Below, piece after piece: positions 1 to 64,000 of a DNA stretch of 64,000 nucleotides. The notes under the pieces were generated by a model. That model did no database searches. It saw nothing but the letters and a program-made list of their open reading frames with translations, and had not been told where the DNA came from. The stretch is from Thermaerobacter marianensis DSM 12885 (GTDB taxonomy: Bacteria; Bacillota; Sulfobacillia; Thermaerobacterales; Thermaerobacteraceae): NCBI RefSeq assembly GCF_000184705.1, contig NC_014831.1:1240001-1304000 (forward strand). The letters run 5' to 3'. How positions within the stretch are numbered: the stretch's first letter is position 1; every line of letters begins with the position of its first letter. A program made the position numbers and the translations under genes.

Positions 1-1
1 C

Positions 2-1327
<1,326 letters not shown>

Positions 1328-1352
1328 GCTCGTCGCGCCGGGACGAACGTTC

Positions 1353-1380
1353 AAGCTTCCCCTTGACGGGAAGCTTTTTC
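1353..1380 (+). terminator. Intrinsic terminator after pnp
   Basis: Nine-base perfect stem AAGCTTCCC / GGGAAGCTT (1353-1361 and 1368-1376) with a 6-nt loop, running directly into TTTTC. It lies 25 bases after the pnp stop and is one of the few textbook U-tract terminators in the window. Confidence 0.85.
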
Positions 1381-1486
1381 TTTGCCGCATGGTGTGTGCC
1401 GCATGGTCTGTCGCGTGATCGCGTTCGCCGTTGCGCCGGAGGGGGCGGGGGACGCCCCGGGGGCCGGTGGGGAAGGAGGGCCTGGC

Positions 1487-2788
1487 ATGGAAGGAACCCA
1501 GGGACAGGTGCGGGGAACGGCGGGGACGCCGGGCACGGTGTACCGCATCACCGCGCTGCCCAACGGCCTGCGGGTGGTGAGCGAGACGGTGCCGGGCGTG
1601 CGCTCGGTGACGGTGGGCGTCTGGTTCCGCACCGGATCCCGGGACGAACCGGACGAGCATGCGGGCATCGCCCACCTGCTGGAGCACATGGCGTTCAAGG
1701 GCACCCAGACCCGCAGCGCCCGGGAGCTGGCCGAGCTGGTCGACCGGGTGGGCGGGCAGATGAACGCATACACCTCCAAGGAGGACACGTCCTTCTACAT
1801 CCGGGTCCTGGACGACCACTTCGGCCTGGCCATGGAGGTCCTGGCCGACATGCTGCTGCGGCCGCGCTTCGACCCCGGTGACCTGGAGAAGGAGAAGCGC
1901 GTGATCCTGGAAGAGCTCAAGATGTACGAGGACGATCCCGAAGACGTGGTCCAGGACATGGCGGTGCAGATCCTCTGGCCGGGCCATCCGCTGGGCCGGC
2001 CGGTCATCGGTCGCGAGGCCACGGTGGGGGCGGTGGACCGCGGCGTCCTGGTGGACTTTTGGCGGCAGCACTACGAACCGGGCCGCGCCGTCATCGCCGT
2101 GGCCGGCCACGTGGAGCACCAGCGGGTGGTGGAGGAGGTCCAGCGCTGGTTCGGCGGCTGGCGGCGCACCGGGGAGCGGGTCCCGTACCAGCCGCCGGCA
2201 CCGCAGCCGGCCGACGCGTGGCGTCAGAAGGCCATCGAGCAGGTCCACCTGTGCGTGGCCGCGCCGGCGGCGGCCTACGGCAGCGACGACCTCTACCCCG
2301 AGCTGGTGCTGGCCAACATCCTGGGCGGCGCGTCCAGCTCGCGGCTGTTCCAGGTGATCCGGGAAGACCACGGCCTGGCCTACTCGGTCTACACCTTCCA
2401 CGGCGGCTACTCCGACGCCGGCCTGTTCGGCATCTACGCGGCGACCAGCCCCGAGACCGCGCGGCAGGTGATGGAGCTCATCGCCCGGGAGTGCCGGAAG
2501 GTGCGCCAGGACGGGGTCACCCGGGACGAACTGGCCCGCACCCGGGACCAGATCAAGGCGAACCTGCTCATGGGCCTGGAGAGCACCAGCCAGCGGATGA
2601 ACCGGCTGGGCCGGACCCTGCTGATGCTGGACCGGGTGGTGACGGTGGAGGAAGTGGTGGCCCGGGTGGAGGCGGTGACCGCCGAGCAGGTGATGGCGGC
2701 GGCGGAGCGGCTGCTCGACCCGGCGCGCTGGGCCGTGGCCGGCGCGGGGCCGGCGGAGTCCATGCCCCTGCGGGGGTGGCTGGCATGA
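1487..2788 (+). CDS. M16 family zinc peptidase (MlpA/YmxG type)
   Basis: Processing-peptidase-like zinc metalloprotease of family M16. The inverted zinc motif HxxEH is clear ([12 protein letters not shown]), followed by the usual [16 protein letters not shown] region and a C-terminal M16 domain with the ASSSRLFQ..R...GLAYSVY segment. About 433 residues from ATG 1487, a normal length for single-chain bacterial members. That start is preferred because GGAAGGAGGG lies just upstream (1471-1480); an earlier ATG at 1382 would add a low-complexity leader. In Bacillus the pnp-linked homologue is mlpA/ymxG. The stop overlaps the dut start by ATGA, so the two are translationally coupled. The substrate is unknown. 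Confidence 0.92.
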
Positions 2789-3396
2789 CGGGTCCGGAGG
2801 GCAGGGAGCCTGCGGCGGGAGCCGCCGGCCCGGCGCCCGAGGGGACGGCGCCGGGGGCTTGGCCGACGTCCGGCGGGGCGGCGGAGGGCGCCGTCGCCCC
2901 GCCCGGCGCGGCGGCCCTGGCCCCACGGGCGGGGGGGTGGCCGGGCACGGTCCCGGCCTCCGTGCCGGTGGCGATCCGACGGCTTCACCCCCGCGCGCGG
3001 CTGCCGGTCTACGCCACGGAGCTGGCCGCCGGCTGCGACCTGGTGGCGGCCCTGGACGCACCGGTCCAGGTGCCGCCCGGCGGCAGCTGCCGCATCCCCA
3101 CGGGGATCGCCATCGCCCTGCCGCCGGGCTACGAGGCCCAGGTGCGGCCGCGCAGCGGCCTGGCGGCCCGGTACGGGCTCACGGTGCTCAACGCCCCGGG
3201 CACCATCGACGCGGACTACCGCGGCGAGATCCAGGTGCTGCTCGTCAACCTGGGGCGGGAGCCGGTGACGGTGGCGCCGGGCGACCGCATCGCCCAGCTG
3301 GTGGTGGCGCCGGTGACCCGGGCGCATTTCGTCGAGGTCGAGGCCTTGCCGCCCACGGCCCGCGGCGAGGGCGGCTTCGGCAGCACGGGGCGGTAA
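2785..3396 (+). CDS. dut: dUTP diphosphatase
   Basis: Hydrolyses dUTP to dUMP and pyrophosphate, keeping uracil out of DNA and feeding dTMP synthesis. All five motifs of trimeric dUTPases are visible in order: AAGCDL (motif 1), [12 protein letters not shown] (2), [16 protein letters not shown] (3), GDRIAQLVV (4) and the C-terminal arm [10 protein letters not shown] (5). The start at 2785 overlaps the M16 stop in ATGA. This gives a 204-residue protein whose first 55 or so residues are Ala/Gly/Pro-rich and not part of the family; an internal GTG near 2967 would give the standard length, so the N-terminus is uncertain. Confidence 0.93.
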
Positions 3397-3578
3397 AGGG
3401 GGCGGCGGGGCGGCGAGCCCTTCTCACCGGGCGGCCCGCGGCGTGGCCCGCGGGCCGCCCGGTGGCCGGGGCGGGCGTCGGGCGGTCCGCCCCCGCTGGG
3501 AGGCCGCGCGGCCCTGCCGCGGCAAGGAGGCGCGCGCCCGGCGGTGCGCGGGGCCGGGCGACGGGAGCGGGATCGGCC

Positions 3579-3854
3579 GTGCGCTGGACCCACCTGGCCG
3601 GTAAGGAGATCATCGACATCACCCACGCCCGCCGCCTGGGCCGGGTGGCCGATGCCGACCTGGTCTTCGACCCTGTGACCGGCCAGGTGGTGGAGCTGCG
3701 CCTGGCCGGCCCGCCGCGGCCCTTCTGGCGGGGCGGGCGGCGGGTGCTGGTGGTGCCGTGGTCGGCCATCCGGCGCATCGGCGACGATCTGGTGCTGGTC
3801 GAGCTCCCGCCCGAGCCGGAGCCGGGCCGGGCAGGCGGCCCACCGGGGTCGTAG
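3579..3854 (+). CDS. PRC-barrel protein, YlmC/YmxH family
   Basis: Small 91-residue protein with a single PRC-barrel fold: LAGKEIIDITHARRLGRVADADLVFDP, then GQVVELRL and VVPWSAIRRIGDDLVLVEL. Members sit in sporulation gene neighbourhoods (ymxH lies near spoVFA in Bacillus), matching the dipicolinate genes that follow here. The molecular role is not established. The GTG at 3579 is chosen because GGGAGCGG lies upstream and the conserved block starts immediately (RWTHLAGKEI). Confidence 0.82.
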   Translation: MRWTHLAGKEIIDITHARRLGRVADADLVFDPVTGQVVELRLAGPPRPFWRGGRRVLVVPWSAIRRIGDDLVLVELPPEPEPGRAGGPPGS

Positions 3855-3976
3855 GGGGGCGGGGGCGCGGCGGGCCGGGTGGGTGGCCAGCGCCCGCGCG
3901 GGCGGGTGCGATGAGCCGGCGCGTCCAGGCGGCAGCCCGCGCATTAGGGTGGGGGATGGGGCGCAGGCTACCCCTG

Positions 3977-3996
3977 GGTGCCCGTCACCGGGCACC
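3977..3996 (+). promoter_or_regulatory. Hairpin abutting a Shine-Dalgarno
   Basis: Perfect 8-bp stem GGTGCCCG / CGGGCACC with a TCAC loop, ending one base before the ribosome binding sequence GAAAGGGGG of the next gene. It could shield or set off the binding site. No U-tract follows, so a terminator role is less likely. Confidence 0.4.
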
Positions 3997-4013
3997 GAAA
4001 GGGGGTAGCACGG

Positions 4014-4514
4014 TTGGCCAAGACGGTCATCGGTTCCTTCGACAGCCGGCAGCAGGCCGAGGCGGCGGTCGAGGCGCTCAAGAGCCGGGGGGTCAAGGAG
4101 CAGGAGATCTCCCTGGTCTCGCGCCGGGAAGGTGGGCAGGGCGCGCGCCGGGGTGGCGACGACGTCTCCTTTACCAACCAGTCGCTGAGCGAGGGCACCG
4201 CCTGGGGTGCCGGCATCGGCGCCGGGGCGGGACTGCTGGCGTCGGCCGGCGCCCTGGCCATCCCTGGCATCGGCCCCCTGGTGGCAGCGGGGCCCCTGGC
4301 GGCCACCCTGTCGGGTGCCGCGGCCGGCGGTCTGGCGGGCGGCCTGGTGGACTGGGGCATCCCCGAAGCGGAGGCGCGCGAGTTCGAGAACAAGGTGAAG
4401 CAGGGCAAGACCCTGTGTGCCGTGCGCTGCGACGAGGCCCAGGTCGACGCCGTGGCCCAGACCCTGCGCCAGCACGGAGCCGCCGACGTCAAGACCCACG
4501 CCGCCGCCCGCTGA
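4014..4514 (+). CDS. General-stress-type protein with central Gly/Ala hydrophobic segment (YflT/GsiB-neighbour-like family)
   Basis: A protein of 166 residues from TTG 4014 (GAAAGGGGG upstream). The N-terminus, KTVIGSFDSRQQAEAAVEALKSRGVKEQEISLVSR, is the alpha/beta start of the heat-induced-stress/DUF1269-like family. The middle is a long Gly/Ala hydrophobic stretch typical of glycine-zipper membrane insertion (AGIGAGAGLLASAGALAIPGIGPLVAAGPLAATLSGAAAGGLAGGL). The C-terminus, KTLCAVRCDEAQVDAVAQTLRQHGAADV, repeats the same beta-alpha pattern. It is probably associated with the membrane. No enzymatic motif is visible; family assignment is moderate. It stands alone between two hairpins, so it is probably transcribed separately. 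Confidence 0.75.
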   Translation: MAKTVIGSFDSRQQAEAAVEALKSRGVKEQEISLVSRREGGQGARRGGDDVSFTNQSLSEGTAWGAGIGAGAGLLASAGALAIPGIGPLVAAGPLAATLSGAAAGGLAGGLVDWGIPEAEAREFENKVKQGKTLCAVRCDEAQVDAVAQTLRQHGAADVKTHAAAR

Positions 4515-4562
4515 TCCTCCGCGCCCTGACCCATCACCGCACCGGTTCCGCAACGGCCGCTT

Positions 4563-4607
4563 GCGGCGCTCCGGGTTCCCGCCCCGGAGCGCCGCGTGGC
4601 GTATAAT
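4563..4607 (+). promoter_or_regulatory. Hairpin directly upstream of a perfect -10 box (dapB cluster promoter candidate)
   Basis: A 13-bp perfect stem GCGGCGCTCCGGG / CCCGGAGCGCCGC (4563-4575 and 4583-4595) is followed six bases later by TATAAT (4602-4607). No -35 consensus exists at the usual distance; that place is occupied by the stem. The hairpin may terminate the stress gene while the -10 starts the dapB transcript. Confidence 0.45.
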
Positions 4608-4805
4608 GGAGAGGATTGGGACCCGAGCCGCCGGCACCGTCCGGCCCGGCCTCATTCCGCCTGCCCGCACGGCGCTACGGCGCCGCAAGGGGGCGCGGAG
4701 GTCCGGTGGCCCCGGCCGGGGGCATGCCGGGCTCGACCGCGCGACCCCGCCGGGGCGGCCGGGGAGGCTCCGACGGCGACGGGCGGCGGCTGCGGAGGGA
4801 TGGGT

Positions 4806-5594
4806 ATGGTGCGTGTGATCGTCTGCGGCGCCACCGGCCAGACCGGCAGCGCCATCACCCGGGGGCTCCTGGCCGAACCCGACGTGCAGGTGGTGGGCGC
4901 CGTCGCCGCCCACGCGGCGCCCGACGTGGGGGTCGCGGTGGGGGCGGAACCGGCCGGGGTGCCGCTGGACACGGACCTGGCGGCGGTGCTGGCCCGTACC
5001 GCCGCCGACGTGTTGGTCGACTTCACGGTGGCGCCGGTGGCGGAGCGCCACCTGCGCCTGGCGGTGGAACACGGCGTCGCCCCGGTGGTGGGCACCACGG
5101 GCCTGTCCCGGGATGTCCTGGCGGCGCTGGAGAAGGCGTGCCGGGAGCGGGAGCTGGGCGCCGCCGTCATCGCCAATTTCTCCATCGGGGCCATGCTGCT
5201 CGCCCAGTTCGCCGCCCTGGCGGCGGAGCTGCTGCCTGATGCGGAGATCGTCGAGCTGCATCACGACCGCAAGCGGGACCGGCCTTCGGGAACCGCCCTG
5301 CGGCTGGGCCAGCGCCTGGAGGCCGTGACCGGGCGGCCGGCGCCGATCCACAGCGTCCGCCTGCCGGGTCTGGTGGCGCATCACCGGGTGATCTTCGGCG
5401 GCCGCGGCGAGGTTCTCACCCTCTCCCATGACAGCTTGAGCCGCGACTCCTTCGTGCCGGGGGTGCTGGTGGCGGTGCGGCACGTGCGGGAGTTGCGCGG
5501 CCGCGTGGTCTACGACCTGGAGGAGCTGGTGGCCCTGTCGGCACGGCGCGACGAGCCGGGCCGGGCGGTGCCGTCCCGCCGGCGGCGGGGGTGA
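4806..5594 (+). CDS. dapB: 4-hydroxy-tetrahydrodipicolinate reductase
   Basis: NAD(P)H-dependent reductase of the DAP/lysine pathway, acting on the DapA product. The Rossmann motif GATGQTG is at the N-terminus, DFTV in the middle, and the signature ELHHDRKRDRPSGTA carries the catalytic His and Lys. About 262 residues, normal length. ATG 4806 is chosen over ATG 4800 because GGAGGG (4794-4799) then has a 6-base spacing. Its stop overlaps the dpaA start (GTGA). DapB and dipicolinate synthase compete for the same dihydrodipicolinate-level intermediate, so this placement joins the lysine and spore branches in one unit. Confidence 0.95.
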   Translation: MVRVIVCGATGQTGSAITRGLLAEPDVQVVGAVAAHAAPDVGVAVGAEPAGVPLDTDLAAVLARTAADVLVDFTVAPVAERHLRLAVEHGVAPVVGTTGLSRDVLAALEKACRERELGAAVIANFSIGAMLLAQFAALAAELLPDAEIVELHHDRKRDRPSGTALRLGQRLEAVTGRPAPIHSVRLPGLVAHHRVIFGGRGEVLTLSHDSLSRDSFVPGVLVAVRHVRELRGRVVYDLEELVALSARRDEPGRAVPSRRRRG

Positions 5595-6490
5595 GGGGCG
5601 TGGCCGGTCTCCCTGTGCCCCGCGGCGGGCCGCGGCGCCCGGTGGCGGTGGTCACCACCGACGACCGGCAGGTGGCCTGTGCCCGCGAGCTGGCCGGGCG
5701 GGGCTGGCCCGTCCGGTGCTGGGGCCGGCCGGTGGAAGGGCTTCCGGGCGGGGAGGACCCTGCTGCCCTGGACGGGGCGGCGGTGGTGGTGGGGCCGGTG
5801 ACGGGGCCGCCCACCGCGGAGCGGATGACCGCCGCCGGCGCCCGCTGGCGGGAGCCCGCCGCCTGGCGCCTGGCGCCGGGCGCCCTCTACGTCGGCGGGC
5901 GTCCCGGCCCGGCGGTGCAGGCGGCCGTGGCCGCCGCGGGCGGGCGCTGCGTCGACATCCTGGCCGACGACGCCTTCGCCGAGGCCAACGCCTGGCCCAC
6001 CGCCGAGGGTGCCGTGCTCCGGGCCCAGCAGCTCGATGGGCAGGTGGTGGGCGGGCGGCCCGCGGTGGTGGTGGGGTACGGCCGCTGCGGCCGTGCCCTG
6101 GCCCGGCTGCTGCGAGGCTTTGGCTGCCCGGTGACGGTGGTGGCCCGGCGGGAGGCGTCCCGCCAGGAGGCGGCGGCCGCCGGCGCGGCGGCCCTGCCGG
6201 TGGAGCGGCTGGGCGAGGCGCTGGCGGGGGCGGAGCTGGTCTTCAACACCGTGCCGGCGCCGGTCCTGGGCGACGCGGAACTGGCGGCCCTCCGCCCCGG
6301 TGCCCTGGTCATCGACATCGCCTCCCACCCCGGAGGCGTGGACTGGGAGGCGGCGCGCCGCCGCGCCGTCCGCGCCCACCTGGAGCTGGGCCTGCCGGCC
6401 CGGTTCTTCCCGGTCACGGCGGGACGCATCCTGGCGGACCGCGTGGAGCAGATCGTGCGGGGCGAGGGAGGGACGGGTCAGCAAACCTGA
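5591..6490 (+). CDS. dpaA: Dipicolinate synthase subunit A
   Basis: Subunit A (SpoVFA) of the enzyme making dipicolinic acid, the abundant calcium chelator of the spore core. About 299 residues. The N-terminal domain has the DDRQVACARELAGRGWPV pattern; PTAEGAVL follows; the C-terminal domain is a Rossmann fold with GYGRCGRALARLLRGFG and NTVPAPVL. The GTG start overlaps the dapB stop by four bases. Order dpaA-dpaB-asd-dapG-dapA is exactly that of the Bacillus sporulation operon, which there is mother-cell expressed; I could not recognise a SigK promoter here. Confidence 0.93.
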   Translation: MRGVAGLPVPRGGPRRPVAVVTTDDRQVACARELAGRGWPVRCWGRPVEGLPGGEDPAALDGAAVVVGPVTGPPTAERMTAAGARWREPAAWRLAPGALYVGGRPGPAVQAAVAAAGGRCVDILADDAFAEANAWPTAEGAVLRAQQLDGQVVGGRPAVVVGYGRCGRALARLLRGFGCPVTVVARREASRQEAAAAGAAALPVERLGEALAGAELVFNTVPAPVLGDAELAALRPGALVIDIASHPGGVDWEAARRRAVRAHLELGLPARFFPVTAGRILADRVEQIVRGEGGTGQQT

Positions 6491-6670
6491 CGAAGACGAG
6501 CCCAAAGCCTCCCGAACCCGTGACCCCTGCCGGTGCGGCGCCATAGTGTGCCCATGGACGGCCGGATGGCCGCCTGGCCGGCCGGAACCGGTTGCCCGCC
6601 ACGGGCGCCGGCCGGCCCGGACCGGCCGGTGGGCCGCCGGCTGCCGGGCGGCGGCGGGGAGGGTCGGGAG

Positions 6671-7354
6671 GTGCTGGAAGGGCGGCGGGTGGGATTCGCG
6701 CTGTGTGCGTCCCACCACAACCTGGACACCGTCCTGGGTTGGGTGGAGCGCTTGGTGGCCGAAGGGGCCGACGTCTACCCCATCGTGTCCCACTCTGTGG
6801 CCACGGTGGCCACGCGCCACGGGACGCCGGCGCAGTGGCTGGGGCGGCTGGAGGCCATCACCGGGCGCACCCCGTGGAAGACGATCCCCGAGGTGGAGCC
6901 CATCGGTCCCAAGCGGCTGCTGGACGTCCTGGTGATCGCGCCCTGCACGGGCACCACGCTGGCCAAGCTGGCCAGCGGGTTCAGCGACTCGGCGGTGCTG
7001 ATGGCGGCCAAGGCGCAGCTGCGCAACCAGCGGCCTGTGGTGCTGGCCATCTCGACCAACGACGGCCTGGGGCTCAACGCCCCCAACCTGGCCGCGCTGC
7101 TGAACGCGAAGAACGTCTACTTCGTCCCCTTCGGCCAGGACAATCCTGACGAAAAGCCGAACTCTTTGACGTCGCGCTTCGACCTCTTGCCCCGGACCGT
7201 GGAGGCGGCCCTGGAGGGGCGGCAGCTGCAGCCCCTGCTGGTGGTCCCGTGGGCGACCCCGGAGCCGGCAGGCGGGCCGGCCCGGGGAGGCCGGTGGTCC
7301 GGCGGCGGGCCGGGTGACGGCGGACCATTTCCTGACGGGCGAGCGATGCCCTGA
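6671..7354 (+). CDS. dpaB: Dipicolinate synthase subunit B
   Basis: Flavoprotein-like subunit (SpoVFB) partner of DpaA. The core reads GRRVGFALCASHHNLDTVLGWVERLVAEGADVYPIVSHSV, then IAPCTGTTLAKLASGFSDSAVLMAAKAQLRNQRPVVLAISTNDGLGLNAPNLAALLNAKNVYFVPFGQDNPDEKPNSL, the conserved flavodoxin-like body of the family. GTG 6671 is chosen with GGGGAGGG upstream at the right spacing (about 227 residues); an ATG at 6533 is possible but adds a low-complexity leader. The tail after LVVPWA is a short Gly/Pro-rich extension. The stop overlaps the first possible asd start. Confidence 0.92.
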   Translation: MLEGRRVGFALCASHHNLDTVLGWVERLVAEGADVYPIVSHSVATVATRHGTPAQWLGRLEAITGRTPWKTIPEVEPIGPKRLLDVLVIAPCTGTTLAKLASGFSDSAVLMAAKAQLRNQRPVVLAISTNDGLGLNAPNLAALLNAKNVYFVPFGQDNPDEKPNSLTSRFDLLPRTVEAALEGRQLQPLLVVPWATPEPAGGPARGGRWSGGGPGDGGPFPDGRAMP

Positions 7355-7386
7355 TGACGGGTTGCGACGGGAGGTCGGACCGGGCG

Positions 7387-8406
7387 ATGGGTTATCGGGT
7401 TGCCGTGGTGGGGGCCACGGGGCTGGTGGGGCAACAGGTGCTGCGGGTGCTGGAGGAGCGGCGCTTCCCCGTCGACGAGCTGCGGCCCCTGGCGACGTCG
7501 CGGTCGGCGGGCCGGCAGGTGGAGTTCGCCGGTTCGTCCTGGGAGGTGGGCGAGGCGACGGCCGAGGCCCTGGAGGGGGCGGACTTCGCCTTCTTCGCCG
7601 CCAGCAGCGACATCAGCCGGCAACTGGCACCGGTGGCGGCGCGGGCGGGGACCGTGGTGATCGACAAGTCCAACACCTTCCGCATGGACCCTGAGGTGCC
7701 CCTGGTGGTGCCGGAGGTCAACGGCCACGCCCTGGCGGGCCACCGCAACCTGATCGCCAGCCCCAACTGCTCGACCATCCAGCTGGTGGTGGCGCTCAAG
7801 CCGATCCTGGACCGCTTCGGCCTGGAGCGGGTGGTGGTCTCGACCTATCAGGCGGTCTCGGGCACCGGGGCGGCGGCCCTGGACGAGCTGGAGGCCGAGG
7901 TGCGGGCCCACCTGGAGGGGCGGGACCATGCGCCGGAGGTCTACCCGAGGCCCATCGCCTTCAACGTCCTGCCCCACTGCGACCGGTTCGAAGCCGAGGG
8001 GTACACCCTCGAGGAATGGAAGCTGGTGCGGGAGACCCGGAAGATCCTGGGTATCGACGATCTGCCGGTGACCGCCACGGCGGTGCGGGTGCCGGTGCGC
8101 GTGGGCCACAGCGAAGCGGTGTGGCTCCAGACCCGGGACGAGGCGACGGTGGACGACCTGCGCCGCGCGCTGGCGGCGGCGCCCGGCCTGGTGGTCCGGG
8201 ACGACCCCGGCGGGGCGGAGTACCCGACGCCGCTGGAGGTGGCGGGCCGCGACGAGGTCTTCGTCGGCCGCATCCGCCGCGACCCCACGGCACCCCGGGC
8301 CTTCTGGCTGTGGGTGGTGGCCGACAACCTGCGCAAGGGCGCGGCGACCAACGCGGTTCAGATCGCCGAAGCGCTGGTGGCGGCCGGCAAGCCTGCCGGC
8401 CGGTAG
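7387..8406 (+). CDS. asd: Aspartate-semialdehyde dehydrogenase
   Basis: Reduces aspartyl phosphate to aspartate semialdehyde, the branch-point precursor for DAP, lysine, threonine and methionine. NADP-binding GATGLVGQQ is at the N-terminus and the catalytic Cys is in SPNCSTIQ (about residue 128); VVVSTYQAVSGTG and the substrate His segment VPVRVGHSEAV follow. About 339 residues from ATG 7387, preferred because GGGAGGTCGG precedes it and the dehydrogenase fold starts at once (GYRVAVVGATG). An ATG at 7354 is possible. Confidence 0.95.
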   Translation: MGYRVAVVGATGLVGQQVLRVLEERRFPVDELRPLATSRSAGRQVEFAGSSWEVGEATAEALEGADFAFFAASSDISRQLAPVAARAGTVVIDKSNTFRMDPEVPLVVPEVNGHALAGHRNLIASPNCSTIQLVVALKPILDRFGLERVVVSTYQAVSGTGAAALDELEAEVRAHLEGRDHAPEVYPRPIAFNVLPHCDRFEAEGYTLEEWKLVRETRKILGIDDLPVTATAVRVPVRVGHSEAVWLQTRDEATVDDLRRALAAAPGLVVRDDPGGAEYPTPLEVAGRDEVFVGRIRRDPTAPRAFWLWVVADNLRKGAATNAVQIAEALVAAGKPAGR

Positions 8407-8653
8407 CCGCGCGGGGGCGTACGGCACGACCGCCCGGTCGCGGGCAAGGCCGGCGGGTCACGGGGAAGGCGGCCGGACGGCGGCCCGCTACCCCGGGATC
8501 GCGGCCTGCGGCGGCCGGATGCGGGCCGGTGTCGCCCCATCGCGGCGGGTTGCGGGACCGGTCCCCGGCCGCGGCGCCCGCGGCCGTGCCGGGCCTGCGG
8601 CGCCGGCGCCGGGTTGCCTGCGCGACACAACGGGTACAGGGGACGATGCCATC
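8407..8653 (+). other. Gap between asd and dapG
   Basis: About 250 bases of very GC-rich sequence with no coding frame that resembles a protein on either strand. I see no consensus -35/-10 pair and no U-tract terminator. The last 20 bases contain AGGGGAC, the likely ribosome binding site of dapG. Cotranscription with asd remains possible. Confidence 0.5.
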
Positions 8654-10027
8654 GTGCGCATCATCGTACAGAAGTTCGGCGGCACTTCCCTGCGGGGCGG
8701 CCGGGAGCGGGCGGCGGCGGCGCGCCACGTGGTGGCCGCCGTCCAGGACGGCCTGCATCCGGTGGTGGTGGTGTCGGCCATGGGACGCCAGGGCGACCCG
8801 TATGCCACGGATACGCTGGTCGACCTGGCCCGGGACGTCCACCCGCGCATCCCGCCCCGGGAACAGGACATGCTGATGGTCTGTGGTGAGATCATCTCGG
8901 CGGTGGTCTTCGCCCAGGAGCTGCGGGCCCGCGGGATCCAGGCCGTGGCCCTGACGGGCGGCCAGGCGGGGATCGTCACCGACGGCCAGTTCGGCGACGC
9001 CCGCATCCTGCGGGTGGAGCCGGCCCTGCTGCGCCGCCATCTGGAGCGCGGCCGGGTGCCCGTGGTGGCGGGGTTCCAAGGCGTGACCGAGGACGGGCGG
9101 GAATTCACCACCTTGGGCCGCGGCGGCAGCGACACCACCGCCGCCGCCCTGGGTGTCGCCCTGCGGGCGGAGGTCGTGGAGATCTACACCGACGTGGACG
9201 GCGTCAAGACCGCCGACCCGCGGCTGGTCCCCGAAGCCCGCACCCTGAGCACCGCCACCTATGACGAGATCGTCCAGATGGCCCACGAGGGCGCCCGGGT
9301 GGTCCACCCCCGGGCCGTGGAGCTGGCCATGCGGGGCAACGTGCCCCTGCGCATCCGGAGCACCTTCAGTGACGATCCGGGCACCCTGATCACGCGGCAC
9401 TGGGAAGTGGACCAGGTCTGGCCCGACCTGCGCCAGGCGCGGGCGGTGACGGGGATCACCCACATCCCCGGCCTGACCCAGATCACCCTGCAGACCACGG
9501 CCGACGACGACCAGGCCCTCAACGTGCGGCTGTTCCGCGCCCTGGCGGACCGCGGCATCAGCGTCGACATGATCAACGTCTCCCCGCACCGCAAGTCCTT
9601 CGTGGTGCGGGACGACCGGGCCGGGGAGGCCCGGGAGGCCCTGGAGGCCCTGGGCTTGAAGCCCGAACTGCGCCCGGGCTGCGCCAAGGTGACGGTGGTG
9701 GGCGCCGGCATGCACGGCGTCCCCGGCGTGATGGCCCGGGTCGTCGAGGCCCTGAAGGCGGCGGGGGTGTCGATCCTGCTCACCGTCGACTCCCACATGA
9801 CCATCTCCTGCCTGGTCGACGGGGACGAACTGGGCCGCGCCGTGCGGGCGCTGCACCAGCACTTCGGCCTGGGCGGTGTGGCGCCGCTGCTGGACGGGCC
9901 CGAGCGGGCCCCCCGGGACCGGGCGGCGGTGGCGGAGGCCGGAGCAGCGGTGGCAGCCCGGCAAGAGCAGGCGGAGGCCCGGGAAGAGGCGGTGGACGCC
10001 GGGGAAGGAGCGTCTCGCCGGGCGTGA
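8654..10027 (+). CDS. dapG: Aspartate kinase (DapG-type, two ACT domains)
   Basis: Phosphorylates aspartate, the first step of the aspartate family pathway. The kinase signature QKFGGTSL stands at the N-terminus; FTTLGRGGSDTTAAALG and YTDVDGVKTADPRLVPEA complete the catalytic domain. Two ACT regulatory domains follow (ITQITLQTTADDDQALNVRLF and CAKVTVVGAGMHGVPGVMAR). The position between asd and dapA matches Bacillus dapG, the DAP-inhibited isozyme, but the effector here is an inference. The GTG at 8654 gives about 457 residues; the last 40 or so are an Ala/Glu-rich helix beyond the family end. The stop overlaps GTG 10024, a possible dapA start. Confidence 0.93.
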   Translation: MRIIVQKFGGTSLRGGRERAAAARHVVAAVQDGLHPVVVVSAMGRQGDPYATDTLVDLARDVHPRIPPREQDMLMVCGEIISAVVFAQELRARGIQAVALTGGQAGIVTDGQFGDARILRVEPALLRRHLERGRVPVVAGFQGVTEDGREFTTLGRGGSDTTAAALGVALRAEVVEIYTDVDGVKTADPRLVPEARTLSTATYDEIVQMAHEGARVVHPRAVELAMRGNVPLRIRSTFSDDPGTLITRHWEVDQVWPDLRQARAVTGITHIPGLTQITLQTTADDDQALNVRLFRALADRGISVDMINVSPHRKSFVVRDDRAGEAREALEALGLKPELRPGCAKVTVVGAGMHGVPGVMARVVEALKAAGVSILLTVDSHMTISCLVDGDELGRAVRALHQHFGLGGVAPLLDGPERAPRDRAAVAEAGAAVAARQEQAEAREEAVDAGEGASRRA

Positions 10028-10053
10028 AGACCGGGCGAAAGGGGGATCCTGCG

Positions 10054-10944
10054 GTGGCCGATTACGGTTCGGTGATCACGGCCATGGTGACGCCCTTCGA
10101 CGCCGAGGGCCGGCTGGACGCCGCCCGGGCCGGGGAACTGGCGCGGCGGCTGGTGGACGCCGGGTCCGACGGCATCGTGGTGGCGGGCACCACGGGCGAA
10201 TCGCCCACCCTGACCGAAGACGAGCGGGCGGCCTTGCTGGCGGCGGTGCTGGATGCCGTGGGCGACCGGGTCTTCGTGTGGATGGGGACGGGCACCAACG
10301 ACACGGCGACGTCCATCCGCTTGACCCGGGCGGCGGAAGCCCAGGGCGCCCACGGGGTCATGCTGGTCACCCCGTACTACAACAAGCCGCCCCAGGCGGG
10401 CCTGCTGGCGCACTTCCGGGCGGTGGCCGAGGCAACCCGCCTGCCGGTCATGATCTACAACGTGCCGGGTCGTACGGGCTGCAACCTGGAGCCCGCCACC
10501 CTGGCGCGGCTGGTGGAGCAGGCGCCCAACGTGGTGGCCGTCAAGGAGGCCAGCGGCAACGTGGATCAGGTGGGGGAGGTGCGGCGCCTGCTGCCCCGGC
10601 CCTTCCGGGTCTACTCGGGCGACGACAGCCTGCTGCTGCCGATCCTGGCCGTGGGCGGCGACGGCGTGGTCAGCGTGGCCTCCCACCTGGTGGCGGGCGA
10701 GCTGCGCCGGATGGTGGATGCCTTCCATGCGGGCCGGGTCGACGAGGCCGCGGCCATCCACCTGCGCCTGCTGCCCCTGTTCAAGGCCCTTTTCTTGACG
10801 GCCAATCCGATTCCGGTCAAGACGGCCCTGCGCTGGACGGGCTTCGACGCCGGCGGCTTCCGGCCGCCCCTGGCGGAGATGTCCCAGGACTTGGCCGCGC
10901 GCCTGCGGGCGGTCATGGCGGAACTCGAGCTGCTGCCCGCCTGA
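10054..10944 (+). CDS. dapA: 4-hydroxy-tetrahydrodipicolinate synthase
   Basis: Condenses pyruvate with aspartate semialdehyde in a Schiff-base TIM barrel. Motifs: GTTGESPTLTEDE, YNVPGRTGCNL, and the Schiff-base lysine in VVAVKEASGN (about residue 164). The GTG at 10054 with GAAAGGGGGATCC upstream gives about 296 residues, the family norm; the overlapping GTG at 10024 would add ten. It closes the lysine/dipicolinate cluster and is followed by a hairpin and a new promoter-like element. Confidence 0.95.
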   Translation: MADYGSVITAMVTPFDAEGRLDAARAGELARRLVDAGSDGIVVAGTTGESPTLTEDERAALLAAVLDAVGDRVFVWMGTGTNDTATSIRLTRAAEAQGAHGVMLVTPYYNKPPQAGLLAHFRAVAEATRLPVMIYNVPGRTGCNLEPATLARLVEQAPNVVAVKEASGNVDQVGEVRRLLPRPFRVYSGDDSLLLPILAVGGDGVVSVASHLVAGELRRMVDAFHAGRVDEAAAIHLRLLPLFKALFLTANPIPVKTALRWTGFDAGGFRPPLAEMSQDLAARLRAVMAELELLPA

Positions 10945-10959
10945 CGCCCAGGACTCTGG

Positions 10960-10985
10960 CGCCCCCTGCCGGGGGCGGGTATAAT
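10960..10985 (+). promoter_or_regulatory. Hairpin plus TATAAT, candidate promoter of the RNase J gene
   Basis: Seven-bp stem CGCCCCC / GGGGGCG with loop TGCC (10960-10977) followed three bases later by a perfect TATAAT (10980-10985). No recognisable -35. The arrangement matches the one upstream of dapB and of uppP. It may both end the dap transcript and start the next one. Confidence 0.45.
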
Positions 10986-11009
10986 AGCGGCAGCAGACTC
11001 GGGTTCGGG

Positions 11010-11037
11010 ATGCCACCGCGCCGGGGCGCGGGGGCAT
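11010..11037 (+). promoter_or_regulatory. Strong leader hairpin with T-rich tail upstream of RNase J
   Basis: Two stacked helices, ATGCC / GGCAT and CCGCGCC / GGCGCGG, separated by an A-G mismatch and followed by TTTCTTTG. It would form about 20 nt after the predicted transcription start, so it resembles an early terminator or attenuator in the 5' leader. Position and tail suggest regulation; there is no proof. Confidence 0.45.
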
Positions 11038-11042
11038 TTCTT

Positions 11043-11059
11043 TGTGTGTGTGTGTGTGT
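11043..11059 (+). repeat. TG/GT dinucleotide repeat, eight units
   Basis: An uninterrupted run of TG units in the RNase J leader, just after the leader hairpin. It is the only such microsatellite I noticed in this GC-rich window. Runs of this kind are prone to replication slippage. Confidence 0.85.
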
Positions 11060-11245
11060 AACGGTGCACCCCGCAGCCCGTCCTGCGGGCCGCCGCGCAG
11101 GGCGGGACGGGGTTGCAGGGGCGGTCCGGGGCGCCCGCTGGAGCCGCCGGTGCGGCGACCGTGCCGTGGCGGCGCGGCGCCGCCCGGGGGCGGCCGGTTC
11201 GCCCGTGGGACGGACGGCCCCTGCTCCACGAGGAGGTGGACGGGG

Positions 11246-12919
11246 ATCGCGGCACAGGGTAAGGGATCCGCGGTCACGATCGTGCCGCTGGGCGGTCTGG
11301 GCGAGATCGGCAAGAACATGATGGTGCTGGAGACGGAGCAGGACCTGATCGTCATCGATGCGGGTCTGGCCTTCCCCGGCGACGACATGCCCGGCGTGGA
11401 CGTCGTGATCCCGGACTACGGCTATCTGATCGAACGGAAGCAGAAGCTTCGCGGCATCTTCCTGACCCACGGGCACGAGGACCACATCGGCGGGATCCCC
11501 TACCTGCTGAAGGAGATCCAGGCGCCCATCTACGCCACGCGCCTCACCCTGGGGCTGGTGGAGCGCAAGCTGGAGGAGGATAAGCTGGCCCTGCCGCCCC
11601 GCTCGCGGGCAGTACGGCCCGGGGAGAGGATCAGGGCGGGGTCCTTCACCGTCGAGCCCTTCCTGGTCAACCACAGCATCCCCGACTCCGTCGGGTTCGC
11701 CATCCGGACGCCGGTGGGCTTGTTCATCCACACCGGCGACTTCAAGTTCGACCAGACGCCCATCGACGGGCGCGTGGCCGACTACCAGCGGCTGGCGGCC
11801 TACGGCGCCGAGGGCGTCCACGTGCTGATGATGGACAGCACCAACGCCGAGCGGCCCGGCGTCACGGGGTCCGAGCGCCAGGTGGGCGAGGCGCTGGCCA
11901 ACGTCTTCCGCCAGGCGCGGGGGCGGATCCTCATCGCCAGCTTCGCCAGCCACCTGCACCGGCTGCAGCAGGTCTTCGACCTGGCGGCCCAGTTCAAGCG
12001 GCGGCTGGCGGTGATCGGGCGCAGCATGGAGAACGCCGTGGAGGTGGCCATCAAGCTGGGGTACCTGCGGGACACCGGCGGCGTCCTGACCCCGGCAGAC
12101 AAGATCGGCGACCTGGCGCCCGAGCGGGTCGTGGTGCTGATGACGGGGAGCCAGGGCGAGCCGCTCTCGGCCCTGGCGCGGGCGGCCACCGGCGAGCTGC
12201 GCAAGCTGGAACTGATCCCGGGGGACACGGTGGTCATCGCCGCCAACCCGATCCCGGGCAACGAGAAGCTGGTCCAGCGCACCATCGACAACCTGTTCCG
12301 GCGCGGCTGCCAGGTGGTCTACGGCCCCCATGCCGGCGTCCACGTCTCGGGCCACGGCTCGCGGGAGGAACTGCGGCTCATGCTGAACCTGACGCGGCCG
12401 CGGTTCTTCATCCCGGTCCACGGCGAGTACCGGCACCTCTTGCACAATGCCGAGCTGGCCCGGTCCGTGGGGATTCCCGACAACCACATCCTGATCGGCG
12501 AGAACGGTACGGTCTTCGAGATCACGGCCAGCAGCGCCCGCATCCGCGGCAAGGTGGCGGCGGGCGCGGTGATGGTCGACGGCCTGGGTGTGGGCGACGT
12601 GGGCAACGTGGTGCTGCGCGACCGGCGGCAGCTGGCCCAGGACGGCGTGCTCATCGTCGCCATGGTGCTCCACCGCGAGCAGCGCAAGGTGGTGTCGGGC
12701 CCCGACCTGATCACCCGCGGCTTCGTCTACATGCGGGAGTCGGAAGACCTGCTGGCCGAGGCGCGGGAACGGGCCGTTCAGGCCTTGAACGGCATCGACG
12801 AGCAGGACATCACCGAGTGGTCGAACATCAAAGCGGCGGTGCGCGACGCCCTGGGCAAGTTCCTCTACGAGCGCACGGGGCGGCGGCCGGTGATCCTGCC
12901 CATCGTGTTGGAGGTCTGA
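11246..12919 (+). CDS. Ribonuclease J
   Basis: Metallo-beta-lactamase/beta-CASP RNase with endonuclease and 5'-to-3' exonuclease activity, central to mRNA decay and rRNA maturation in Bacillota. Visible: IVPLGGLGEIGKNMMVLE, the zinc motif HGHEDHIGG (from about residue 75), HTGDFKFDQTPIDG, MDSTNAERPG, GSQGEP, NPIPGNEKLV, HVSGHGSREELRLMLNLTRP and a C-terminal domain ending FLYERTGRRPVILPIVLEV. No ATG/GTG/TTG lies at a sensible place; AGGAGGTG (11231-11238) is seven bases before an ATC codon at 11246, which gives 557 residues, almost exactly the Bacillus RNase J1 length. I therefore annotate an ATC start. GTG 11282 is the alternative but trims the first strand and has no binding site. Whether it is J1 or J2 cannot be decided. 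Confidence 0.93.
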   Translation: MAAQGKGSAVTIVPLGGLGEIGKNMMVLETEQDLIVIDAGLAFPGDDMPGVDVVIPDYGYLIERKQKLRGIFLTHGHEDHIGGIPYLLKEIQAPIYATRLTLGLVERKLEEDKLALPPRSRAVRPGERIRAGSFTVEPFLVNHSIPDSVGFAIRTPVGLFIHTGDFKFDQTPIDGRVADYQRLAAYGAEGVHVLMMDSTNAERPGVTGSERQVGEALANVFRQARGRILIASFASHLHRLQQVFDLAAQFKRRLAVIGRSMENAVEVAIKLGYLRDTGGVLTPADKIGDLAPERVVVLMTGSQGEPLSALARAATGELRKLELIPGDTVVIAANPIPGNEKLVQRTIDNLFRRGCQVVYGPHAGVHVSGHGSREELRLMLNLTRPRFFIPVHGEYRHLLHNAELARSVGIPDNHILIGENGTVFEITASSARIRGKVAAGAVMVDGLGVGDVGNVVLRDRRQLAQDGVLIVAMVLHREQRKVVSGPDLITRGFVYMRESEDLLAEARERAVQALNGIDEQDITEWSNIKAAVRDALGKFLYERTGRRPVILPIVLEV

Positions 12920-13038
12920 CGGAGGCAAGACGGCGGCCCGGCGGCCCGGCGGCCGGGCGGCGTGGCGGTGGTCGCAGGCATGGGAGCCTGCGGGCCGCGC
13001 GGCCGTCACCCGGTGCCGCCGCGGCCCGGTCCCATCGG

Positions 13039-13060
13039 GGCGCCCCCATGCGGGGGCGCC
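13039..13060 (+). terminator. Hairpin downstream of RNase J
   Basis: Perfect nine-bp stem GGCGCCCCC / GGGGGCGCC with loop ATGC, about 120 bases after the stop. No U-run follows (TCAGGCTTTCC). The rest of the 12920-13240 gap shows no gene; its last 15 bases hold the GAGGAGGG binding site of tepA, and CATACT at 13215 is a weak -10 candidate. Confidence 0.5.
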
Positions 13061-13240
13061 TCAGGCTTTCCAGGAGCTGGTGGCTCGGGGCGAGGGGCCG
13101 GAGGTCCGGTGTGCCCGGTGCCGGCCTCGGCGGGGACGGCGGCTCCGGCGGCCCGGCCCTGCCCCAACGGGCGGGGGCGGGAGCACGCCTGCGGTGAGTC
13201 CGCGGCGCGGCGGCCATACTAGGGGCGAGGAGGGATACCC

Positions 13241-14284
13241 TTGCCCGCACCGGACCAGCGCAGCCGGGCGACCCCGCCGGGGCCGCCCACGACGGTACCG
13301 TACACGCCGGTCCCGACTCCGGTTCAACCGGGCCGGGGGCCGGACGGGGACGGGGCGCCCGGACCCGGTCACCCGCCCACGGGCGAGGCGGCGGCCAATA
13401 TCAAGGAGATGGGGACCGACCGCGTGCCCCAGTCGCCCCCCGACATCCACGTCCTGACCATCGTCGGGCAGGTGGAGGGCCACCTCCAGCTGCCGGCCCA
13501 GAACAAGACCACCAAGTACGAGCACATCATCCCGCAGCTGGTGGCCGTGGAGCAGAACCCCGCCATCAAGGGCCTGCTGGTGATCCTCAACACCGTGGGC
13601 GGGGACGTCGAGGCCGGCCTGGCTCTGGCCGAGCTGATCCGCTCGCTGTCCAAGCCCAAGGTGTCCATCGTGCTGGGCGGCGGCCACTCCATCGGCGTGC
13701 CCATCGCCGTGGCGGCGGACATCAGCTTCATCGCCCCGACGGCGACCATGACCATCCACCCCATCCGCCTGACGGGCCTGGTCATCGGCGTCCCCCAGAG
13801 CTACGAGTACCTGGACAAGATGCAGGAGCGCATCATCCGCTTCGTGGTGGAGAACTCCCGCATCAGCCGCGACCGGTTCCGCGAGCTGATGTTCCGCACC
13901 GGCGAGCTGGCGCGGGACATCGGCACGGTGCTGGTGGGCGAGGACGCGGTGCGCGAGGGCTTGATCGACGAGGTGGGCGGCCTGGCCCAGGCGGTCCAGC
14001 GCCTCAACCAGCTCATCGCCCAGCACCAGGCCCGCCGGCAGCCACCGGCCGGCGGGATCACCGGCATGCCGGCGACCGGCCCCGGGACGAACCCGGCCGG
14101 CGCGGCGGCCGACGGGCTGGCCCCCGCGCCGGGGCCGGTGGGCCCCGGCGCGCCCTGGACGCCGGGGCCGCCGGGGATGCCGGCACCGCCGCCGGCTCCG
14201 GCCACCGGCTGGGGGGCGCCGCCTCCGGCACCGTTCCACCCCCGCGTGATACCGGGCGGTCCGCCGGGGCCGGGGACGGCCTGA
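13241..14284 (+). CDS. tepA: ClpP-like serine protease TepA/YmfB type
   Basis: Member of the ClpP/crotonase fold related to TepA. The core runs from about residue 65 ([33 protein letters not shown]) through [22 protein letters not shown] and [19 protein letters not shown], where Ser150 in GHSIG is the expected nucleophile, then [14 protein letters not shown] start with GAGGAGGG six bases upstream. Both ends are unusual: about 60 N-terminal and 80 C-terminal residues are Pro/Gly/Ala-rich and probably disordered. In Bacillus tepA also lies near the dap genes, RNase J2 and the ylzJ/spoIIIE region, so the order is conserved. Role in protein translocation or quality control is from the family, not shown here. 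Confidence 0.87.
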
Positions 14285-14746
14285 ACGGGCGGGCGGCCCT
14301 GGGGGGCGGGCATGGTGGGGACCGCCGGGTTCGGCGGGGCCACGGGGCGCGGGGCCCCGCCCTTCGCGGCTGCGGCGGCCCCCGCCCTGACCGCCGCCAC
14401 ACGCAGTGCAGCGGGCGGAACCGCTGCCCCGGCGCGGCCGGGTGACGGCAGCCCGGGTACGGCGGGCCGGCGGGATGGCCGCTGACCGGGGCCAGCGCCG
14501 GGCCCGGGGTGGCCCGGCGGCTGCGCGGGCCCGGTTCCCGGCAACGACGCCCCTCACCCGTTGGCCTGAATCCGCCCCGATGGCATCCTTCCCCGGCGGG
14601 TTCGCCGCGACCCCGGGCCGGGGGCTGCCCGCGGTCCGGGGCGGGGCCGCAGGATGCCCGTAGCGAAGCCCCGGGAGCACCGGTCGGCGCCGTGGCCGAG
14701 TCCCGGCCCGCCCGCGGCCCGCACGGCCGGCCCGGCAAGGAGGAGG
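14285..14746 (+). other. Long GC-rich gap between tepA and the YlzJ-like gene
   Basis: About 460 bases. Open frames exist on both strands, as everywhere in DNA this GC-rich, but none gives a protein-like sequence or a good ribosome binding site until AAGGAGGAGG at the right edge. No promoter consensus or U-tract terminator was recognised. Confidence 0.5.
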
Positions 14747-14974
14747 ATGGCCGTGCTGCTGTATACCATCGTTCCCCTGCACCAGGTGCTGGAGGGATGG
14801 GATGCGCCCCGTCCCGAGCCGGTGGAGATGCAGGTCCAGGGCCGTACGGTCCTGGTCGAACCCGACTCGCCCTACGGCGGCCGCATCGTCCGGCTGATCT
14901 CCGGCAACCCCGACGACTTCCTCGACCCCGCCTTCCAGCCCGGACGGCGCTTGTTCTGGTGGGGGCCCCGCTGA
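14747..14974 (+). CDS. YlzJ-like small protein
   Basis: Seventy-five residues beginning MAVLLYTIVPLHQVLEGW, then VEMQVQGRTVLVEPDSPYGGRIVRLISGNPDDFLDPAFQPGRRLFW. The LYTIVP opening followed by a single compact beta-rich domain is that of YlzJ-like proteins, which in Bacillus sit between tepA and spoIIIE, the same place as here. Function unknown. AAGGAGGAGG lies immediately upstream; GTG 14753 is an equally possible start with better spacing. The stop codon lies inside the loop of a strong hairpin. Confidence 0.75.
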   Translation: MAVLLYTIVPLHQVLEGWDAPRPEPVEMQVQGRTVLVEPDSPYGGRIVRLISGNPDDFLDPAFQPGRRLFWWGPR

Positions 14975-14999
14975 CGGCGGGGCCCCCGGCCGTTACAAT
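14961..14999 (+). promoter_or_regulatory. Hairpin over a stop codon followed by a -10 box
   Basis: Ten-bp perfect stem GGGGGCCCCG / CGGGGCCCCC (14961-14970 and 14978-14987); its loop contains the stop of the YlzJ-like gene. TACAAT (14994-14999) follows seven bases later and is a plausible -10 for uppP, with no -35 visible. Confidence 0.45.
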
Positions 15000-15024
15000 G
15001 GGGGAAGCGCCACGGCGGGGAGGA

Positions 15025-15894
15025 ATGGGCGTGGAACTGTCGCTATGGAAGGCCATCGTGCTCGGTGTGGTGCAGGGGTTGACCGAGTTCTTGCCCGTTT
15101 CCAGCAGCGGCCACCTGGCCGTGGCCGAGAATGTGCTGGGCGTCCAGTTGCCCGGCCTGGCCTTCGAGGTCATGGTCCACCTGGGGACGCTGGCGGCCGT
15201 GCTGGCGGTCTACGGCCGGGACCTGGGGGCCGCGGTGGCCGGGTTCCTCCGCACGGGAGGCGGCTTGTGGGCCGGCGGCGGCGGGCCCGCAGCCGGGACC
15301 GCGGAGCGCGGCTGGGCGGGGCTCGATCCGGGGACGCGCCTGGGCTGGCTGGTCATCGTGGGCACGATTCCGGCGGCGGTGGCGGGGTTCGCCCTGGAAT
15401 CCCGGATCGAGGCCGCCTTCGACTCCCCGGGGCTGGTGGCGGTTTTCTGGATCTTCACCGGTTTTCTCCTCTGGTGGGCGGCACGCCGGCCGGAGGGAGG
15501 CCGGCCGCTGGAACGGGCGACGCTGGCCGATGCCCTGGCCGTCGGGCTGTTTCAGGCCCTGGCCCTGCTGCCCGGCGTCTCCCGCTCGGGAAGTACGCTG
15601 GTGGGCGGCCTGGTCCGGGGGCTTCGGCGCGAGGAGGCGGCCCGGCTGTCCTTCCTGCTCTCGGTGCCCGCCATCGCCGGGGCGGCCGTCTTGCAGCTGC
15701 CGGACCTGCTGGCGGCCGGCACCGCGGGCGGCGGGGTCGCGCTGCTGGCGGGGGCCCTGGCGGCGGCGGTCACGGGCTACGCCGCCATCCGGTGGCTTTG
15801 GCGCTGGCTGGTGACCGGCCGGCTGTCGTGGTTTGCATATTACCTGTGGACCGTTGCCATTCTCCTGTTGTTCTTCCAGGGGTGGCGGGGCTGA
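15025..15894 (+). CDS. uppP: Undecaprenyl-diphosphatase
   Basis: Integral membrane phosphatase (BacA/UppP) that recycles undecaprenyl diphosphate to the monophosphate carrier for peptidoglycan synthesis; overexpression gives bacitracin resistance in other bacteria. The two signature blocks are present: VVQGLTEFLPVSSSGHL near the N-terminus and LLPGVSRSGSTL in the middle, with about eight hydrophobic segments over 289 residues. ATG 15025 directly abuts GGGGAGGA; GTG 15031 has better spacing and may be the real start. The downstream FtsK-type gene begins about 60 bases after the stop, perhaps cotranscribed. Confidence 0.94.
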   Translation: MGVELSLWKAIVLGVVQGLTEFLPVSSSGHLAVAENVLGVQLPGLAFEVMVHLGTLAAVLAVYGRDLGAAVAGFLRTGGGLWAGGGGPAAGTAERGWAGLDPGTRLGWLVIVGTIPAAVAGFALESRIEAAFDSPGLVAVFWIFTGFLLWWAARRPEGGRPLERATLADALAVGLFQALALLPGVSRSGSTLVGGLVRGLRREEAARLSFLLSVPAIAGAAVLQLPDLLAAGTAGGGVALLAGALAAAVTGYAAIRWLWRWLVTGRLSWFAYYLWTVAILLLFFQGWRG

Positions 15895-15952
15895 TCACCG
15901 TAGGAAATCCCCGGCACCGGCCGAATTGGCTGTCGTGGAGGGGGGACGCAGG

Positions 15953-18745
15953 GTGGCCCGGCGCAAGACCCGGCACAAGCAGCCGGCGCAGGGCGAACCC
16001 GGCCGGTTGCGGTCGGAGGTCGGGGCCATCGCCCTGCTGGTGGCGGCCGCGGCGGCCGCCCTGGCCCTGGCCGGCGGTCCGGCGGCGGGCGGGGTGGTGG
16101 GCACCCAGCTGGCCGCGGGCCTGCGCTGGGTGCTGGGGCGGGCGGCCTGGGTGCTGCCGCCCCTGATGGCCTTGCGCGCCCTGGGCGCGTTGCTGGCCGC
16201 CTCCGGGCTGGGAGCGCGGTCGCGCCAGGCGGGGTTCGGGCTGGCGGTGGTGCTGGTGGCCGTGGCGGTGGCCCGGCCGTGCCCGGACCTGTGGTCGTCG
16301 GCGTGCTTCCGGGCCGGGGGCGGCGTGGTGGGCACGGCGGCAGGCTGGCTGCTGGCCCGCGCCTTCGGCGCCACGGGGGCCCTGGTGGCCTGGGCGGCCC
16401 TGGGCGTGCTGGCCGTGCGGCTGATCACCGGCGTGCCCCTGGCGGCCATGGCGGCGGCCGCCGGACGGGGCCTGGCCGCGGCGGCGGCGCAGCTGGGGCA
16501 ATGGGCCGCCGGCGTCTTCGTGGCCGCCGAGGGGGAGGACCCCCGCCGCCAGGGGGCGGCGCCGGTCGCGGGTCGAGAGGGGGCAGGTGCTCGCGGCCCC
16601 GTGCCGGCGGCGGCCGGCTGGGACGGCGGCGGGGCGGAAGCGGAAGGCCGCGCCCCCGGGGGTTCGGCGACCGCCGGGGCCGCGGCCGCGGGTGCGCCGC
16701 GCCGGTCCTGGTGGCGCCGCTGGGGGCCCGGCGGGCGGCGGGAGACGGCCGAAGGCGGTGCTCCCAGCGGGCCCGGAACGGCGGTCTCCGGGCGCCCGGG
16801 TACGGGCGCGGCGGCCGGCGCCGCCGGTGGCGCCACCGAACCGGAAGGGCAGCTGCGACTTCCCGGTCTGGAGCGGCTGATCCAGCGTGCCTTCGGGGAC
16901 GGGGCGGAGCTGCTGGATGAAGCCGGCGAGGGGGCGGCTCCGCCGCGGGCAGGGACGGGCGCCGCGGCCCACGGCGGGCCGGAAGGCCCCGGGACCGCCC
17001 CGGGCGGCGGCACCGGGGGGACCGCTGGTGCCTCCAATCCGGGCGGCGGTGCTTCCGCCTCCGCGGCGGTTGCCCGCAGGTCCGGAGCGGGGGCTGCGGC
17101 CGTTGGGACCGGCGAGATGACCGCCGCACCCGACGGGGCGGGTTCGTCCGGTCCGGGCGATCCCGGCACCGCGGCAAGCCTTTCGGCGGAGGAAGCCGCC
17201 TCCGGCGGGAGGACCGGCACGGGCGCTGCCGGGGAGGGTCATCCGGTGAACCCCGGTGGCACCGTCCCGGCGCCCGCCTACCGCCTGCCGCCCCTGGAGC
17301 TGCTCAGCCGCGGGCGGCAGGGCTCCGCCGCCCGGCGCCAGCGCGAGATCCTGGAGAAGGCCGCCATCCTGCAGGAGACCCTGGCGAGCTTCGGCGTGCA
17401 GGCGCGCATCGTCGACGTGGCGGTCGGGCCGGCCGTCACCCGCTTCGAAGTGGAGCCCGCCCGGGGTGTCAAGGTCAGCAAGATCCAGGCCCTGGCCAGC
17501 GACATCGCCCTGAGCCTGGCGGCGCCGGACGTGCGCATCGAGGCGCCCATCCCCGGCAAGGCGGCGGTGGGCATCGAGGTGCCCAACCGGGAGATCGTGG
17601 CCGTGCAGCTCCGCGACGTGCTGGAGACGCCGGAGTTCGCCCGCTCGCGGTCCAAGCTGACGGTGGCGCTGGGTCAGGACATCGCCGGCCAGCCCGTGGT
17701 CACCTCGCTGGACAAGCTGGTCCACGTTCTCATCGCCGGCGCCACGGGCTCGGGCAAGAGCGTGTGCATCAACGCCCTGATCGCCAGCCTGCTGTTCAAG
17801 GCGCGGCCGGACGAGGTCAAGCTGCTGCTCATCGACCCCAAGGTGGTGGAGCTCAGCGCCTTCAACGGCATCCCCCACCTGATCGCCCCGGTGATCACCG
17901 ACGCCCGCAAGGCGGCGGGCGCCCTGCAATGGGCGGTGCGGGAGATGGAGCGCCGCTACGAGCTCTTCGCCCGCACGGGGGTGCGGGACGTCAGCCGCTA
18001 CAACCAGCGCGTCCTCCAGGAGGGAGGGGCACCCCTGCCGCTGATGGTGGTGGTGATCGACGAGCTGGCGGACCTGATGATGGTCGCGCCCGTCGAGGTG
18101 GAAGACGCCATCCAGCGCCTGGCCCAGATGGCCCGAGCCTCGGGCATCCACCTGGTGGTGGCCACCCAGCGGCCGTCGGTGGACGTGATCACCGGCGTCA
18201 TCAAGGCCAACATCCCGTCGCGCATCGCCTTCGCCGTCTCGTCCCAGACGGACTCGCGGGTCATCCTCGACCTGGCGGGGGCGGAGAAGCTGGTGGGCCG
18301 CGGGGATATGCTCTTCATGCCCGTGGGCGCCACCAAGCCCGTGCGCGTCCAGGGCGCCTTCATCTCGGAGAAGGACCTGGACGCGGTGCTGGCCTTCCTC
18401 CGCCGCCAGGCGCGCCCCGAATACGACCAGGACGTGATGCGCGCGGAGGTGGAGGCGTCCGACAGCCCCGCCGCCGCCGAGGATGACGACCTCTTCACCC
18501 AGGCGGTGCGGGTCGTCCTGGAAGCGGGCCAGGCGTCGGTTTCCCTGATCCAGCGGCGCCTGCGGGTGGGCTACACCCGGGCCGGCCGTCTCATCGACAT
18601 GATGGAAGAACGCGGCTACATCGGGCCGCACCAGGGGGCCAAGCCCCGCGACGTGCTGATCACCTGGGAGGAGTTCCGGCGCCGACATGGTGACGGCGGC
18701 CTGCCGCCGGGCATGCCGCCGGCCACCGGCGCCGGCGCGCCGTAG
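15953..18745 (+). CDS. DNA translocase FtsK/SpoIIIE
   Basis: Membrane-anchored DNA pump that clears chromosomes from the division septum; the SpoIIIE form moves DNA into the forespore. About 930 residues from GTG 15953 (GGAGGGGGG upstream). Residues 20-180 hold about four hydrophobic spans; residues 190-440 are an Ala/Gly/Pro-rich linker; the motor domain follows, with Walker A GATGSGKS (about 596), Walker B LMVVVIDELADLMM and ATQRPSVDVITG; the C-terminal winged-helix gamma domain starts at DDLFTQAVRVVLE and ends RGYIGPHQGAKPRDVLI. The position after tepA/ylzJ matches Bacillus spoIIIE. FtsK versus SpoIIIE cannot be decided from sequence alone. Confidence 0.94.
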   Translation: MARRKTRHKQPAQGEPGRLRSEVGAIALLVAAAAAALALAGGPAAGGVVGTQLAAGLRWVLGRAAWVLPPLMALRALGALLAASGLGARSRQAGFGLAVVLVAVAVARPCPDLWSSACFRAGGGVVGTAAGWLLARAFGATGALVAWAALGVLAVRLITGVPLAAMAAAAGRGLAAAAAQLGQWAAGVFVAAEGEDPRRQGAAPVAGREGAGARGPVPAAAGWDGGGAEAEGRAPGGSATAGAAAAGAPRRSWWRRWGPGGRRETAEGGAPSGPGTAVSGRPGTGAAAGAAGGATEPEGQLRLPGLERLIQRAFGDGAELLDEAGEGAAPPRAGTGAAAHGGPEGPGTAPGGGTGGTAGASNPGGGASASAAVARRSGAGAAAVGTGEMTAAPDGAGSSGPGDPGTAASLSAEEAASGGRTGTGAAGEGHPVNPGGTVPAPAYRLPPLELLSRGRQGSAARRQREILEKAAILQETLASFGVQARIVDVAVGPAVTRFEVEPARGVKVSKIQALASDIALSLAAPDVRIEAPIPGKAAVGIEVPNREIVAVQLRDVLETPEFARSRSKLTVALGQDIAGQPVVTSLDKLVHVLIAGATGSGKSVCINALIASLLFKARPDEVKLLLIDPKVVELSAFNGIPHLIAPVITDARKAAGALQWAVREMERRYELFARTGVRDVSRYNQRVLQEGGAPLPLMVVVIDELADLMMVAPVEVEDAIQRLAQMARASGIHLVVATQRPSVDVITGVIKANIPSRIAFAVSSQTDSRVILDLAGAEKLVGRGDMLFMPVGATKPVRVQGAFISEKDLDAVLAFLRRQARPEYDQDVMRAEVEASDSPAAAEDDDLFTQAVRVVLEAGQASVSLIQRRLRVGYTRAGRLIDMMEERGYIGPHQGAKPRDVLITWEEFRRRHGDGGLPPGMPPATGAGAP

Positions 18746-18845
18746 CCGGCACCTGGTGCCAACCCTGTGGAACACTGCCGCCGCGCGCGTTCTGCCCCGG
18801 CCTTGCCCCGCGGCCATACTACGGCCGGAAAGCGAGGTGAGGACG

Positions 18846-20078
18846 GTGCGGAACCGCGCGTGGGTATGGGTGCTGGTGGCGGTGCTGGTGGGCGCGGGCA
18901 TCTGGATGGCAGCCGACGGCAACCGCAACCAGGTGGCCAAACCGGGGGTCGACCGGTCCAACGACAACCTGCAGGTGCCCGCCAAGCCGGCGCCACGGGC
19001 CAAGGTGCCCGGCCAGCTCTTCATCCTCGGTTTCTACGACGAGACGGAGGAAGCCCGCGGTGAGGACATCCTGGCCACCCTGCGCCGCCACCGCAACCAC
19101 ATCGAGTACTTGTCTCCCTTCTGGTACAGCGTGCGGGCCGACGGCCGCATCGTCGACCGCAGCGACCGCGACCTGCGGGACTTCGCCGCCCGCGAGAACA
19201 TCAAGCTGATGCCGCTGTTCAACAACTACCAGGGGACCGACGCCTTCCTGCACGATGCGGCGGCCCGCCGCCGGGCCGTGAGCAACATCGTCGACCTGGT
19301 GCGCCGGTACGGCTACGGCGGCGTGCAGATCGACTTTCAACTGCTGGAACCCCGCAGCCGCCAGGAGCTGACCACCTTCCTGCGCCAGCTGCGGCAGGCC
19401 TTGCCGCAAGACAAGGCCATCACGGTATCGGTCATCCCCCACCGCCACCAGGAGGACCGGACCCAGCACAGCAAGGACGCATACAGCTACAAGGGGCTGG
19501 CGCAGTATGCGCGCATCGTGCTGATGGCATACGACCGCCACGGGGAGATGACGGATCCCGGGCCCGTGTCGCCGCTGGACTGGGTGGGGGAGGTGGTGAC
19601 CGCCGCCCGGGAAGACGGCGTGCCGGCCGACAAGATCTGGCTGGGCATCCCGGCCTACGGTTACGATTGGGCGGAGAACCGGGACAAGGCGGTGCCCGTT
19701 CCCCTGCGGGAGATCCGGACGCTGACGCGCCGCAACGACATCCAGGTCCGGCGCGACGCGGACGGCATCCCCCACTTCACGTACGTGGACGACCAGGGCG
19801 TGCGCCACACCGTCTGGTACGAGGACGAGGTGTCGGTGGCCCGCAAGGTCCGGCTGGCCCGCCGCCACAACCTGTACGGGGTGGCCATCTGGCGGCTGGG
19901 CTATGAGGACGAGCCGTACTGGCGCATGTTGCTGCGGGAGACGGGCCGGACGGGGATGGACATGACCCCCGACCGGAACCGGCAGCGGGACAGCGAAAAC
20001 AAGGACGCCGACGGGGACGCCGGGGACGTCCAGGAGGGGCACCCGGGCAACAACCCCGACGGCAACGCCGGATCGTAG
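18846..20078 (+). CDS. GH18-like membrane protein lacking the catalytic Glu
   Basis: About 410 residues: a short cytoplasmic start, one membrane span (WVWVLVAVLVGAGIWMAA, about residues 5-22), a linker, then a glycoside hydrolase 18 barrel of the SleL/YaaH type (LGFYDE, SPFWYSVRADG, ENIKLMPLFNNY, VLMAYDRHGEMTDPGPVSPLDWV, GIPAYGYDW, GVAIWRLGYED). The family's acid/base motif DGxNIDFE reads GGVQIDFQ here: the first Asp is Gly and the catalytic Glu is Gln165 (codon CAA at 19338). The protein is therefore probably a binding or regulatory pseudoenzyme. A full-length paralogue with intact DGVNIDFE lies at 23664. GTG 18846 is chosen with GAGGTGAGGA upstream. The C-terminal 35 residues are Asp/Asn/Gly-rich. 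Confidence 0.85.
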   Translation: MRNRAWVWVLVAVLVGAGIWMAADGNRNQVAKPGVDRSNDNLQVPAKPAPRAKVPGQLFILGFYDETEEARGEDILATLRRHRNHIEYLSPFWYSVRADGRIVDRSDRDLRDFAARENIKLMPLFNNYQGTDAFLHDAAARRRAVSNIVDLVRRYGYGGVQIDFQLLEPRSRQELTTFLRQLRQALPQDKAITVSVIPHRHQEDRTQHSKDAYSYKGLAQYARIVLMAYDRHGEMTDPGPVSPLDWVGEVVTAAREDGVPADKIWLGIPAYGYDWAENRDKAVPVPLREIRTLTRRNDIQVRRDADGIPHFTYVDDQGVRHTVWYEDEVSVARKVRLARRHNLYGVAIWRLGYEDEPYWRMLLRETGRTGMDMTPDRNRQRDSENKDADGDAGDVQEGHPGNNPDGNAGS

Positions 20079-20178
20079 CAAACGCCGGGTGCTCGGGGGG
20101 AGGGCGCCGGAACGCCGCATCCCATCCTCGGTGGAAGCGGCCCAAGGGGACCGGCGGGACCGGATCCGGGGAACGAGA

Positions 20179-20213
20179 GGGCCGGGTGGAACGGTGCACC
20201 GCCCACCCGGCCC
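20179..20213 (+). terminator. Bidirectional hairpin between convergent genes
   Basis: Eleven-bp perfect stem GGGCCGGGTGG / CCACCCGGCCC (20179-20189 and 20203-20213) with a loop that itself contains the palindrome CGGTGCACCG. It separates the plus-strand GH18-like gene from the minus-strand genes, so it could serve both directions. No long U-run on either side. Confidence 0.55.
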
Positions 20214-20246
20214 CTCGTCGTATCCACACCCTGGCTGCGCGGCCGG

Positions 20247-20357
20247 CTACCAGGCCCGCTTGGGCGGCCGCGTCACGTTCCAGAGCCAGTACCCCACGAA
20301 GAGGACGAAGGCCCAGGGCAGCACCCAGTTGCTCAAGAAGGAAAGCAAGGCGACCAT
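20247..20357 (-). CDS. Small single-span membrane protein, 36 residues
   Basis: Minus-strand frame starting at ATG 20357 with GGGAGG six bases upstream. The protein begins MVALLSFLSNWVLPWAFVLF, continues with an aromatic-rich membrane span (VGYWLWNV) and ends with a short basic tail TRPPKRAW. One transmembrane helix with a positive C-terminus is expected. A promoter-like pair (TTGCCG, 18 bases, TAGAAT) lies just upstream and a strong hairpin just downstream, so it looks like an independent transcription unit. I do not recognise the family; small subunits of membrane complexes or spore membrane peptides are possible but not shown. Confidence 0.6.
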   Translation of the reverse strand: MVALLSFLSNWVLPWAFVLFVGYWLWNVTRPPKRAW

Positions 20358-20389
20358 GGCCGGCCTCCCCGTCCAGCAGGTTCGTCACC

Positions 20390-20419
20390 ATTCTAGCCCG
20401 GTTGCGGTCGGAGCGGCAA
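20390..20419 (-). promoter_or_regulatory. Promoter candidate for the 36-residue membrane protein
   Basis: Read on the minus strand: TTGCCG (20419-20414), 18-base spacer, TAGAAT (20395-20390), then 32 bases to the start codon. Four of six -35 and five of six -10 consensus bases match. Confidence 0.5.
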
Positions 20420-20484
20420 GGCACGGTGGCGGTGGGGACGCGCCCTCGCCCGGGGCCGGAGAACCCGCAGCGGATGCTCCGGGA

Positions 20485-21591
20485 CTACCCGCCGGGCGTC
20501 CCGCCCCGGACCGGGGGCGCCCCGGCAGGCAGGACGGCAGGGTGCTCCGGCGGCTGGCCGCGCAACACGCGGAGCACGTCGGCCGCCACCTGGATGGCGA
20601 TGCGCGCCTGCGCCTGGGCCGTCAGGCCGGCCACGTGGGGGGTCAGGAGCACGTTGGGCAGGTCCCGCAAGGGATCGCGCGGCCCGGGCGGCTCCAGGGC
20701 CCGGACGTCCAGGGCGGCCCCGGCCAGGTGGCCTTCCCGCAACAGTGCGGCCAGCGCCGCCTCGTCCACCACGCCGCCGCGGCCCGTCACCACCAGCCGC
20801 GCCCCGGGTTTCATCGCCCGCAGGAGCGCGGCGTCCAGCAGGCCTCGGGTCTGCCCGTTCAGGGGCAGAAGCACCACCAGGTAGTCGGACCACGGCAGCA
20901 GGTCCGCCAGGGGCATCCACCGCACCCCCAGCTGGGCCCACTGGGGATCGTCGGGCCCGCGGCGCGGGTGGTACGTGGCCACGGCCCCCACCAGGGGCCG
21001 CAGCAGCGGGACCAGGACGCGGCCGATCCGGCCGAGTCCCAGGATGCCCACCGTGCATCCAGCGAGCTCGTCGCCCAGCAGCGCCTGCCGCAGCCAGGTC
21101 CCGGAGGCGCCCATGGCGGCGGCCTCCGGCAGGCGGCGCGCCAGGGCCAGCATCTGGGCCAGGACGAACTCGGCCACCGCGCGGGCGTTGCCCCCCGGCG
21201 CGTACACCACCGTCACCCCGCGCCGGGATGCAGCCTCACCGTCCACGTTGTCCAGGCCCGCCCCCAGCCGCCCCACCACCCGCAGGCGCGGGGCCGCGGC
21301 CAGCAGCTGGTCGTCCACCCGCACCTGGTTGCGGACCACCAGGGCGTCGGCGGCTTGGACCAGGCGGCGCAGCCGGCCGGGTTCCCGCTGGACGCCGGGT
21401 GCGTACACCACCCGGCAGCCGCCCCGTTCCAGGGCTGCCAAACCGGCGGGATGGCAGAACTCGGCCACCAGGACCACCGGTTCGGCGGGGGCGGGCCGGT
21501 CTTCCGCACCCGGACCGGACGCCGGCGGGGACGGCGGCGGGGCGGCCTGAGGGCCGCGTTCGTCCGGAGGAACCGGCGCGCCATCGGCCAT
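20485..21591 (-). CDS. D-2-hydroxyacid dehydrogenase family protein
   Basis: NAD-dependent dehydrogenase of the phosphoglycerate/2-hydroxyacid dehydrogenase family, 368 residues. The Rossmann motif is GLGRIGRVL; VVYAPGGNARAVAEFVLAQMLALAR is the conserved cleft helix. The active-site Arg is in TGRGGVVDEAAL, the Glu in LDVRALEPP and the His in TPHVAGLT, so it should be active. The first 38 residues are Pro/Ala-rich. It starts five bases after the stop of the phosphosulfolactate synthase gene, so the two are almost certainly cotranscribed. Given that partner, sulfolactate/sulfopyruvate is a reasonable substrate: the (S)-sulfolactate dehydrogenase SlcC belongs to this family. Phosphoglycerate or another hydroxyacid remains possible. 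Confidence 0.85.
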   Translation of the reverse strand: MADGAPVPPDERGPQAAPPPSPPASGPGAEDRPAPAEPVVLVAEFCHPAGLAALERGGCRVVYAPGVQREPGRLRRLVQAADALVVRNQVRVDDQLLAAAPRLRVVGRLGAGLDNVDGEAASRRGVTVVYAPGGNARAVAEFVLAQMLALARRLPEAAAMGASGTWLRQALLGDELAGCTVGILGLGRIGRVLVPLLRPLVGAVATYHPRRGPDDPQWAQLGVRWMPLADLLPWSDYLVVLLPLNGQTRGLLDAALLRAMKPGARLVVTGRGGVVDEAALAALLREGHLAGAALDVRALEPPGPRDPLRDLPNVLLTPHVAGLTAQAQARIAIQVAADVLRVLRGQPPEHPAVLPAGAPPVRGGTPGG

Positions 21592-21596
21592 GGCCC

Positions 21597-22430
21597 TCAC
21601 CCCTGGGGGAAGCGGACGGAGCGGAGGTCGGGCCGTCCCAGCAGGGCCGCCCGCAGGGTGTCGCCGCGCAGGCCGTGGCGCAGTGCCTCGAGGGCGAGCA
21701 CGTCCGCCGGCTGGACGTTGCCCAGGTTGACGGCGGGGCCGAAGCGCAGGATCAGGTCCTGCTGCTGGTGCACCTGGGGTGCCTCGAAGATCAGCACGTA
21801 CGGGTCGGGCAGCCCGCGCACCAGCGCCTCCAGCTCGTCCTCGTCGACCCGGCCCTGTTCGTCGTAGATGACGATGCCCTTGCCGGATTCTCGGGCCTCG
21901 ACGATCACCTTCTCCACGCCGGCGGTCAGGTCGTCCAGCACCTGCTGGTGCAGTCGCAGGGTCGAGACGCGATCGGCGGGGTGCTTCTTGCCCACCTCGC
22001 TGACGACCCCGAAGCCCTCCGCCAGCAAGGCGCGGATCAGGTCGCGGCGCACGTCGGGGGCCATGTCCACGGTGCCGTCGGAGACCTCCAGGTGGGTGAA
22101 GCCCGTCTCCCGGGCGGCCTCGACGAAAGCGCGGAACCGGCCCTGAACCAGGGCCACCTCGAGAAAGGTGCCCCCCGGGTAGACGGCGATGCCCGCGGCG
22201 CGGATCCGGCGGACCTTCTCCTTGAGGACCGCCGGCGGATAGCAGGCCGGCGTGCCGAAGGCCAGCTTCCAGTAGTCGATGCAGGGGCCGGCCACCTCCA
22301 GCAGGTCGGCGGTGGCGGCAAGGCCCAGCCCCTTGTCCAGGATCATGGTGAGGCCCCGGTGGCGGGGCTTGGGCGGGCGGCCCGCCAGGGGCGGGGAGAC
22401 CGCCCGGTTCCAGGGTTCCGGCAGGCTCAT
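21597..22430 (-). CDS. Phosphosulfolactate synthase (ComA family)
   Basis: Adds sulfite to phosphoenolpyruvate to form (R)-phosphosulfolactate. First described in archaeal coenzyme M synthesis; the Bacillus homologue YitD is linked to sulfolactate, a major spore compound. About 277 residues from ATG 22430 with AGGAGGAAG upstream. Family segments: GLTMILDKGLGLAATADLLEVAG, DYWKLAFGT, AGIAVYPGGTFLEVALVQG, GFTHLEVSDGTVDM, SEVGKKHP, IFEAPQVHQQQDLILRFG and VNLGNVQPADVLALEALRHGLRGDT. It is the first gene of a two-gene minus-strand unit with a 2-hydroxyacid dehydrogenase. No phosphatase gene (ComB) is visible nearby. Confidence 0.9.
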   Translation of the reverse strand: MSLPEPWNRAVSPPLAGRPPKPRHRGLTMILDKGLGLAATADLLEVAGPCIDYWKLAFGTPACYPPAVLKEKVRRIRAAGIAVYPGGTFLEVALVQGRFRAFVEAARETGFTHLEVSDGTVDMAPDVRRDLIRALLAEGFGVVSEVGKKHPADRVSTLRLHQQVLDDLTAGVEKVIVEARESGKGIVIYDEQGRVDEDELEALVRGLPDPYVLIFEAPQVHQQQDLILRFGPAVNLGNVQPADVLALEALRHGLRGDTLRAALLGRPDLRSVRFPQG

Positions 22431-22794
22431 GGGGCTTCCTCCTCCGCCGCCCGGGACGGGGGCCCGGGCGGCCGCGGCGTTTGCCACGCCATCCTATGGC
22501 GCGGCAGCGCCGGCCGTGACCGCTCCGGCCGCGCACCCGCGCCGGGGACCGCGGCGGAGGTGCACCGCGCCGTGACCGCTCCCGCCGGCCGTCCCTGCCC
22601 GGGACCGCCGCGGCCGCGCCGGCGCTTGTGACGGCACCGGCCGCCCACGGCGGCCCGGGAGCCCACCGGGCGGTGCCCTGGGGGCCGTGCCCGCCGGATC
22701 CGCCCGGCGGCGGGTTCGTCCCGGGCGTTAGAACCCCGGGCCGGCGTGCACACTACGGGCGGCGGGCCGCGGGGCGGCCGGCCGGTGACGGGCT
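22431..22794 (+). other. Divergent intergenic region with repeated motif
   Basis: Separates the minus-strand sulfolactate pair from the plus-strand SDH protease gene. The 14-base sequence GCCGTGACCGCTCC occurs twice as a direct repeat (22513-22526 and 22569-22582). A CACACT sequence near 22750 is a weak plus-strand -10 candidate. I see no gene in it. Confidence 0.5.
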
Positions 22795-23637
22795 GTGGAC
22801 GCCACCCTGGGCGCACTGCTGAGCAACCTGTTCTGGTTGGCGCTGATCCTCTGGTCGCTGCTGCCCCTGCTGCGCCAGCGGCGCATCAGCGACCGCCGGC
22901 TCCAGGTGATCCGCCAGCTGGAGCGGGAGCGGGGCTCGCGGGTCATCACCCTGATCCACCGGCAGGAATCCTTGAGCTTTCTGGGCATCCCCCTCACCCG
23001 GTACATCACGGTGGACGACTCCGAGCAGGTGCTGCGGGCCATCCGCTACACGCCGCCCAACATGCCCATCGACCTGATCGTCCACACGCCAGGCGGCCTG
23101 GTGCTGGCCGCGGAACAGATCGCCGAGGCCATCCGCCGCCATCGCGGCCCGGTCACGGTCATGGTGCCCCACTACGCCATGAGCGGCGGAACCCTCATCG
23201 CCCTGGCGGCCGACCAGATCTGGATGGACGAGAACGCCGTGCTGGGGCCCGTGGATCCGCAGCTGGGCGGCTACCCCGCGGCCAGCATCCTGGCCGCCAT
23301 CCGTCAGAAGGGGCCCGACAAGGTGGACGACAAGACGCTGGTGCTGGGCGACGTGGCCCAGAAGGCCATCGCCCAGGTGCGACAGACGGTCTACCGGCTG
23401 CTCCAGGACCGGCTGGCGGAGGAGGACGCCCGGCGGGTCGCCGAGGCGCTGACGGAGGGGCGCTGGACCCACGACTTTCCCATCGGGTGCGACGAGCTGC
23501 GGGCCCTGGGCCTGGAAGTGCGGTGCGAGCTGCCCGACCTGGTCTACCGGCTGATGGAGCTGTATCCCCAGCCCGAAGGGCGCCGGCCCTCGGTGCAGTT
23601 CGTGCCCGTGCCGTACGCGGAGCGGCACACCCGCTGA
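22795..23637 (+). CDS. SDH-type serine protease (ClpP superfamily)
   Basis: Membrane-anchored ClpP-fold protein of the serine dehydrogenase proteinase (SDH_sah) group, 280 residues. One N-terminal span (LLSNLFWLALILWSLLPLL), then VITLIHRQESLSFLGIPLTRYITVDDSEQVLRAIR, DLIVHTPGGLVLAAEQIA and VPHYAMSGGTLIALAADQIWMDENAVLGPVDPQLGG. Ser130 in AMSGG is the expected nucleophile. The catalytic domain should face the cytoplasm or the outside depending on topology; that is not clear. Start GTG 22795 has only a weak binding site. It is followed 26 bases later by the active GH18 gene. Substrates are unknown. Confidence 0.87.
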   Translation: MDATLGALLSNLFWLALILWSLLPLLRQRRISDRRLQVIRQLERERGSRVITLIHRQESLSFLGIPLTRYITVDDSEQVLRAIRYTPPNMPIDLIVHTPGGLVLAAEQIAEAIRRHRGPVTVMVPHYAMSGGTLIALAADQIWMDENAVLGPVDPQLGGYPAASILAAIRQKGPDKVDDKTLVLGDVAQKAIAQVRQTVYRLLQDRLAEEDARRVAEALTEGRWTHDFPIGCDELRALGLEVRCELPDLVYRLMELYPQPEGRRPSVQFVPVPYAERHTR

Positions 23638-23663
23638 CCCCGACCACGAGAGGAGGCGAGGGC

Positions 23664-25175
23664 GTGAGCACGGAAGGACCGCGACGTCCCGGAGGAACCG
23701 GCGGTGCCGCCGGCGGCGGGCGCCCCGGCCGTCCGGTGGGAGCCGGGGACATCGCCCGTCCCGGCGAGCCGGCCCGGCCCGTGGTGGCCTTTGATACCGG
23801 CGAGCATGGAAGGGGCGCCGGGCCGGGCGGCCGGGAGGCACCCCAGCGACCCGCGCCGGTGCAGTTCGATGCGGGCCGCCCGGGGGATGGAGACGGCGCC
23901 CGGGGTCCAGGTGGCGGGGGCGCCGGCGGTGGGGCCGGGGGCCGGCGGACGGGCGCCCCCGGCGGGGGACCGCCTGGCGGCGGGGAGGACCCGGGGGACC
24001 GGTGGCGCCGCGTCGCCGCCGGCGCCGGCCGGTGGTGGCAGCGCCTGGGCGGCTGGAGCGGCGTCTGGAACAAGCTGCGCACCGACCGCCGCTGGCAGGT
24101 GGGGGCGGTGGCGGCGGGCCTGTTCCTCCTGATCCTGGCGACCCTGCCGGGCGGGCCGGGACCCCAGGGCCAGCCGCCCCTGCGCAAGCCCGCGGGCCTG
24201 AGCCGGCCGGAGGTGCTGGGCTTCTTCGAGAACGGCTGGTCGCCGGTCTTCGGCGACTCCTTCCCGTCGGTGAAGAAGCGGCCCGACCTGATCGACAGCA
24301 TCAGCCCTTTCTGGTACTCCATCCGCTCCGACGGCAGCCTCTGGCCCCAGCAGATCCGGCAGGAGGTCATCGACTTCGCCCGGGAGCACGACATCCGGCT
24401 GATCCCCCTCTTCAACCTGCTGCAGAGCGGCGGGAACGAGGCGGGGTTCTTGGTGGACCCGGCAGCCCGCTCCCGGGCCGTCCAGGCCATCGTGCGGGAG
24501 GTCCAGGCCCGCGGCTACGACGGCGTGAACATCGACTTCGAGCTGCTGCCCCCGGAGGCGGAACCGATGATGTCTGCGTTCATCCGGGAACTGGACCGGG
24601 TGCTGCCCCAGGACAAGCGGCTGGACATCGCCGCCTTTCCCAAGGTGGACGTGGACCCCTCGGTCCACGGCGGCCACAACTGGCGCGTCTTCGCCCGGCA
24701 CGCCGACCAGGTGATCCTCATGGCCTACGACCGCCACTACCTGGGCAGCCAGCCGGGCCCCGTCTCGCCCGCCGGGTGGGTCGAGGCCAACCTCAAGGAG
24801 ATGCTCAATGCGGGCATCGCGGGCAGCCAGATCCTGCTCGGTGTGGGCGCCTACGGTTACGACTGGCCCGCCGGCGCGGGCCCGGGCAACGAGGCCAACT
24901 CCACGCCCGTGCCCCTGTGGCAGGTCAAGCGGATCCTGGACCGCTACGGCATCCGGCCCCGGTGGGACCGGGAGAGCCAAAATCCCCACTTCACCTACCC
25001 CGGCGAGGGCGGCCAGCAGCGGGAGGTGTGGTACCTGGACGAGCGGGTGCTGCAGCAACGGATCGACATGGTGCGCAAGTACAGCCTGGGCGGGATCGCC
25101 ATCTGGCGCCTTGGATACGAGGATGACGCCTTCTGGAACGTGATCGAGAAGGCGTACGGCCCGCGGCGGCGGTAG
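23664..25175 (+). CDS. Membrane-anchored GH18 glycoside hydrolase (SleL/YaaH-like)
   Basis: 503 residues from GTG 23664, with AGGAGG at 23651-23656. Residues 1-140 are a Gly/Pro/Arg-rich cytoplasmic part, about 150-170 a membrane span (VGAVAAGLFLLILATL), and the rest a GH18 barrel. The catalytic motif DGVNIDFE is intact, with Glu293 as acid/base; SPFWYSIRSDG, IRLIPLFNLLQ, VILMAYDRHYLGSQPGPVSPAGWVE and GVGAYGYDWPA match the protein at 18846. SleL/YaaH enzymes cleave N-acetylglucosamine bonds in spore cortex peptidoglycan, but they carry LysM domains, absent here. A role in cell wall or cortex hydrolysis is inferred from family and neighbours. Confidence 0.87.
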   Translation: MSTEGPRRPGGTGGAAGGGRPGRPVGAGDIARPGEPARPVVAFDTGEHGRGAGPGGREAPQRPAPVQFDAGRPGDGDGARGPGGGGAGGGAGGRRTGAPGGGPPGGGEDPGDRWRRVAAGAGRWWQRLGGWSGVWNKLRTDRRWQVGAVAAGLFLLILATLPGGPGPQGQPPLRKPAGLSRPEVLGFFENGWSPVFGDSFPSVKKRPDLIDSISPFWYSIRSDGSLWPQQIRQEVIDFAREHDIRLIPLFNLLQSGGNEAGFLVDPAARSRAVQAIVREVQARGYDGVNIDFELLPPEAEPMMSAFIRELDRVLPQDKRLDIAAFPKVDVDPSVHGGHNWRVFARHADQVILMAYDRHYLGSQPGPVSPAGWVEANLKEMLNAGIAGSQILLGVGAYGYDWPAGAGPGNEANSTPVPLWQVKRILDRYGIRPRWDRESQNPHFTYPGEGGQQREVWYLDERVLQQRIDMVRKYSLGGIAIWRLGYEDDAFWNVIEKAYGPRRR

Positions 25176-25377
25176 GGTACGGCTGGCGCCGGCACCCGGC
25201 GGGCGGCCCCGTGCCGGCCGGCGCGGGGCCGCCGCAGCCCGGACGGGGCGCCGCCCGCGGGCCCCGACGCCGGAAGAACCCGGCGCCATCAAGGCAGGAC
25301 ACCCCCGGCCCTTTCCGAAAGTAGCATATTGAACGAACGCCGGCGGCGGGCCATCGGGCCCGCCCGGCGCGTTGGGG

Positions 25378-26538
25378 ATGCGCGCGGGGGTGGCGCCGTT
25401 GGACTTCGAGCTGTCCGAGCCGCAGCGCCTGGTGCGGGCGATGGTGCGGGACTACGTGGCGCGCCGCGTGGCACCCGGGGCGGCGGAGCGCGACCGCACG
25501 GGCCGGTTCCCGGCGGAGCAGTTCCGGGAACTGGGCGAGCTGGGGGTGCTGGGCCTGCCCTTCCCCGAGGAGGTGGGAGGATCCGGCGGCGACACGGTGT
25601 CCTTCGCCATCGCCATCGAGGAGATCGCCCGGGCCTGTGCCTCGACGGCTTTGACGGTGGCGGCCCACGTGTCGCTGGGTTGCACGCCCCTGTACCTCTT
25701 CGGCAGCGACGAGCAGAAGGCCCGCTGGCTCGCCCCCGCCCTGCGCGGCGAGTACGTGGCCGCCTTCGGCCTGACGGAGCCCGAGGTGGGTTCCCACACC
25801 GCCGCCATCCGCACCCGGGCGGTGCAGGACGGCGACGCCTGGGTGATCCACGGCACCAAGGCGTTCATCACCAACGGCAGCCGTGCCGACTACGTGGTGG
25901 TCGCCGCGGTCACCGACCCCGAGCGCGGCCGGGAGGGGATCAGCAACATCCTGGTGCCGCGGGACGCGCCGGGCTGGCGGGCGGTGCGCCGCTACGAGAA
26001 GATGGGGTTGCACGCTTCCGACACCGCCGAGCTGGTCTTCGACGGCTGCCGGGTCCCCCTGGACCACCTGGTGGGCGAGCGGGGCAAGGGGCATGCGCAG
26101 TTTCTCCGCACCCTGGACGGCGGCCGCATCGGCATCGGCGCGCTGTCCGTGGGCATCGCCCAGGCCTGCCTGGACGCGGCCCTGGAGTACGCCCGCTACC
26201 GCCGCCAGTTCGGTCGGCCCATCAGCAAGTTCCAGGCGATCCAGTTCAAGCTGGCCGACATGGCGACGGAACTGGAGGCGGCGCGCCTGCTGGTGTACCG
26301 CGCGGCCTGGCTGCGCGACCGGGGCCGGCCCTACCGGCGGGAGGCGGCCATGGCCAAGCTGTTCGCGTCGGAGCTGGCGGTGCGGGCCGCCCTGGAGGCC
26401 ATTCAGATCCACGGCGGGGCGGGGTACGTGCGCGACTACCCCGTGGAGCGGTACCTGCGGGACGCCAAGCTGATGGAGATCGGCGAGGGGACGTCGGAGA
26501 TCCAGCGCCTGGTCATCGCCCGGGAGCTCGGGTGTTGA
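25378..26538 (+). CDS. Acyl-CoA dehydrogenase
   Basis: FAD flavoenzyme oxidising short or branched acyl-CoA to the 2-enoyl-CoA, passing electrons to ETF. About 386 residues. Segments: [36 protein letters not shown] (usually TEPxAGSD), [66 protein letters not shown], and the C-terminal [18 protein letters not shown] with the Glu used as catalytic base in butyryl-CoA-type enzymes. ATG 25378 has no good binding site; TTG 25372 and GTG 25390 are alternatives. The next gene is HMG-CoA-lyase-like, which suggests leucine/isovaleryl-CoA breakdown, but no methylcrotonyl-CoA carboxylase is nearby. Confidence 0.92.
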
Positions 26539-26644
26539 CGTGGAGCGCGAGGGCGCCGGCCGGTTCGTCCGGCGCCGGCCACGGCGGGCACCCGGGCACG
26601 GCGGGGCGGCGGGCCGGCAGGCCCGGCGGGAGAGGGGATGGGCG

Positions 26645-27616
26645 ATGCAGTGGCCGGCGCAGGTGACGGTGCGGGAGGTCGGACCGCGGGACGGTCTTCA
26701 GGCCGAGGCCCGCATCCTCTCCCCGGAGGAGAAGGTGCGGCTCATCGACGCCTTGACGGAGGCGGGGTTCCGCCGCATCGAGGCCACGTCCTTCGTCCAC
26801 CCCGGGGCGATTCCCCAGCTGGCCGACGCCGAGGCCGTCATGACCCGCATCCGGCGGCGGCCGGGGGTGATCTACAGTGCGCTGGTGCCCAACCTGCGGG
26901 GCGCCGAGCGGGCCCTGGCCTGCGGCGTGGACGAGCTCAGCCTCTTCGTGTCGGCCAGCGAGACCCACAACCGGCACAACGTGCGCCGCAGCATCGCCGA
27001 GTCCCTGGCCGGGTTCGTCCCGGTGGCGAAGCGGGCGGCGCAGGCCGGCGTGCGGCTGACGGGGTACGTGGTCACGGCCTTCGGCTGCCCGTACGAAGGG
27101 GACGTGCCGGAGGAACAGGTGGAGCGCATCGTGGCGGCCTACCGCGACCTGGGGGCGGTGGCGGTCTACCTGGGGGATACCACGGGAATGGCGAACCCCG
27201 CCCAGGTGTACCGGCTGTGCAGGCGGTTTCGGCAGCGGTTTCCCGGCCTGGAGCTGGGGCTGCACTTCCACAACACCCGCGGGGCCGCCCTGGCCAACGT
27301 GGTGGCGGGGCTGCAGGCGGGCATCACCGTGTATGACGGCGCCGTGGGCGGGCTGGGCGGTTGCCCCTATGCGCCGGGCGCCACGGGGAACGTGGCCACC
27401 GAAGATCTGGTGCACATGCTAGAAGAGATGGGGATCGCCACGGGAGTCGACCTGGACCGCCTGCTGGCGGCGGCCCGCCTGGCCCAGGAGCTCATGGGCC
27501 GGGAACTGCCCGGGTTCGTCCTCAAGGCGGGCAAGCGCAGCGACCTGGTGCGGGCGGTCCGGGAGCGGGAGGCACGGGGGGCGGCACGGGACGCGGCGGG
27601 TTCCCAGGGGGGGTAA
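26645..27616 (+). CDS. Hydroxymethylglutaryl-CoA lyase-like protein
   Basis: TIM-barrel aldol lyase of the HMGL/DRE family, expected to cleave HMG-CoA to acetyl-CoA and acetoacetate. The N-terminal metal/substrate motif is [29 protein letters not shown] follows; the metal histidines lie in GLHFHNTRG; the signature [25 protein letters not shown] contains the catalytic Cys. About 323 residues from ATG 26645 with GGGAGAGGGG upstream. It lies about 100 bases after the acyl-CoA dehydrogenase gene. Other HMGL-family acyl-CoA lyases cannot be excluded. Confidence 0.9.
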
Positions 27617-27637
27617 TCGGCCCAAGGAGGCGACATC

Positions 27638-28954
27638 GTGCCCATGGGGTTCGCTTGGCGCAGCCGCAAGGGGCGGGGGTGGACCGGTCCGGCCGCGCGG
27701 TGGCGGGCCGCGGGCCGGCGGGCCCTTGCCCTGGTGGCGGCCGCTGTATGGATCCTTGGCCTTTGGGGCGGTGCCGGGCCGGCGGGTCCCCGCGTGCAGG
27801 CTCAGGAAGGCGCGCCGGGGGGCGCCGGCCAAGGGGCGGGCGGAGCGGCGGGCCAGGGCAACCTCAACATCCAGGCCCGGTCCGCCGTGCTGGTCGACGC
27901 CACCACGGGCCAGGAACTCTATGCCCAAAATGCGGACGAGCTCATCCCCCCGGCCAGCCTGGCCAAGATCATGACCCTGGACCTGGTCTTCCACGCCCTG
28001 GAGGAGGGGCGCCTCGCCCTGGACCAGCAGGTACCCGTCAGCGAGGCGGCGTGGCGGCTCTCGGTGCAGGCGGGGCTGGGCGGCCCGTCGGCCATGTTCC
28101 TGGAGGTGGGCGAGCGGGTACGCATCGAAGACCTGATCCGCGGCGTGGCGGTGGCGTCGGGCAACGACGCCTCCACGGTCCTGGCCGAGGCCGTGGCCGG
28201 CAGCGAGGAGGCCTTCGTCCGGTTGATGAACCAGCACGCCGCCGAGATCGGGATGAAGAACTCCGTGTTCAGCAACAGTCACGGCCTGCCCGGCGGCCAG
28301 CAGCACGTCACCGCCCGGGACATGGCGCGGCTGGCGCTGCACGTGCTGGAGGCGCACCCGGACATCCTGCGGTACACCAGCCTCAAGTACTTCGAGTGGA
28401 AGGACTTCGCGCCCCAGCCCAACTACAACCGGCTGATCTTCCGCGATCCGCGGGTGGACGGCCTGAAGACGGGCCACCTGTCCGAGGCCGGCTACCACCT
28501 GGTGGCGACGGCCCGGGATGGCGACCGGCGGCTGGTATCGGTGGTCCTGGGGGCCGCCAGCGACGCCCTGCGGGTGGGGGAGAGCCAGCGGCTGCTGGAC
28601 TACGGCTTCCAGCAGTTCACCAACACCCGGGTCGCCTTCGGAGAGAACGGCCGCCAGGGGGTGTCCGTGTACAAGGGCGCCCGCTCCCAGGTGACGGTGG
28701 AACCCGCCACGGCGCCGGTGGTCACGGTGCCCAAGACGGACGCCGGGGAGGTGCGCACCCGGGTCGAGATGCAGGAACCGCTGGTGGCGCCGCTGGAGAA
28801 GGGCCAGCGGGTCGGCACCCTGACCATCGAGGATGCCCAGGGACGGGTGCTGCGCACCGTGCCCCTGGTGACGGCCCAGGCGGTGCCGCGGGGTGGCTTC
28901 TTCCGGGTCCTGTGGGACAGCGTGCGGCTGCTGTTCCGCAACCTGTTCGCGTGA
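27638..28954 (+). CDS. D-alanyl-D-alanine carboxypeptidase (DacF-like)
   Basis: Low-molecular-weight penicillin-binding protein that trims the terminal D-Ala of peptidoglycan stem peptides. 438 residues with a basic start and a hydrophobic export signal ([17 protein letters not shown]), then a Gly/Ala linker. Catalytic motifs: SLAK (Ser107, Lys110), SGN, and KTG in [19 protein letters not shown]. The C-terminal PBP5-type beta domain is followed by an amphipathic helix ([18 protein letters not shown]) that should anchor it to the membrane surface. AAGGAGG lies seven bases before GTG 27638. Second family member at 31655. In Bacillus dacF is expressed in the forespore; here that is only inference. 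Confidence 0.93.
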
Positions 28955-28977
28955 GGGGAGACGGAGAAGGCGGAGGG

Positions 28978-30276
28978 ATGGACGTGACGGTGACGGTGGC
29001 CCAGGTGGGCCGGTACGAGGGCCAGGAGGTGGAACTGGCCGGCTGGGTGTACAACCGCCGGTCCAGCGGGCGGATCGCCTTCTTGCTGCTCCGGGACGGT
29101 ACGGGCGTGATCCAGTGCGTCTTAAGCCGCGACCGGGTGGGTGACCAGGGGCTGGAGGTGTTCGAGGGACTGACCCAGGAGTCGTCCTGCCGGGTGCGGG
29201 GCGTGGTGCGGGCCGACCGCCGGGCCCCGGGCGGGTACGAGCTGGACGTCACCGCCCTGGAGCCCGTCCACGTGGCGGAAGACTATCCCATCAAGCTCAA
29301 GGAGCACGGCGTCGACTTCCTCATGGACCACCGCCACCTGTGGATCCGGACGCCGCGCCAGAACGCCATCCTGCGGGTGCGGGCGGCGGTCATGGCGGCG
29401 GCGGCCGAGGCGCTGGCCAGGGAGGGGTTCGTCCGGGTCGACGCGCCGATCCTGACGCCGTCGGCGCCGGAAGGGACCACGAACCTGTTCGAGACCGACT
29501 ACTTCGGCGACAAGGCCTACCTCTCCCAGAGCGGCCAGCTCTACATGGAGGCGGCGTGCATGGCCCTGGGCAAGGTGTACTGCCTGGGGCCCACCTTCCG
29601 CGCCGAGCAGTCCAAGACGCGCCGGCACTTGCTGGAGTTCTGGATGCTGGAGCCGGAGGCGGCCTTCTTCACCCACGAGGACAACGTGGCCCTGCAGGAG
29701 CGTCTGGTGCGGCAGGTGGTGCTGGCGGTGCTGGAGCGGTGCCCGCGGGAGCTGGAGACCCTGGGCCGGGATCCCGAGCACCTGCGCCGCCAGGTGGAGG
29801 GGCCCTTCGCCCGCATCACCTACGACGAGGCGCTGCGGATCTTGGACGAACGCGGCCTCGGCCTGCCCTGGGGCGAGGACTTCGGCGCGCCCCACGAGAC
29901 GGCCTTGAGCCAGCACTTCGGCCGGCCCGTCTTCGTCGAGCGGTTCCCCACCCGGGTCAAGGCCTTCTATATGGAGCCGGACCCCCAGCGGCCCGAGGTG
30001 GCCCTGTGCGCGGACCTGCTGGCGCCCGACGGGTATGGGGAGATCATCGGCGGCAGCCAGCGCATCAGCGACCTGGACCTCCTGCTGCGGCGCATCGACG
30101 AGCACGGCTTGAGCCGGGAGGCCCTGGCTTGGTACATCGACCTGCGCCGGTACGGTTCCGTGCCCCATGCCGGGTTCGGCCTGGGCATCGAGCGCACGGT
30201 GGCGTGGATCTGCGGCCTCGAGCACGTGCGGGAGGCGATCCCCTTCCCGCGGCTGCTGAACCGGCTCTACCCGTGA
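28978..30276 (+). CDS. asnS: Asparagine-tRNA ligase
   Basis: Class II aminoacyl-tRNA synthetase charging tRNA-Asn. 432 residues: an N-terminal OB-fold anticodon-binding domain ([31 protein letters not shown]), then the catalytic domain with motif 2 [24 protein letters not shown] and motif 3 [16 protein letters not shown]. The RRHLxEFWMxEPE form and the [11 protein letters not shown] segment mark it as AsnRS rather than AspRS. ATG 28978 follows GGAGAAGGCGGAGGG, while GTG 28984 is possible. A dedicated AsnRS means Asn-tRNA need not depend on the GatCAB route. Confidence 0.95.
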
Positions 30277-30313
30277 ACGGGAGGGACCGCGGGGACGGCA
30301 CGGGGGTGATGGG

Positions 30314-31564
30314 GTGACCCTGGAGGAGATTGGGCGGCGGCTGCGGGAAGCCCGGGAACGCAAGGGCCTGACCCTGCACGACGTGCAGGTGGCGACCAAG
30401 ATCCGCCGCAAGCATCTGGAAGCCTTGGAACGGGGCGACGACAGCGAGCTGCCGCCGGAGGTGTACACCCGCGGCTTCATCCGGGCCTACGCGAGCCTGG
30501 TCGACCTGGACGGCATGGAACTGGCCCAAGCCTACAGCCGCTGGAAGGAAAGCCTGGAAGGGGCGTGGAGGGAGGGCGGCGAGGGAACCCCCGCCGACCC
30601 CGGGCCGGAGACGGGCGCGGGCCGTCCCGCCGCGCCCCGGGAGCCGGACCGTGAAGGGGACGGGGTGGCGGCCCGCCCCGCGCCGGAGGCCGCATCCCGG
30701 CGGCACCAGCCGGCGGCGTCCGGCGCCGGGGCCCCGGGGTGGCCGCCCGGGGTGTCGCCCGCCGGGGCCCGCCGGGAACCGCCCGAAGCCGCCCGGGGGC
30801 GGGGCGGAGCCGCGGCCCCGGGCCGCCGGCCGGCGGCCCGGCAGCCCGAGCCGTGGACCTCGCCGCCGCTGGTGGGACCGCTGCCGGGCCGCCGCCGCGA
30901 CCGGCGGGCGGCCGGCCCGGTGACGGGGCCTCCCGCCCGCCGGGGTCGTCCCTGGGGCCTCTGGGCGGCGGCGGTGGCCGGGCTGGTCGTACTGGCGGGG
31001 GTGGTGCTCTACGTGGCAGGTGGCCCGCCCGCGCCGTCCCCGACCGGCCGGCCACCGGCCGGCAGCGGCCTGCCAGGCGAGGCGGCGGGGGGCCAGCCGC
31101 CGGCCCCGGGGCCTGAGGGCGGCGGTGCCGCGGCGCCGGGCGGCGCGGGCAGCGAGCCCCAGCCGCCGGCCGAGGAGCCGCAGGCGCCGGCGGAACCTCA
31201 GGTGACGATGCGCCGGGACGGCGACGACGTGTACTACACCATCGCCCCGGCCGCCGCACCGGCGGCCCCGGGCGCCGGTGGCATCGCCGAGCCCGGCGGC
31301 CGCCCGGCGCTGGCGGTGACCCTGGAGGCAACGGCACGCGTGTGGGTCCGGGCCCGCGACGCCGCGGGCCGGGTGGTCTTCGAGCGGTTGATGCAGGCGG
31401 GCGACCGCCAGCAGCTGGACCTGGGCGGCGGCCTGACCATCCGGGCCGGCTACCCGCGGGGGCTGGCCCTGCGGATCGGGGAGACGGAACTGGACGTTCC
31501 CGATGAGGAATCGCCCTTGAACCTCCACCTGGAGCCTTCCGCTGCGGGCGCGGGCCAGCCGTGA
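30314..31564 (+). CDS. RodZ-like protein: HTH, membrane span, DUF4115
   Basis: Cell-shape protein family that in other rods links MreB to the membrane. 416 residues: an N-terminal Cro/CI-type helix-turn-helix (IGRRLREARERKGLTLHDVQVATKIRRKHLEALERGD, then LPPEVYTRGFIRAYASLVDLD), a 120-residue Pro/Arg/Gly-rich linker, one membrane span (LWAAAVAGLVVLAGVVLYVAG, about residue 215-235), a Pro-rich outer linker and a C-terminal DUF4115 beta domain (LEATARVWVRARDAAGRVVFERLMQAGDRQQLDL). GTG start with weak ribosome binding. The linkers are much longer than in Bacillus RodZ. Flanked by AsnRS and a carboxypeptidase. Confidence 0.87.
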   Translation: MTLEEIGRRLREARERKGLTLHDVQVATKIRRKHLEALERGDDSELPPEVYTRGFIRAYASLVDLDGMELAQAYSRWKESLEGAWREGGEGTPADPGPETGAGRPAAPREPDREGDGVAARPAPEAASRRHQPAASGAGAPGWPPGVSPAGARREPPEAARGRGGAAAPGRRPAARQPEPWTSPPLVGPLPGRRRDRRAAGPVTGPPARRGRPWGLWAAAVAGLVVLAGVVLYVAGGPPAPSPTGRPPAGSGLPGEAAGGQPPAPGPEGGGAAAPGGAGSEPQPPAEEPQAPAEPQVTMRRDGDDVYYTIAPAAAPAAPGAGGIAEPGGRPALAVTLEATARVWVRARDAAGRVVFERLMQAGDRQQLDLGGGLTIRAGYPRGLALRIGETELDVPDEESPLNLHLEPSAAGAGQP

Positions 31565-31654
31565 CGGCCGGCGGCCCGTCCGCGGGCGCGGTCTAGCCGG
31601 CCCGCCGTCGCCATACCCATGGGGCGGAACCATCGTGGGAGGAGGGATCGCCCC

Positions 31655-33280
31655 GTGGAGCGGCGACGCGCGATCCGGCATCCCGCCCGGTGGCAGCCGG
31701 GGAGCCGGCCGGGCGATGCGGCGCCGAGGGCGGGGGGCCGGCGGCGGGGCGCCCGGAGACCCCACGGCGGGACGACCGCCAAGAGCCGTGGGCTCATCCC
31801 CATCCGGGTCCGGGCCGCGGCTTTTGTCCTGGCCGGGATCCTGGCCCTTGGATCCCCGCCGCCGGTCACCGGTCCGGCGAGGGCGGCGGAACTCTGGCCG
31901 GGGCGGCCGGCGGTGGCGCCCTTGGAGCCGGATCCCGCCGGACCCGTCCTGGCGCCGCCGGCCCCGGCGGGCCCGGGGCCGGGCTCCGTGCCGGCGGGAT
32001 CGCCCGGCGGTGCTGTGCCGGTACCGCCAGGAGCCGCGGGGCCGGCGGTGCCGGCGGCCGGCGCCGGTACGGGCGGCGCCCCCGGCGGCACCGCCGGCGG
32101 GCCGGGTTCCTCCGCGGGGGGTGCCGCCGTCCCCCGTTCCCAGCCGGCGGGCCGGGAGCCGGCGGGTGGTGCGAGATTCGCCGGCGCCCCGGGCGCCGCC
32201 TACCCCGTGCCGGAAGGCGTCGCGCCCCTCTGGCGGGGCGTGGTGGAGCCGCCCCCGGCGCTGGATGCGGCCGCGGCCGTCCTGATGGATGCCGCCAGCG
32301 GCCAGGTCCTCTGGGCCCACAACCCCCACCAGCGCCGGGCGCCGGCCAGTACCACCAAGATCCTGACCGCCATCGTGGCCCTGGAGTACGGCAATCTGGA
32401 CGACACGGTCACCGTCAGCGAGTACGCCGCCTCCACCGAAGGGTCGACCATGGACCTGTCGGCGGGTGAGCGCTACACCCTGCGCGAGCTGCTCTGGGGC
32501 CTCATGCTGGAGTCGGGCAACGACGCCGCGGTGGCCATCGCCGAGCACATCTCCGGCAGCGAGGCCGCCTTCGCCCGCTTGATGAACGAGACCGCCCTGC
32601 GCCTGGGCCTGCGGGACACCCACTTCACCAACCCCCACGGACTGCACGACCCCGGCCACTATACCACCGCCTATGACCTGGCGGTGATGACCCGCTATGC
32701 CCTGGCCAATGACTACTTCGCCCGTCTGGTCTGCCAGCCGGAGAAGGTGCTCTGCCGCGGCGACGGCGACTGGGTCCGGATCCTCTCGTCCACCAACCGC
32801 CTGCTCTGGTACCGCGAGTGGATCCGCGGCGTGAAGACCGGCACGACCAACGCGGCGGGGCCGTGCCTGGTCAGCTCGGGGGAGCGGGACGGGCGGCGGC
32901 TCATCGCCGTGGTGCTGGACTCGGGCGACCGGTGGGCGGATAGCGAGCGGCTGCTGGAGTGGGGCTTCCGGGCGTTCCAGCCGGTGGACGGCGGCCGCCG
33001 CGGCCAGGTGGTGGGGCGGGTGGCCGTGCACGACGGCTCCCGCCGGGCGGTGGCGGCCCGCCTGGACGGCGACCTCTCGGCGCTGGTGCCGCCGGCCGTG
33101 GCGGGGCGGGTGCGCCGGGTGGTCCAGCTGGTCCGCACGGTCCCGGCGCCCGTGGCCCCCGGCCAGCGCCTGGGCACGGTTTCCCTGGAATTGGACGGCG
33201 TGGTGCTGGCCGCCCGGCCGGCGGTAGCCACGACGGCGGTCCCCCTGGCGCCCTGGTGGTGGCGCTGGCTGCCTGGATAG
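31655..33280 (+). CDS. D-alanyl-D-alanine carboxypeptidase (second copy)
   Basis: About 541 residues from GTG 31655 with GGAGGAGGG upstream; ATG 31619 is possible. A basic start, an export signal (VRAAAFVLAGILALGSPPPVTGPARA), then about 130 residues of Ala/Gly/Pro-rich linker before the catalytic domain. Motifs: STTK (Ser232, Lys235), SGN in MLESGNDAAVAIAEHISG, and KTG in IRGVKTGTTNAAGPCLVSSG. The C-terminal domain ends LAPWWWRWLPG, which could associate with the membrane. It differs from the copy at 27638 by its long linker and shorter C-terminus, suggesting a wall-exposed reach or a sporulation-stage specialisation (inference). Confidence 0.92.
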   Translation: MERRRAIRHPARWQPGSRPGDAAPRAGGRRRGARRPHGGTTAKSRGLIPIRVRAAAFVLAGILALGSPPPVTGPARAAELWPGRPAVAPLEPDPAGPVLAPPAPAGPGPGSVPAGSPGGAVPVPPGAAGPAVPAAGAGTGGAPGGTAGGPGSSAGGAAVPRSQPAGREPAGGARFAGAPGAAYPVPEGVAPLWRGVVEPPPALDAAAAVLMDAASGQVLWAHNPHQRRAPASTTKILTAIVALEYGNLDDTVTVSEYAASTEGSTMDLSAGERYTLRELLWGLMLESGNDAAVAIAEHISGSEAAFARLMNETALRLGLRDTHFTNPHGLHDPGHYTTAYDLAVMTRYALANDYFARLVCQPEKVLCRGDGDWVRILSSTNRLLWYREWIRGVKTGTTNAAGPCLVSSGERDGRRLIAVVLDSGDRWADSERLLEWGFRAFQPVDGGRRGQVVGRVAVHDGSRRAVAARLDGDLSALVPPAVAGRVRRVVQLVRTVPAPVAPGQRLGTVSLELDGVVLAARPAVATTAVPLAPWWWRWLPG

Positions 33281-33380
33281 TCCCGGGAAGGGGAGTGCAT
33301 GGCGGCCGGGCGCGCCGGCGCGGTTCGGGGGACCAGGGGTGCGAGCGGGGCGGCCGGTCCTGGGAGGGGAGGGAGGGGCC

Positions 33381-34289
33381 GTGTTCATCACCCTGAGCCG
33401 GGCGGGACGGGCATGGTTCGTGGGCGCGGTGGGGCTGGTGGCGGTCCTCGCGCTGGGGTGGCTGGCGCGGCCCTGGGAAAGGGCGGGCCCGGACCGGCCG
33501 GCGCCGCGGTGGGAGGCCCAGCCCGTGCGGGCCGTCACCGGTCCCGGGGCTGCGGTGGTGCGGGCCGGCGAGGCGGCCGGGCCGCGGGTGGCCCTGACCT
33601 TCGACGTGCTGGACGGCGATACCGTGGTCCTCCAGGTGCTGGACGTGCTGGCCTGGCGGCGGGTGCCCGCGACCTTCTTCGTCACCGCCGCGTGGGCCCG
33701 GGGGCACCCCGAGCTGCTGCGGCGCATGGTGGGGGCGGGCCACGAGGTCGGCCTCCGCCAGCCGCCCCAGGCGGCAGCCCGCTGGTGGCCCGGGTCGGCG
33801 GCGGGAGCGGGTGGCAGGGGCCGGCCGGCTTGGGGCGAAGACGCCGTCCCGCCGGGGCGCGACGCCGGCATGCCGGTGGCCGGCCCGCAGCCGTTCCAGG
33901 GGGTGGAGGAGCTGGCCCGCTTGACGGGCCGGCCCGTCCGTTACGTGCGGCCCGCGGCGGTGGGATTCCTGGACGAACGCGGCCCGGGCTCCGACGGTGG
34001 GGCAAGGGGCGACGAGGCACCGGGGGCGCGGCCGGCGGGCGACCTCCTGCCGGTCCTCTGGAGCCTGGACCTGCAGGACTGGATGAACCCTGGCGTGGAC
34101 TACGTGGCCTACCGCGCCCGGGCGGCGCGTCCTGGCGACATCCTGCTCCTGCAGGCCAGCGACTTCGCCCGGCAGACGCCCCGGGCCGTGCCCCGAGTGC
34201 TCGAGGCCCTGGCGGCGCGGGGCCTGGAGCCCGTCACACTGAGCCACCTCCTGGGGGGCGAACCCGTCGCCCCGCCGTCCGGGCCGTAG
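33381..34289 (+). CDS. Degenerate polysaccharide-deacetylase-like protein
   Basis: About 302 residues: one N-terminal span (AWFVGAVGLVAVLALGWLA) and an outer domain resembling NodB-type deacetylases. VALTFDVLDGD replaces TFDDGP, VPATFFVTAAWARGHPELLRRMVGAGHEVGLRQ replaces the segment that should end in a metal-binding HxxxH, and RPVRYVRPAAVGFL replaces RPPYG. The second Asp and both metal-ligand histidines are therefore missing, so activity is unlikely. Bacillus YlxY, a deacetylase-like protein encoded beside pnp, is a possible relative. GTG 33381 is chosen with GGGGAGGGAGGGG upstream. Last plus-strand gene before the convergent mrf pair. Confidence 0.75.
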   Translation: MFITLSRAGRAWFVGAVGLVAVLALGWLARPWERAGPDRPAPRWEAQPVRAVTGPGAAVVRAGEAAGPRVALTFDVLDGDTVVLQVLDVLAWRRVPATFFVTAAWARGHPELLRRMVGAGHEVGLRQPPQAAARWWPGSAAGAGGRGRPAWGEDAVPPGRDAGMPVAGPQPFQGVEELARLTGRPVRYVRPAAVGFLDERGPGSDGGARGDEAPGARPAGDLLPVLWSLDLQDWMNPGVDYVAYRARAARPGDILLLQASDFARQTPRAVPRVLEALAARGLEPVTLSHLLGGEPVAPPSGP

Positions 34290-34336
34290 CGGGGCGAGGG
34301 TGCGGCGCGGAGTCGCCAGGGGGCCGCGCCTGGGAA

Positions 34337-34352
34337 GGCAGCCCGGGCTGCC
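34337..34352 (+). terminator. Perfect palindrome between convergent genes
   Basis: GGCAGCCCGGGCTGCC, a 16-base perfect palindrome, lies in the 125-base gap between the deacetylase-like gene and the convergent nuclease gene. With zero loop it would open by 2-3 pairs as a hairpin. No U-run, so termination is only a guess. Confidence 0.35.
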
Positions 34353-34414
34353 GGCGCGCGTGGGGCGCTGGGCCGGGCTCGCCGGGGGCCCGGGTCCCCT
34401 TCGCTCCCACCGGC

Positions 34415-36175
34415 CTACAAGGCGCGTGCCTGGGCGTCACCGCCCGGCTCCGCCACCAGCCGCTGCAGGCGGGCGAGCCGCCGTTCCAGCGGGCTCGGGG
34501 AAGCCGGGAGCGGCTCTTCTGGGACGCGCCCCCTGTGGCCGCCGTCGCCGGGGTCCGGCGTGGTCCCGCTGGCCGCGGCTCCGCTCCCCGGAGGGGCGCC
34601 CGGCGCAGCGGCGGGCGCCCCTCCGGCGCTGGAGGTGCCGCCGGGAGCCGGTCTCGGCCCGGCTCCGCCGGCCCGGCGCACCCCTGCCAGCGGCAGCCGG
34701 TGCCGGCGTTCCCAGAGCCGCCGTGCCTGGGCCAGGCAGGCTGCGGCGCGGCGCCGGTCGCGGCAGCGCAGCCAGAGCTCCGCCAGGTCGAGCCAGGGCT
34801 CGACGGGGGCCAGCGGGTGCTGGGGGTCGCACAGGGCGGCCTGCACCGCCACGGCGTCACCCCAGCGCCGCTGGCGGCGGTAGAGGGGGACCAGCCGGCG
34901 GGCCACGGCCGCCACGGCCGTACGCCCGCGGGCCAGGGCCAGGGCCCGCTCGTACCAGGCCACCGCGGTGGCGGCGTCGACGCGCTCCCATTCGTGCCCC
35001 GCGGCCAGCGCCTCGTCCCAGCGGCAGGTCCCCGCCGGTCCCGCGGCCAGCCAGCCGCCGATGTGGGCGGTGATCCCCACCAGCGAGAGCAGGTCCAGCA
35101 GGTTGTGACGCAGCACGGGCAGAAGCGCGCCGGCCGCGTCGCCCGCCCCTGCGGCCCCGGTGAGCGGGGGTTCCGCACCCTTACCCGCGTCCCTGGGATA
35201 CGGCGGCTCCGCGCCCGGGTCCGGGGTGCCGGGGCACGGGTTCCCTGCACCAGGACCCGCAGGGGAGCGGCTCTGCAGAAACCGGGCGTAGCGGCCGGGG
35301 ATCTCTGCGCCGGGCACGTCGTCGTGCCGCAGGACGCCCAGGAGCCGGAACTCCAGCGCCCGCAGGTTGACCCGCTGGCCCGGGCCGGCCCACAGCCGCC
35401 GGGCCGGGTAGAGGAGGTCGAAGTGGGCGGCGGGCGCCGGCGCCGGCAGCCGGTTCCACTGCCACCGCGTCGCCAGCATCGGCCAGTCGAAGCCGCGGCC
35501 GTTGAAGGTGACGAGCCAGGGGTGCTCGGCGACCCGGCGGGCGATGGCGACAAGCCACGCCCGTTCCGTGGCCGGTTCCAGGTCGGGGACCAGGTACTGC
35601 TCGACGACGAGGGCCAGGTCGCCTGCCCCGGGGTCGCCTGGACCGGAGTCCTCCTCCCGGGACCGGCCGTTGGCGCCCACCCGGTCGAACCAGGCGAGGC
35701 CGGCCAGGAAGGGCCGGTGGCCGGCGGCCACGGCCAGGCCGGTGGTCTCCAGGTCCAGGAACAGCAGCTGCTCCACCGCCGCCGGCACGGGCTGCCGCAT
35801 GCGGGCCGGACCCGCCAGGGCCGCCAGGATGCCCAGCGACCGCTGCAGGTCCCGGTACCACGCACCCGGGGTGCCCCGGCCGTGGGCGAAGGTCAGCGGG
35901 TACACGGTACGCCAGCACCAGGCGGTGCCCAGCTCGGTCGCCACCGGCCGGAAGGGGCCCACGGCCGGTTCCGCGGGATCCCCACCGCCGCCCGCCGCGG
36001 CCGCCGATCCCGGCGCCAGTCCGCCCGCCCGGGAAGCGCCCGCACCCGGCGGGACGGGACCTGCCCCCTGGCGGGCGCCCGGTCCCGCCGGGGCGGATCC
36101 GCCCTCGGCCGGCCTCGCCTTCAGCACGAGCCGTCCCCGGGCGTGGAGGTTACGGAGCTCATCGAGCCGGCTCAC
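34415..36175 (-). CDS. RNase H-like exonuclease, MrfB/YprB family
   Basis: Nuclease partner of the helicase encoded just upstream; in Bacillus subtilis the YprA/YprB pair (MrfA/MrfB) repairs mitomycin C damage independently of UvrABC. GTG 36175 overlaps the helicase stop in GTGA, so the two are coupled. 586 residues: an N-terminal part with WCWRTVYPLTFAHGRG, the exonuclease core opening with LLFLDLETTGLAVAAGHRPFLAGLAWF (DxE metal residues), VTFNGRGFDWPMLATRW, HFDLLYPARRLW and LLPVLRHNLLDLLSL, then a TPR-like helical C-terminal region (AATAVAWYERALALARGR; DRRRAAACLAQARRLWERR). Longer than the roughly 410-residue Bacillus protein, mostly through low-complexity inserts. Confidence 0.85.
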   Translation of the reverse strand: MSRLDELRNLHARGRLVLKARPAEGGSAPAGPGARQGAGPVPPGAGASRAGGLAPGSAAAAGGGGDPAEPAVGPFRPVATELGTAWCWRTVYPLTFAHGRGTPGAWYRDLQRSLGILAALAGPARMRQPVPAAVEQLLFLDLETTGLAVAAGHRPFLAGLAWFDRVGANGRSREEDSGPGDPGAGDLALVVEQYLVPDLEPATERAWLVAIARRVAEHPWLVTFNGRGFDWPMLATRWQWNRLPAPAPAAHFDLLYPARRLWAGPGQRVNLRALEFRLLGVLRHDDVPGAEIPGRYARFLQSRSPAGPGAGNPCPGTPDPGAEPPYPRDAGKGAEPPLTGAAGAGDAAGALLPVLRHNLLDLLSLVGITAHIGGWLAAGPAGTCRWDEALAAGHEWERVDAATAVAWYERALALARGRTAVAAVARRLVPLYRRQRRWGDAVAVQAALCDPQHPLAPVEPWLDLAELWLRCRDRRRAAACLAQARRLWERRHRLPLAGVRRAGGAGPRPAPGGTSSAGGAPAAAPGAPPGSGAAASGTTPDPGDGGHRGRVPEEPLPASPSPLERRLARLQRLVAEPGGDAQARAL

Positions 36176-38559
36176 CCCCTGCTCGCCTCCCCCGGGGCGG
36201 CGGGCAGCCCGCCGGGCACGGTGGAGACCCCCGGCGCGGGCAAGGCGGGGACCGCGGCGGCCGGGCGCGGCCCTGTCGCGGGCACCGCCGGTCCGTGCCC
36301 CGCACCCCCCGGCACCAGCCACGCCAGGAGCTTCCGGGCCGCCTCCTTGGCTCCCGGCCCGCTCTCGGTCTCGGGCCCTGTGCAGGCGGGGCAGCCGCCC
36401 TCGCAGGGGCAGGCGTCCACCGCCTCGGCCGCCGCCTGCCAGAGCAGGGGCAGGATGTCGTAGGCCTTGTCGGCCAGGCCCACCCCGCCGGGGTAGGCGT
36501 CATACAGGAACAGGGTCGGCCGGCCGGTGAAGGGCGAGCGCAGCTGGGCCACCGTGCCCAGGTCGCGGGGATCGCAGAGCAGGTACAGCGGCGCCAGGTG
36601 CCCTAGAAGGTAGGCCAAGCCCTGCAGGCCCGCCTGGAGCACCGACGGGTCCATGCCGGCCGGTTCGTCCCCGAGCGCCACCCAGCAGGCGGTGGTGTGC
36701 ATCTCCAGCTCCGGCAGGTGGATCCGGCCCCAGCCCACGTTCTCGTGGGTGAAGAGCTTGATCTTCTTGAACAGCGTGGCCCGGGCGATGACCGCCACCT
36801 CGCCCCGGGCCGCCTCGCCGCCGGGCACCGGCCGGCGGGCGAAGCAGTCCAGCACCTTGAGGTCCACCGCCAGGTGCGCGTCGGTATAGTAGTCGACCCG
36901 GACAGGCCGCACGTAGGCCTTGTTCTCCTCGAAGTCCAGCCGCTCCACCTGGTACTGCTGCCCTTCGTGGATGTAGATCGCCTGCTCGTGGACCAGCAGG
37001 GGCGCGGAGAAGCGGTCCACCTCGCCGATCACCCGGGCGCCGCGGCTGGTGTCGATGATCACCACGTTCTCCTCCGCCGCCGACCGCAGGCTGATCTCGT
37101 GGGCCGGGAAGGTGTCGCTGATCCAGTGCCAGCGGTCCCCCGACCGGTGCACCAGCCCCTGTTCTTCCAAAAAGGTCAGGACGTCATCCACCGGCTGGTC
37201 GCCGAAGCGCTCTCCGGCCCGGAAGGGCAGCTCGAAGGCGGCGCACTGGATGTGGCTCACCAGGATGTACAGGTTGTCCGGGTGGATGAACGCCGCCTCC
37301 ACCGGCTGCTCCAGCAGAAAGCGCGGGTGGCGGGCGATGTACTGGTCCAGGGGGCTGCTGGAGGCCACCAGCACCGCCGCCGCCCCGCCGTGGCGCCGCC
37401 CCGCCCGGCCGGCCTGCTGCCAGAAGCTGGCCACGCTGCCCGGGTAGCCCGCCAGCACCGCCGCCTGCAACGAGCCGATGTCGATGCCCAGCTCCAGGGC
37501 GTTGGTGGCCACCACCCCCAGCACCTCCCCCGACCGCAGCCCGCGTTCGATCTCCCGGCGCTGGTTGGGCAGGTAGCCGCCGCGGTACCCCCGTACCCGG
37601 TGGGCCTGCTCGCCCATGGCGTGGCGCAGGTAGGTGAGGAGCACCTCCACCGCCAGGCGGGTGCGGGCGAAGACGATGGTCGGGATGCCGTTCTTGAGGA
37701 ACCGCTCCGCCCAGCGCCGGGTCTCCTGCAGGACCCCACGGCGGATGCCCAGCTGGGCGTTGACCACCGGCGGGTTGTAGACGATCAGGTGCCGCTCGCC
37801 CCGGGGCGCGCCGCTTTCGTCGATGACCCGCACGGGCCGCCCCAGCAGCCGCGTGGCGTGGTCGACCGGGTTGCCGATGGTGGCGGAACAGGCGATGATC
37901 CGCGGCCGCGAACCGTAGAAGGCGCAGATGCGGAAGAGCCGGCGCAGGACGTTGGCCACGTGGCTGCCGAAGACCCCGCGGTAGTGGTGAAGCTCGTCCA
38001 CCACCACGTACTCCAGGTTCTCAAAGAGGTTGACCCAGCGTGTATGGTAAGGAAGGATGCCCGCGTGCAGCATGTCGGGGTTGGTGATGACGACCTGGCC
38101 TGCGGCCCGGATGGCCCGGCGCGCGGCCTCCGGCGTGTCCCCGTCGTAGGTGTACGCCTTCAGGTCGAGCCCCAGCTGGTCGATGGCCTGTTGCAGGGCC
38201 GCATACTGGTCCTGGGCCAACGCCTTCGTGGGAAAGAGGAACAGCGCCCGGGCCGAGGGCCGTTCCAGCATGCGCTGCAGCACGGGCAGGGTGTAGCAGA
38301 GGGTCTTGCCCGACGCGGTGGGCGTGACCACCACCACGTCCTCGCCTGCCAGGCTGGCCGCCACCGCCTCGGCCTGGTGGCTATAGAGCTGGCGGATCCC
38401 GCGCCCGTTCAGCCACGCCACCAGCCGCGGGTCCAGGCCCGGCGGCGGGGGGGCGTAGCGGCCCGCCCGGGCCGGTTCCACCTCCCAGGCCTGGATGTTC
38501 GCCGCCCAGGCGGGATCGGTGCGCAGCTGGTCCAGCACCTGGCTCAGATTCAAGGGCAC
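36172..38559 (-). CDS. DEAD/DEAH-box DNA helicase, MrfA/YprA family
   Basis: ATP-dependent helicase, 795 residues from GTG 38559 (GGAGG eight bases upstream). N-terminal region IRQLYSHQAEAVAASLAGEDVVVVTPTASGKT includes the Q-motif-like segment and Walker A; DELHHYRGVFGSH is motif II; SATIGNP motif III; FARTRLAVEVLLTYLR, GVVATNALELGIDIG and QQAGRAGRR are motifs IV-VI. The C-terminal domain carries the CxCxxxCxxC cysteine cluster (CPCEGGCPAC) typical of the MrfA zinc-binding region, required for repair in Bacillus. Fused in operon with the nuclease. A LexA-like site lies 16 bases upstream of the start. Confidence 0.92.
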   Translation of the reverse strand: MPLNLSQVLDQLRTDPAWAANIQAWEVEPARAGRYAPPPPGLDPRLVAWLNGRGIRQLYSHQAEAVAASLAGEDVVVVTPTASGKTLCYTLPVLQRMLERPSARALFLFPTKALAQDQYAALQQAIDQLGLDLKAYTYDGDTPEAARRAIRAAGQVVITNPDMLHAGILPYHTRWVNLFENLEYVVVDELHHYRGVFGSHVANVLRRLFRICAFYGSRPRIIACSATIGNPVDHATRLLGRPVRVIDESGAPRGERHLIVYNPPVVNAQLGIRRGVLQETRRWAERFLKNGIPTIVFARTRLAVEVLLTYLRHAMGEQAHRVRGYRGGYLPNQRREIERGLRSGEVLGVVATNALELGIDIGSLQAAVLAGYPGSVASFWQQAGRAGRRHGGAAAVLVASSSPLDQYIARHPRFLLEQPVEAAFIHPDNLYILVSHIQCAAFELPFRAGERFGDQPVDDVLTFLEEQGLVHRSGDRWHWISDTFPAHEISLRSAAEENVVIIDTSRGARVIGEVDRFSAPLLVHEQAIYIHEGQQYQVERLDFEENKAYVRPVRVDYYTDAHLAVDLKVLDCFARRPVPGGEAARGEVAVIARATLFKKIKLFTHENVGWGRIHLPELEMHTTACWVALGDEPAGMDPSVLQAGLQGLAYLLGHLAPLYLLCDPRDLGTVAQLRSPFTGRPTLFLYDAYPGGVGLADKAYDILPLLWQAAAEAVDACPCEGGCPACTGPETESGPGAKEAARKLLAWLVPGGAGHGPAVPATGPRPAAAVPALPAPGVSTVPGGLPAAPGEASRG

Positions 38560-38574
38560 CGGGGCCACCTCCAG

Positions 38575-38588
38575 CGAATATCCGTTCG
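38575..38588 (-). promoter_or_regulatory. LexA/DinR-like box upstream of mrfA
   Basis: On the plus strand CGAATATCCGTTCG; consensus for the Gram-positive LexA box is CGAAC-N4-GTTCG, so nine of ten defined bases match. It lies between the helicase ribosome binding site and any upstream promoter, where binding would block transcription. The rest of the 38560-38821 gap shows no other clear signal. Confidence 0.5.
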
Positions 38589-38821
38589 CTGCCGCCCCGG
38601 CCATCCCTGCCGGGAGGCAACCCCCGCCCCCCGGCGAAGTCTTCGGGGTACGGGTGCGGGCGCGGAGCGGCGGCCCGCGCTGGATGCGGCGAGGCGACCG
38701 CCGTGCCGCCAACGCTCGGGTCCACGGCGCCAAGAGGGGCGCGGCAGGACCCGCGGCAGCCACCGGACGACGGGCGGCGGCAGCCCGCCGTCGATGACGC
38801 ACGAGGGGAAGGGACCGGCCG

Positions 38822-40537
38822 GTGCAGATTCAGCCCCTGGAACGACTGGAATGGGTGTACCCGGAGTTCTTCGTCCACTACCTGCGCGATTTCGAGCGCG
38901 TGCGATCCTTCTTCATCTACAGTCCCCACGACGAGGCGGCCTTCGCCCGGCGTGCCCAGGCGCTGGAGCGGCTGTCCCACCGGCCGCCGCGGGAGGCGGT
39001 GGCCCGGGCCCTGGCGGCCTACAACGCCGCCCTGGACGCGGAGGAACCGGCGCTGGAGGCGGCGCGCCGCCTGGCGGACCCGCAGGCGCTGGTCGTGGTC
39101 GGCGGGCAGCAGCCCGGCCTGGCCACGGGGCCCCTGTACACCGTCTACAAGGCCATGGGCATCCTGTACTGGGCACGCCGGCTGGCCGAGACCCTCAAGC
39201 GGCCGGTGATCCCCGTCTTCTGGCTGGCCACGGAGGACCACGACCTGGTCGAGTGCAACCAGCTCCACGTGCTGGACGAGCGCGGCCGGCTGCACCGCCT
39301 GGAGTTGCCGTTCCCGGCCCGGGCCACCGGCGGGCAGCCGCCCGTGGGCACGCTGCCCCTGGTCCCCGCGGCCCGTGCCCTGATCGCCGAGGTGGCGCGG
39401 CTGGCCGGGGTCGCTGCCGGCCACCCGGTGGTCGCGGTGCTGGAAGACGCCCGCCGGCGGGCCACGAACCTGGGCCAGTGGGTGGCCCGGCTGCTGGTGC
39501 GGCTGTTCTCCCGGGACGGGCTGGTGGTGCTGGACCCCATGGATCCGGCCCTGCGCCAGCTCAGCCGGCCGCTGCTGCAGCGGGCGCTGGTGCGCCGTGA
39601 GGCGATCCACCGCGAGCTGGCCGCGGCGGCGGCGCGCCTCCAGCGGCGCGGCTACCGGCCCGGCCTGGACGTCGACCCGGCCCACGCCAACCTCTTCTAC
39701 TTCGACGGCCGCCGCCGGGCGGCGCTGCTCTGGCAGGACGGGCGGTTCACCGACCGCCACGGCCGCCTTGCCTTCGCTCCCGCGGAGCTGGCCCGGGAGT
39801 TGGAGTACCACCCCGAGGCCTTCAGCCCCAACGTGGTGCTGCGGCCGCTGGTGCAGGACTGGCTCCTGCCCGTGGTGGCGTTCGTGGTGGGGCCGGGGGA
39901 GACCCGCTACCTGGCCCAGCTGCGGGACGTCTACCCGCTCTTCGGCCTGGAGATGCCGGTCATCGTCCCGCGGCCCGGCTTCACCCTGGTGGAGCCGGCG
40001 GCGGTGGAACGGCTGCAGCGGTACGGGGCCACGGTGGGCGACGTGCTGGCGGACCCCGCCGCCCTGCGCCGGCGGGTGCTGGAAGGGCTCGACTCCCTGG
40101 GCATCGACGCCCGGTTCGCCGCCCTGCGCCAGCAGATGAAGGACCTGTACACCGCCCTGCTGGACGATCTCGAGCGGGTCCGTCCGGAGCTACGCCCGCT
40201 GGGCCAGGAGAACCTGGGCCGGATCCTGATGCAGGTCGACTACCTCCACCGCAAGACCTGGCAGCACCACCGGCGCCGCCACCGGGAGGTGGCGCGGGAC
40301 CTGGACTGGCTGGAGGGCAGCCTGCGGCCGGCGGGCCAGCCCCAGGAACGGGTCCACAACGTCTTCCCCTACCTGATGCGCTACGGAGACCGCTGGCTGC
40401 GCAGCCTGCTGCGGGCGCCCTGGCCGGGCGGGCACCAGCTGGTGTTCCTGGACCCGCCGGTGGACGAGCGGGCCGCGGGGCCGGACGCCGCCGGGACCGC
40501 CGGGGCGGTGGCGCCGGGGAGGCCGGCGGAACGGTGA
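38822..40537 (+). CDS. bshC: Putative cysteine ligase of bacillithiol synthesis
   Basis: BshC adds cysteine to glucosaminyl-malate, the last step in making bacillithiol, the main low-molecular-weight thiol of many Bacillota. 571 residues. Conserved blocks: VVGGQQPGLATGPLYTVYKAMGILYWARRLAE, VIPVFWLATEDHDLVECNQLHVLD, HANLFYFDGRRRAALLW, FSPNVVLRPLVQDWLLPVVAFVVGPGETRYLAQL and MPVIVPRPGFTLVEP. The C-terminal half includes a coiled-coil-like stretch (LDDLERVRPELRPLGQENLGRIL). GTG start with AGGGGAAGGGA upstream. The stop overlaps the yigZ start by GTGA. bshA and bshB are not in the window. Confidence 0.92.
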   Translation: MQIQPLERLEWVYPEFFVHYLRDFERVRSFFIYSPHDEAAFARRAQALERLSHRPPREAVARALAAYNAALDAEEPALEAARRLADPQALVVVGGQQPGLATGPLYTVYKAMGILYWARRLAETLKRPVIPVFWLATEDHDLVECNQLHVLDERGRLHRLELPFPARATGGQPPVGTLPLVPAARALIAEVARLAGVAAGHPVVAVLEDARRRATNLGQWVARLLVRLFSRDGLVVLDPMDPALRQLSRPLLQRALVRREAIHRELAAAAARLQRRGYRPGLDVDPAHANLFYFDGRRRAALLWQDGRFTDRHGRLAFAPAELARELEYHPEAFSPNVVLRPLVQDWLLPVVAFVVGPGETRYLAQLRDVYPLFGLEMPVIVPRPGFTLVEPAAVERLQRYGATVGDVLADPAALRRRVLEGLDSLGIDARFAALRQQMKDLYTALLDDLERVRPELRPLGQENLGRILMQVDYLHRKTWQHHRRRHREVARDLDWLEGSLRPAGQPQERVHNVFPYLMRYGDRWLRSLLRAPWPGGHQLVFLDPPVDERAAGPDAAGTAGAVAPGRPAER

Positions 40538-41244
40538 CGGCGACGGGAGGGGCCGGCACGCCGGGCGAGCGCCTCCCCGCACCGCCCGTCTGGCCGGCGG
40601 CGCCGGGGGACCCGCCCGGCTTCCGCTCGGTGGCGCGGGAGGCCGAGGTGGAGCTGGAGATCCGGCGCTCGCGCTTCATCGCCCGGGTGGCCCCCGTCCG
40701 CGGCCGGGAGGCCGCCGAGGCGTGGCTGGAAGCGGCCCGGGCTCGCCACCCGCGGGCCACCCACAACGTGCCCGCCTTCGTGGCCGGGTTCCGCGGTGAG
40801 TGGCGGTGGTGCAGCGACGCGGGCGAGCCCGCGGGCACGGCCGGCCGCCCCATCCTCGAGGTGCTGGAGCGGGCGGGTCTGGTCCAGGTGGCGGTGCTGG
40901 TGACGCGCTACTTCGGCGGCATCAAGCTGGGGGCGGCCGGCCTGGTGCGGGCGTATGCCGGCGCCTGCGCCGCCGCCGTGGAGGCGGCGGGGCCCGCCAC
41001 CTTCCGCCGGGGGCGGCGCGGGAGGCTGGTTCTTCCGTACGCGGTGTACGGGCCCCTCCGGGCATGGCTGGACGGGCAGGGGGTCATGGTCCTGGACGAG
41101 GGATTCGCCGCCCAGGTGGCCCTGGAGCTCTGGGTGCCGGAAGAACTGGAGGCCCGCGTGCCCGCCGAGGCGGCCGAGCGGTCGGCGGGCGCCGCCCGCT
41201 GGGAGCCGGGATCGTGGGAGTACCGGGCCGCGCACCCGGCGTGA
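40534..41244 (+). CDS. YigZ/IMPACT family protein (UPF0029)
   Basis: 236 residues. The IMPACT core: EIRRSRFIARVAPV, ARHPRATHNVPAFVAG, CSDAGEPAGTAGRPILEVLERAGLVQVAVLVTRYFGGIKLGAAGLVRAYAGAC, then a C-terminal DUF1949-like ferredoxin-type domain (LVLPYAVYGPLRAWLDGQGVMVLDEGFAAQVALEL). Function in bacteria is unsettled; eukaryotic IMPACT acts on translation control. GTGA overlap with bshC indicates translational coupling. About 35 N-terminal residues are Pro-rich. Confidence 0.9.
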   Translation: MTATGGAGTPGERLPAPPVWPAAPGDPPGFRSVAREAEVELEIRRSRFIARVAPVRGREAAEAWLEAARARHPRATHNVPAFVAGFRGEWRWCSDAGEPAGTAGRPILEVLERAGLVQVAVLVTRYFGGIKLGAAGLVRAYAGACAAAVEAAGPATFRRGRRGRLVLPYAVYGPLRAWLDGQGVMVLDEGFAAQVALELWVPEELEARVPAEAAERSAGAARWEPGSWEYRAAHPA

Positions 41245-41372
41245 CGGGTCCGGCGCGACCACGGCCGGGACGAACCCGGCGGCGCCTGGCCGGCGGTGGC
41301 AGCCGGACCCGGTGATGCCGGACATTGTGCCGGCCCTGGCGCCGCCGGTGACCGGGTGCGGTCCACTGCTGG

Positions 41373-41381
41373 TGGTATAAT
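41373..41381 (+). promoter_or_regulatory. Extended -10 promoter for the FtsH-like operon
   Basis: TGGTATAAT: a perfect TATAAT with the extended -10 TGn in front. No -35 consensus lies 16-18 bases upstream, which is normal for extended -10 promoters. The transcript would start near 41388 and carry a leader of about 130 nt. Confidence 0.65.
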
Positions 41382-41403
41382 GGAACGTGCTCACTGGGTG
41401 CAT

Positions 41404-41457
41404 GCTGCCCGCGCATCGTCCTTATCGGACCGTTTGCAGGCCCCGGGCAGCGCTTTT
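41404..41457 (+). promoter_or_regulatory. Structured 5' leader with terminator-like stem
   Basis: GCTGCCCG (41404-41411) pairs with CGGGCAGC (41444-41451), followed by GCTTTT; inside, GTCC/GGAC (41418-41430) forms a second small hairpin. Starting some 16 nt into the transcript and ending in T's, it looks like an attenuator. I recognise no known riboswitch family in it. Confidence 0.4.
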
Positions 41458-41521
41458 CAGCAGCCGAAGGGTGCTTGCATACCGCCTTTCGCACCATTCC
41501 CGAGCGGCCGATGGGGCGACG

Positions 41522-42073
41522 ATGGGGTTGAAAGGCATGTTCGGAAGACCTTTGCAGATCCGCTGGGTCGCCTTCACCGCCGCCATCACCCTGGGCGTCC
41601 TGTTGCTGGCGAGCCTGTTTTACCAGGAACAGGCCAAGGCGGCGCCGCTGGAGCGCGACCTGGCGGCCGTGCCGGGGGTGGCCGCCGTCCAGGTGGAGCG
41701 GGATGCCGGCCGCTGGCACGTCCGGGTGCAGCTGGGGGCCGTGGACCTGCTGCCCGCCACCTACCGGGAGCTGCGAGACCGGGCGGACCGGCGCCTGGGC
41801 CCCGATCGGTACGAACTGGAGCTGGTCGACCGGCGGACGCCGGAGCTGGAAGAAGCCTTCTATCAGGTCAGCTACTTCGTGGAAGAAGGCCGTACCCGGG
41901 GCGACTACGCCGAGGCGGCGCGGCAGGTGGAAGCCGCCGGCCGCCGGCTGGGACTGGACCGCGCCCGCCTGTACGTCGATGCCGAGTTCGTCTACTTGGA
42001 GCTGGTCCGCGGTGACGGCGTGCTCTATGCCGTCATGCCCCTGCGGCCCCAGCCGGAGGTGACCGCCCGGTGA
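41522..42073 (+). CDS. Membrane protein of unknown function, coupled to FtsH-like protease
   Basis: About 183 residues: a short basic start, one membrane span (WVAFTAAITLGVLLLASLF, about residues 14-32), then an outer or cytoplasmic alpha/beta domain with LAAVPGVAAVQVERDAGRWHVRVQL (BON/secretin-like beta-alpha-beta look), a charged helical middle and YVDAEFVYLELVRGDGVLYAVMPL at the end. I do not recognise a family. Its stop overlaps the protease start (GTGA), so the two products are made together and may act together, for example as a protease regulator. Start uncertain: ATG 41522 has a poor binding site, ATG 41537 is an alternative. Confidence 0.65.
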   Translation: MGLKGMFGRPLQIRWVAFTAAITLGVLLLASLFYQEQAKAAPLERDLAAVPGVAAVQVERDAGRWHVRVQLGAVDLLPATYRELRDRADRRLGPDRYELELVDRRTPELEEAFYQVSYFVEEGRTRGDYAEAARQVEAAGRRLGLDRARLYVDAEFVYLELVRGDGVLYAVMPLRPQPEVTAR

Positions 42074-43746
42074 AGGAGCGGTGGCTCGAGATCGTGCTGG
42101 GCATCGGCGCGGGCGCGCTGGCCTTCATGCTGCTGCACCTGCCCCTGGGCCAGTGGCTGCCCCTGCTGGTGCTGGCGGCGCTGGTGGTCTACGTCGGCCG
42201 GTCGGGGCTGCTGCCCGGCACCGGCCGCGGGCCGGTGGCCCAGGCGGTGGAGGCGACGGGCATCACCTTCGACGACATCGGCGGCCAGGCGGCGGCGAAG
42301 CAGGAGTTGAAGGAGGCCCTGGAGTTCTTGCGCCGGCCCAAGGAGGCGCAGCGCTTCGGGATCCGGCCCATCAAGGGCATCCTGCTGGCGGGGCCGCCGG
42401 GCACCGGCAAGACCCTGCTGGCCAAGGCGGCCGCCACCTACACCGACTCGGCCTTCCTCGCCACCTCGGGTTCCGCCTTCGTGGAGGTCTACGCCGGCGT
42501 CGGCGCCCAGCGGGTGCGCGAGGTGTTCGCCGAGGTGCGGCGGCTGGCCCGGCGCCAGGGCAAGCAGAGCGCCATCCTGTTCATCGACGAGATCGAGGTG
42601 CTGGCCGGCAAGCGCGGCCGCCACACCTCGCACCTGGAGTACGACCAGACGCTGAACCAGCTCCTGGTGGAGCTGGACGGCATCGCGGCGGACGATGACG
42701 TCCAGGTCCTGGTCATGGCCGCCACCAACCGGCCCGATCTGATGGACGAGGCCCTCCTGCGGCCGGGGCGGTTCGACCGCATCGTGCGGGTCGAGCTGCC
42801 CGACCGGGAGGCGCGGGAGCAGATCCTGCGCATCCACATGCGGGGCAAGCCGCTGGCGCCCGACGTGGACCTGGGCCAGGTGGCCCAGGAGACCTTCGGC
42901 TTCTCCGGCGCCCACCTGGAGAGCGTGTGCAACGAAGCGGCCATCCTGGCCATGCGGGCCGGCGCGCCGGCCATCGCCATGGACCACCTGCGCGAGGCCA
43001 TCGAGAAGGTCATGATGGGCGAGCGCCTGGACCGGCGCCCGGGCGAGGACGAACGGCGGCGCATCGCCGTCCACGAGTGCGGCCACGCCCTGGTGGCGGA
43101 GATCCTGCGGCCGGGGTCGGTGGCCAGCGTGACCATCGCCTCCCGCGGCCAGGCCCTGGGATACGTGCGCCAGCGGCCCGACGAGGACCGGTTCCTCCAG
43201 ACCCAGGACCAGATGGAGGACACCATCTGCATCGCCCTGGCGGGCTCCCAGGCCGAGCGGCTGCTGCTGGGCCGTCCCAGCACCGGCGCTGCCGCCGACT
43301 TCCAGCAGGCGGTGGAACTGGCCCGGCGCATGGTGGAAGACGGCATGACGCCCCTGGGCGTGGTGGCGCGGGACGTGCTGCCGCCGGCGGCCCTGCACCG
43401 GGCGGTCAGCCGCGTGCTGCGGCGGCAGGAGATGCGGGCCCGGGCGCTTTTGGGCGAGTTCAGCGACGGGCTCCAGGCGGCGGCCGAGCGGCTGCTGGAG
43501 CGGGAGCGGCTGACGTCGGCCGAGTTCCGGCGGTTGGTGGGCCTGCCGCCCCTGCCGGGTCAGGGGGTGACGGGCCGGGAGGGCCGCGGCCGGAGCGGTC
43601 CGGTAGGCCGGGGAGACGGCGGTTCCGCCGGGGAGGGCGCGCCCCAGGGCGGTCCGGCCGGTGCGGGCGACGGCGGGCACTCCGGTTCGGAAGCACCCGG
43701 CGCCCGCGACCGGCACCAGGCGCCGCGGGACGCGGCGGGCGACTGA
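42070..43746 (+). CDS. Short FtsH-like AAA zinc metalloprotease
   Basis: 558 residues, GTG start overlapping the upstream stop. Two closely spaced N-terminal spans (WLEIVLGIGAGALAFMLLHL and LPLLVLAALVVYVG) with almost nothing between them, so the 70-100-residue outer domain of classical FtsH is missing. AAA module: FDDIGGQAAAKQELKEALEFL, Walker A GPPGTGKT (about 108), Walker B ILFIDEIEVL, ATNRPDLMDEALLRPGRFDR. Protease: HECGH (His335, normally HEAGH) and the third zinc ligand in GAAADFQQAVELARRMVEDGM. The tail after LVGLPPLPG is Gly/Arg-rich. Probably degrades membrane or regulatory proteins; whether it is the cell's only FtsH is unknown. Confidence 0.9.
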   Translation: MKERWLEIVLGIGAGALAFMLLHLPLGQWLPLLVLAALVVYVGRSGLLPGTGRGPVAQAVEATGITFDDIGGQAAAKQELKEALEFLRRPKEAQRFGIRPIKGILLAGPPGTGKTLLAKAAATYTDSAFLATSGSAFVEVYAGVGAQRVREVFAEVRRLARRQGKQSAILFIDEIEVLAGKRGRHTSHLEYDQTLNQLLVELDGIAADDDVQVLVMAATNRPDLMDEALLRPGRFDRIVRVELPDREAREQILRIHMRGKPLAPDVDLGQVAQETFGFSGAHLESVCNEAAILAMRAGAPAIAMDHLREAIEKVMMGERLDRRPGEDERRRIAVHECGHALVAEILRPGSVASVTIASRGQALGYVRQRPDEDRFLQTQDQMEDTICIALAGSQAERLLLGRPSTGAAADFQQAVELARRMVEDGMTPLGVVARDVLPPAALHRAVSRVLRRQEMRARALLGEFSDGLQAAAERLLERERLTSAEFRRLVGLPPLPGQGVTGREGRGRSGPVGRGDGGSAGEGAPQGGPAGAGDGGHSGSEAPGARDRHQAPRDAAGD

Positions 43747-43853
43747 GCCGGGGCCGGCGGCGGGGTGGGGTGGCCGCGGGGGCCGCAAGGGATGCGGCCA
43801 CGTGGAAGGGGCGGGACCGCGCTCGCGAGGCGGAACGCCATGGAGCGGCAGGG

Positions 43854-43891
43854 CCGTAGGAGAACGGGACCGCCGTAGGAGAACGGGACCG
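43854..43891 (+). repeat. 19-base tandem duplication carrying the cinA Shine-Dalgarno
   Basis: CCGTAGGAGAACGGGACCG occurs twice back to back, without mismatch, ending at the base before the cinA ATG. Each copy holds AGGAGA, so there are two potential ribosome binding sites, 9 and 28 bases upstream of the start; the proximal one has the usual spacing. Confidence 0.95.
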
Positions 43892-45301
43892 ATGAATGCG
43901 GAGATCGTCTGCGTCGGCACGGAACTCTTGCTGGGGGAGACGGTGAACACCCACGCCGCCTTCCTCTTCCAGCGGCTGGCCGCCTACGGAATCGACGTCT
44001 ACCACCACGTCACCGTGGGCGACAATCCCGCCCGCCTGACGGCGGCCCTGGAGCAGGCCGCCGGCCGGGCGGGCATCGTCATCGTGACGGGGGGCCTGGG
44101 TCCCACCGGCGACGATCTCACCCGGGAGGCCATCGCCTCCGTCACCGGGCGGCCGCTGGTGCTGGATGCCGCGGTGCTGGCCGGGATCGAGGCCTACTTC
44201 GCCGCCCGCGGCCGGCCCATGGCGCCGGGCAACCGCAAGCAGGCCCTCTTCCCGGAGGGCAGCCACATCCTGCCCAATCCCCACGGCACGGCACCGGGCT
44301 TCGTGCTGGAGTGGGCGGCGGGCCGGTGGTTCGTCGCCCTGCCGGGGCCGCCGCGGGAGCTGCGGCCCATGGTGGACGGGCCGCTGGTGCCCTTCCTCGA
44401 GCGCTGGTCGGCGGCGGCCGGCGGCGCGCGCCTGGTCCGGCGTGTCCTGCGGGTGGCCGGCCTGGGCGAGAGCGAGGTGGAGCACCGCCTCCAGGACCTC
44501 TTCGCCCGCCAGGGACGGGTGACCCTGGCCACCTACGCCAAGGACGGCGAGGTCCACCTGCGGCTGGCGGTCAAGGTGGTGGCCGCACCGGGGACGGTGC
44601 CCGGCGTCGCCGTGCCGGTGCCCGGCGCGGCCGCCGCGGGCGGGCAGGACGCCGCGGCGGCTCCGAGTGCACCGGCCGCCGCCGCTGGCGGCGCGGCGCC
44701 GCCGGCGCCGGCGGCCGCGCTGCAGGAACTGGATGACGTGGAGGCGGAGGTCCGCCGCCGCCTAGGCCTCTACGTCTACGGGCGCGACGAGGAGACCCTG
44801 GAAGAAGCCGTCGGCCGGCTGCTGCGGCAGCGGGGCGAGACGGTGGCCGTGGCCGAGTCCTGCACCGGCGGCCGGGTGGCCGACCGGCTGACCAACGTGC
44901 CCGGCAGCTCGGCCTACGTTATGGCGGCCGTGGTGGCCTACGCGAACCAGGCCAAGGTCCAGGTCCTGGGCGTCAGCCCCCACGACCTCACCGCCCACGG
45001 GGCCGTCAGCGAGCCGGTGGCGCGGGCCATGGCCGCCGGCGTGCGCCGGTTCTTCGGCACCGATTGGGGCGTGGCGACGACGGGCATCGCCGGCCCGGGC
45101 GGCGGGACGCCGGAAAAACCCGTGGGCACGGTCTACGTGGCCGTCGACGGCCCGGGCGGAACGCGGGTGGAACGCCACCGGTGGCTGGGGGACCGCCACG
45201 CCGTCAAGACCCGCTCGGCCCAGGCGGCACTGCTGCTGCTCTACCGGGCGCTGGTGGAAACCGGCACGCCGCAGGCCGGCGCGGGCATGGTACGGGCATG
45301 A
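43892..45301 (+). CDS. cinA: CinA-like protein, fused MoCF-like and nicotinamide-nucleotide amidase domains
   Basis: 469 residues. The N-terminal molybdopterin-binding-like domain: EIVCVGTELLLGETVNTHAAFL, VTGGLGPTGDDLTREAIA, PGNRKQALFPEGS, PGFVLEWAAGRWFVALPGPPRELRPM (COG1058). The C-terminal amidase domain: GETVAVAESCTGGRVADRLTNVPGSSAYVMAAVVAYANQAKVQVLGV and ATTGIAGPGGGTPEKPVGTVYVAV, with the conserved Ser in AESCTGG. Such proteins recycle NMN to nicotinate mononucleotide; in naturally competent Gram-positives cinA is a recA neighbour, as here. A 50-residue Ala/Gly/Pro insert separates the domains (about bases 44590-44740). Confidence 0.94.
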   Translation: MNAEIVCVGTELLLGETVNTHAAFLFQRLAAYGIDVYHHVTVGDNPARLTAALEQAAGRAGIVIVTGGLGPTGDDLTREAIASVTGRPLVLDAAVLAGIEAYFAARGRPMAPGNRKQALFPEGSHILPNPHGTAPGFVLEWAAGRWFVALPGPPRELRPMVDGPLVPFLERWSAAAGGARLVRRVLRVAGLGESEVEHRLQDLFARQGRVTLATYAKDGEVHLRLAVKVVAAPGTVPGVAVPVPGAAAAGGQDAAAAPSAPAAAAGGAAPPAPAAALQELDDVEAEVRRRLGLYVYGRDEETLEEAVGRLLRQRGETVAVAESCTGGRVADRLTNVPGSSAYVMAAVVAYANQAKVQVLGVSPHDLTAHGAVSEPVARAMAAGVRRFFGTDWGVATTGIAGPGGGTPEKPVGTVYVAVDGPGGTRVERHRWLGDRHAVKTRSAQAALLLLYRALVETGTPQAGAGMVRA

Positions 45302-45346
45302 CCGGGTGCGGGTCGATGCGAAAGCCCGCGGGGCATGGATGGCGGA

Positions 45347-45374
45347 GCGTCCCCGGCCGGAGGGCCGGGGACGC
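45347..45374 (+). terminator. Strong hairpin after cinA
   Basis: Twelve-bp perfect stem GCGTCCCCGGCC / GGCCGGGGACGC with a GGAG tetraloop, 45 bases after the cinA stop. No U-run follows. The rest of the 45302-45638 gap contains no convincing gene; GGGAAGGAGGGAGG at the right edge is the next ribosome binding site. Confidence 0.55.
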
Positions 45375-45638
45375 CTGTTCCGGGGGCCGGTGCGCGGCGG
45401 CGGCGCGTCAGCGTCTTTTGTCATGTCGTCATCGAACGGGCTGGTAACGGGCCGGTGCATGCGGCAGGCACCGGCGCCGGCACCCGGTGCCTGGCTGGAG
45501 GGACCAGGGCCGCCACGGGGTGCCACATCGCCGCCCGGGCAACCGTAACGTTGGGACGGCAGGCTGCGCTGCGGGGCGGCGCCGGAGCGGGCAGGCCCGT
45601 GCCGGCCCGCAGCCGGGCGGCGGGAAGGAGGGAGGCCC

Positions 45639-47117
45639 TTGCCCACGGGACGGGTTCGCCCGTGGCAGCGGCGGCTGGCGCTGGTGCTGGCGGCGGTGGC
45701 GGCGGCCTACCTGGCCATGGTGGCCGGTTCGTCCGCGCGGGTGACACTGGGGCCCTTCGAGCTGGCCCTGGCCGTCCGCCCGGCCTGGCGGGGCCTGACG
45801 GAAGTGGCGGTTCCGCCCCTCGGGCGGGTGCGGGCCGGCACCCACGTGGCGCCCCTGGCCCTGCAAGTGCGGCTCGACACCGTGGACGTGCAGGCGCTGT
45901 CGCGGCTTCTCCAGCGGCGGGGGGCACACGGCCTGGTGGCGGGACTGCAAGATCAGGTGGACGGGGTCGCCCGCCGCTACGCCCTGCGCCTCGTCCTCCT
46001 GGCGGCGGCCGGCGGGGCGCTGGCCGGCCTGGCCCTGGGGCGGCGGCGGTGGCGGCGGGTGGTGGCGGCGTCGGCCCTGGGGATGCTGGCCGGTGCCGGC
46101 CTGGTGGTGGCGACGGAGCAGACCTACGATCCCGGCGCCTTCCGCCACGCCGAATACAGCGGGGCCATCACCGCCGCGCCGTGGCTGCTGGACGTCTTCA
46201 CCACCACGCCGGCCAAGGTGGAGGCCTTCAGCCGGCAGATGGAGGTGCTGGTGGGCCGGCTCAACGACCTCTACCGCGGCATCGAGGTCCGGCAGGCGGT
46301 GGTGCCCCAGGACGAGAGCCTGCGGCTTCTGGTCGTCGCCGACCTGCACAACAACCCCGCCGGCGTGCGGCTGGTGCGGGAGATGGCCGCCGCCTTCCGC
46401 CCCGACCTGGTGCTGGACGCGGGCGACGTGGTCGACTGGGGTACGGCGCCCGAGGCCCGGCTGGTGGCGGAGCTGGCCGAACTCGACGTGCCGTACTACC
46501 TGGCCCCCGGCAATCACGACTCGCCGGCCTCCCTGGCCGCCCTGCAAGCCCAGACGGGGGTCCAGGTGCTGGGCGACGGCCTGGTCACCCTGCCCGGCGG
46601 CCTGATGGTCGCCGCCAGCCGCGATCCCGCCAGTTACCGGGTCTCCCCGGCCATGGGCCGGCCGGAGGAGATCCAGGCCCAGGTGGAGGCGCTGGACAGC
46701 CTGCTGGCCGCCGCACCCCGGCGGCCCGACGTGCTGGTGGTGCACAACCCTACCGTCGCGGGGCGCTTCCGCGGCCGGGTGCCGGCGGTGATCAGCGGCC
46801 ACACCCACGTCCAGCGGGTGGACGATGCGCCTCAGGGCCTGTTCCTCAACCCGGGCTCCACCGGCGCCGCCGGGCTGCGCGGGCTGACGGCGCCCCGGGA
46901 GATCCCCTACGGCCTGCTGCTGCTCACGCTGGTGCCGGCACCCGGGGAAGCGGCCGGCTGGATGCCCGCCACCGTCGACGCGGTGGAAGTCTTCCGGCTG
47001 GCGTCCACGGGCTTCACCCTCCAGCGTTACGTCGTGGATGGGCACCCCGACGGGCCCGTCTCCTTCCGCCAGCGCCCGCCCATGCCCGTGGAAGAGCTTC
47101 CTGCCGGTCCCCGGTGA
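45639..47117 (+). CDS. Membrane-bound calcineurin-like metallophosphoesterase
   Basis: 492 residues, TTG start behind GGAAGGAGGGAGG. Three hydrophobic spans: LALVLAAVAAAYLAMVAG near the start, LRLVLLAAAGGALAGLAL and VVAASALGMLAGAGLVVA near residues 115-160. The C-terminal two-metal phosphoesterase domain shows LLVVADLHNNP (DxH), LVLDAGDVVDWG (GDxxD), YYLAPGNHDS (GNHD), VLVVHNP and VISGHTHVQRVDD (GHTH), so all metal ligands are present. The substrate is unknown (phospholipid, nucleotide or wall phosphate are possible). It stands between cinA and thpR-recA with its own gaps, so probably has its own promoter. Confidence 0.87.
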   Translation: MPTGRVRPWQRRLALVLAAVAAAYLAMVAGSSARVTLGPFELALAVRPAWRGLTEVAVPPLGRVRAGTHVAPLALQVRLDTVDVQALSRLLQRRGAHGLVAGLQDQVDGVARRYALRLVLLAAAGGALAGLALGRRRWRRVVAASALGMLAGAGLVVATEQTYDPGAFRHAEYSGAITAAPWLLDVFTTTPAKVEAFSRQMEVLVGRLNDLYRGIEVRQAVVPQDESLRLLVVADLHNNPAGVRLVREMAAAFRPDLVLDAGDVVDWGTAPEARLVAELAELDVPYYLAPGNHDSPASLAALQAQTGVQVLGDGLVTLPGGLMVAASRDPASYRVSPAMGRPEEIQAQVEALDSLLAAAPRRPDVLVVHNPTVAGRFRGRVPAVISGHTHVQRVDDAPQGLFLNPGSTGAAGLRGLTAPREIPYGLLLLTLVPAPGEAAGWMPATVDAVEVFRLASTGFTLQRYVVDGHPDGPVSFRQRPPMPVEELPAGPR

Positions 47118-47236
47118 CGGCGGCCGCCAAACCGCGCCGCCGGGCAGCCGGCAGCGGGGCCGCTATTGCGGCTGGCCAGGGACCGGGGCCTGCCGGCGGG
47201 CGGGTCGGCGCGCCGCAGGATTCGCCGGGACCATGT

Positions 47237-47257
47237 CAAACTATTGTTCGGTATGAT
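47237..47257 (+). promoter_or_regulatory. LexA/DinR-like box next to a -10 element, upstream of thpR-recA
   Basis: CAAACTATTGTTCG (47237-47250) matches the Gram-positive LexA consensus CGAAC-N4-GTTCG at nine of ten defined positions. One base later comes TATGAT (47252-47257), a good -10. The box would occupy the promoter spacer, the classic place for SOS repression. No -35 consensus is visible. Confidence 0.6.
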
Positions 47258-47285
47258 CCGGGTGTCGGACCGTGGGACAGCGAGC

Positions 47286-48098
47286 ATGACCAGGATCACC
47301 GGGCCCGGCGTAGCCGTTCCCGGCGGGACCAACGCGGCGCCGCATGGCAGCGGGTGGCGGAGCGGCCTGCGCGGCGGCGCCGGAGGCCTTCCCCTGGAAG
47401 CTGCGGCGAGGCCGGCGGGCCAGGGGGACGGCCGCCGCGCCGGGCGCCAGGAGGCGGGGGCTGGCCCCGCGGGGAGCCGGCCGCAGGGGAACGCGCCCGC
47501 CACGGCGGGAGGCGACGGCGAACGCTGGCGCCTCTTCATCGCCGTACCCGTGACGGGCCCGGCGGCGGGGACCTTGCAGGCCTGGATGGCCGCGGGCCGG
47601 CGGCAGCGCCCCGGCCTCAAGTGGGTCGAACCCCATCACCTCCACGTCACCTTGCGCTTTCTCGGCGAGCGGCCGGCGGCGGAGGTCCCCGCCCTGGTGG
47701 CGGCGGGAGCCCGGGTGGCCGGGGCCGCGGCACCGGTGGAGGCCGAGATCCGCGGTGTGGGCGGCTTCCCCGACATCGGCCGCGCCCGCACCGTGTGGGC
47801 GGGCGTGGCGGCGGGTGCGGCGGAGCTGGCCGGCATGGCCGCGGGGCTGGAGCGCGAGCTGCTGGCCGTGGCGCCGGACCTGGATCCCGTGACCCAGCCC
47901 TTCCGCGCCCACGTCACCCTGGCGCGGGTGCGGGGCGGCTGGATCGACCTGACGGCCTGGCCCCATGCCGCCGGGGCGCGGGACCGGGTGTGGGGGCGGC
48001 TGGTGGTGCGGGAGATGGTGCTCTTCCGCAGCCAGTTGCGGCCGGGCGGTCCGGTGTACACGCCGCTGCACCGCTGGGGCCTGGGATCCCGGGATTGA
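47286..48098 (+). CDS. thpR: RNA 2',3'-cyclic phosphodiesterase
   Basis: 2H phosphoesterase (ThpR/LigT) hydrolysing RNA 2',3'-cyclic phosphates. Two HxTx motifs are clear: HVTLRFLGE and HVTLARVRGG. ERWRLFIAVPVTGPAAGTLQAWMAA opens the catalytic domain and EMVLFRSQLRPGGPVYTPLHRWGL closes it. About 270 residues from ATG 47286, but the first 75 are low-complexity and the binding site is weak, so the start is unsure; later starts would give the usual 180-190 residues. It lies between a LexA-like promoter and recA, with only 135 bases to recA and no terminator seen between them. Confidence 0.88.
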   Translation: MTRITGPGVAVPGGTNAAPHGSGWRSGLRGGAGGLPLEAAARPAGQGDGRRAGRQEAGAGPAGSRPQGNAPATAGGDGERWRLFIAVPVTGPAAGTLQAWMAAGRRQRPGLKWVEPHHLHVTLRFLGERPAAEVPALVAAGARVAGAAAPVEAEIRGVGGFPDIGRARTVWAGVAAGAAELAGMAAGLERELLAVAPDLDPVTQPFRAHVTLARVRGGWIDLTAWPHAAGARDRVWGRLVVREMVLFRSQLRPGGPVYTPLHRWGLGSRD

Positions 48099-48233
48099 CG
48101 GGAAGACCTGTCCGCGGTAAGGTGGGTTCTGGAAGTTTCAACCAGTTCGTGGCGGCCGGCGCTGTCGCGCCGGAACGGGGAAACCGGGGGCGCGCCCGCG
48201 GGCAGGGCGCGACCGGGCACGGAGGCGAAGCCC

Positions 48234-49256
48234 ATGATCGAGCGGGAACGGGCGCTGGAGATCGCCCTGAGCCAGATCGAGAAGCAGTTCGGCAAGGGTT
48301 CCATCATGCGCATGGGGGAGGCGTCCTCGCGGCTCAACGTCGAGGTGATCCCCACGGGATCCCTGGCGTTGGACATCGCCCTGGGGGTGGGCGGCATGCC
48401 CCGGGGCCGGATCATCGAGATCTTCGGCCCTGAGGCATCGGGTAAGACCACCGTCGCCCTCCACGTGGCGGCGTCGGCCCAGCGGGCAGGCGGCGTCGCC
48501 GCCTTCATCGACGCGGAACACGCCCTGGACCCGGTCTACGCGGAAAACCTGGGGGTGGACATCAACAACCTGCTGATCTCCCAGCCGGACACCGGCGAGC
48601 AGGCCCTGGAGATCGCCGAAGCCCTGGTGCGCAGCGGGGCCGTCGACGTCATCGTCATCGACTCCGTGGCCGCCCTGGTGCCCCGGGCCGAGATCGAAGG
48701 GGAGATGGGCGACGCCCACGTCGGCCTGCAGGCGCGGCTGATGTCCCAGGCCCTGCGCAAGCTGACGGGCGCCATCGCCAAGTCCCGCACCTGCCTGATC
48801 TTCATCAACCAGATCCGCGAAAAGGTCGGGGTGATGTTCGGCAATCCGGAGGTGACCCCCGGCGGCCGGGCCTTGAAGTTCTATGCCTCGGTGCGGCTTG
48901 ACGTCCGGCGCGTCGAGACGCTGAAGCAGGGCGGCGAGATGATCGGCATCCGCGCCCGCGCCAAGGTGGTCAAGAACAAGGTGGCGCCGCCCTTCCGCCA
49001 GGCGGAGTTCGACCTGATCTACGGCAAGGGCATCTCCCGGGAGGGCGACCTGCTGGATATCGCCACCCAGCACGGCATCATCGAGAAGTCCGGCGCCTGG
49101 TACTCCTACGGGGACACGCGCATCGGCCAGGGCCGGGAGAACGCCCGGGAGTATCTGGTTCAGCACCCCGAGGTGGCGGACGCCATCGAGCAGCGGGTCC
49201 GCGAGCTGTTGAGCCTCGGCGGCATCCGGGCGGCGACGGCCAGCGAAGAGGAGTAG
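48234..49256 (+). CDS. recA: Recombinase A
   Basis: DNA strand-exchange ATPase and co-protease for LexA cleavage; central to recombination and the SOS response. 340 residues, typical length. Walker A GPEASGKT (residues 65-72), Walker [13 protein letters not shown], loop L1 [25 protein letters not shown], loop L2 [21 protein letters not shown], and the C-terminal domain. GGAGGCGAAG lies upstream of ATG 48234. The recX gene follows after nine bases. Control may come from the LexA-like site upstream of thpR. Confidence 0.98.
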
Positions 49257-49265
49257 GCCCCTTCC

Positions 49266-50060
49266 ATGACGCCGGTGGACGCGGGGGACGAACCGTCCGG
49301 GCGCGACGGCCCGGCGGGCATGGCGGGCGCCGGAGGCGGGCCCGAGGGGGAACCGGTGGCCGCTGACGGGACCGGCGGGACGCCCGGTGGTGAAGAAGCC
49401 GTGGCTCGCGCCGTGCTGGACCAGGTGGTCCGCTGGCTGGCCGCACGGGCGCGGACGGAGCGGGAGATCCGCGACCGGTTGGGTCGCCGGCAGGTGCCGG
49501 AGGCGGTGGTGGAGCGGGTCCTGGAGCGGCTGCGCCGCTGGGGATACGTGGACGACCGGCGGCTGGCCGGGGACATGGCAGAGGGTGCGCGGGCTCGTGG
49601 GATCGGACCCCGCCGGCTGCGGGCGGACCTGGCCCGGCGGGGTGTGCCGGATGCCCTTGCCGACGAGGCGGTGCGGGCCGCATGGCCGCCCGGTTCCCAG
49701 TGGGACGCGGCGTGGGAGCTGGCCCGCCGGCGGTGGGCGCGCCTGATGGCGGCGCAGGCCGGAAGCGTTGTGCCGCAGGGGGACGAAGGGAAGGACGGGG
49801 TGGAGGCCGCGGAAGGCGGGGAAGGCGGGCAGGCCGGATCCGGAGCCGGCGGCGGGGCCGAGGGGGGTGGGCCGGAGGAGTCCGACGGGTGCGGCGGGCT
49901 GGCGAGGCATCGGGCTCCGGGCCGGTTCGCGGGGGATGCCGGCGGGCGGCGCCGGGCGGCGGGGCGGCTTTACCGGTATTTGTTAGGCCGGGGGTTCAGC
50001 CCCGACGTCGTCCGGGACGTGGTCCGGCGGTTGGCGGGGGACGAAATCGTGGAAGACTAG
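49266..50060 (+). CDS. recX: RecA regulator RecX
   Basis: Small helical protein that binds and modulates RecA filaments. 264 residues; three-helix repeats are visible in VLDQVVRWLAARARTEREIRDRLGRRQVPEAVVERVLERLRRWGYVDDRRLAGDMAEGARARGIGPRRLRADLARRGV and in the last block LYRYLLGRGFSPDVVRDVVRRLAGDE. The repeats are interrupted by a 60-residue Gly/Glu-rich insertion and preceded by about 45 low-complexity residues, so it is longer than usual. ATG 49266 lies nine bases after recA with GAAGAGGAG overlapping the recA end. Cotranscription with recA is near certain. Confidence 0.9.
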   Translation: MTPVDAGDEPSGRDGPAGMAGAGGGPEGEPVAADGTGGTPGGEEAVARAVLDQVVRWLAARARTEREIRDRLGRRQVPEAVVERVLERLRRWGYVDDRRLAGDMAEGARARGIGPRRLRADLARRGVPDALADEAVRAAWPPGSQWDAAWELARRRWARLMAAQAGSVVPQGDEGKDGVEAAEGGEGGQAGSGAGGGAEGGGPEESDGCGGLARHRAPGRFAGDAGGRRRAAGRLYRYLLGRGFSPDVVRDVVRRLAGDEIVED

Positions 50061-50217
50061 CCAGGGGCATGCGGAAGGGGCGATGGCCAGGGCGCCGGTG
50101 GGCACCCGCCGCGGGCCACCGTCCTGTGCCGGCCGTTGCCCCAGCACGACCGGCACGGGCCCTGGCGGCGTCCTGGTCAGCAGCCCCGTGCGATGACCCG
50201 GCGGCCCGTGGGTTCCC
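50061..50217 (+). other. Gap between recX and the rny promoter
   Basis: GC-rich sequence without a convincing gene or U-tract terminator. It ends at a perfect TTGACA. Short open frames on both strands look like composition artefacts. Confidence 0.5.
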
Positions 50218-50247
50218 TTGACATGGCTTTCTTGCAACCTCTAGAAT
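50218..50247 (+). promoter_or_regulatory. SigA-type promoter of rny
   Basis: TTGACA (50218-50223), 18-base spacer, TAGAAT (50242-50247). A perfect -35 with five of six -10 bases: the best consensus promoter in the window. The predicted start near 50254 gives a leader of about 240 nt before the rny ATG. Confidence 0.8.
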
Positions 50248-50258
50248 GAAATAACGGG

Positions 50259-50315
50259 ATGACTCGAAAACGCGACCACGATTACGCCTTTTGGCGAAAA
50301 AACAGCGACAAATGA
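50259..50315 (+). CDS. Possible 18-residue leader peptide in the rny leader
   Basis: ATG-to-TGA frame encoding MTRKRDHDYAFWRKNSDK, starting about five bases after the predicted transcript start. Rich in charged and aromatic residues, no stable fold expected. There is no Shine-Dalgarno, so translation would have to be leaderless. Its codons fall in the AT-rich island where random short frames are likelier; it is reported because of its position ahead of an internal terminator. Confidence 0.25.
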   Translation: MTRKRDHDYAFWRKNSDK

Positions 50316-50364
50316 TGAAAACACGACGAATTCCGGGTATGACGATGAATGGATTGCTGGTCCC

Positions 50365-50443
50365 CGTCCCGGTCCCGGGAAGGTCCGGGACGAGCGTAAG
50401 AGTGGTCAGCGCGCCGAGCCGGGTCCCCGAACTCGGCTTTTTT
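50365..50443 (+). terminator. Intrinsic terminator and competing stems inside the rny leader
   Basis: GCCGAG (50413-50418) pairs with CTCGGC (50432-50437), followed by TTTTTT: a terminator about 50 bases before rny. Just upstream two overlapping stems share one 3' arm: CGTCCCGG (50365-50372) or GTCCCGG (50372-50378) can pair with CCGGGAC(G) at 50385-50392. Such layouts are typical of attenuators or of a short terminated RNA. Confidence 0.6.
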
Positions 50444-50492
50444 GTTAAGGGGCCCGCGGGACCGCTGGGCGTGGGCCGAGGGAGTGAAAGGG

Positions 50493-52037
50493 ATGGTTTC
50501 GACAGTCGTCGTGGTCCTCATCGTCCTCGTTACCATCGTGATCGCCGGGGCGGCGGGCTATGTGATCCGAAAGCTGGTGGCCGAGAGCCGGATTGGCTCC
50601 GCCGAATCCCTGGCCCGGCAGCTCATCGAGGAAGGGCGGAAGGAAGGGGAGGCGCGCAAGCGCGAGGCGCTGCTCGAGGCGAAGGAAGAGGTGCACCGGC
50701 TGCGCACCGAATTCGAGCGGGAGAGCCGGGAGCGGCGGCAGGAGCTCCAGCAGCTGGAGCGGCGCCTGCTGCAGCGGGAGGAGGCCCTGGAACGGCGGGC
50801 GCGCCAGCTGGACGAGCGCGAGGAGTTGATGCGCGTCCGCGAGCGTGACCTGGACCGGGCGGAGGAGCTGGTCGAGGAACTGCGGCTCCGGCAGATGACG
50901 GAGCTGGAGCGCATCGCCGGCCTCAGCCGGGACGAGGCGCGGGAGCTCCTGATGAACCAGGTCCAGCAGGAGATGCGGCACGACCTGGCGGTGATGATCC
51001 GCCAGATGGAGGAAGAAGCCCGGGCGGAGGCGGACCGGCGGGCGCGGGAGATCATCGCCAATGCCGTGCAGCGGCTGGCGGCCGAGTACGTGCCCGAGCT
51101 CACCGTGTCCGTGGTGGAGCTGCCCGGCGACGAGATGAAGGGGCGCATCATTGGCCGGGAGGGGCGGAACATCCGCCACTTCGAGGCCCTGACCGGCGTC
51201 GACTTGATCATCGACGACACGCCGGAGGCGGTGGTGATCTCCTGCTTCGACCCCATCCGCCGGGAGATCGCCCGCATCACCCTGGAGAAGCTGATCGCCG
51301 ACGGCCGCATCCACCCCGCCAAGATCGAGGAGATGTACGCCAAGGCGGTCCAGGAGATGGAGGAGCGGATCCGCGAGGAGGGCGAGCGGGCCTGCTACGA
51401 GGTGGGGGTCCACAACCTGCACCCCGAGCTGGTCAAGCTGCTGGGCCGGCTGGCCTTCCGGACCAGCTACGGTCAGAACATCCTCCAGCACTCCATCGAG
51501 GTGGCGCACCTCTGCGGCCTGATGGCCTACGAGCTGGGGGCCGACGTCAACGTGGCGCGGCGGGCCGGCCTGCTGCACGACATCGGCAAGGCCCTGGACC
51601 ACGAGATGGAGGGCACCCACCTTACCATTGGCATGGAGCTCTTGCAGAAGTATCATGAATCGGAAGAAGTCATCCATGCCATGTCCTGTCATCACGGGGA
51701 CTTCGAGGCCAAGACCATCGAGGCGGTGATCGTCACCGCAGCCGACGCCCTGTCGGCGGCGCGGCCCGGCGCCCGGCGGGAGACGCTGGAGGCGTACATC
51801 CGCCGGCTGCGCCAGCTGGAGGAGATCGCCTCCAGCTTCCCCGGCGTGGCGAAGGCCTACGCCATCCAGGCGGGCCGCGAGGTGCGGATCATGGTCCACC
51901 CCGACCAGGTGGACGACGCCGAGGCGTACCTGCTGGCGCGGCAGATCGCCAAGCGCATCGAGCAGGAGCTGCAGTACCCGGGCCAGATCAAGGTGACGCT
52001 GATCCGGGAGACGAGGGTGACCGAGTACGCGCGGTAG
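50493..52037 (+). CDS. rny: Ribonuclease Y
   Basis: Membrane-anchored endoribonuclease that starts decay of many mRNAs and is a hub of the RNA degradation complex with RNase J and PNPase. 514 residues (Bacillus 520). N-terminal span [21 protein letters not shown], a long coiled coil (about residues 35-190), a KH domain with [29 protein letters not shown], and an HD domain [16 protein letters not shown]...[16 protein letters not shown] (His362, Asp363). ATG 50493 is preceded by GGAG at good spacing. Its own strong promoter and a terminator-bearing leader lie upstream. Confidence 0.97.
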
Positions 52038-52104
52038 CAGGAGGCGGCCGGTGGCGCGGCCTGTGGCCGCGGCACCGGCCGAGCAGGCCGGCCGGGCGTG
52101 AGGG

Positions 52105-52141
52105 GCGCCGGAACGGCGGGCGGGGCCCGCCGTTCCGGCGC
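52105..52141 (+). terminator. 17-bp perfect hairpin between rny and ymdB
   Basis: Two 17-base arms (52105-52121 and 52125-52141) pair without mismatch around a GGG loop; the arm starts GCGCCGGAACGG. It is the longest perfect stem I found here. The sequence after it is ATGCGTTTACGG, without a U-run, and the next ribosome binding site follows within 15 bases. Confidence 0.6.
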
Positions 52142-52163
52142 ATGCGTTTACGGCGGAGGGGGC

Positions 52164-52958
52164 ATGGCCGTGCGGCTTTTGTTCATCGGCGACGTGGTGG
52201 GGCGGCCGGGGCGCCGCATGCTGCGGGATCATCTGGAAACCCTCATCGAGCAGCACGCCATCGAGCTCACCGTGGTCAACGGCGAGAACGCCGCCGGCGG
52301 CTGGGGCCTGACCCCGGATACGGCCGAGGAGATCTTCGCCGCGGGGGCCGACGTGATCACCCTGGGCAACCACTGGGCCGACCGGAAGGAGATCCTGCCG
52401 TACCTGGACCGGAACGCCCGCGTGCTGCGGCCGCTGAACTGGCCGGGCGCTCCGCCGGGTCGCGGCGCGGTGGTGGTAGAGGGGCGCAGCGGCTGCCGGG
52501 TGGGCGTGATGTGCCTGATGGGCCGGGTCTTCGCCGACAGCCTGCTGGACGACCCCTTCGTAGCCGCCGACCGCGCCCTGGCGGAGCTGGGCGGCCAGGC
52601 GGCCGCCGTCCTGGTCGACTTCCACGGCGATGCCACCTCGGAGAAACAGGCCATGGCCTGGTACTTGGACGGCCGGGTGTCCGCGGTGGTGGGGACCCAC
52701 ACCCACACCCCCACCGCCGACGAGCGGGTCCTGCCGGGTGGGACGGCGGCCATCACCGACGTGGGGATGACGGGACCCCGCGACTCCATCATCGGCTTCC
52801 AGCCGGAGCTGGTGATCCGGCGGCTGCGTACCCAGCTCCACGTCACCCTGGAGGTGGCCACGGGCCCGCGGGTGCTGTGCGGGGTCATCGTGGACGTGGA
52901 CCGGGACACGGGCAAGGCGACGGCCATCGAGCGGATCCGCCTGGAGGACACCGGCTGA
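52164..52958 (+). CDS. ymdB: YmdB-family metallophosphoesterase
   Basis: Two-metal phosphodiesterase (TIGR00282 family) encoded next to rny in many Bacillota; Bacillus YmdB hydrolyses cyclic nucleotides in vitro and affects biofilm versus motility choice. 264 residues from ATG 52164 (GGAGGGGG upstream). Motifs: LLFIGDVVGRPGRR, VVNGENAAGGWGLTPDTAEEIFAAGADVITLGNHWADRKEI (GN-H), VDFHGDATSEKQAMAWYLDGRVSAVVGTHTHTPTADERVLPGGTAAITDVGMTGP. All metal ligands appear present. Separated from rny by a very strong hairpin. Confidence 0.94.
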   Translation: MAVRLLFIGDVVGRPGRRMLRDHLETLIEQHAIELTVVNGENAAGGWGLTPDTAEEIFAAGADVITLGNHWADRKEILPYLDRNARVLRPLNWPGAPPGRGAVVVEGRSGCRVGVMCLMGRVFADSLLDDPFVAADRALAELGGQAAAVLVDFHGDATSEKQAMAWYLDGRVSAVVGTHTHTPTADERVLPGGTAAITDVGMTGPRDSIIGFQPELVIRRLRTQLHVTLEVATGPRVLCGVIVDVDRDTGKATAIERIRLEDTG

Positions 52959-53092
52959 CCGGCCTGCTGGGCCGAGCCGCGTTCGGCCGGCCCATAGGAC
53001 CTGCCGACGCCGGGACCCGCGCCGCCAGCGCCGGGCGCGGGGACCCGTCCTCCGCGCGATGACGACCCCACAACGGGAGGCGAGAAACCGGC

Positions 53093-54106
53093 ATGCCGTA
53101 CACCCCCTACGGACCCATCGTCGACGGGCACGTGGACACGGTGCTGGACCTGGCCGCCGGCCGGCGGCGGCTGGGCCAGCGTTCGCACCAGGGCCACGTG
53201 GACCTGCCCCGCCTGGAGGAGGCCGGCGTGGGCGTCCAGGTCTTCGCCCACTGGATCGAACCGGTGTACAAGCCCCACGCCGCCCTGGTCCGCTTCATGG
53301 AACTGTACGACGCCTTTTTGCGCGAGGTGGCCCTCCACCCCGACCGCATCGCCGTGGTCACCAGCGTGGAGGAACTGGATCAAACCCTGGCCTCCGGCAA
53401 GGTGGCGGCCGTCATCGGCATCGAAGGCGGCGAGGTCCTCCAGGGACGGCTGGGCGTGCTCCGCCTGCTCCACCGGCTGGGCGTCCGCCTCATTGGACTG
53501 ACCTGGAACGAGCGCAACGACCTGGCCGACGGCGCCGGGGATGGGCGCAGCGGCGGCGGGCTCTCCCGGCTGGGTGAGCAGGTGGTCCGGGAGATGAACC
53601 GGCTGGGCATGGTGGTGGACGTCAGCCACCTGTCCGATGCGGGGTTCTACGACGTGCTGGCGGTGTCCAGCCAGCCTGTGGTGGCGTCCCACTCCAACTG
53701 CCGGGCCCTCTGCCCGCACCCGCGCAACCTCACCGATGACCAGATCCGCGCCCTGGCGGCCAAGGGCGGCGTCATGGGGATGAACTTCTTCGCCCGGTTC
53801 CTCCGCGCCGACGGCCCGGCGACGGTGGACGACGTGGTTCGGCATATCGAACATGTGGCGTCCCTGGTGGGGACCGAGCACGTCGGCCTGGGCTCGGACT
53901 TCGACGGCATCGGCGAGACGCCCCAGGGGTTGGAGGACGTCACCCGCTTGCCGAACCTGATCGAAGCCCTGCTGCGCCGGAACTGGAAGGAAGAGGACCT
54001 GCGCCGGGTCCTGGGCGGCAACTTCCTGCGGGTCTTCCGGCAGGTGTGGGCGGCGGGGGAGCCTGCCTACCCCGCGCCGGAAGAACCGGCCGTGCCGGCC
54101 CGGTAA
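53093..54106 (+). CDS. Membrane-dipeptidase family (M19) peptidase
   Basis: Zinc dipeptidase of the renal dipeptidase family, 337 residues. Metal ligands: DGHVDT (HxD), VIGIEGGEVL (Glu), VDVSHLSDAGF and VASHSNCRALCPHPRNLTDDQI (two His); HVGLGSDFDGIGETPQGLEDVTRLPNLIEALL is the signature end. Such enzymes act on dipeptides and some D-residue or beta-lactam substrates. No signal peptide, so cytoplasmic. GGGAGGCGAG precedes ATG 53093. The neighbour leucyl aminopeptidase suggests shared peptide breakdown. Confidence 0.93.
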   Translation: MPYTPYGPIVDGHVDTVLDLAAGRRRLGQRSHQGHVDLPRLEEAGVGVQVFAHWIEPVYKPHAALVRFMELYDAFLREVALHPDRIAVVTSVEELDQTLASGKVAAVIGIEGGEVLQGRLGVLRLLHRLGVRLIGLTWNERNDLADGAGDGRSGGGLSRLGEQVVREMNRLGMVVDVSHLSDAGFYDVLAVSSQPVVASHSNCRALCPHPRNLTDDQIRALAAKGGVMGMNFFARFLRADGPATVDDVVRHIEHVASLVGTEHVGLGSDFDGIGETPQGLEDVTRLPNLIEALLRRNWKEEDLRRVLGGNFLRVFRQVWAAGEPAYPAPEEPAVPAR

Positions 54107-54261
54107 AGGCCCGGGCCGGTCCGGCGATCCGGACACGGCATACCCCGGCGGGCCGGTCAGGCTCCGGGCCGGGCGCCGCGAGCCGGCAGGATCCACGGTG
54201 ACGGGTCCATGAGCCAGGGTCCCAGCGAGGATCCGGGGTACGGGGTACGGGAGGGATTGCA

Positions 54262-56001
54262 TTGGCACAGGACGGGATGGTGTTGCCGGAGGTGGCCTTC
54301 CGCGTGGCGTCGGTGACCGACGTGGCCGCCGACGCCGTGGTGGTCAACCTGTTCGAAGGGGTGACGGTGCCGGGCGGGGCGACGGGTGCGGTGGACGCGG
54401 CCCTGGACGGGGCGATCCGGGACGCCATCGCGGCCGGTGCTCTGCGGGGGCGGCTGGGCGAGACCCTGGCGCTGCCCACCCTGGGCCGCCTGCCCGCCCG
54501 TTGGGTGATCGTGGCGGGGCTGGGGCCGCGGGACGAGTTCGGCCGTCGGGCGGCCCGCGCTGCATCGGCGGCGGCGCTGCGGACGGCGCGCCGGCATGGC
54601 TGCCGGGAGGTGGCCACCATTGCCCACGGCGCCGGCATCGGGGGACTCGAGCCCTTCCTGGCGGCGCTGGCCACGGTGGAGGGGGCCCTGCTGGGCCTCT
54701 ACCGCTACCGGCCCGAGGCCGGTGCCCGCGGCGGCGGGCGTCCCGGGGAAGGCGCCGGGGCGGGCGGCCCGGTGGCCGGCACTGGCGGAGGCGCGGCGGA
54801 AGCCGGCGGGACGGATGGGGGCGCGGTACCGGGAGGCCCGGCGGGTGCCGGCCTGCTGGGGGCGGCCATCGACCCCACGGGGCGGCGAGGAGGCAGGCCC
54901 CTGGGCCGTGGCACCCCCGAGGCGGACGGCCATGGCGGCGTCCAGCGGATCTGGCTGATCGACCGCACCGCCGCCCAGCAGGCGGCCCTGGAGCGCGGCC
55001 TGCACGAGGGCCGCATCCTGGCCGAGGCGGTGATCACCGCCCGCCAGCTGGGCAACCGCCCGGCCAACGACCTGACGCCCGCCCGCCTGGCCGAGGCGGC
55101 CCAGCGGCTGGAACAGCTGCCCGGTATCCGGGTGACCGTGCTGGACGAGGATGCCCTGCGCCAGCGGGGCTTCGGCGCCATCCTGGCGGTGGGCCAGGGC
55201 AGCGCCCAGCCGCCACGGCTCGCCGCCATCGACTACGTGGGGCCGGGCCGGGATGCGGCGGAGCCGCCCGACGCCGCCTTCGTCGGCAAGGGTGTCACCT
55301 TCGACTCCGGGGGCATCTCCCTCAAGCCCCGCGAAGGCATGGAGGACATGAAGTTCGACATGATGGGGGCCGCAGCCGTCATCGGCGCCCTCGAGGCGGT
55401 GGCGCGGCTGCAGCTGCCGGCACGGCTGCTGGGCGTGATCGCGGCGGTGGAGAACATGCCCGGCGGGCGGGCCTTCAAACCGGGCGACGTGATCACCACC
55501 TATGACGGCACCACGGTGGAGATCAACAACACCGACGCCGAGGGGCGCCTGATCCTGGCCGACGCCCTGGCCTACGCCCGCGAGCGCGGCGCGCGGCGCC
55601 TGGTCGACCTGGCCACCTTGACGGGCGCCATGGTCATCGCCCTGGGCCCCCACGTGGCGGGCCTCTTCGCCAACGACGATGCCTGGGCCGCCCGGGTGTT
55701 GCGGGCCGCCGACGCCGCCGGCGAGCCGCTCTGGCGGTTGCCGCTGGTGGCGTCCTATCGCGAGCGGCTGCGCAGCGAGTACGCCGACCTGCGCAACACG
55801 GGCGGCCGCCCCGCGGGCGCCATCACCGCCGCCCTGTTCCTCCAGACCTTTGCCGGCGAGACGCCCTGGGCGCACCTGGACATCGCCGGCGTCGCCTGGT
55901 CCGACAAGGCGGAGGACGACCACGGCAAGGGGGCCACGGGCTACGGCGTCCGCCTGCTGGTGGAACTGGCCCGCAACCTGGCGGCCGGGGGACGGCGGTG
56001 A
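54262..56001 (+). CDS. pepA: Leucyl aminopeptidase (M17)
   Basis: Two-metal cytosolic aminopeptidase. 579 residues versus about 500 usual. The N-terminal macro-like domain includes DVAADAVVVNLFEGV and RWVIVAGLGPRDEFGRRAARAAS; the catalytic domain has QLGNRPANDLTPARLAEAA, AFVGKGVTFDSGGISLKP, the family signature NTDAEGRLILADALAYA (from about residue 423), and LATLTGAMVIALG. A Gly/Pro/Arg-rich insert of about 80 residues (around bases 54715-54930) sits between the domains and explains the extra length. TTG start behind GGGAGGGA. The stop overlaps the next GTG start. Confidence 0.93.
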   Translation: MAQDGMVLPEVAFRVASVTDVAADAVVVNLFEGVTVPGGATGAVDAALDGAIRDAIAAGALRGRLGETLALPTLGRLPARWVIVAGLGPRDEFGRRAARAASAAALRTARRHGCREVATIAHGAGIGGLEPFLAALATVEGALLGLYRYRPEAGARGGGRPGEGAGAGGPVAGTGGGAAEAGGTDGGAVPGGPAGAGLLGAAIDPTGRRGGRPLGRGTPEADGHGGVQRIWLIDRTAAQQAALERGLHEGRILAEAVITARQLGNRPANDLTPARLAEAAQRLEQLPGIRVTVLDEDALRQRGFGAILAVGQGSAQPPRLAAIDYVGPGRDAAEPPDAAFVGKGVTFDSGGISLKPREGMEDMKFDMMGAAAVIGALEAVARLQLPARLLGVIAAVENMPGGRAFKPGDVITTYDGTTVEINNTDAEGRLILADALAYARERGARRLVDLATLTGAMVIALGPHVAGLFANDDAWAARVLRAADAAGEPLWRLPLVASYRERLRSEYADLRNTGGRPAGAITAALFLQTFAGETPWAHLDIAGVAWSDKAEDDHGKGATGYGVRLLVELARNLAAGGRR

Positions 56002-56843
56002 AGGGCGGCGCCGATCTCCACACCCACACCACGGCCTCCGACGGCACGGTGACCCCGGAGGAGCGCATCCGCATGGCCGTGGCGGCGGGACTGGAGTGGG
56101 TGGGCATCACCGACCACGACACCCTGGCCGGCCTGCCGGCAGCACGGGAGGCCGCCCGGGCTGCCGGCATCGGCCTGGTGCCGGGGGTCGAGCTCAGCAC
56201 CGACGTGGACCTGGGCACGCGGCGGGTGGGCGTCCACGTCCTGGGGTACTGGGTCCACGAGGACGATGCGCCGCTGGTCGAGCTGTTGGCCCGGCGGCGC
56301 GCGGCGCGGGAGCAGCGGCTGGCCCGCATGCTCGAGCGGCTGGCCGCGGCCGGGATCGTCCTCGATGAGGCGCGGGTGCGGTCGCTGGCGGCGGGCGGCG
56401 CCGTGGGCCGGCCCCATGTGGCCCGGGCCCTGGTGGAGGCCGGCGTGGTGGCGACCGTGGCGGAGGCCTTCGAGAAGTACCTCACGCCCGGCAAGCCGGG
56501 ATACGTGCCCCGGGCCCCGCTGGCTCCGGAGGCGGCCATCGCCGCCATCCGCGAGGCGGGCGGCGTGCCGGTGCTGGCCCACCCCGGTCTGCTGCCCCAA
56601 CAGCTCTTCAACCTCTGGCCGGCCTGGAAGCGGCAGGGCCTGGCGGGCGTGGAGGTCTACCACAGCAAGCACAGCCCGGAGCAGGCCCAGGCGTTCCTGG
56701 CGCGGGCGCGGGAGCTCGACCTGGTGCCGACGGGCGGGTCCGACTGCCACGGCCCCCAGCCCGGCCAGCCGCCGCTCATCGGCCGGGTGCGGGTGCCGGC
56801 GGAGTGGGTGGAGCGGCTGCGCCAGCGGGCGGCGGCGGACTGA
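55998..56843 (+). CDS. PHP-domain phosphoesterase (RnaM/YciV-like)
   Basis: 281 residues of the polymerase/histidinol-phosphatase fold. Metal motifs: DLHTHTTASDG, VGITDHDTLAG, GVELS, VLAHPG and GGSDCHG. The E. coli relative (RnaM/YciV) is a 5'-to-3' exonuclease of short RNAs and 3',5'-nucleotide bisphosphate phosphatase; the length and the GIRVHVLGYWV segment fit that group, but the exact substrate is not provable here. GTGA overlap with pepA means translational coupling. Confidence 0.88.
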   Translation: MKGGADLHTHTTASDGTVTPEERIRMAVAAGLEWVGITDHDTLAGLPAAREAARAAGIGLVPGVELSTDVDLGTRRVGVHVLGYWVHEDDAPLVELLARRRAAREQRLARMLERLAAAGIVLDEARVRSLAAGGAVGRPHVARALVEAGVVATVAEAFEKYLTPGKPGYVPRAPLAPEAAIAAIREAGGVPVLAHPGLLPQQLFNLWPAWKRQGLAGVEVYHSKHSPEQAQAFLARARELDLVPTGGSDCHGPQPGQPPLIGRVRVPAEWVERLRQRAAAD

Positions 56844-57068
56844 GACCCGGCGCTGGCACGCTCGCACCGGAAGAACCGGCCAAGGCTGCTCGACCCCGCC
56901 GGCAGCGCCGGGCACCCGGTGGTGCGGACGGGGCGCGCAAGGCGCGGGGCGGCACCGCCCGGACCGGCCCGCCGGCCCCGGGCCGCACGGTGCCCGGACG
57001 GCAACTGTACGGCGTCCGCATCGCCCGGCCGGTCCCGGCATAAACCTCCCACCAGGGAGGTCAGGCCG

Positions 57069-57365
57069 ATGAGCCGTTCCGTCCGATCGTCCAAGCCCCC
57101 CGCGCCCAGGACCGCGGCGGCGGATGCGGCGGACTGGCAGTACCGCGTCTTGCTGCTGGAGCGGCGCGTGCTCACGCTGCGCCGCAGCCGGCGGGTGCTG
57201 CTGGAGCTTCTCGCCACCCAGCAGGCGCGCTATGAGGCGGAGGTCGACCGGCTGCGCCGCCGTGTGGACGAGCTCGAGCGCCAGCGCCAGCGGCTGCTGG
57301 CGTTCATCCGGAAACGCCGGGTGCTGCGGGGAACGGCGGGGGCAGGCGCCGTGCCGCCGCGGTGA
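57069..57365 (+). CDS. Small coiled-coil protein
   Basis: 98 residues from ATG 57069 with GGGAGGT upstream. After a basic start (SRSVRSSKPPAPRTAAA) the protein is one long charged helix with heptad-like leucines (YRVLLLERRVLTLRRSRRVLLELLATQQARYEAEVDRLRRRVDELERQRQRLLAFIRK), so a parallel coiled coil is likely. No family recognised. Its last 62 bases overlap the convergent zinc-ribbon gene on the other strand. Confidence 0.6.
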   Translation: MSRSVRSSKPPAPRTAAADAADWQYRVLLLERRVLTLRRSRRVLLELLATQQARYEAEVDRLRRRVDELERQRQRLLAFIRKRRVLRGTAGAGAVPPR

Positions 57366-57816
57366 ACATCGACTCGGGGCCCGAAAAGCCGCACAGCTCA
57401 CAGCGAACGCTGAGGTCGGGCTCCCCGCCGGGACCCATGGCCAGGGCCGGTCCGGCCCGCCACTCCTCCACCTGCCCCGTGTGGGCGTTCTTCCGCAGCG
57501 ACCAGGTCAACGGCCAGGAGACGATGAAGGAGGCGCGGTTGCCCGTGCAGCGCGGGCAGGCGTAGGGCGGCCGCCGGGTCAGGGCCGGCAGCATGCTCTG
57601 CCACGGGGCGGCATCCCCTGCGGCCGGGCTGCCGGTGCTGCCGGACACCACCCCGGTGGCCGCGGCCGCCTCCGTTGCCCGGATCCCGCCGCTCGCCGGG
57701 CCAGCCGCCGTGCCCGCGGCCTCCCCGCCGGCCGGCGCCGCCGCGGGATCCGACGCCGCCGGGGTGCCCGGGCCGGCCTCGGGCCGGGCCGGTTCGTCCC
57801 GTTCCACCGCCATCAC
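57304..57816 (-). CDS. Zinc-ribbon-type protein of unknown function
   Basis: About 170 residues. The C-terminal half looks real: YACPRCTGNRASFIVSWPLTWSLRKN, then VRCELCGFSGPESMF, giving two CxxC pairs some 50 residues apart as in a zinc ribbon. The N-terminal half is Ala/Gly-rich. Support for translation is a near-perfect ribosome binding sequence GGAGGTGATC (57829-57820) eight bases before GTG 57816; ATG 57813 is an alternative. It is divergent from miaB. No family recognised; a role in nucleic-acid binding is only a guess. Confidence 0.65.
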   Translation of the reverse strand: MMAVERDEPARPEAGPGTPAASDPAAAPAGGEAAGTAAGPASGGIRATEAAAATGVVSGSTGSPAAGDAAPWQSMLPALTRRPPYACPRCTGNRASFIVSWPLTWSLRKNAHTGQVEEWRAGPALAMGPGGEPDLSVRCELCGFSGPESMFTAAARRLPPPFPAAPGVSG

Positions 57817-57967
57817 CGCGATCACCTCCGCAAGGATGGGCGACAGGGCCTTCCGGCCCCGTCCTTTCCGTAGTTTTCCCTGGGATGCGGCCGCCACCGG
57901 CCCGCCGGCCCTGTACGGGCGGATGCCGTCCCGGGGAGCCGCGCCCCCGCCGGTACCATGCGCTGCA

Positions 57968-57997
57968 TTGCCCGCGGGACGGTCCAGCGTCCATAAT
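57968..57997 (+). promoter_or_regulatory. Promoter candidate of miaB
   Basis: TTGCCC (57968-57973), 18-base spacer, CATAAT (57992-57997), about 30 bases before the miaB ATG. It sits in a small AT-richer patch and faces away from the zinc-ribbon gene. Confidence 0.55.
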
Positions 57998-58026
57998 CAA
58001 CAAAGGTACGAAGGAGGAAGCGGACC

Positions 58027-59580
58027 ATGGAAACCCTGCCCCTGATCCCGCGGCCGGCGGCGGGCGCCCTGGACTACCGCGCCCTGCAGGCCCAGTGGGC
58101 CGCCCGCTACGGCGCCTACCGCGACGAGCAGAACGTCTGGCGCCTGCCCGACGGCCGCACCCTGGCCGAATCGATCTTCGGCAAGCCCCGCCCGGCGTAC
58201 AAGATCCTGACCTGGGGCTGCCAGATGAACGAGCGCGACAGCGAGATCCTGGCCGGCCAGCTGGAGGAGATGGGGATGGTGCCGGCCGGGCTGCTGGACG
58301 AGGCCGATCTCATCCTGCTGAACACCTGCGCCGTGCGCGAGACGGCGGAGGAGAAGGTCTTCGGCACCATCGGCTACCTGAAGGTCCTCAAGCAGCAGAA
58401 CCCGGACCTGATCCTGGGCCTGTGCGGGTGCATGGCCCAGGAAGAGTCCACCATCCGCCGCATCCAGCGGTACTACCCCCACGTGGACCTGGTCTTCGGC
58501 ACCCACAACGTCCACCAGCTGCCCCAGCTGATCGAGCGGGTACGGCGGGAAGAGGGCATGGTGGTGGACGTGTGGCAGGCGGCCGAGGGCGTGGTGGAGC
58601 ACCTGCCTTCCCGGCGCGCCGGCGGCGTCAAGGCCTGGGTCAACATCATCTACGGCTGCGACAAGTACTGCACCTTCTGCATCGTGCCCACCACCCGCGG
58701 CCGCGAGCGCAGCCGCCGGCCCGAGGACGTGATCGCCGAGGTGGAGTACCTGGCCGCCGAGGGGTACAAGGAGGTCACCCTGCTGGGCCAGAACGTCAAC
58801 TCCTACGGCAAGGACCTGGGCACCGGGTTCGATTTCGCGGACCTTCTGGCGCGGCTCGACCGGGTGCCGGGCATCCGGTGGATCCGGTACACCACCTCGC
58901 ACCCGCGGGACTTCACCGACAAGCTGATCCGGACCATCGCCGAGTCCGACAAGGTGACCGAGCACTTCCACCTGCCGGTGCAGTCCGGGTCCAACGCGGT
59001 GCTGCGCTGGATGAACCGGCGCTACACCCGCGAGTACTACCTGCGCCTGATCGAGAAGATCCGGGAAGCGGTGCCGGACGCCTGCATCACCACCGACATC
59101 ATCGTCGGTTTCCCCAAGGAGACCGAGGAGGACTTCCGGCAAACCCTGGACCTGGTGCGACAGGTGGAGTACGACAACGCCTTCACCTTCATCTACTCGC
59201 CCCGGGAGGGCACTCCGGCGGCCCGCTGGCCCCAGCTGCCCCGGGAGGTCAAGCAGGAACGGCTGGAACGGCTGATGGAGGTCCAGTACGCGATCAACCT
59301 GCGGAAGAACCAGCGGCTGGTGGGCCAGACGGCGGTGGTGCTGATCGACGGTCCGAGCAAGAAGAACCCGCGGGTGCTGAGCGCCCGCACCCGCACCAAC
59401 AAGCTGGTGCTGGTCCCCGGAGAGGCGGCGTGGAGCGGCCGCTTCGCCCGGGTGGAGATCACCCGCGCCCAGACCTTCACCCTGGAGGGGCGGATGCTGG
59501 AGCTGCTGCCCGACGACGCGCCGGAGATCGGGCGGCACGGCCAGTTTGCACCGTACGTGCCGGCGGCCCGGAGCGCATGA
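58027..59580 (+). CDS. miaB: tRNA-2-methylthio-N6-dimethylallyladenosine synthase
   Basis: Radical-SAM enzyme that adds the methylthio group to i6A37 in tRNAs reading UNN codons. 517 residues. The N-terminal auxiliary cluster cysteines are in TWGCQMNERDS, NTCAVRETAEEKV and LGLCGCMAQ; the radical-SAM motif CDKYCTFC (Cys211, 215, 218) follows; HFHLPVQSGSNAVLRWMNRRYTREYY is conserved; the C-terminal TRAM RNA-binding domain starts near QRLVGQTAVVLIDGP. AGGAGGAAG precedes ATG 58027. The order miaB-mutS-mutL matches Bacillus. Confidence 0.96.
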   Translation: METLPLIPRPAAGALDYRALQAQWAARYGAYRDEQNVWRLPDGRTLAESIFGKPRPAYKILTWGCQMNERDSEILAGQLEEMGMVPAGLLDEADLILLNTCAVRETAEEKVFGTIGYLKVLKQQNPDLILGLCGCMAQEESTIRRIQRYYPHVDLVFGTHNVHQLPQLIERVRREEGMVVDVWQAAEGVVEHLPSRRAGGVKAWVNIIYGCDKYCTFCIVPTTRGRERSRRPEDVIAEVEYLAAEGYKEVTLLGQNVNSYGKDLGTGFDFADLLARLDRVPGIRWIRYTTSHPRDFTDKLIRTIAESDKVTEHFHLPVQSGSNAVLRWMNRRYTREYYLRLIEKIREAVPDACITTDIIVGFPKETEEDFRQTLDLVRQVEYDNAFTFIYSPREGTPAARWPQLPREVKQERLERLMEVQYAINLRKNQRLVGQTAVVLIDGPSKKNPRVLSARTRTNKLVLVPGEAAWSGRFARVEITRAQTFTLEGRMLELLPDDAPEIGRHGQFAPYVPAARSA

Positions 59581-59653
59581 GGCACCGGCACCCGGGGTGC
59601 GGGGGTTTGCGCGGAATCCGCGCCGGCACCGCGCCGGCCCCAGGGGGTACGGC

Positions 59654-62600
59654 TTGACACCCATGGCGGACGGGGACGAAGCGGGCATGGCGGAGGATCG
59701 TCAGCCGAGCCGGGCCGAGGAGCGCCGGCCGGGCATGACCGGCGGGCGCCCGCCGGGGCGCGAGACGCCCATGATGCGGCAGTACCGGGAGTGGAAGGAA
59801 CGCTACCCGGACTGCATCCTGTTCTTCCGGCTGGGCGACTTCTACGAGATGTTCGGAGACGACGCCCGGCTGGCGGCGCGCATCCTGGACATCACCCTGA
59901 CGTCCCGGGAGACGGCCAAGGGCGAGCGGGTGCCCATGTGCGGCGTGCCCTACCACGCCGTGGACCAGTACCTGCCGCGGTTGGTGGAGGCCGGCTACCG
60001 CGTGGCCATCTGCGAGCAGGTAGAGGACCCCCGCCTGGCCCGCGGCCTGGTGCGCCGCGAGGTGGTGCGGGTGGTGACCCCCGGCACCCTCTGGGCCGCC
60101 ACGGGGCAGGAGGAGAGCCGCTACGTGGCGGCCCTGGCGGTGGCGGACGGCGCCGGTGGCCCGTCCTCGGCCGGACGAACCGGCACCGGGCCCGGCAGCA
60201 GGACCGGGGCTGCCGGAGCGCCGGGCCGGGCGGCCGGGCCCCTCCCCGGGGCGGCGGCCGGGCCGGTGGATGGTCCCGCCGGTGGCCTCGAGCCCGCCGG
60301 GGCGGGGGGAGCCGCCCGGGGAGGGCCCGCAGCCGGTCCACCGGCCGGAAGGGGCCTTGACGGCCTTCCGGGCCCCCAGGTCCTGGGCCTCGCCTACGCC
60401 GACGTGTCCACCGGCGAGTTCGTCATCGCCCAGCTGGAGGGTCCTCAGGCCACCCGCCTGGCCTTGGACGAGCTGGCCCGGCTGCAGGCGGCGGAGTGCC
60501 TGCTGGGCCCCGGGTTGGACGGACCCGCGGCCGCGGGCCTGGAACGGGCGCTGCGGGAGCGGGGCTGTGCCCTGACCCGGACGCCGGCCGGCCCGTGGCG
60601 GCTGCGGGAGGCCGAGGAGACCCTGGCCAGCCAGTTCGGCCGGGCGGCGGTGGACCAGGCCCGGGCTGCCACCGGCCCTGCTGCCGTCGCGGCCGGCGGC
60701 GGGCTTCTGGCCTACCTGCGGGAGACCCAGAAGGTCGACCTGGATCACCTGCGGCGCCTGCGCACCGACCCTCTCGGCCAGTGGCTCGCCATCGACGCCA
60801 ACAGCCGCCGCAACCTGGAGCTGGTGCGGCGGCTGCGGGACGGCTCGCGCCAGGGCACGCTCCTGGATGTCCTCGACCTGACGGAGACGGCCATGGGCCG
60901 CCGCCTGCTCAGGCAATGGATCGAGCGGCCCCTGGTGGACCGGGACGCCGTCGAGGACCGGCTGGACGCGGTGGAAGCCCTGGTGGCCGACCCGTTCCTC
61001 CGCAGCGACCTGCGGCGGCTGCTGGCCGGGGTGCAGGACCTGCCCCGGCTGCTGGGCCGCGTGGGGTACCAGCAGGCCAACGCCCGGGACCTGCTGGGCA
61101 TCGCCCGGTCCCTGGAGCGCCTGCCCGAGCTGGCGGCCCGCCTGGACGGGGCGCTGAACGGCCGCCGGGGTGGGCGCCTGGAAGCCGTCCGGGCCGGCCT
61201 CGACCCCGATCTGGCCGAGCTGGGGACCCGGCTGCGGGCGGCCCTGGTGGACGACCCGCCGGTGACCGTCACCGAGGGCGGGCTGATCCGTGACGGGTTC
61301 CACCCCGAAGTGGACGAGCTGCGGCGGGCGACCCGGGAAGGCCGGGACTGGATCGCCGCCCTGGAGGCCCGGGAGCGGGAGCGGACGGGCATCAAGTCCC
61401 TGAAGGTCGGGTTCAACAAGGTCTTCGGCTACTATATCGAGGTCACCCGGGCCAACCGCCACCTGGTGCCCGCCGACTACGAGCGGCGCCAGACCCTGGC
61501 CGGGGCCGAGCGCTTCGTCACCCCCGAACTCAAGGACGTGGAGAGCAGGATCCTGGGGGCGGAAGAGCGCCTGGCGGCCCTGGAGCACCGGCTGTTCATC
61601 GAGCTGCGCCAGGAGGTGGCCGCCGCCATCCCGCGCCTGCAGGTGGCCGCCGACGCCCTGGCGGAGCTGGACGTGCTGGCCGCCCTGGCCGAGGCCGCCG
61701 CCCGTTACGGCTACGTGCGGCCCAAGATCACCACCGACCGCCGGCTGCGCATCAAGGCAGGCCGGCACCCCGTGCTGGACCGGACGCTGGGGGGCCGGTT
61801 CGTCCCCAACGACGTGGACCTGGACGGCCAGGACGAGCGGGTCATGCTGATCACCGGGCCCAACATGGCGGGGAAGAGCACCTTCATGCGCCAGGTGGCC
61901 CTGATCGTGATCATGGCCCAGATGGGCAGCTTCGTGCCCGCGGCCGAGGCGGAGATCGGCCTGGTGGACCGGATCTTCTGCCGGGTGGGGGCCAGCGACG
62001 ACCTGGCCTCGGGCCAGTCCACCTTCATGGTCGAGGTGGCGGAGACGGCCCTGGCCGTCCACAACGCCACGCCCCGCAGCCTGATCCTGCTGGACGAGAT
62101 CGGCCGCGGCACCAGCACCTTCGACGGCATCGCCATCGCCCGGGCGGTGATCGAGTACGTCCACGACCGCATCGGCGCCCGTACGCTGGTCTCCACCCAC
62201 TACCACGAGCTGACCGGCCTGGCGGCCACCCGGCCCGGCATCCGCAACTACCACGCCCGGGTGGTGGAGGAAGGGGACACGGTGCGGTTCCTCTGGCGCA
62301 TCGTGCCCGGGGGCGCCGACCGCAGCTACGGCATCAACGTGGCCCGGCTGGCGGGGCTGCCGGTGGAGATCGTGGAGCGGGCCAAGGCGATCCTGGCCGA
62401 GCTGGACCGGCGCAGCGGCCCGCGCCAGCTCTCGCTGGCCGACCTGATGGCTTCGCCCGTGGCGGCGCCGGGGGTTCCACCGTCTACGGGCTCCCCAGGC
62501 ATGCCTGCGCCATCCGGGGCTGCGCCGGTCGCCGCTTCGCCGCCGGGGGCTGCGCCGGTCGCACCTTCGTCACCCGCCGGCTCTTCGCCCGCCGCGTCGC

Positions 62601-62917
62601 CGGCGGCGCCCGCGGCAGGGCCCGTGCCCGCGCCCGCCGCGGCAGAGCCGGGGGACGGCGGGGTGGAACCGCCTGCGGGGGACCGGGCCGGCACCGCCCC
62701 GGAGTCCCTGGCGGCCGCACAGGCGGCCGCCGCCGCGGAGCCGCGGTGGGGCCGGGCGGCGCCCGCCGCCGGCCTCGTCCGGGATTGGCTGGAGCAGCTG
62801 GCCAGCCTCGACCTGGTGCGCATGACGCCCCTGGATGCCATGAACCTGCTTTATGCCTGGCAACGGCGGGCGCGGCGCTGGCTGGAGGGAGACGCTTCTT
62901 CCGAGCCGGGGGCGTAG
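59654..62917 (+). CDS. mutS: DNA mismatch repair protein MutS
   Basis: Mismatch-recognition ATPase (MutS1). Domain I has the mismatch-stacking motif FYEMF (Phe63); core and clamp domains follow; the ATPase has Walker A GPNMAGKST (about 735), Walker B LILLDEIGRGTSTFDG and STHYHEL. At about 1087 residues it is some 200 longer than typical: a 70-residue Gly/Ala/Pro insert separates domains I and II (around bases 60150-60360), and an Ala/Pro-rich stretch (62460-62750) precedes the C-terminal helix-turn-helix dimerisation segment. TTG 59654 (GGGGG upstream) is preferred; ATG 59663, 59687 or 59735 are alternatives. Confidence 0.95.
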   Translation: MTPMADGDEAGMAEDRQPSRAEERRPGMTGGRPPGRETPMMRQYREWKERYPDCILFFRLGDFYEMFGDDARLAARILDITLTSRETAKGERVPMCGVPYHAVDQYLPRLVEAGYRVAICEQVEDPRLARGLVRREVVRVVTPGTLWAATGQEESRYVAALAVADGAGGPSSAGRTGTGPGSRTGAAGAPGRAAGPLPGAAAGPVDGPAGGLEPAGAGGAARGGPAAGPPAGRGLDGLPGPQVLGLAYADVSTGEFVIAQLEGPQATRLALDELARLQAAECLLGPGLDGPAAAGLERALRERGCALTRTPAGPWRLREAEETLASQFGRAAVDQARAATGPAAVAAGGGLLAYLRETQKVDLDHLRRLRTDPLGQWLAIDANSRRNLELVRRLRDGSRQGTLLDVLDLTETAMGRRLLRQWIERPLVDRDAVEDRLDAVEALVADPFLRSDLRRLLAGVQDLPRLLGRVGYQQANARDLLGIARSLERLPELAARLDGALNGRRGGRLEAVRAGLDPDLAELGTRLRAALVDDPPVTVTEGGLIRDGFHPEVDELRRATREGRDWIAALEARERERTGIKSLKVGFNKVFGYYIEVTRANRHLVPADYERRQTLAGAERFVTPELKDVESRILGAEERLAALEHRLFIELRQEVAAAIPRLQVAADALAELDVLAALAEAAARYGYVRPKITTDRRLRIKAGRHPVLDRTLGGRFVPNDVDLDGQDERVMLITGPNMAGKSTFMRQVALIVIMAQMGSFVPAAEAEIGLVDRIFCRVGASDDLASGQSTFMVEVAETALAVHNATPRSLILLDEIGRGTSTFDGIAIARAVIEYVHDRIGARTLVSTHYHELTGLAATRPGIRNYHARVVEEGDTVRFLWRIVPGGADRSYGINVARLAGLPVEIVERAKAILAELDRRSGPRQLSLADLMASPVAAPGVPPSTGSPGMPAPSGAAPVAASPPGAAPVAPSSPAGSSPAASPAAPAAGPVPAPAAAEPGDGGVEPPAGDRAGTAPESLAAAQAAAAAEPRWGRAAPAAGLVRDWLEQLASLDLVRMTPLDAMNLLYAWQRRARRWLEGDASSEPGA

Positions 62918-63090
62918 CGCGTCGCCCGGAATGCCATGCAGGCTCCGGTTGCACGCAGGCTGGCAGAGGGTGGGGCCAAGCAAGGCTGCTCCGTGCCCGG
63001 CGAAGGCCCCTCTGCGGGCCGGCCCGTCGTTCCTGCGGCCAACATGGGGTGTGGCAAGCGGGCGGTCAGGGGGCGGGTAGGAGGGAGTCC

Positions 63091-64000
63091 ATGGGCAGGA
63101 TCCGGCGCCTGGATCCGCAGGTGATCAACCAGATCGCCGCCGGGGAGGTGGTGGAGCGGCCCGCGTCCGTCGTCAAGGAGCTGGTGGAGAACAGCCTCGA
63201 TGCCGGCGCCCGCCGCATCCGCGTCGACGTGGAGGAGGGCGGGCTGCGGTCCATCACCGTGGCCGACGACGGGTGCGGCATGGACCCCGACGACGCCATG
63301 CTGGCCGTGGAGCGCCACGCCACCAGCAAGATCACCCGTCTGGATGATCTGGCCCACGCGGGCACCCTGGGCTTCCGCGGCGAAGCCCTGGCGGCCATCG
63401 CCTCCGTGGCGCGCCTGGAGCTGATCACCCGGCCGCCCGGGGCCGACGGCGGCTTCCGGGTGGTGGTGGAGGGGGGTACCGCCCGCGGTGCAGGCCCCTG
63501 GGCCAGCCCGCCCGGCACCCGGGTGACGGTCCGGGACTTGTTCTTCAACACGCCGGCGCGGCGGAAGCACCTCAAAGGACCCGCGGCCGAGTTCGCCCGC
63601 ATCGCCGACGTGGTCACCGCCCATGCCCTGGCGCGCCCGGAGGTGCGCTTCGAGCTGGTCCACAACGGGCGGGAGGTGCTGCGCACCTCGGGCAGCGGCG
63701 ACCGGGCGGTGGTGGTGCTGGAGTGCTTCGGCCCGGACGTGGCAGGGGCCCTGATCCCCGTGGTCGCGGGCGACGGGCTGCGGCGTGTGGAGGGATACGT
63801 GGGGGCGCCCCGCGTGGCCCGGGCCAGCCGGGCCTGGCAGTTCTTCAGCATCAACCGGCGCCCCGTGCAGGTGGCCAGCCTGCGGTTCAGCCTGGAGAAC
63901 GCGTACCGCCACCTGCTGCCGGCCCGCCGCTACCCCGTGGCGGTGGTGGACGTGGCCCTGCCCGGCGAGGAGGTGGACGTCAACGTCCACCCGGCCAAGC
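63091..64000 (+). CDS. mutL: DNA mismatch repair protein MutL, 5' part
   Basis: GHKL-ATPase partner of MutS; in Bacillota the C-terminal half is an endonuclease, but that half lies beyond the window. The visible 303 residues include IAAGEVVERPASVVKELVENSLDAGA (motif I), DDGCGMDPDDAMLAVERHATSKI, GFRGEALAAIASV, PGTRVTVRDLFFNTPARRKHLK and the start of the transducer domain (FFSINRRPVQ...EEVDVNVHPAK). GGAGGGAG lies upstream of ATG 63091, 170 bases after mutS. Confidence 0.96.
   Translation, partial: MGRIRRLDPQVINQIAAGEVVERPASVVKELVENSLDAGARRIRVDVEEGGLRSITVADDGCGMDPDDAMLAVERHATSKITRLDDLAHAGTLGFRGEALAAIASVARLELITRPPGADGGFRVVVEGGTARGAGPWASPPGTRVTVRDLFFNTPARRKHLKGPAAEFARIADVVTAHALARPEVRFELVHNGREVLRTSGSGDRAVVVLECFGPDVAGALIPVVAGDGLRRVEGYVGAPRVARASRAWQFFSINRRPVQVASLRFSLENAYRHLLPARRYPVAVVDVALPGEEVDVNVHPAK

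Follow-up and report, generated by a model that had tools for sequence, protein, structure and literature searches.

The untranslated leader of rny, the RNase Y gene of Thermaerobacter marianensis, is probably a cis-acting transcription attenuator of that gene, with feedback by RNase Y as its most likely trigger. Computation finds in it a promoter, a helix that joins its two ends (P1), an intrinsic terminator, a pairing that excludes the terminator, conservation beside rny and a near balance of the two resulting states. The best reading of the sequence comparisons is that such an attenuator precedes rny in many families of the phylum, and on this model bacteria probably ration RNase Y by a terminator/antiterminator RNA switch. 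In many Gram-positive bacteria mRNA decay is initiated by RNase Y. As far as could be found, control of its amount is known only for Bacillus subtilis, where it works by mRNA cleavage; a switch at the level of transcription, conserved before rny across many families, would be a second, older route of control. It would also add an RNA family missing from Rfam, and the question can be tested with simple reporters.

Layout of the leader and its conservation in Thermaerobacteraceae

The window is a 64-kb stretch of the T. marianensis genome, and the parts of the leader and rny lie on its forward strand. rny (50493-52037; TIGR03319 RNase_Y, 761 bits against a cut-off of 454) starts with the ATG at 50493, preceded by a Shine-Dalgarno region, GAGGGAGUGAAAGGG (50478-50492), that is conserved in relatives. 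recA and recX are located upstream of the leader; in RecX the conserved parts are separated by a long low-complexity insert rich in Gly and Glu (window 49755-49905). The promoter scan places a sigma-A type promoter, TTGACA-18-TAGAAT, at 50218-50247, with hexamers at 50218-50223 and 50242-50247. The first-pass annotation had called this the best promoter of the window, and it is indeed the sole 11/12 sigma-70-type match on both strands of the whole 64 kb. The second-best promoter-like site, TTGGCA-17-TATCAT (10/12, 51628-51656), lies within the rny coding sequence, and the scan found none in the window between the terminator and rny. With transcription predicted to start at about 50254, the leader would be some 239 nt long. 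Its early part had been described as unusually AT-rich, which agrees with the composition: the 100 bp from 50221 have a GC content of 0.43 against 0.746 for the whole window, are its lowest-GC 100 bp and form its only island at a GC of 0.47 or below.

Within the leader, P1 is formed by a 5' strand CGC-GACCAC (50271-50279) and a 3' strand GUGGUC-A-GCG (50402-50411), the latter immediately 5' of the terminator; folding and family comparison agree on it, and it is kept in all five genomes of the family. An upper extension, UUACGC (50282-50287), pairs with 50394-50399 in T. marianensis and is partly kept in congeners. P1 encloses a stretch within the AT-rich island (50288-50358) that by composition is A-rich, GA-rich and weakly structured; GA dinucleotides number 15 in 50254-50365 against 9.5 expected (p 0.01), and over all leaders GA enrichment is not significant (mean z 0.1). 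Further on, a G+C-rich hairpin, GUCCCGG/CCGGGAC, is predicted at 50366-50391; in congeners it shows one-sided changes only, with G-U pairs. The terminator scan then reports a GCCGAG...CUCGGC stem followed by UUUUUU at 50413-50443, 49 nt from the ATG and so between the promoter and the first codon, where an intrinsic terminator about 50 bases before rny had been noted.

The two competing stems suggested earlier also have a counterpart in the predicted pairings. Outside P1, a 5' antiterminator strand made of GGGAU (50256-50260) and CUCG (50263-50266) can pair with the terminator 5' arm and loop (50415-50418 and 50423-50427), as GGGAU..CUCG/CGAG..GUCCC, with nine of nine pairs in all five Thermaerobacteraceae. 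The same strand has an alternative fold as a small hairpin, CGGG-AUGA-CUCG, at 50255-50266. This mutually exclusive antiterminator helix is conserved, the window's own copy taken alone being no better than simple shuffles: by simple duplex energy it does not exceed shuffled 5' ends (p 0.2-0.6). The folding energy of the whole leader is likewise not below that of shuffles (z -0.36), so the case rests on conservation and alternative pairing and not on folding energy alone.

Three congeners and one further genome of the same family keep both promoter hexamers in a near-identical promoter. Common to the same four are a 5' block, GGGAU..CUCGAAAACGCG(A/G)CCAC, a second block, GGUCCCCG, and a 3' block, GUGGUCAGCG..CCGAGCCGGGUCCC..ACUCGGCUUUUUUGUU. 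Antiterminator and P1 together form 18 of 18 pairs in five of five family members. Inside the genus nearly all of these pairs are invariant and no covariation was found, the sequence being too conserved to vary; comparison at this level therefore neither proves nor disproves the pairing.

The upstream region of rny across the phylum

The survey covered 110 rny upstream regions; 50 belong to the class of T. marianensis and the remaining 60 to other classes in the phylum. Counting terminators within 260 nt 5' of rny, an intrinsic terminator precedes the gene at 91 of the 110 loci; dinucleotide-shuffled versions of these regions lead one to expect 10.2. At 82 of the 91 loci a promoter scoring 10/12 or better lies within 400 nt upstream of the terminator, and at one a promoter lies between the terminator and rny. 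The median length from start to terminator is 160 nt in the rny leaders sampled. The terminator itself is distinctive, since its 5' arm contains CCGAG at 61 of 91 rny loci; among 130 other terminators from comparable regions only 2 have it, and one of these is an rny terminator that had slipped into the controls. Many members of the phylum share a 5' end resembling GGGAGAAACUAGG as well as a CUACCA/UGGUAG core of P1, after which an AUAGAU motif follows; this motif is absent from Thermaerobacter. The order of promoter, P1 and terminator is thus kept before rny across the phylum, in support of the attenuator proposed in the first-pass annotation.

Not every leader is built at full length. Reduced rny leaders, with about 40-90 nt from the promoter to a CCGAG-type terminator, are seen at L088, L106, L087, L121, L128, L131, L081 and L111. 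They have no room for a large sensor domain, yet the terminator sequence is retained, and lineages such as L088, L106 and L121 suggest that some leaders can do without a large sensor. At L109 and L116 (family f91) a GGCCGAGA..UCUCGGCC terminator lies 150-250 nt or more before rny and is followed by a long second untranslated stretch. The scan detected no terminator at 19 of the 110 loci (e.g. L086, L094, L096, L097, L101, L107, L135, L137 and L138); in at least one of them, L047, a terminator-like GGCCGAGUC...GACUCGGCC hairpin was overlooked by the scan. Loci without a terminator would permit a before/after comparison of rny control. A gapped DNA pattern run over genome contigs returned 15 loci, among which L027 is the only real homologue, with the same match position as in G004; the others are taken as chance matches. 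No relatives of rny were found in viral contigs.

Exclusive pairing and the balance of the two states

When the divergent leaders were aligned with MAFFT and folded with RNAalifold, only the terminator was recovered, and a permutation of pairing partners was therefore used instead. The duplex energy of each leader's own segments was compared with that of duplexes whose partners had been swapped between genomes matched for GC, using 49 leaders after removal of near-duplicates and 5000 permutations. For P1 the first 60 nt were set against the 32 nt before the terminator, and for the antiterminator the first 32 nt against the terminator 5' arm. The P1 duplex has an observed energy of -23.0 against -17.3 for permuted partners (z -10.5, 0 of 5000 permutations as good), and the pairing of the extreme 5' end with the terminator 5' arm gives z -5.3, again 0 of 5000. 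Of the two control segments, the leader middle gives z 0.0, and the terminator 3' arm shows some signal too (z -2.8). An earlier pairing test confined to the class agreed with this result. Antiterminator pairings can also be read directly in individual leaders, e.g. GACUUGGCUU/AAGCCGAGUC in L050, GGGACUUGG/CCGAGUCCC in L038, GAAACU-GG/CC-AGUUUC in L079 and GGCUUUUGUAC/GUACAAAAGCC in L062.

In a covariance model of 14 members, 8 of 18 pairs show changes on both sides, and the covariation score of 0.259 exceeds both that of shuffles (0.155 +- 0.019) and that with partners slid (at most 0.101). Its P1 core was chosen partly by complementarity, and for that reason the case is rested on the permutation test. 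Covariation of the stems, which the first-pass annotation had named as the check on its proposal, is thus missing within the genus, where the helices are invariant, and present across the phylum in both the permutation tests and the covariance model.

Energies of the two states were obtained by folding each leader with the terminator either forbidden or forced. Over 67 leaders the median difference between the states is 0.6 kcal/mol, and in 66 of the 67 the first 45 nt make at least four pairs with the terminator. Among the 49 non-redundant leaders the median of antiterminator minus terminator is -0.1 kcal/mol. Shuffling only the first 24 nt shifts the mean to about +5.4 kcal/mol (paired Wilcoxon p 1e-10), and swapping terminators between leaders to about +4.7 kcal/mol (p 2e-8). 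For leaders of the window's own family the preference changes with temperature: at 37 C it is for the terminator state (+2.2 to +3.6), at 75 C, where the energies are extrapolated, for the antiterminator state (-1.5 to -3.3). By the same extrapolated energies the antiterminator state is the minimum free energy structure of the window leader at 75 C, the growth optimum of T. marianensis (PMC3035304). That P1 and the antiterminator beat GC-matched permutations, and that the two states are balanced, lends the attenuator further weight.

A strong promoter, a terminator that polymerase cannot avoid and a competing helix tuned to that terminator indicate conditional termination, and we infer that termination and read-through do occur and are regulated. 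Transcription would start at the strong promoter, and the two ends of the leader would pair as P1, closing a large domain. The first nucleotides of the transcript, left outside P1, could then pair with the terminator's 5' arm and loop, so that the antiterminator forms and rny is transcribed. Should the terminator form instead, a short RNA of about 190 nt would be released and rny would stay off.

Candidate triggers and alternative explanations

Negative feedback by RNase Y is our tentative choice of trigger, at somewhat less than an even chance. It is put first because B. subtilis RNase Y represses itself through its own AU-rich 5' UTR, a 164-nt leader that it cuts (PMC10303841), and because this enzyme prefers GA at its cleavage sites, in RNA that is unstructured and poor in GC (PMC11780869). 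In the attenuator, cutting or binding of the exposed AU-rich, GA-containing loop by RNase Y would disrupt P1 and the antiterminator, to the advantage of the terminator; when the enzyme is scarce, P1 would stay intact and rny would be transcribed. Against such feedback, polymerase may already have cleared the terminator by the time RNase Y, being membrane-bound, can act, and against attenuation by a large sensor in general, the leaders of some lineages are too short to hold one. Control could instead lie with a metabolite aptamer, or with a protein recognising the conserved terminator arm. A wider and more doubtful reading makes the leader part of an ancient, phylum-wide RNA thermostat of decay, in which it would sense RNase Y activity or RNA load and set termination or read-through of rny accordingly, the sensing taking place during the leader's own transcription. 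If this were true, no conserved terminator/antiterminator switch would, to our knowledge, have been described before for a ribonuclease that initiates decay.

The AT-rich loop with its GA excess in the window could also be accommodated by purely post-transcriptional autoregulation, in which RNase Y, by targeting the leader, sets the stability of rny mRNA, as in B. subtilis, and the terminator is weak and unregulated. RNase Y-dependent control of its own leader has been demonstrated only for B. subtilis rny, which shares with Thermaerobacter the gene, a nearby sigma-A promoter and a long AU-rich leader, and whose expression is lowered by RNase Y activity via cleavage and RNase J1 decay (PMC10303841). 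The description of that UTR mentions no terminator, antiterminator or hairpin (PMC10303841), whereas in Thermaerobacter a terminator stands between promoter and gene. Stability control would leave unexplained the terminators at 91 of 110 loci, their conserved 5' arm and the energy balance, and is considered unlikely as a full account. The E. coli rne 5' UTR (rne5 of Rfam) is likewise the structured leader of a main decay-initiating RNase and serves RNase E autoregulation, likely feedback being common to both leaders; it works through RNase E binding and mRNA decay, with no terminator/antiterminator choice (PMC10303841), and rne5 has no match in the Thermaerobacter rny leader.

Riboswitch and T-box leaders resemble the rny leader in having a P1-closed 5' domain followed by a mutually exclusive antiterminator and terminator. 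This layout of aptamer, P1 and terminator suggests a metabolite riboswitch, whose aptamer would be the P1-enclosed domain with its (C)GGGUUU..AUAGAU motif, setting the stability of P1 and through it termination. AUAGA does occur at +20..130 in 37 of 67 leaders, where 8.3 would be expected, and a P2-like CGGGU/ACCCG pairing is present in some members (L119, L083). However, the motif is absent from Thermaerobacter, from other genera and from the reduced leaders, the domain is very variable in length, and rny is the sole gene controlled, with no metabolic theme. The rny leader also differs from these systems in that it lacks a conserved aptamer of a known class, that its gene encodes an RNase, and that the 5' strand of its antiterminator is the very start of the transcript, outside P1. 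Rfam 15 at its gathering cut-off has no match in the window, in 20 loci of the class or in 20 loci of other classes, in line with the earlier remark that no known riboswitch is recognised; relaxed thresholds gave weak sub-threshold matches only, none of them a riboswitch or leader family. A riboswitch is thus improbable. Phrase searches of the open (CC-BY) literature found no rny motif, leader or riboswitch, and rny is not mentioned in the main text of the candidate-motif surveys consulted, so that the RNA family before rny is absent from Rfam 15 and from the literature searched. The 3' parts of two leaders (L119 341-418, L123 368-455) are weakly like the sRNAs SorX/SorY (about 21 bits, E 0.16-1.8, sub-threshold), a likeness probably due just to the terminator hairpin.

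The strong promoter and strong terminator, the structured product of about 190 nt that P1 would close like a rod, and the conserved CCGAG terminator sequence would equally fit a stand-alone trans-acting sRNA ending at the terminator, with rny reached by constitutive leaky read-through only. A covariance model (R1) searched over 199 genomes of the phylum bears on this point. It gave matches in 113 genomes and, in genomes with a located rny, 44 of 53 matches at E<=1e-3 lie on the same strand immediately 5' of rny (about 11 of the 44 being in its training set). Two strong matches elsewhere (L153, L157) are plain terminators, and a trans-acting RNA would need no 5' end that balances its own terminator. 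These placements favour a cis element and leave an sRNA quite unlikely as the main function; the alternative raised in the first-pass annotation, a separate RNA of about 190 nt with read-through, fares better as a by-product of attenuation, and the short RNA could have a second role. R1 finds the window itself weakly (14.3 bits, E 0.17, its 5' part in the wrong register), because other classes supplied most of the model and the AUAGAU motif is missing from Thermaerobacter.

Attenuation by a leader peptide, read from a short ORF at 50259 (MTRKRDHDYAFWRKNSDK), was rejected as next to impossible: an ATG does stand just after the transcript start in G000 (T. marianensis), G001, G002 and G004, but it is lost in G003 (ATC), peptide length and sequence differ, and there is no Shine-Dalgarno sequence. 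6S RNA, which is likewise about 190 nt long with a strong promoter and a closing stem from both ends, was rejected as well. RF00013 has no match at the rny leader, and the 6S RNA of T. marianensis, a further point against a trans-acting role, is encoded elsewhere in the genome (G000 C1:1478422-1478608, minus strand, 83 bits). Two 6S RNAs are present in one genome of the class (G019).
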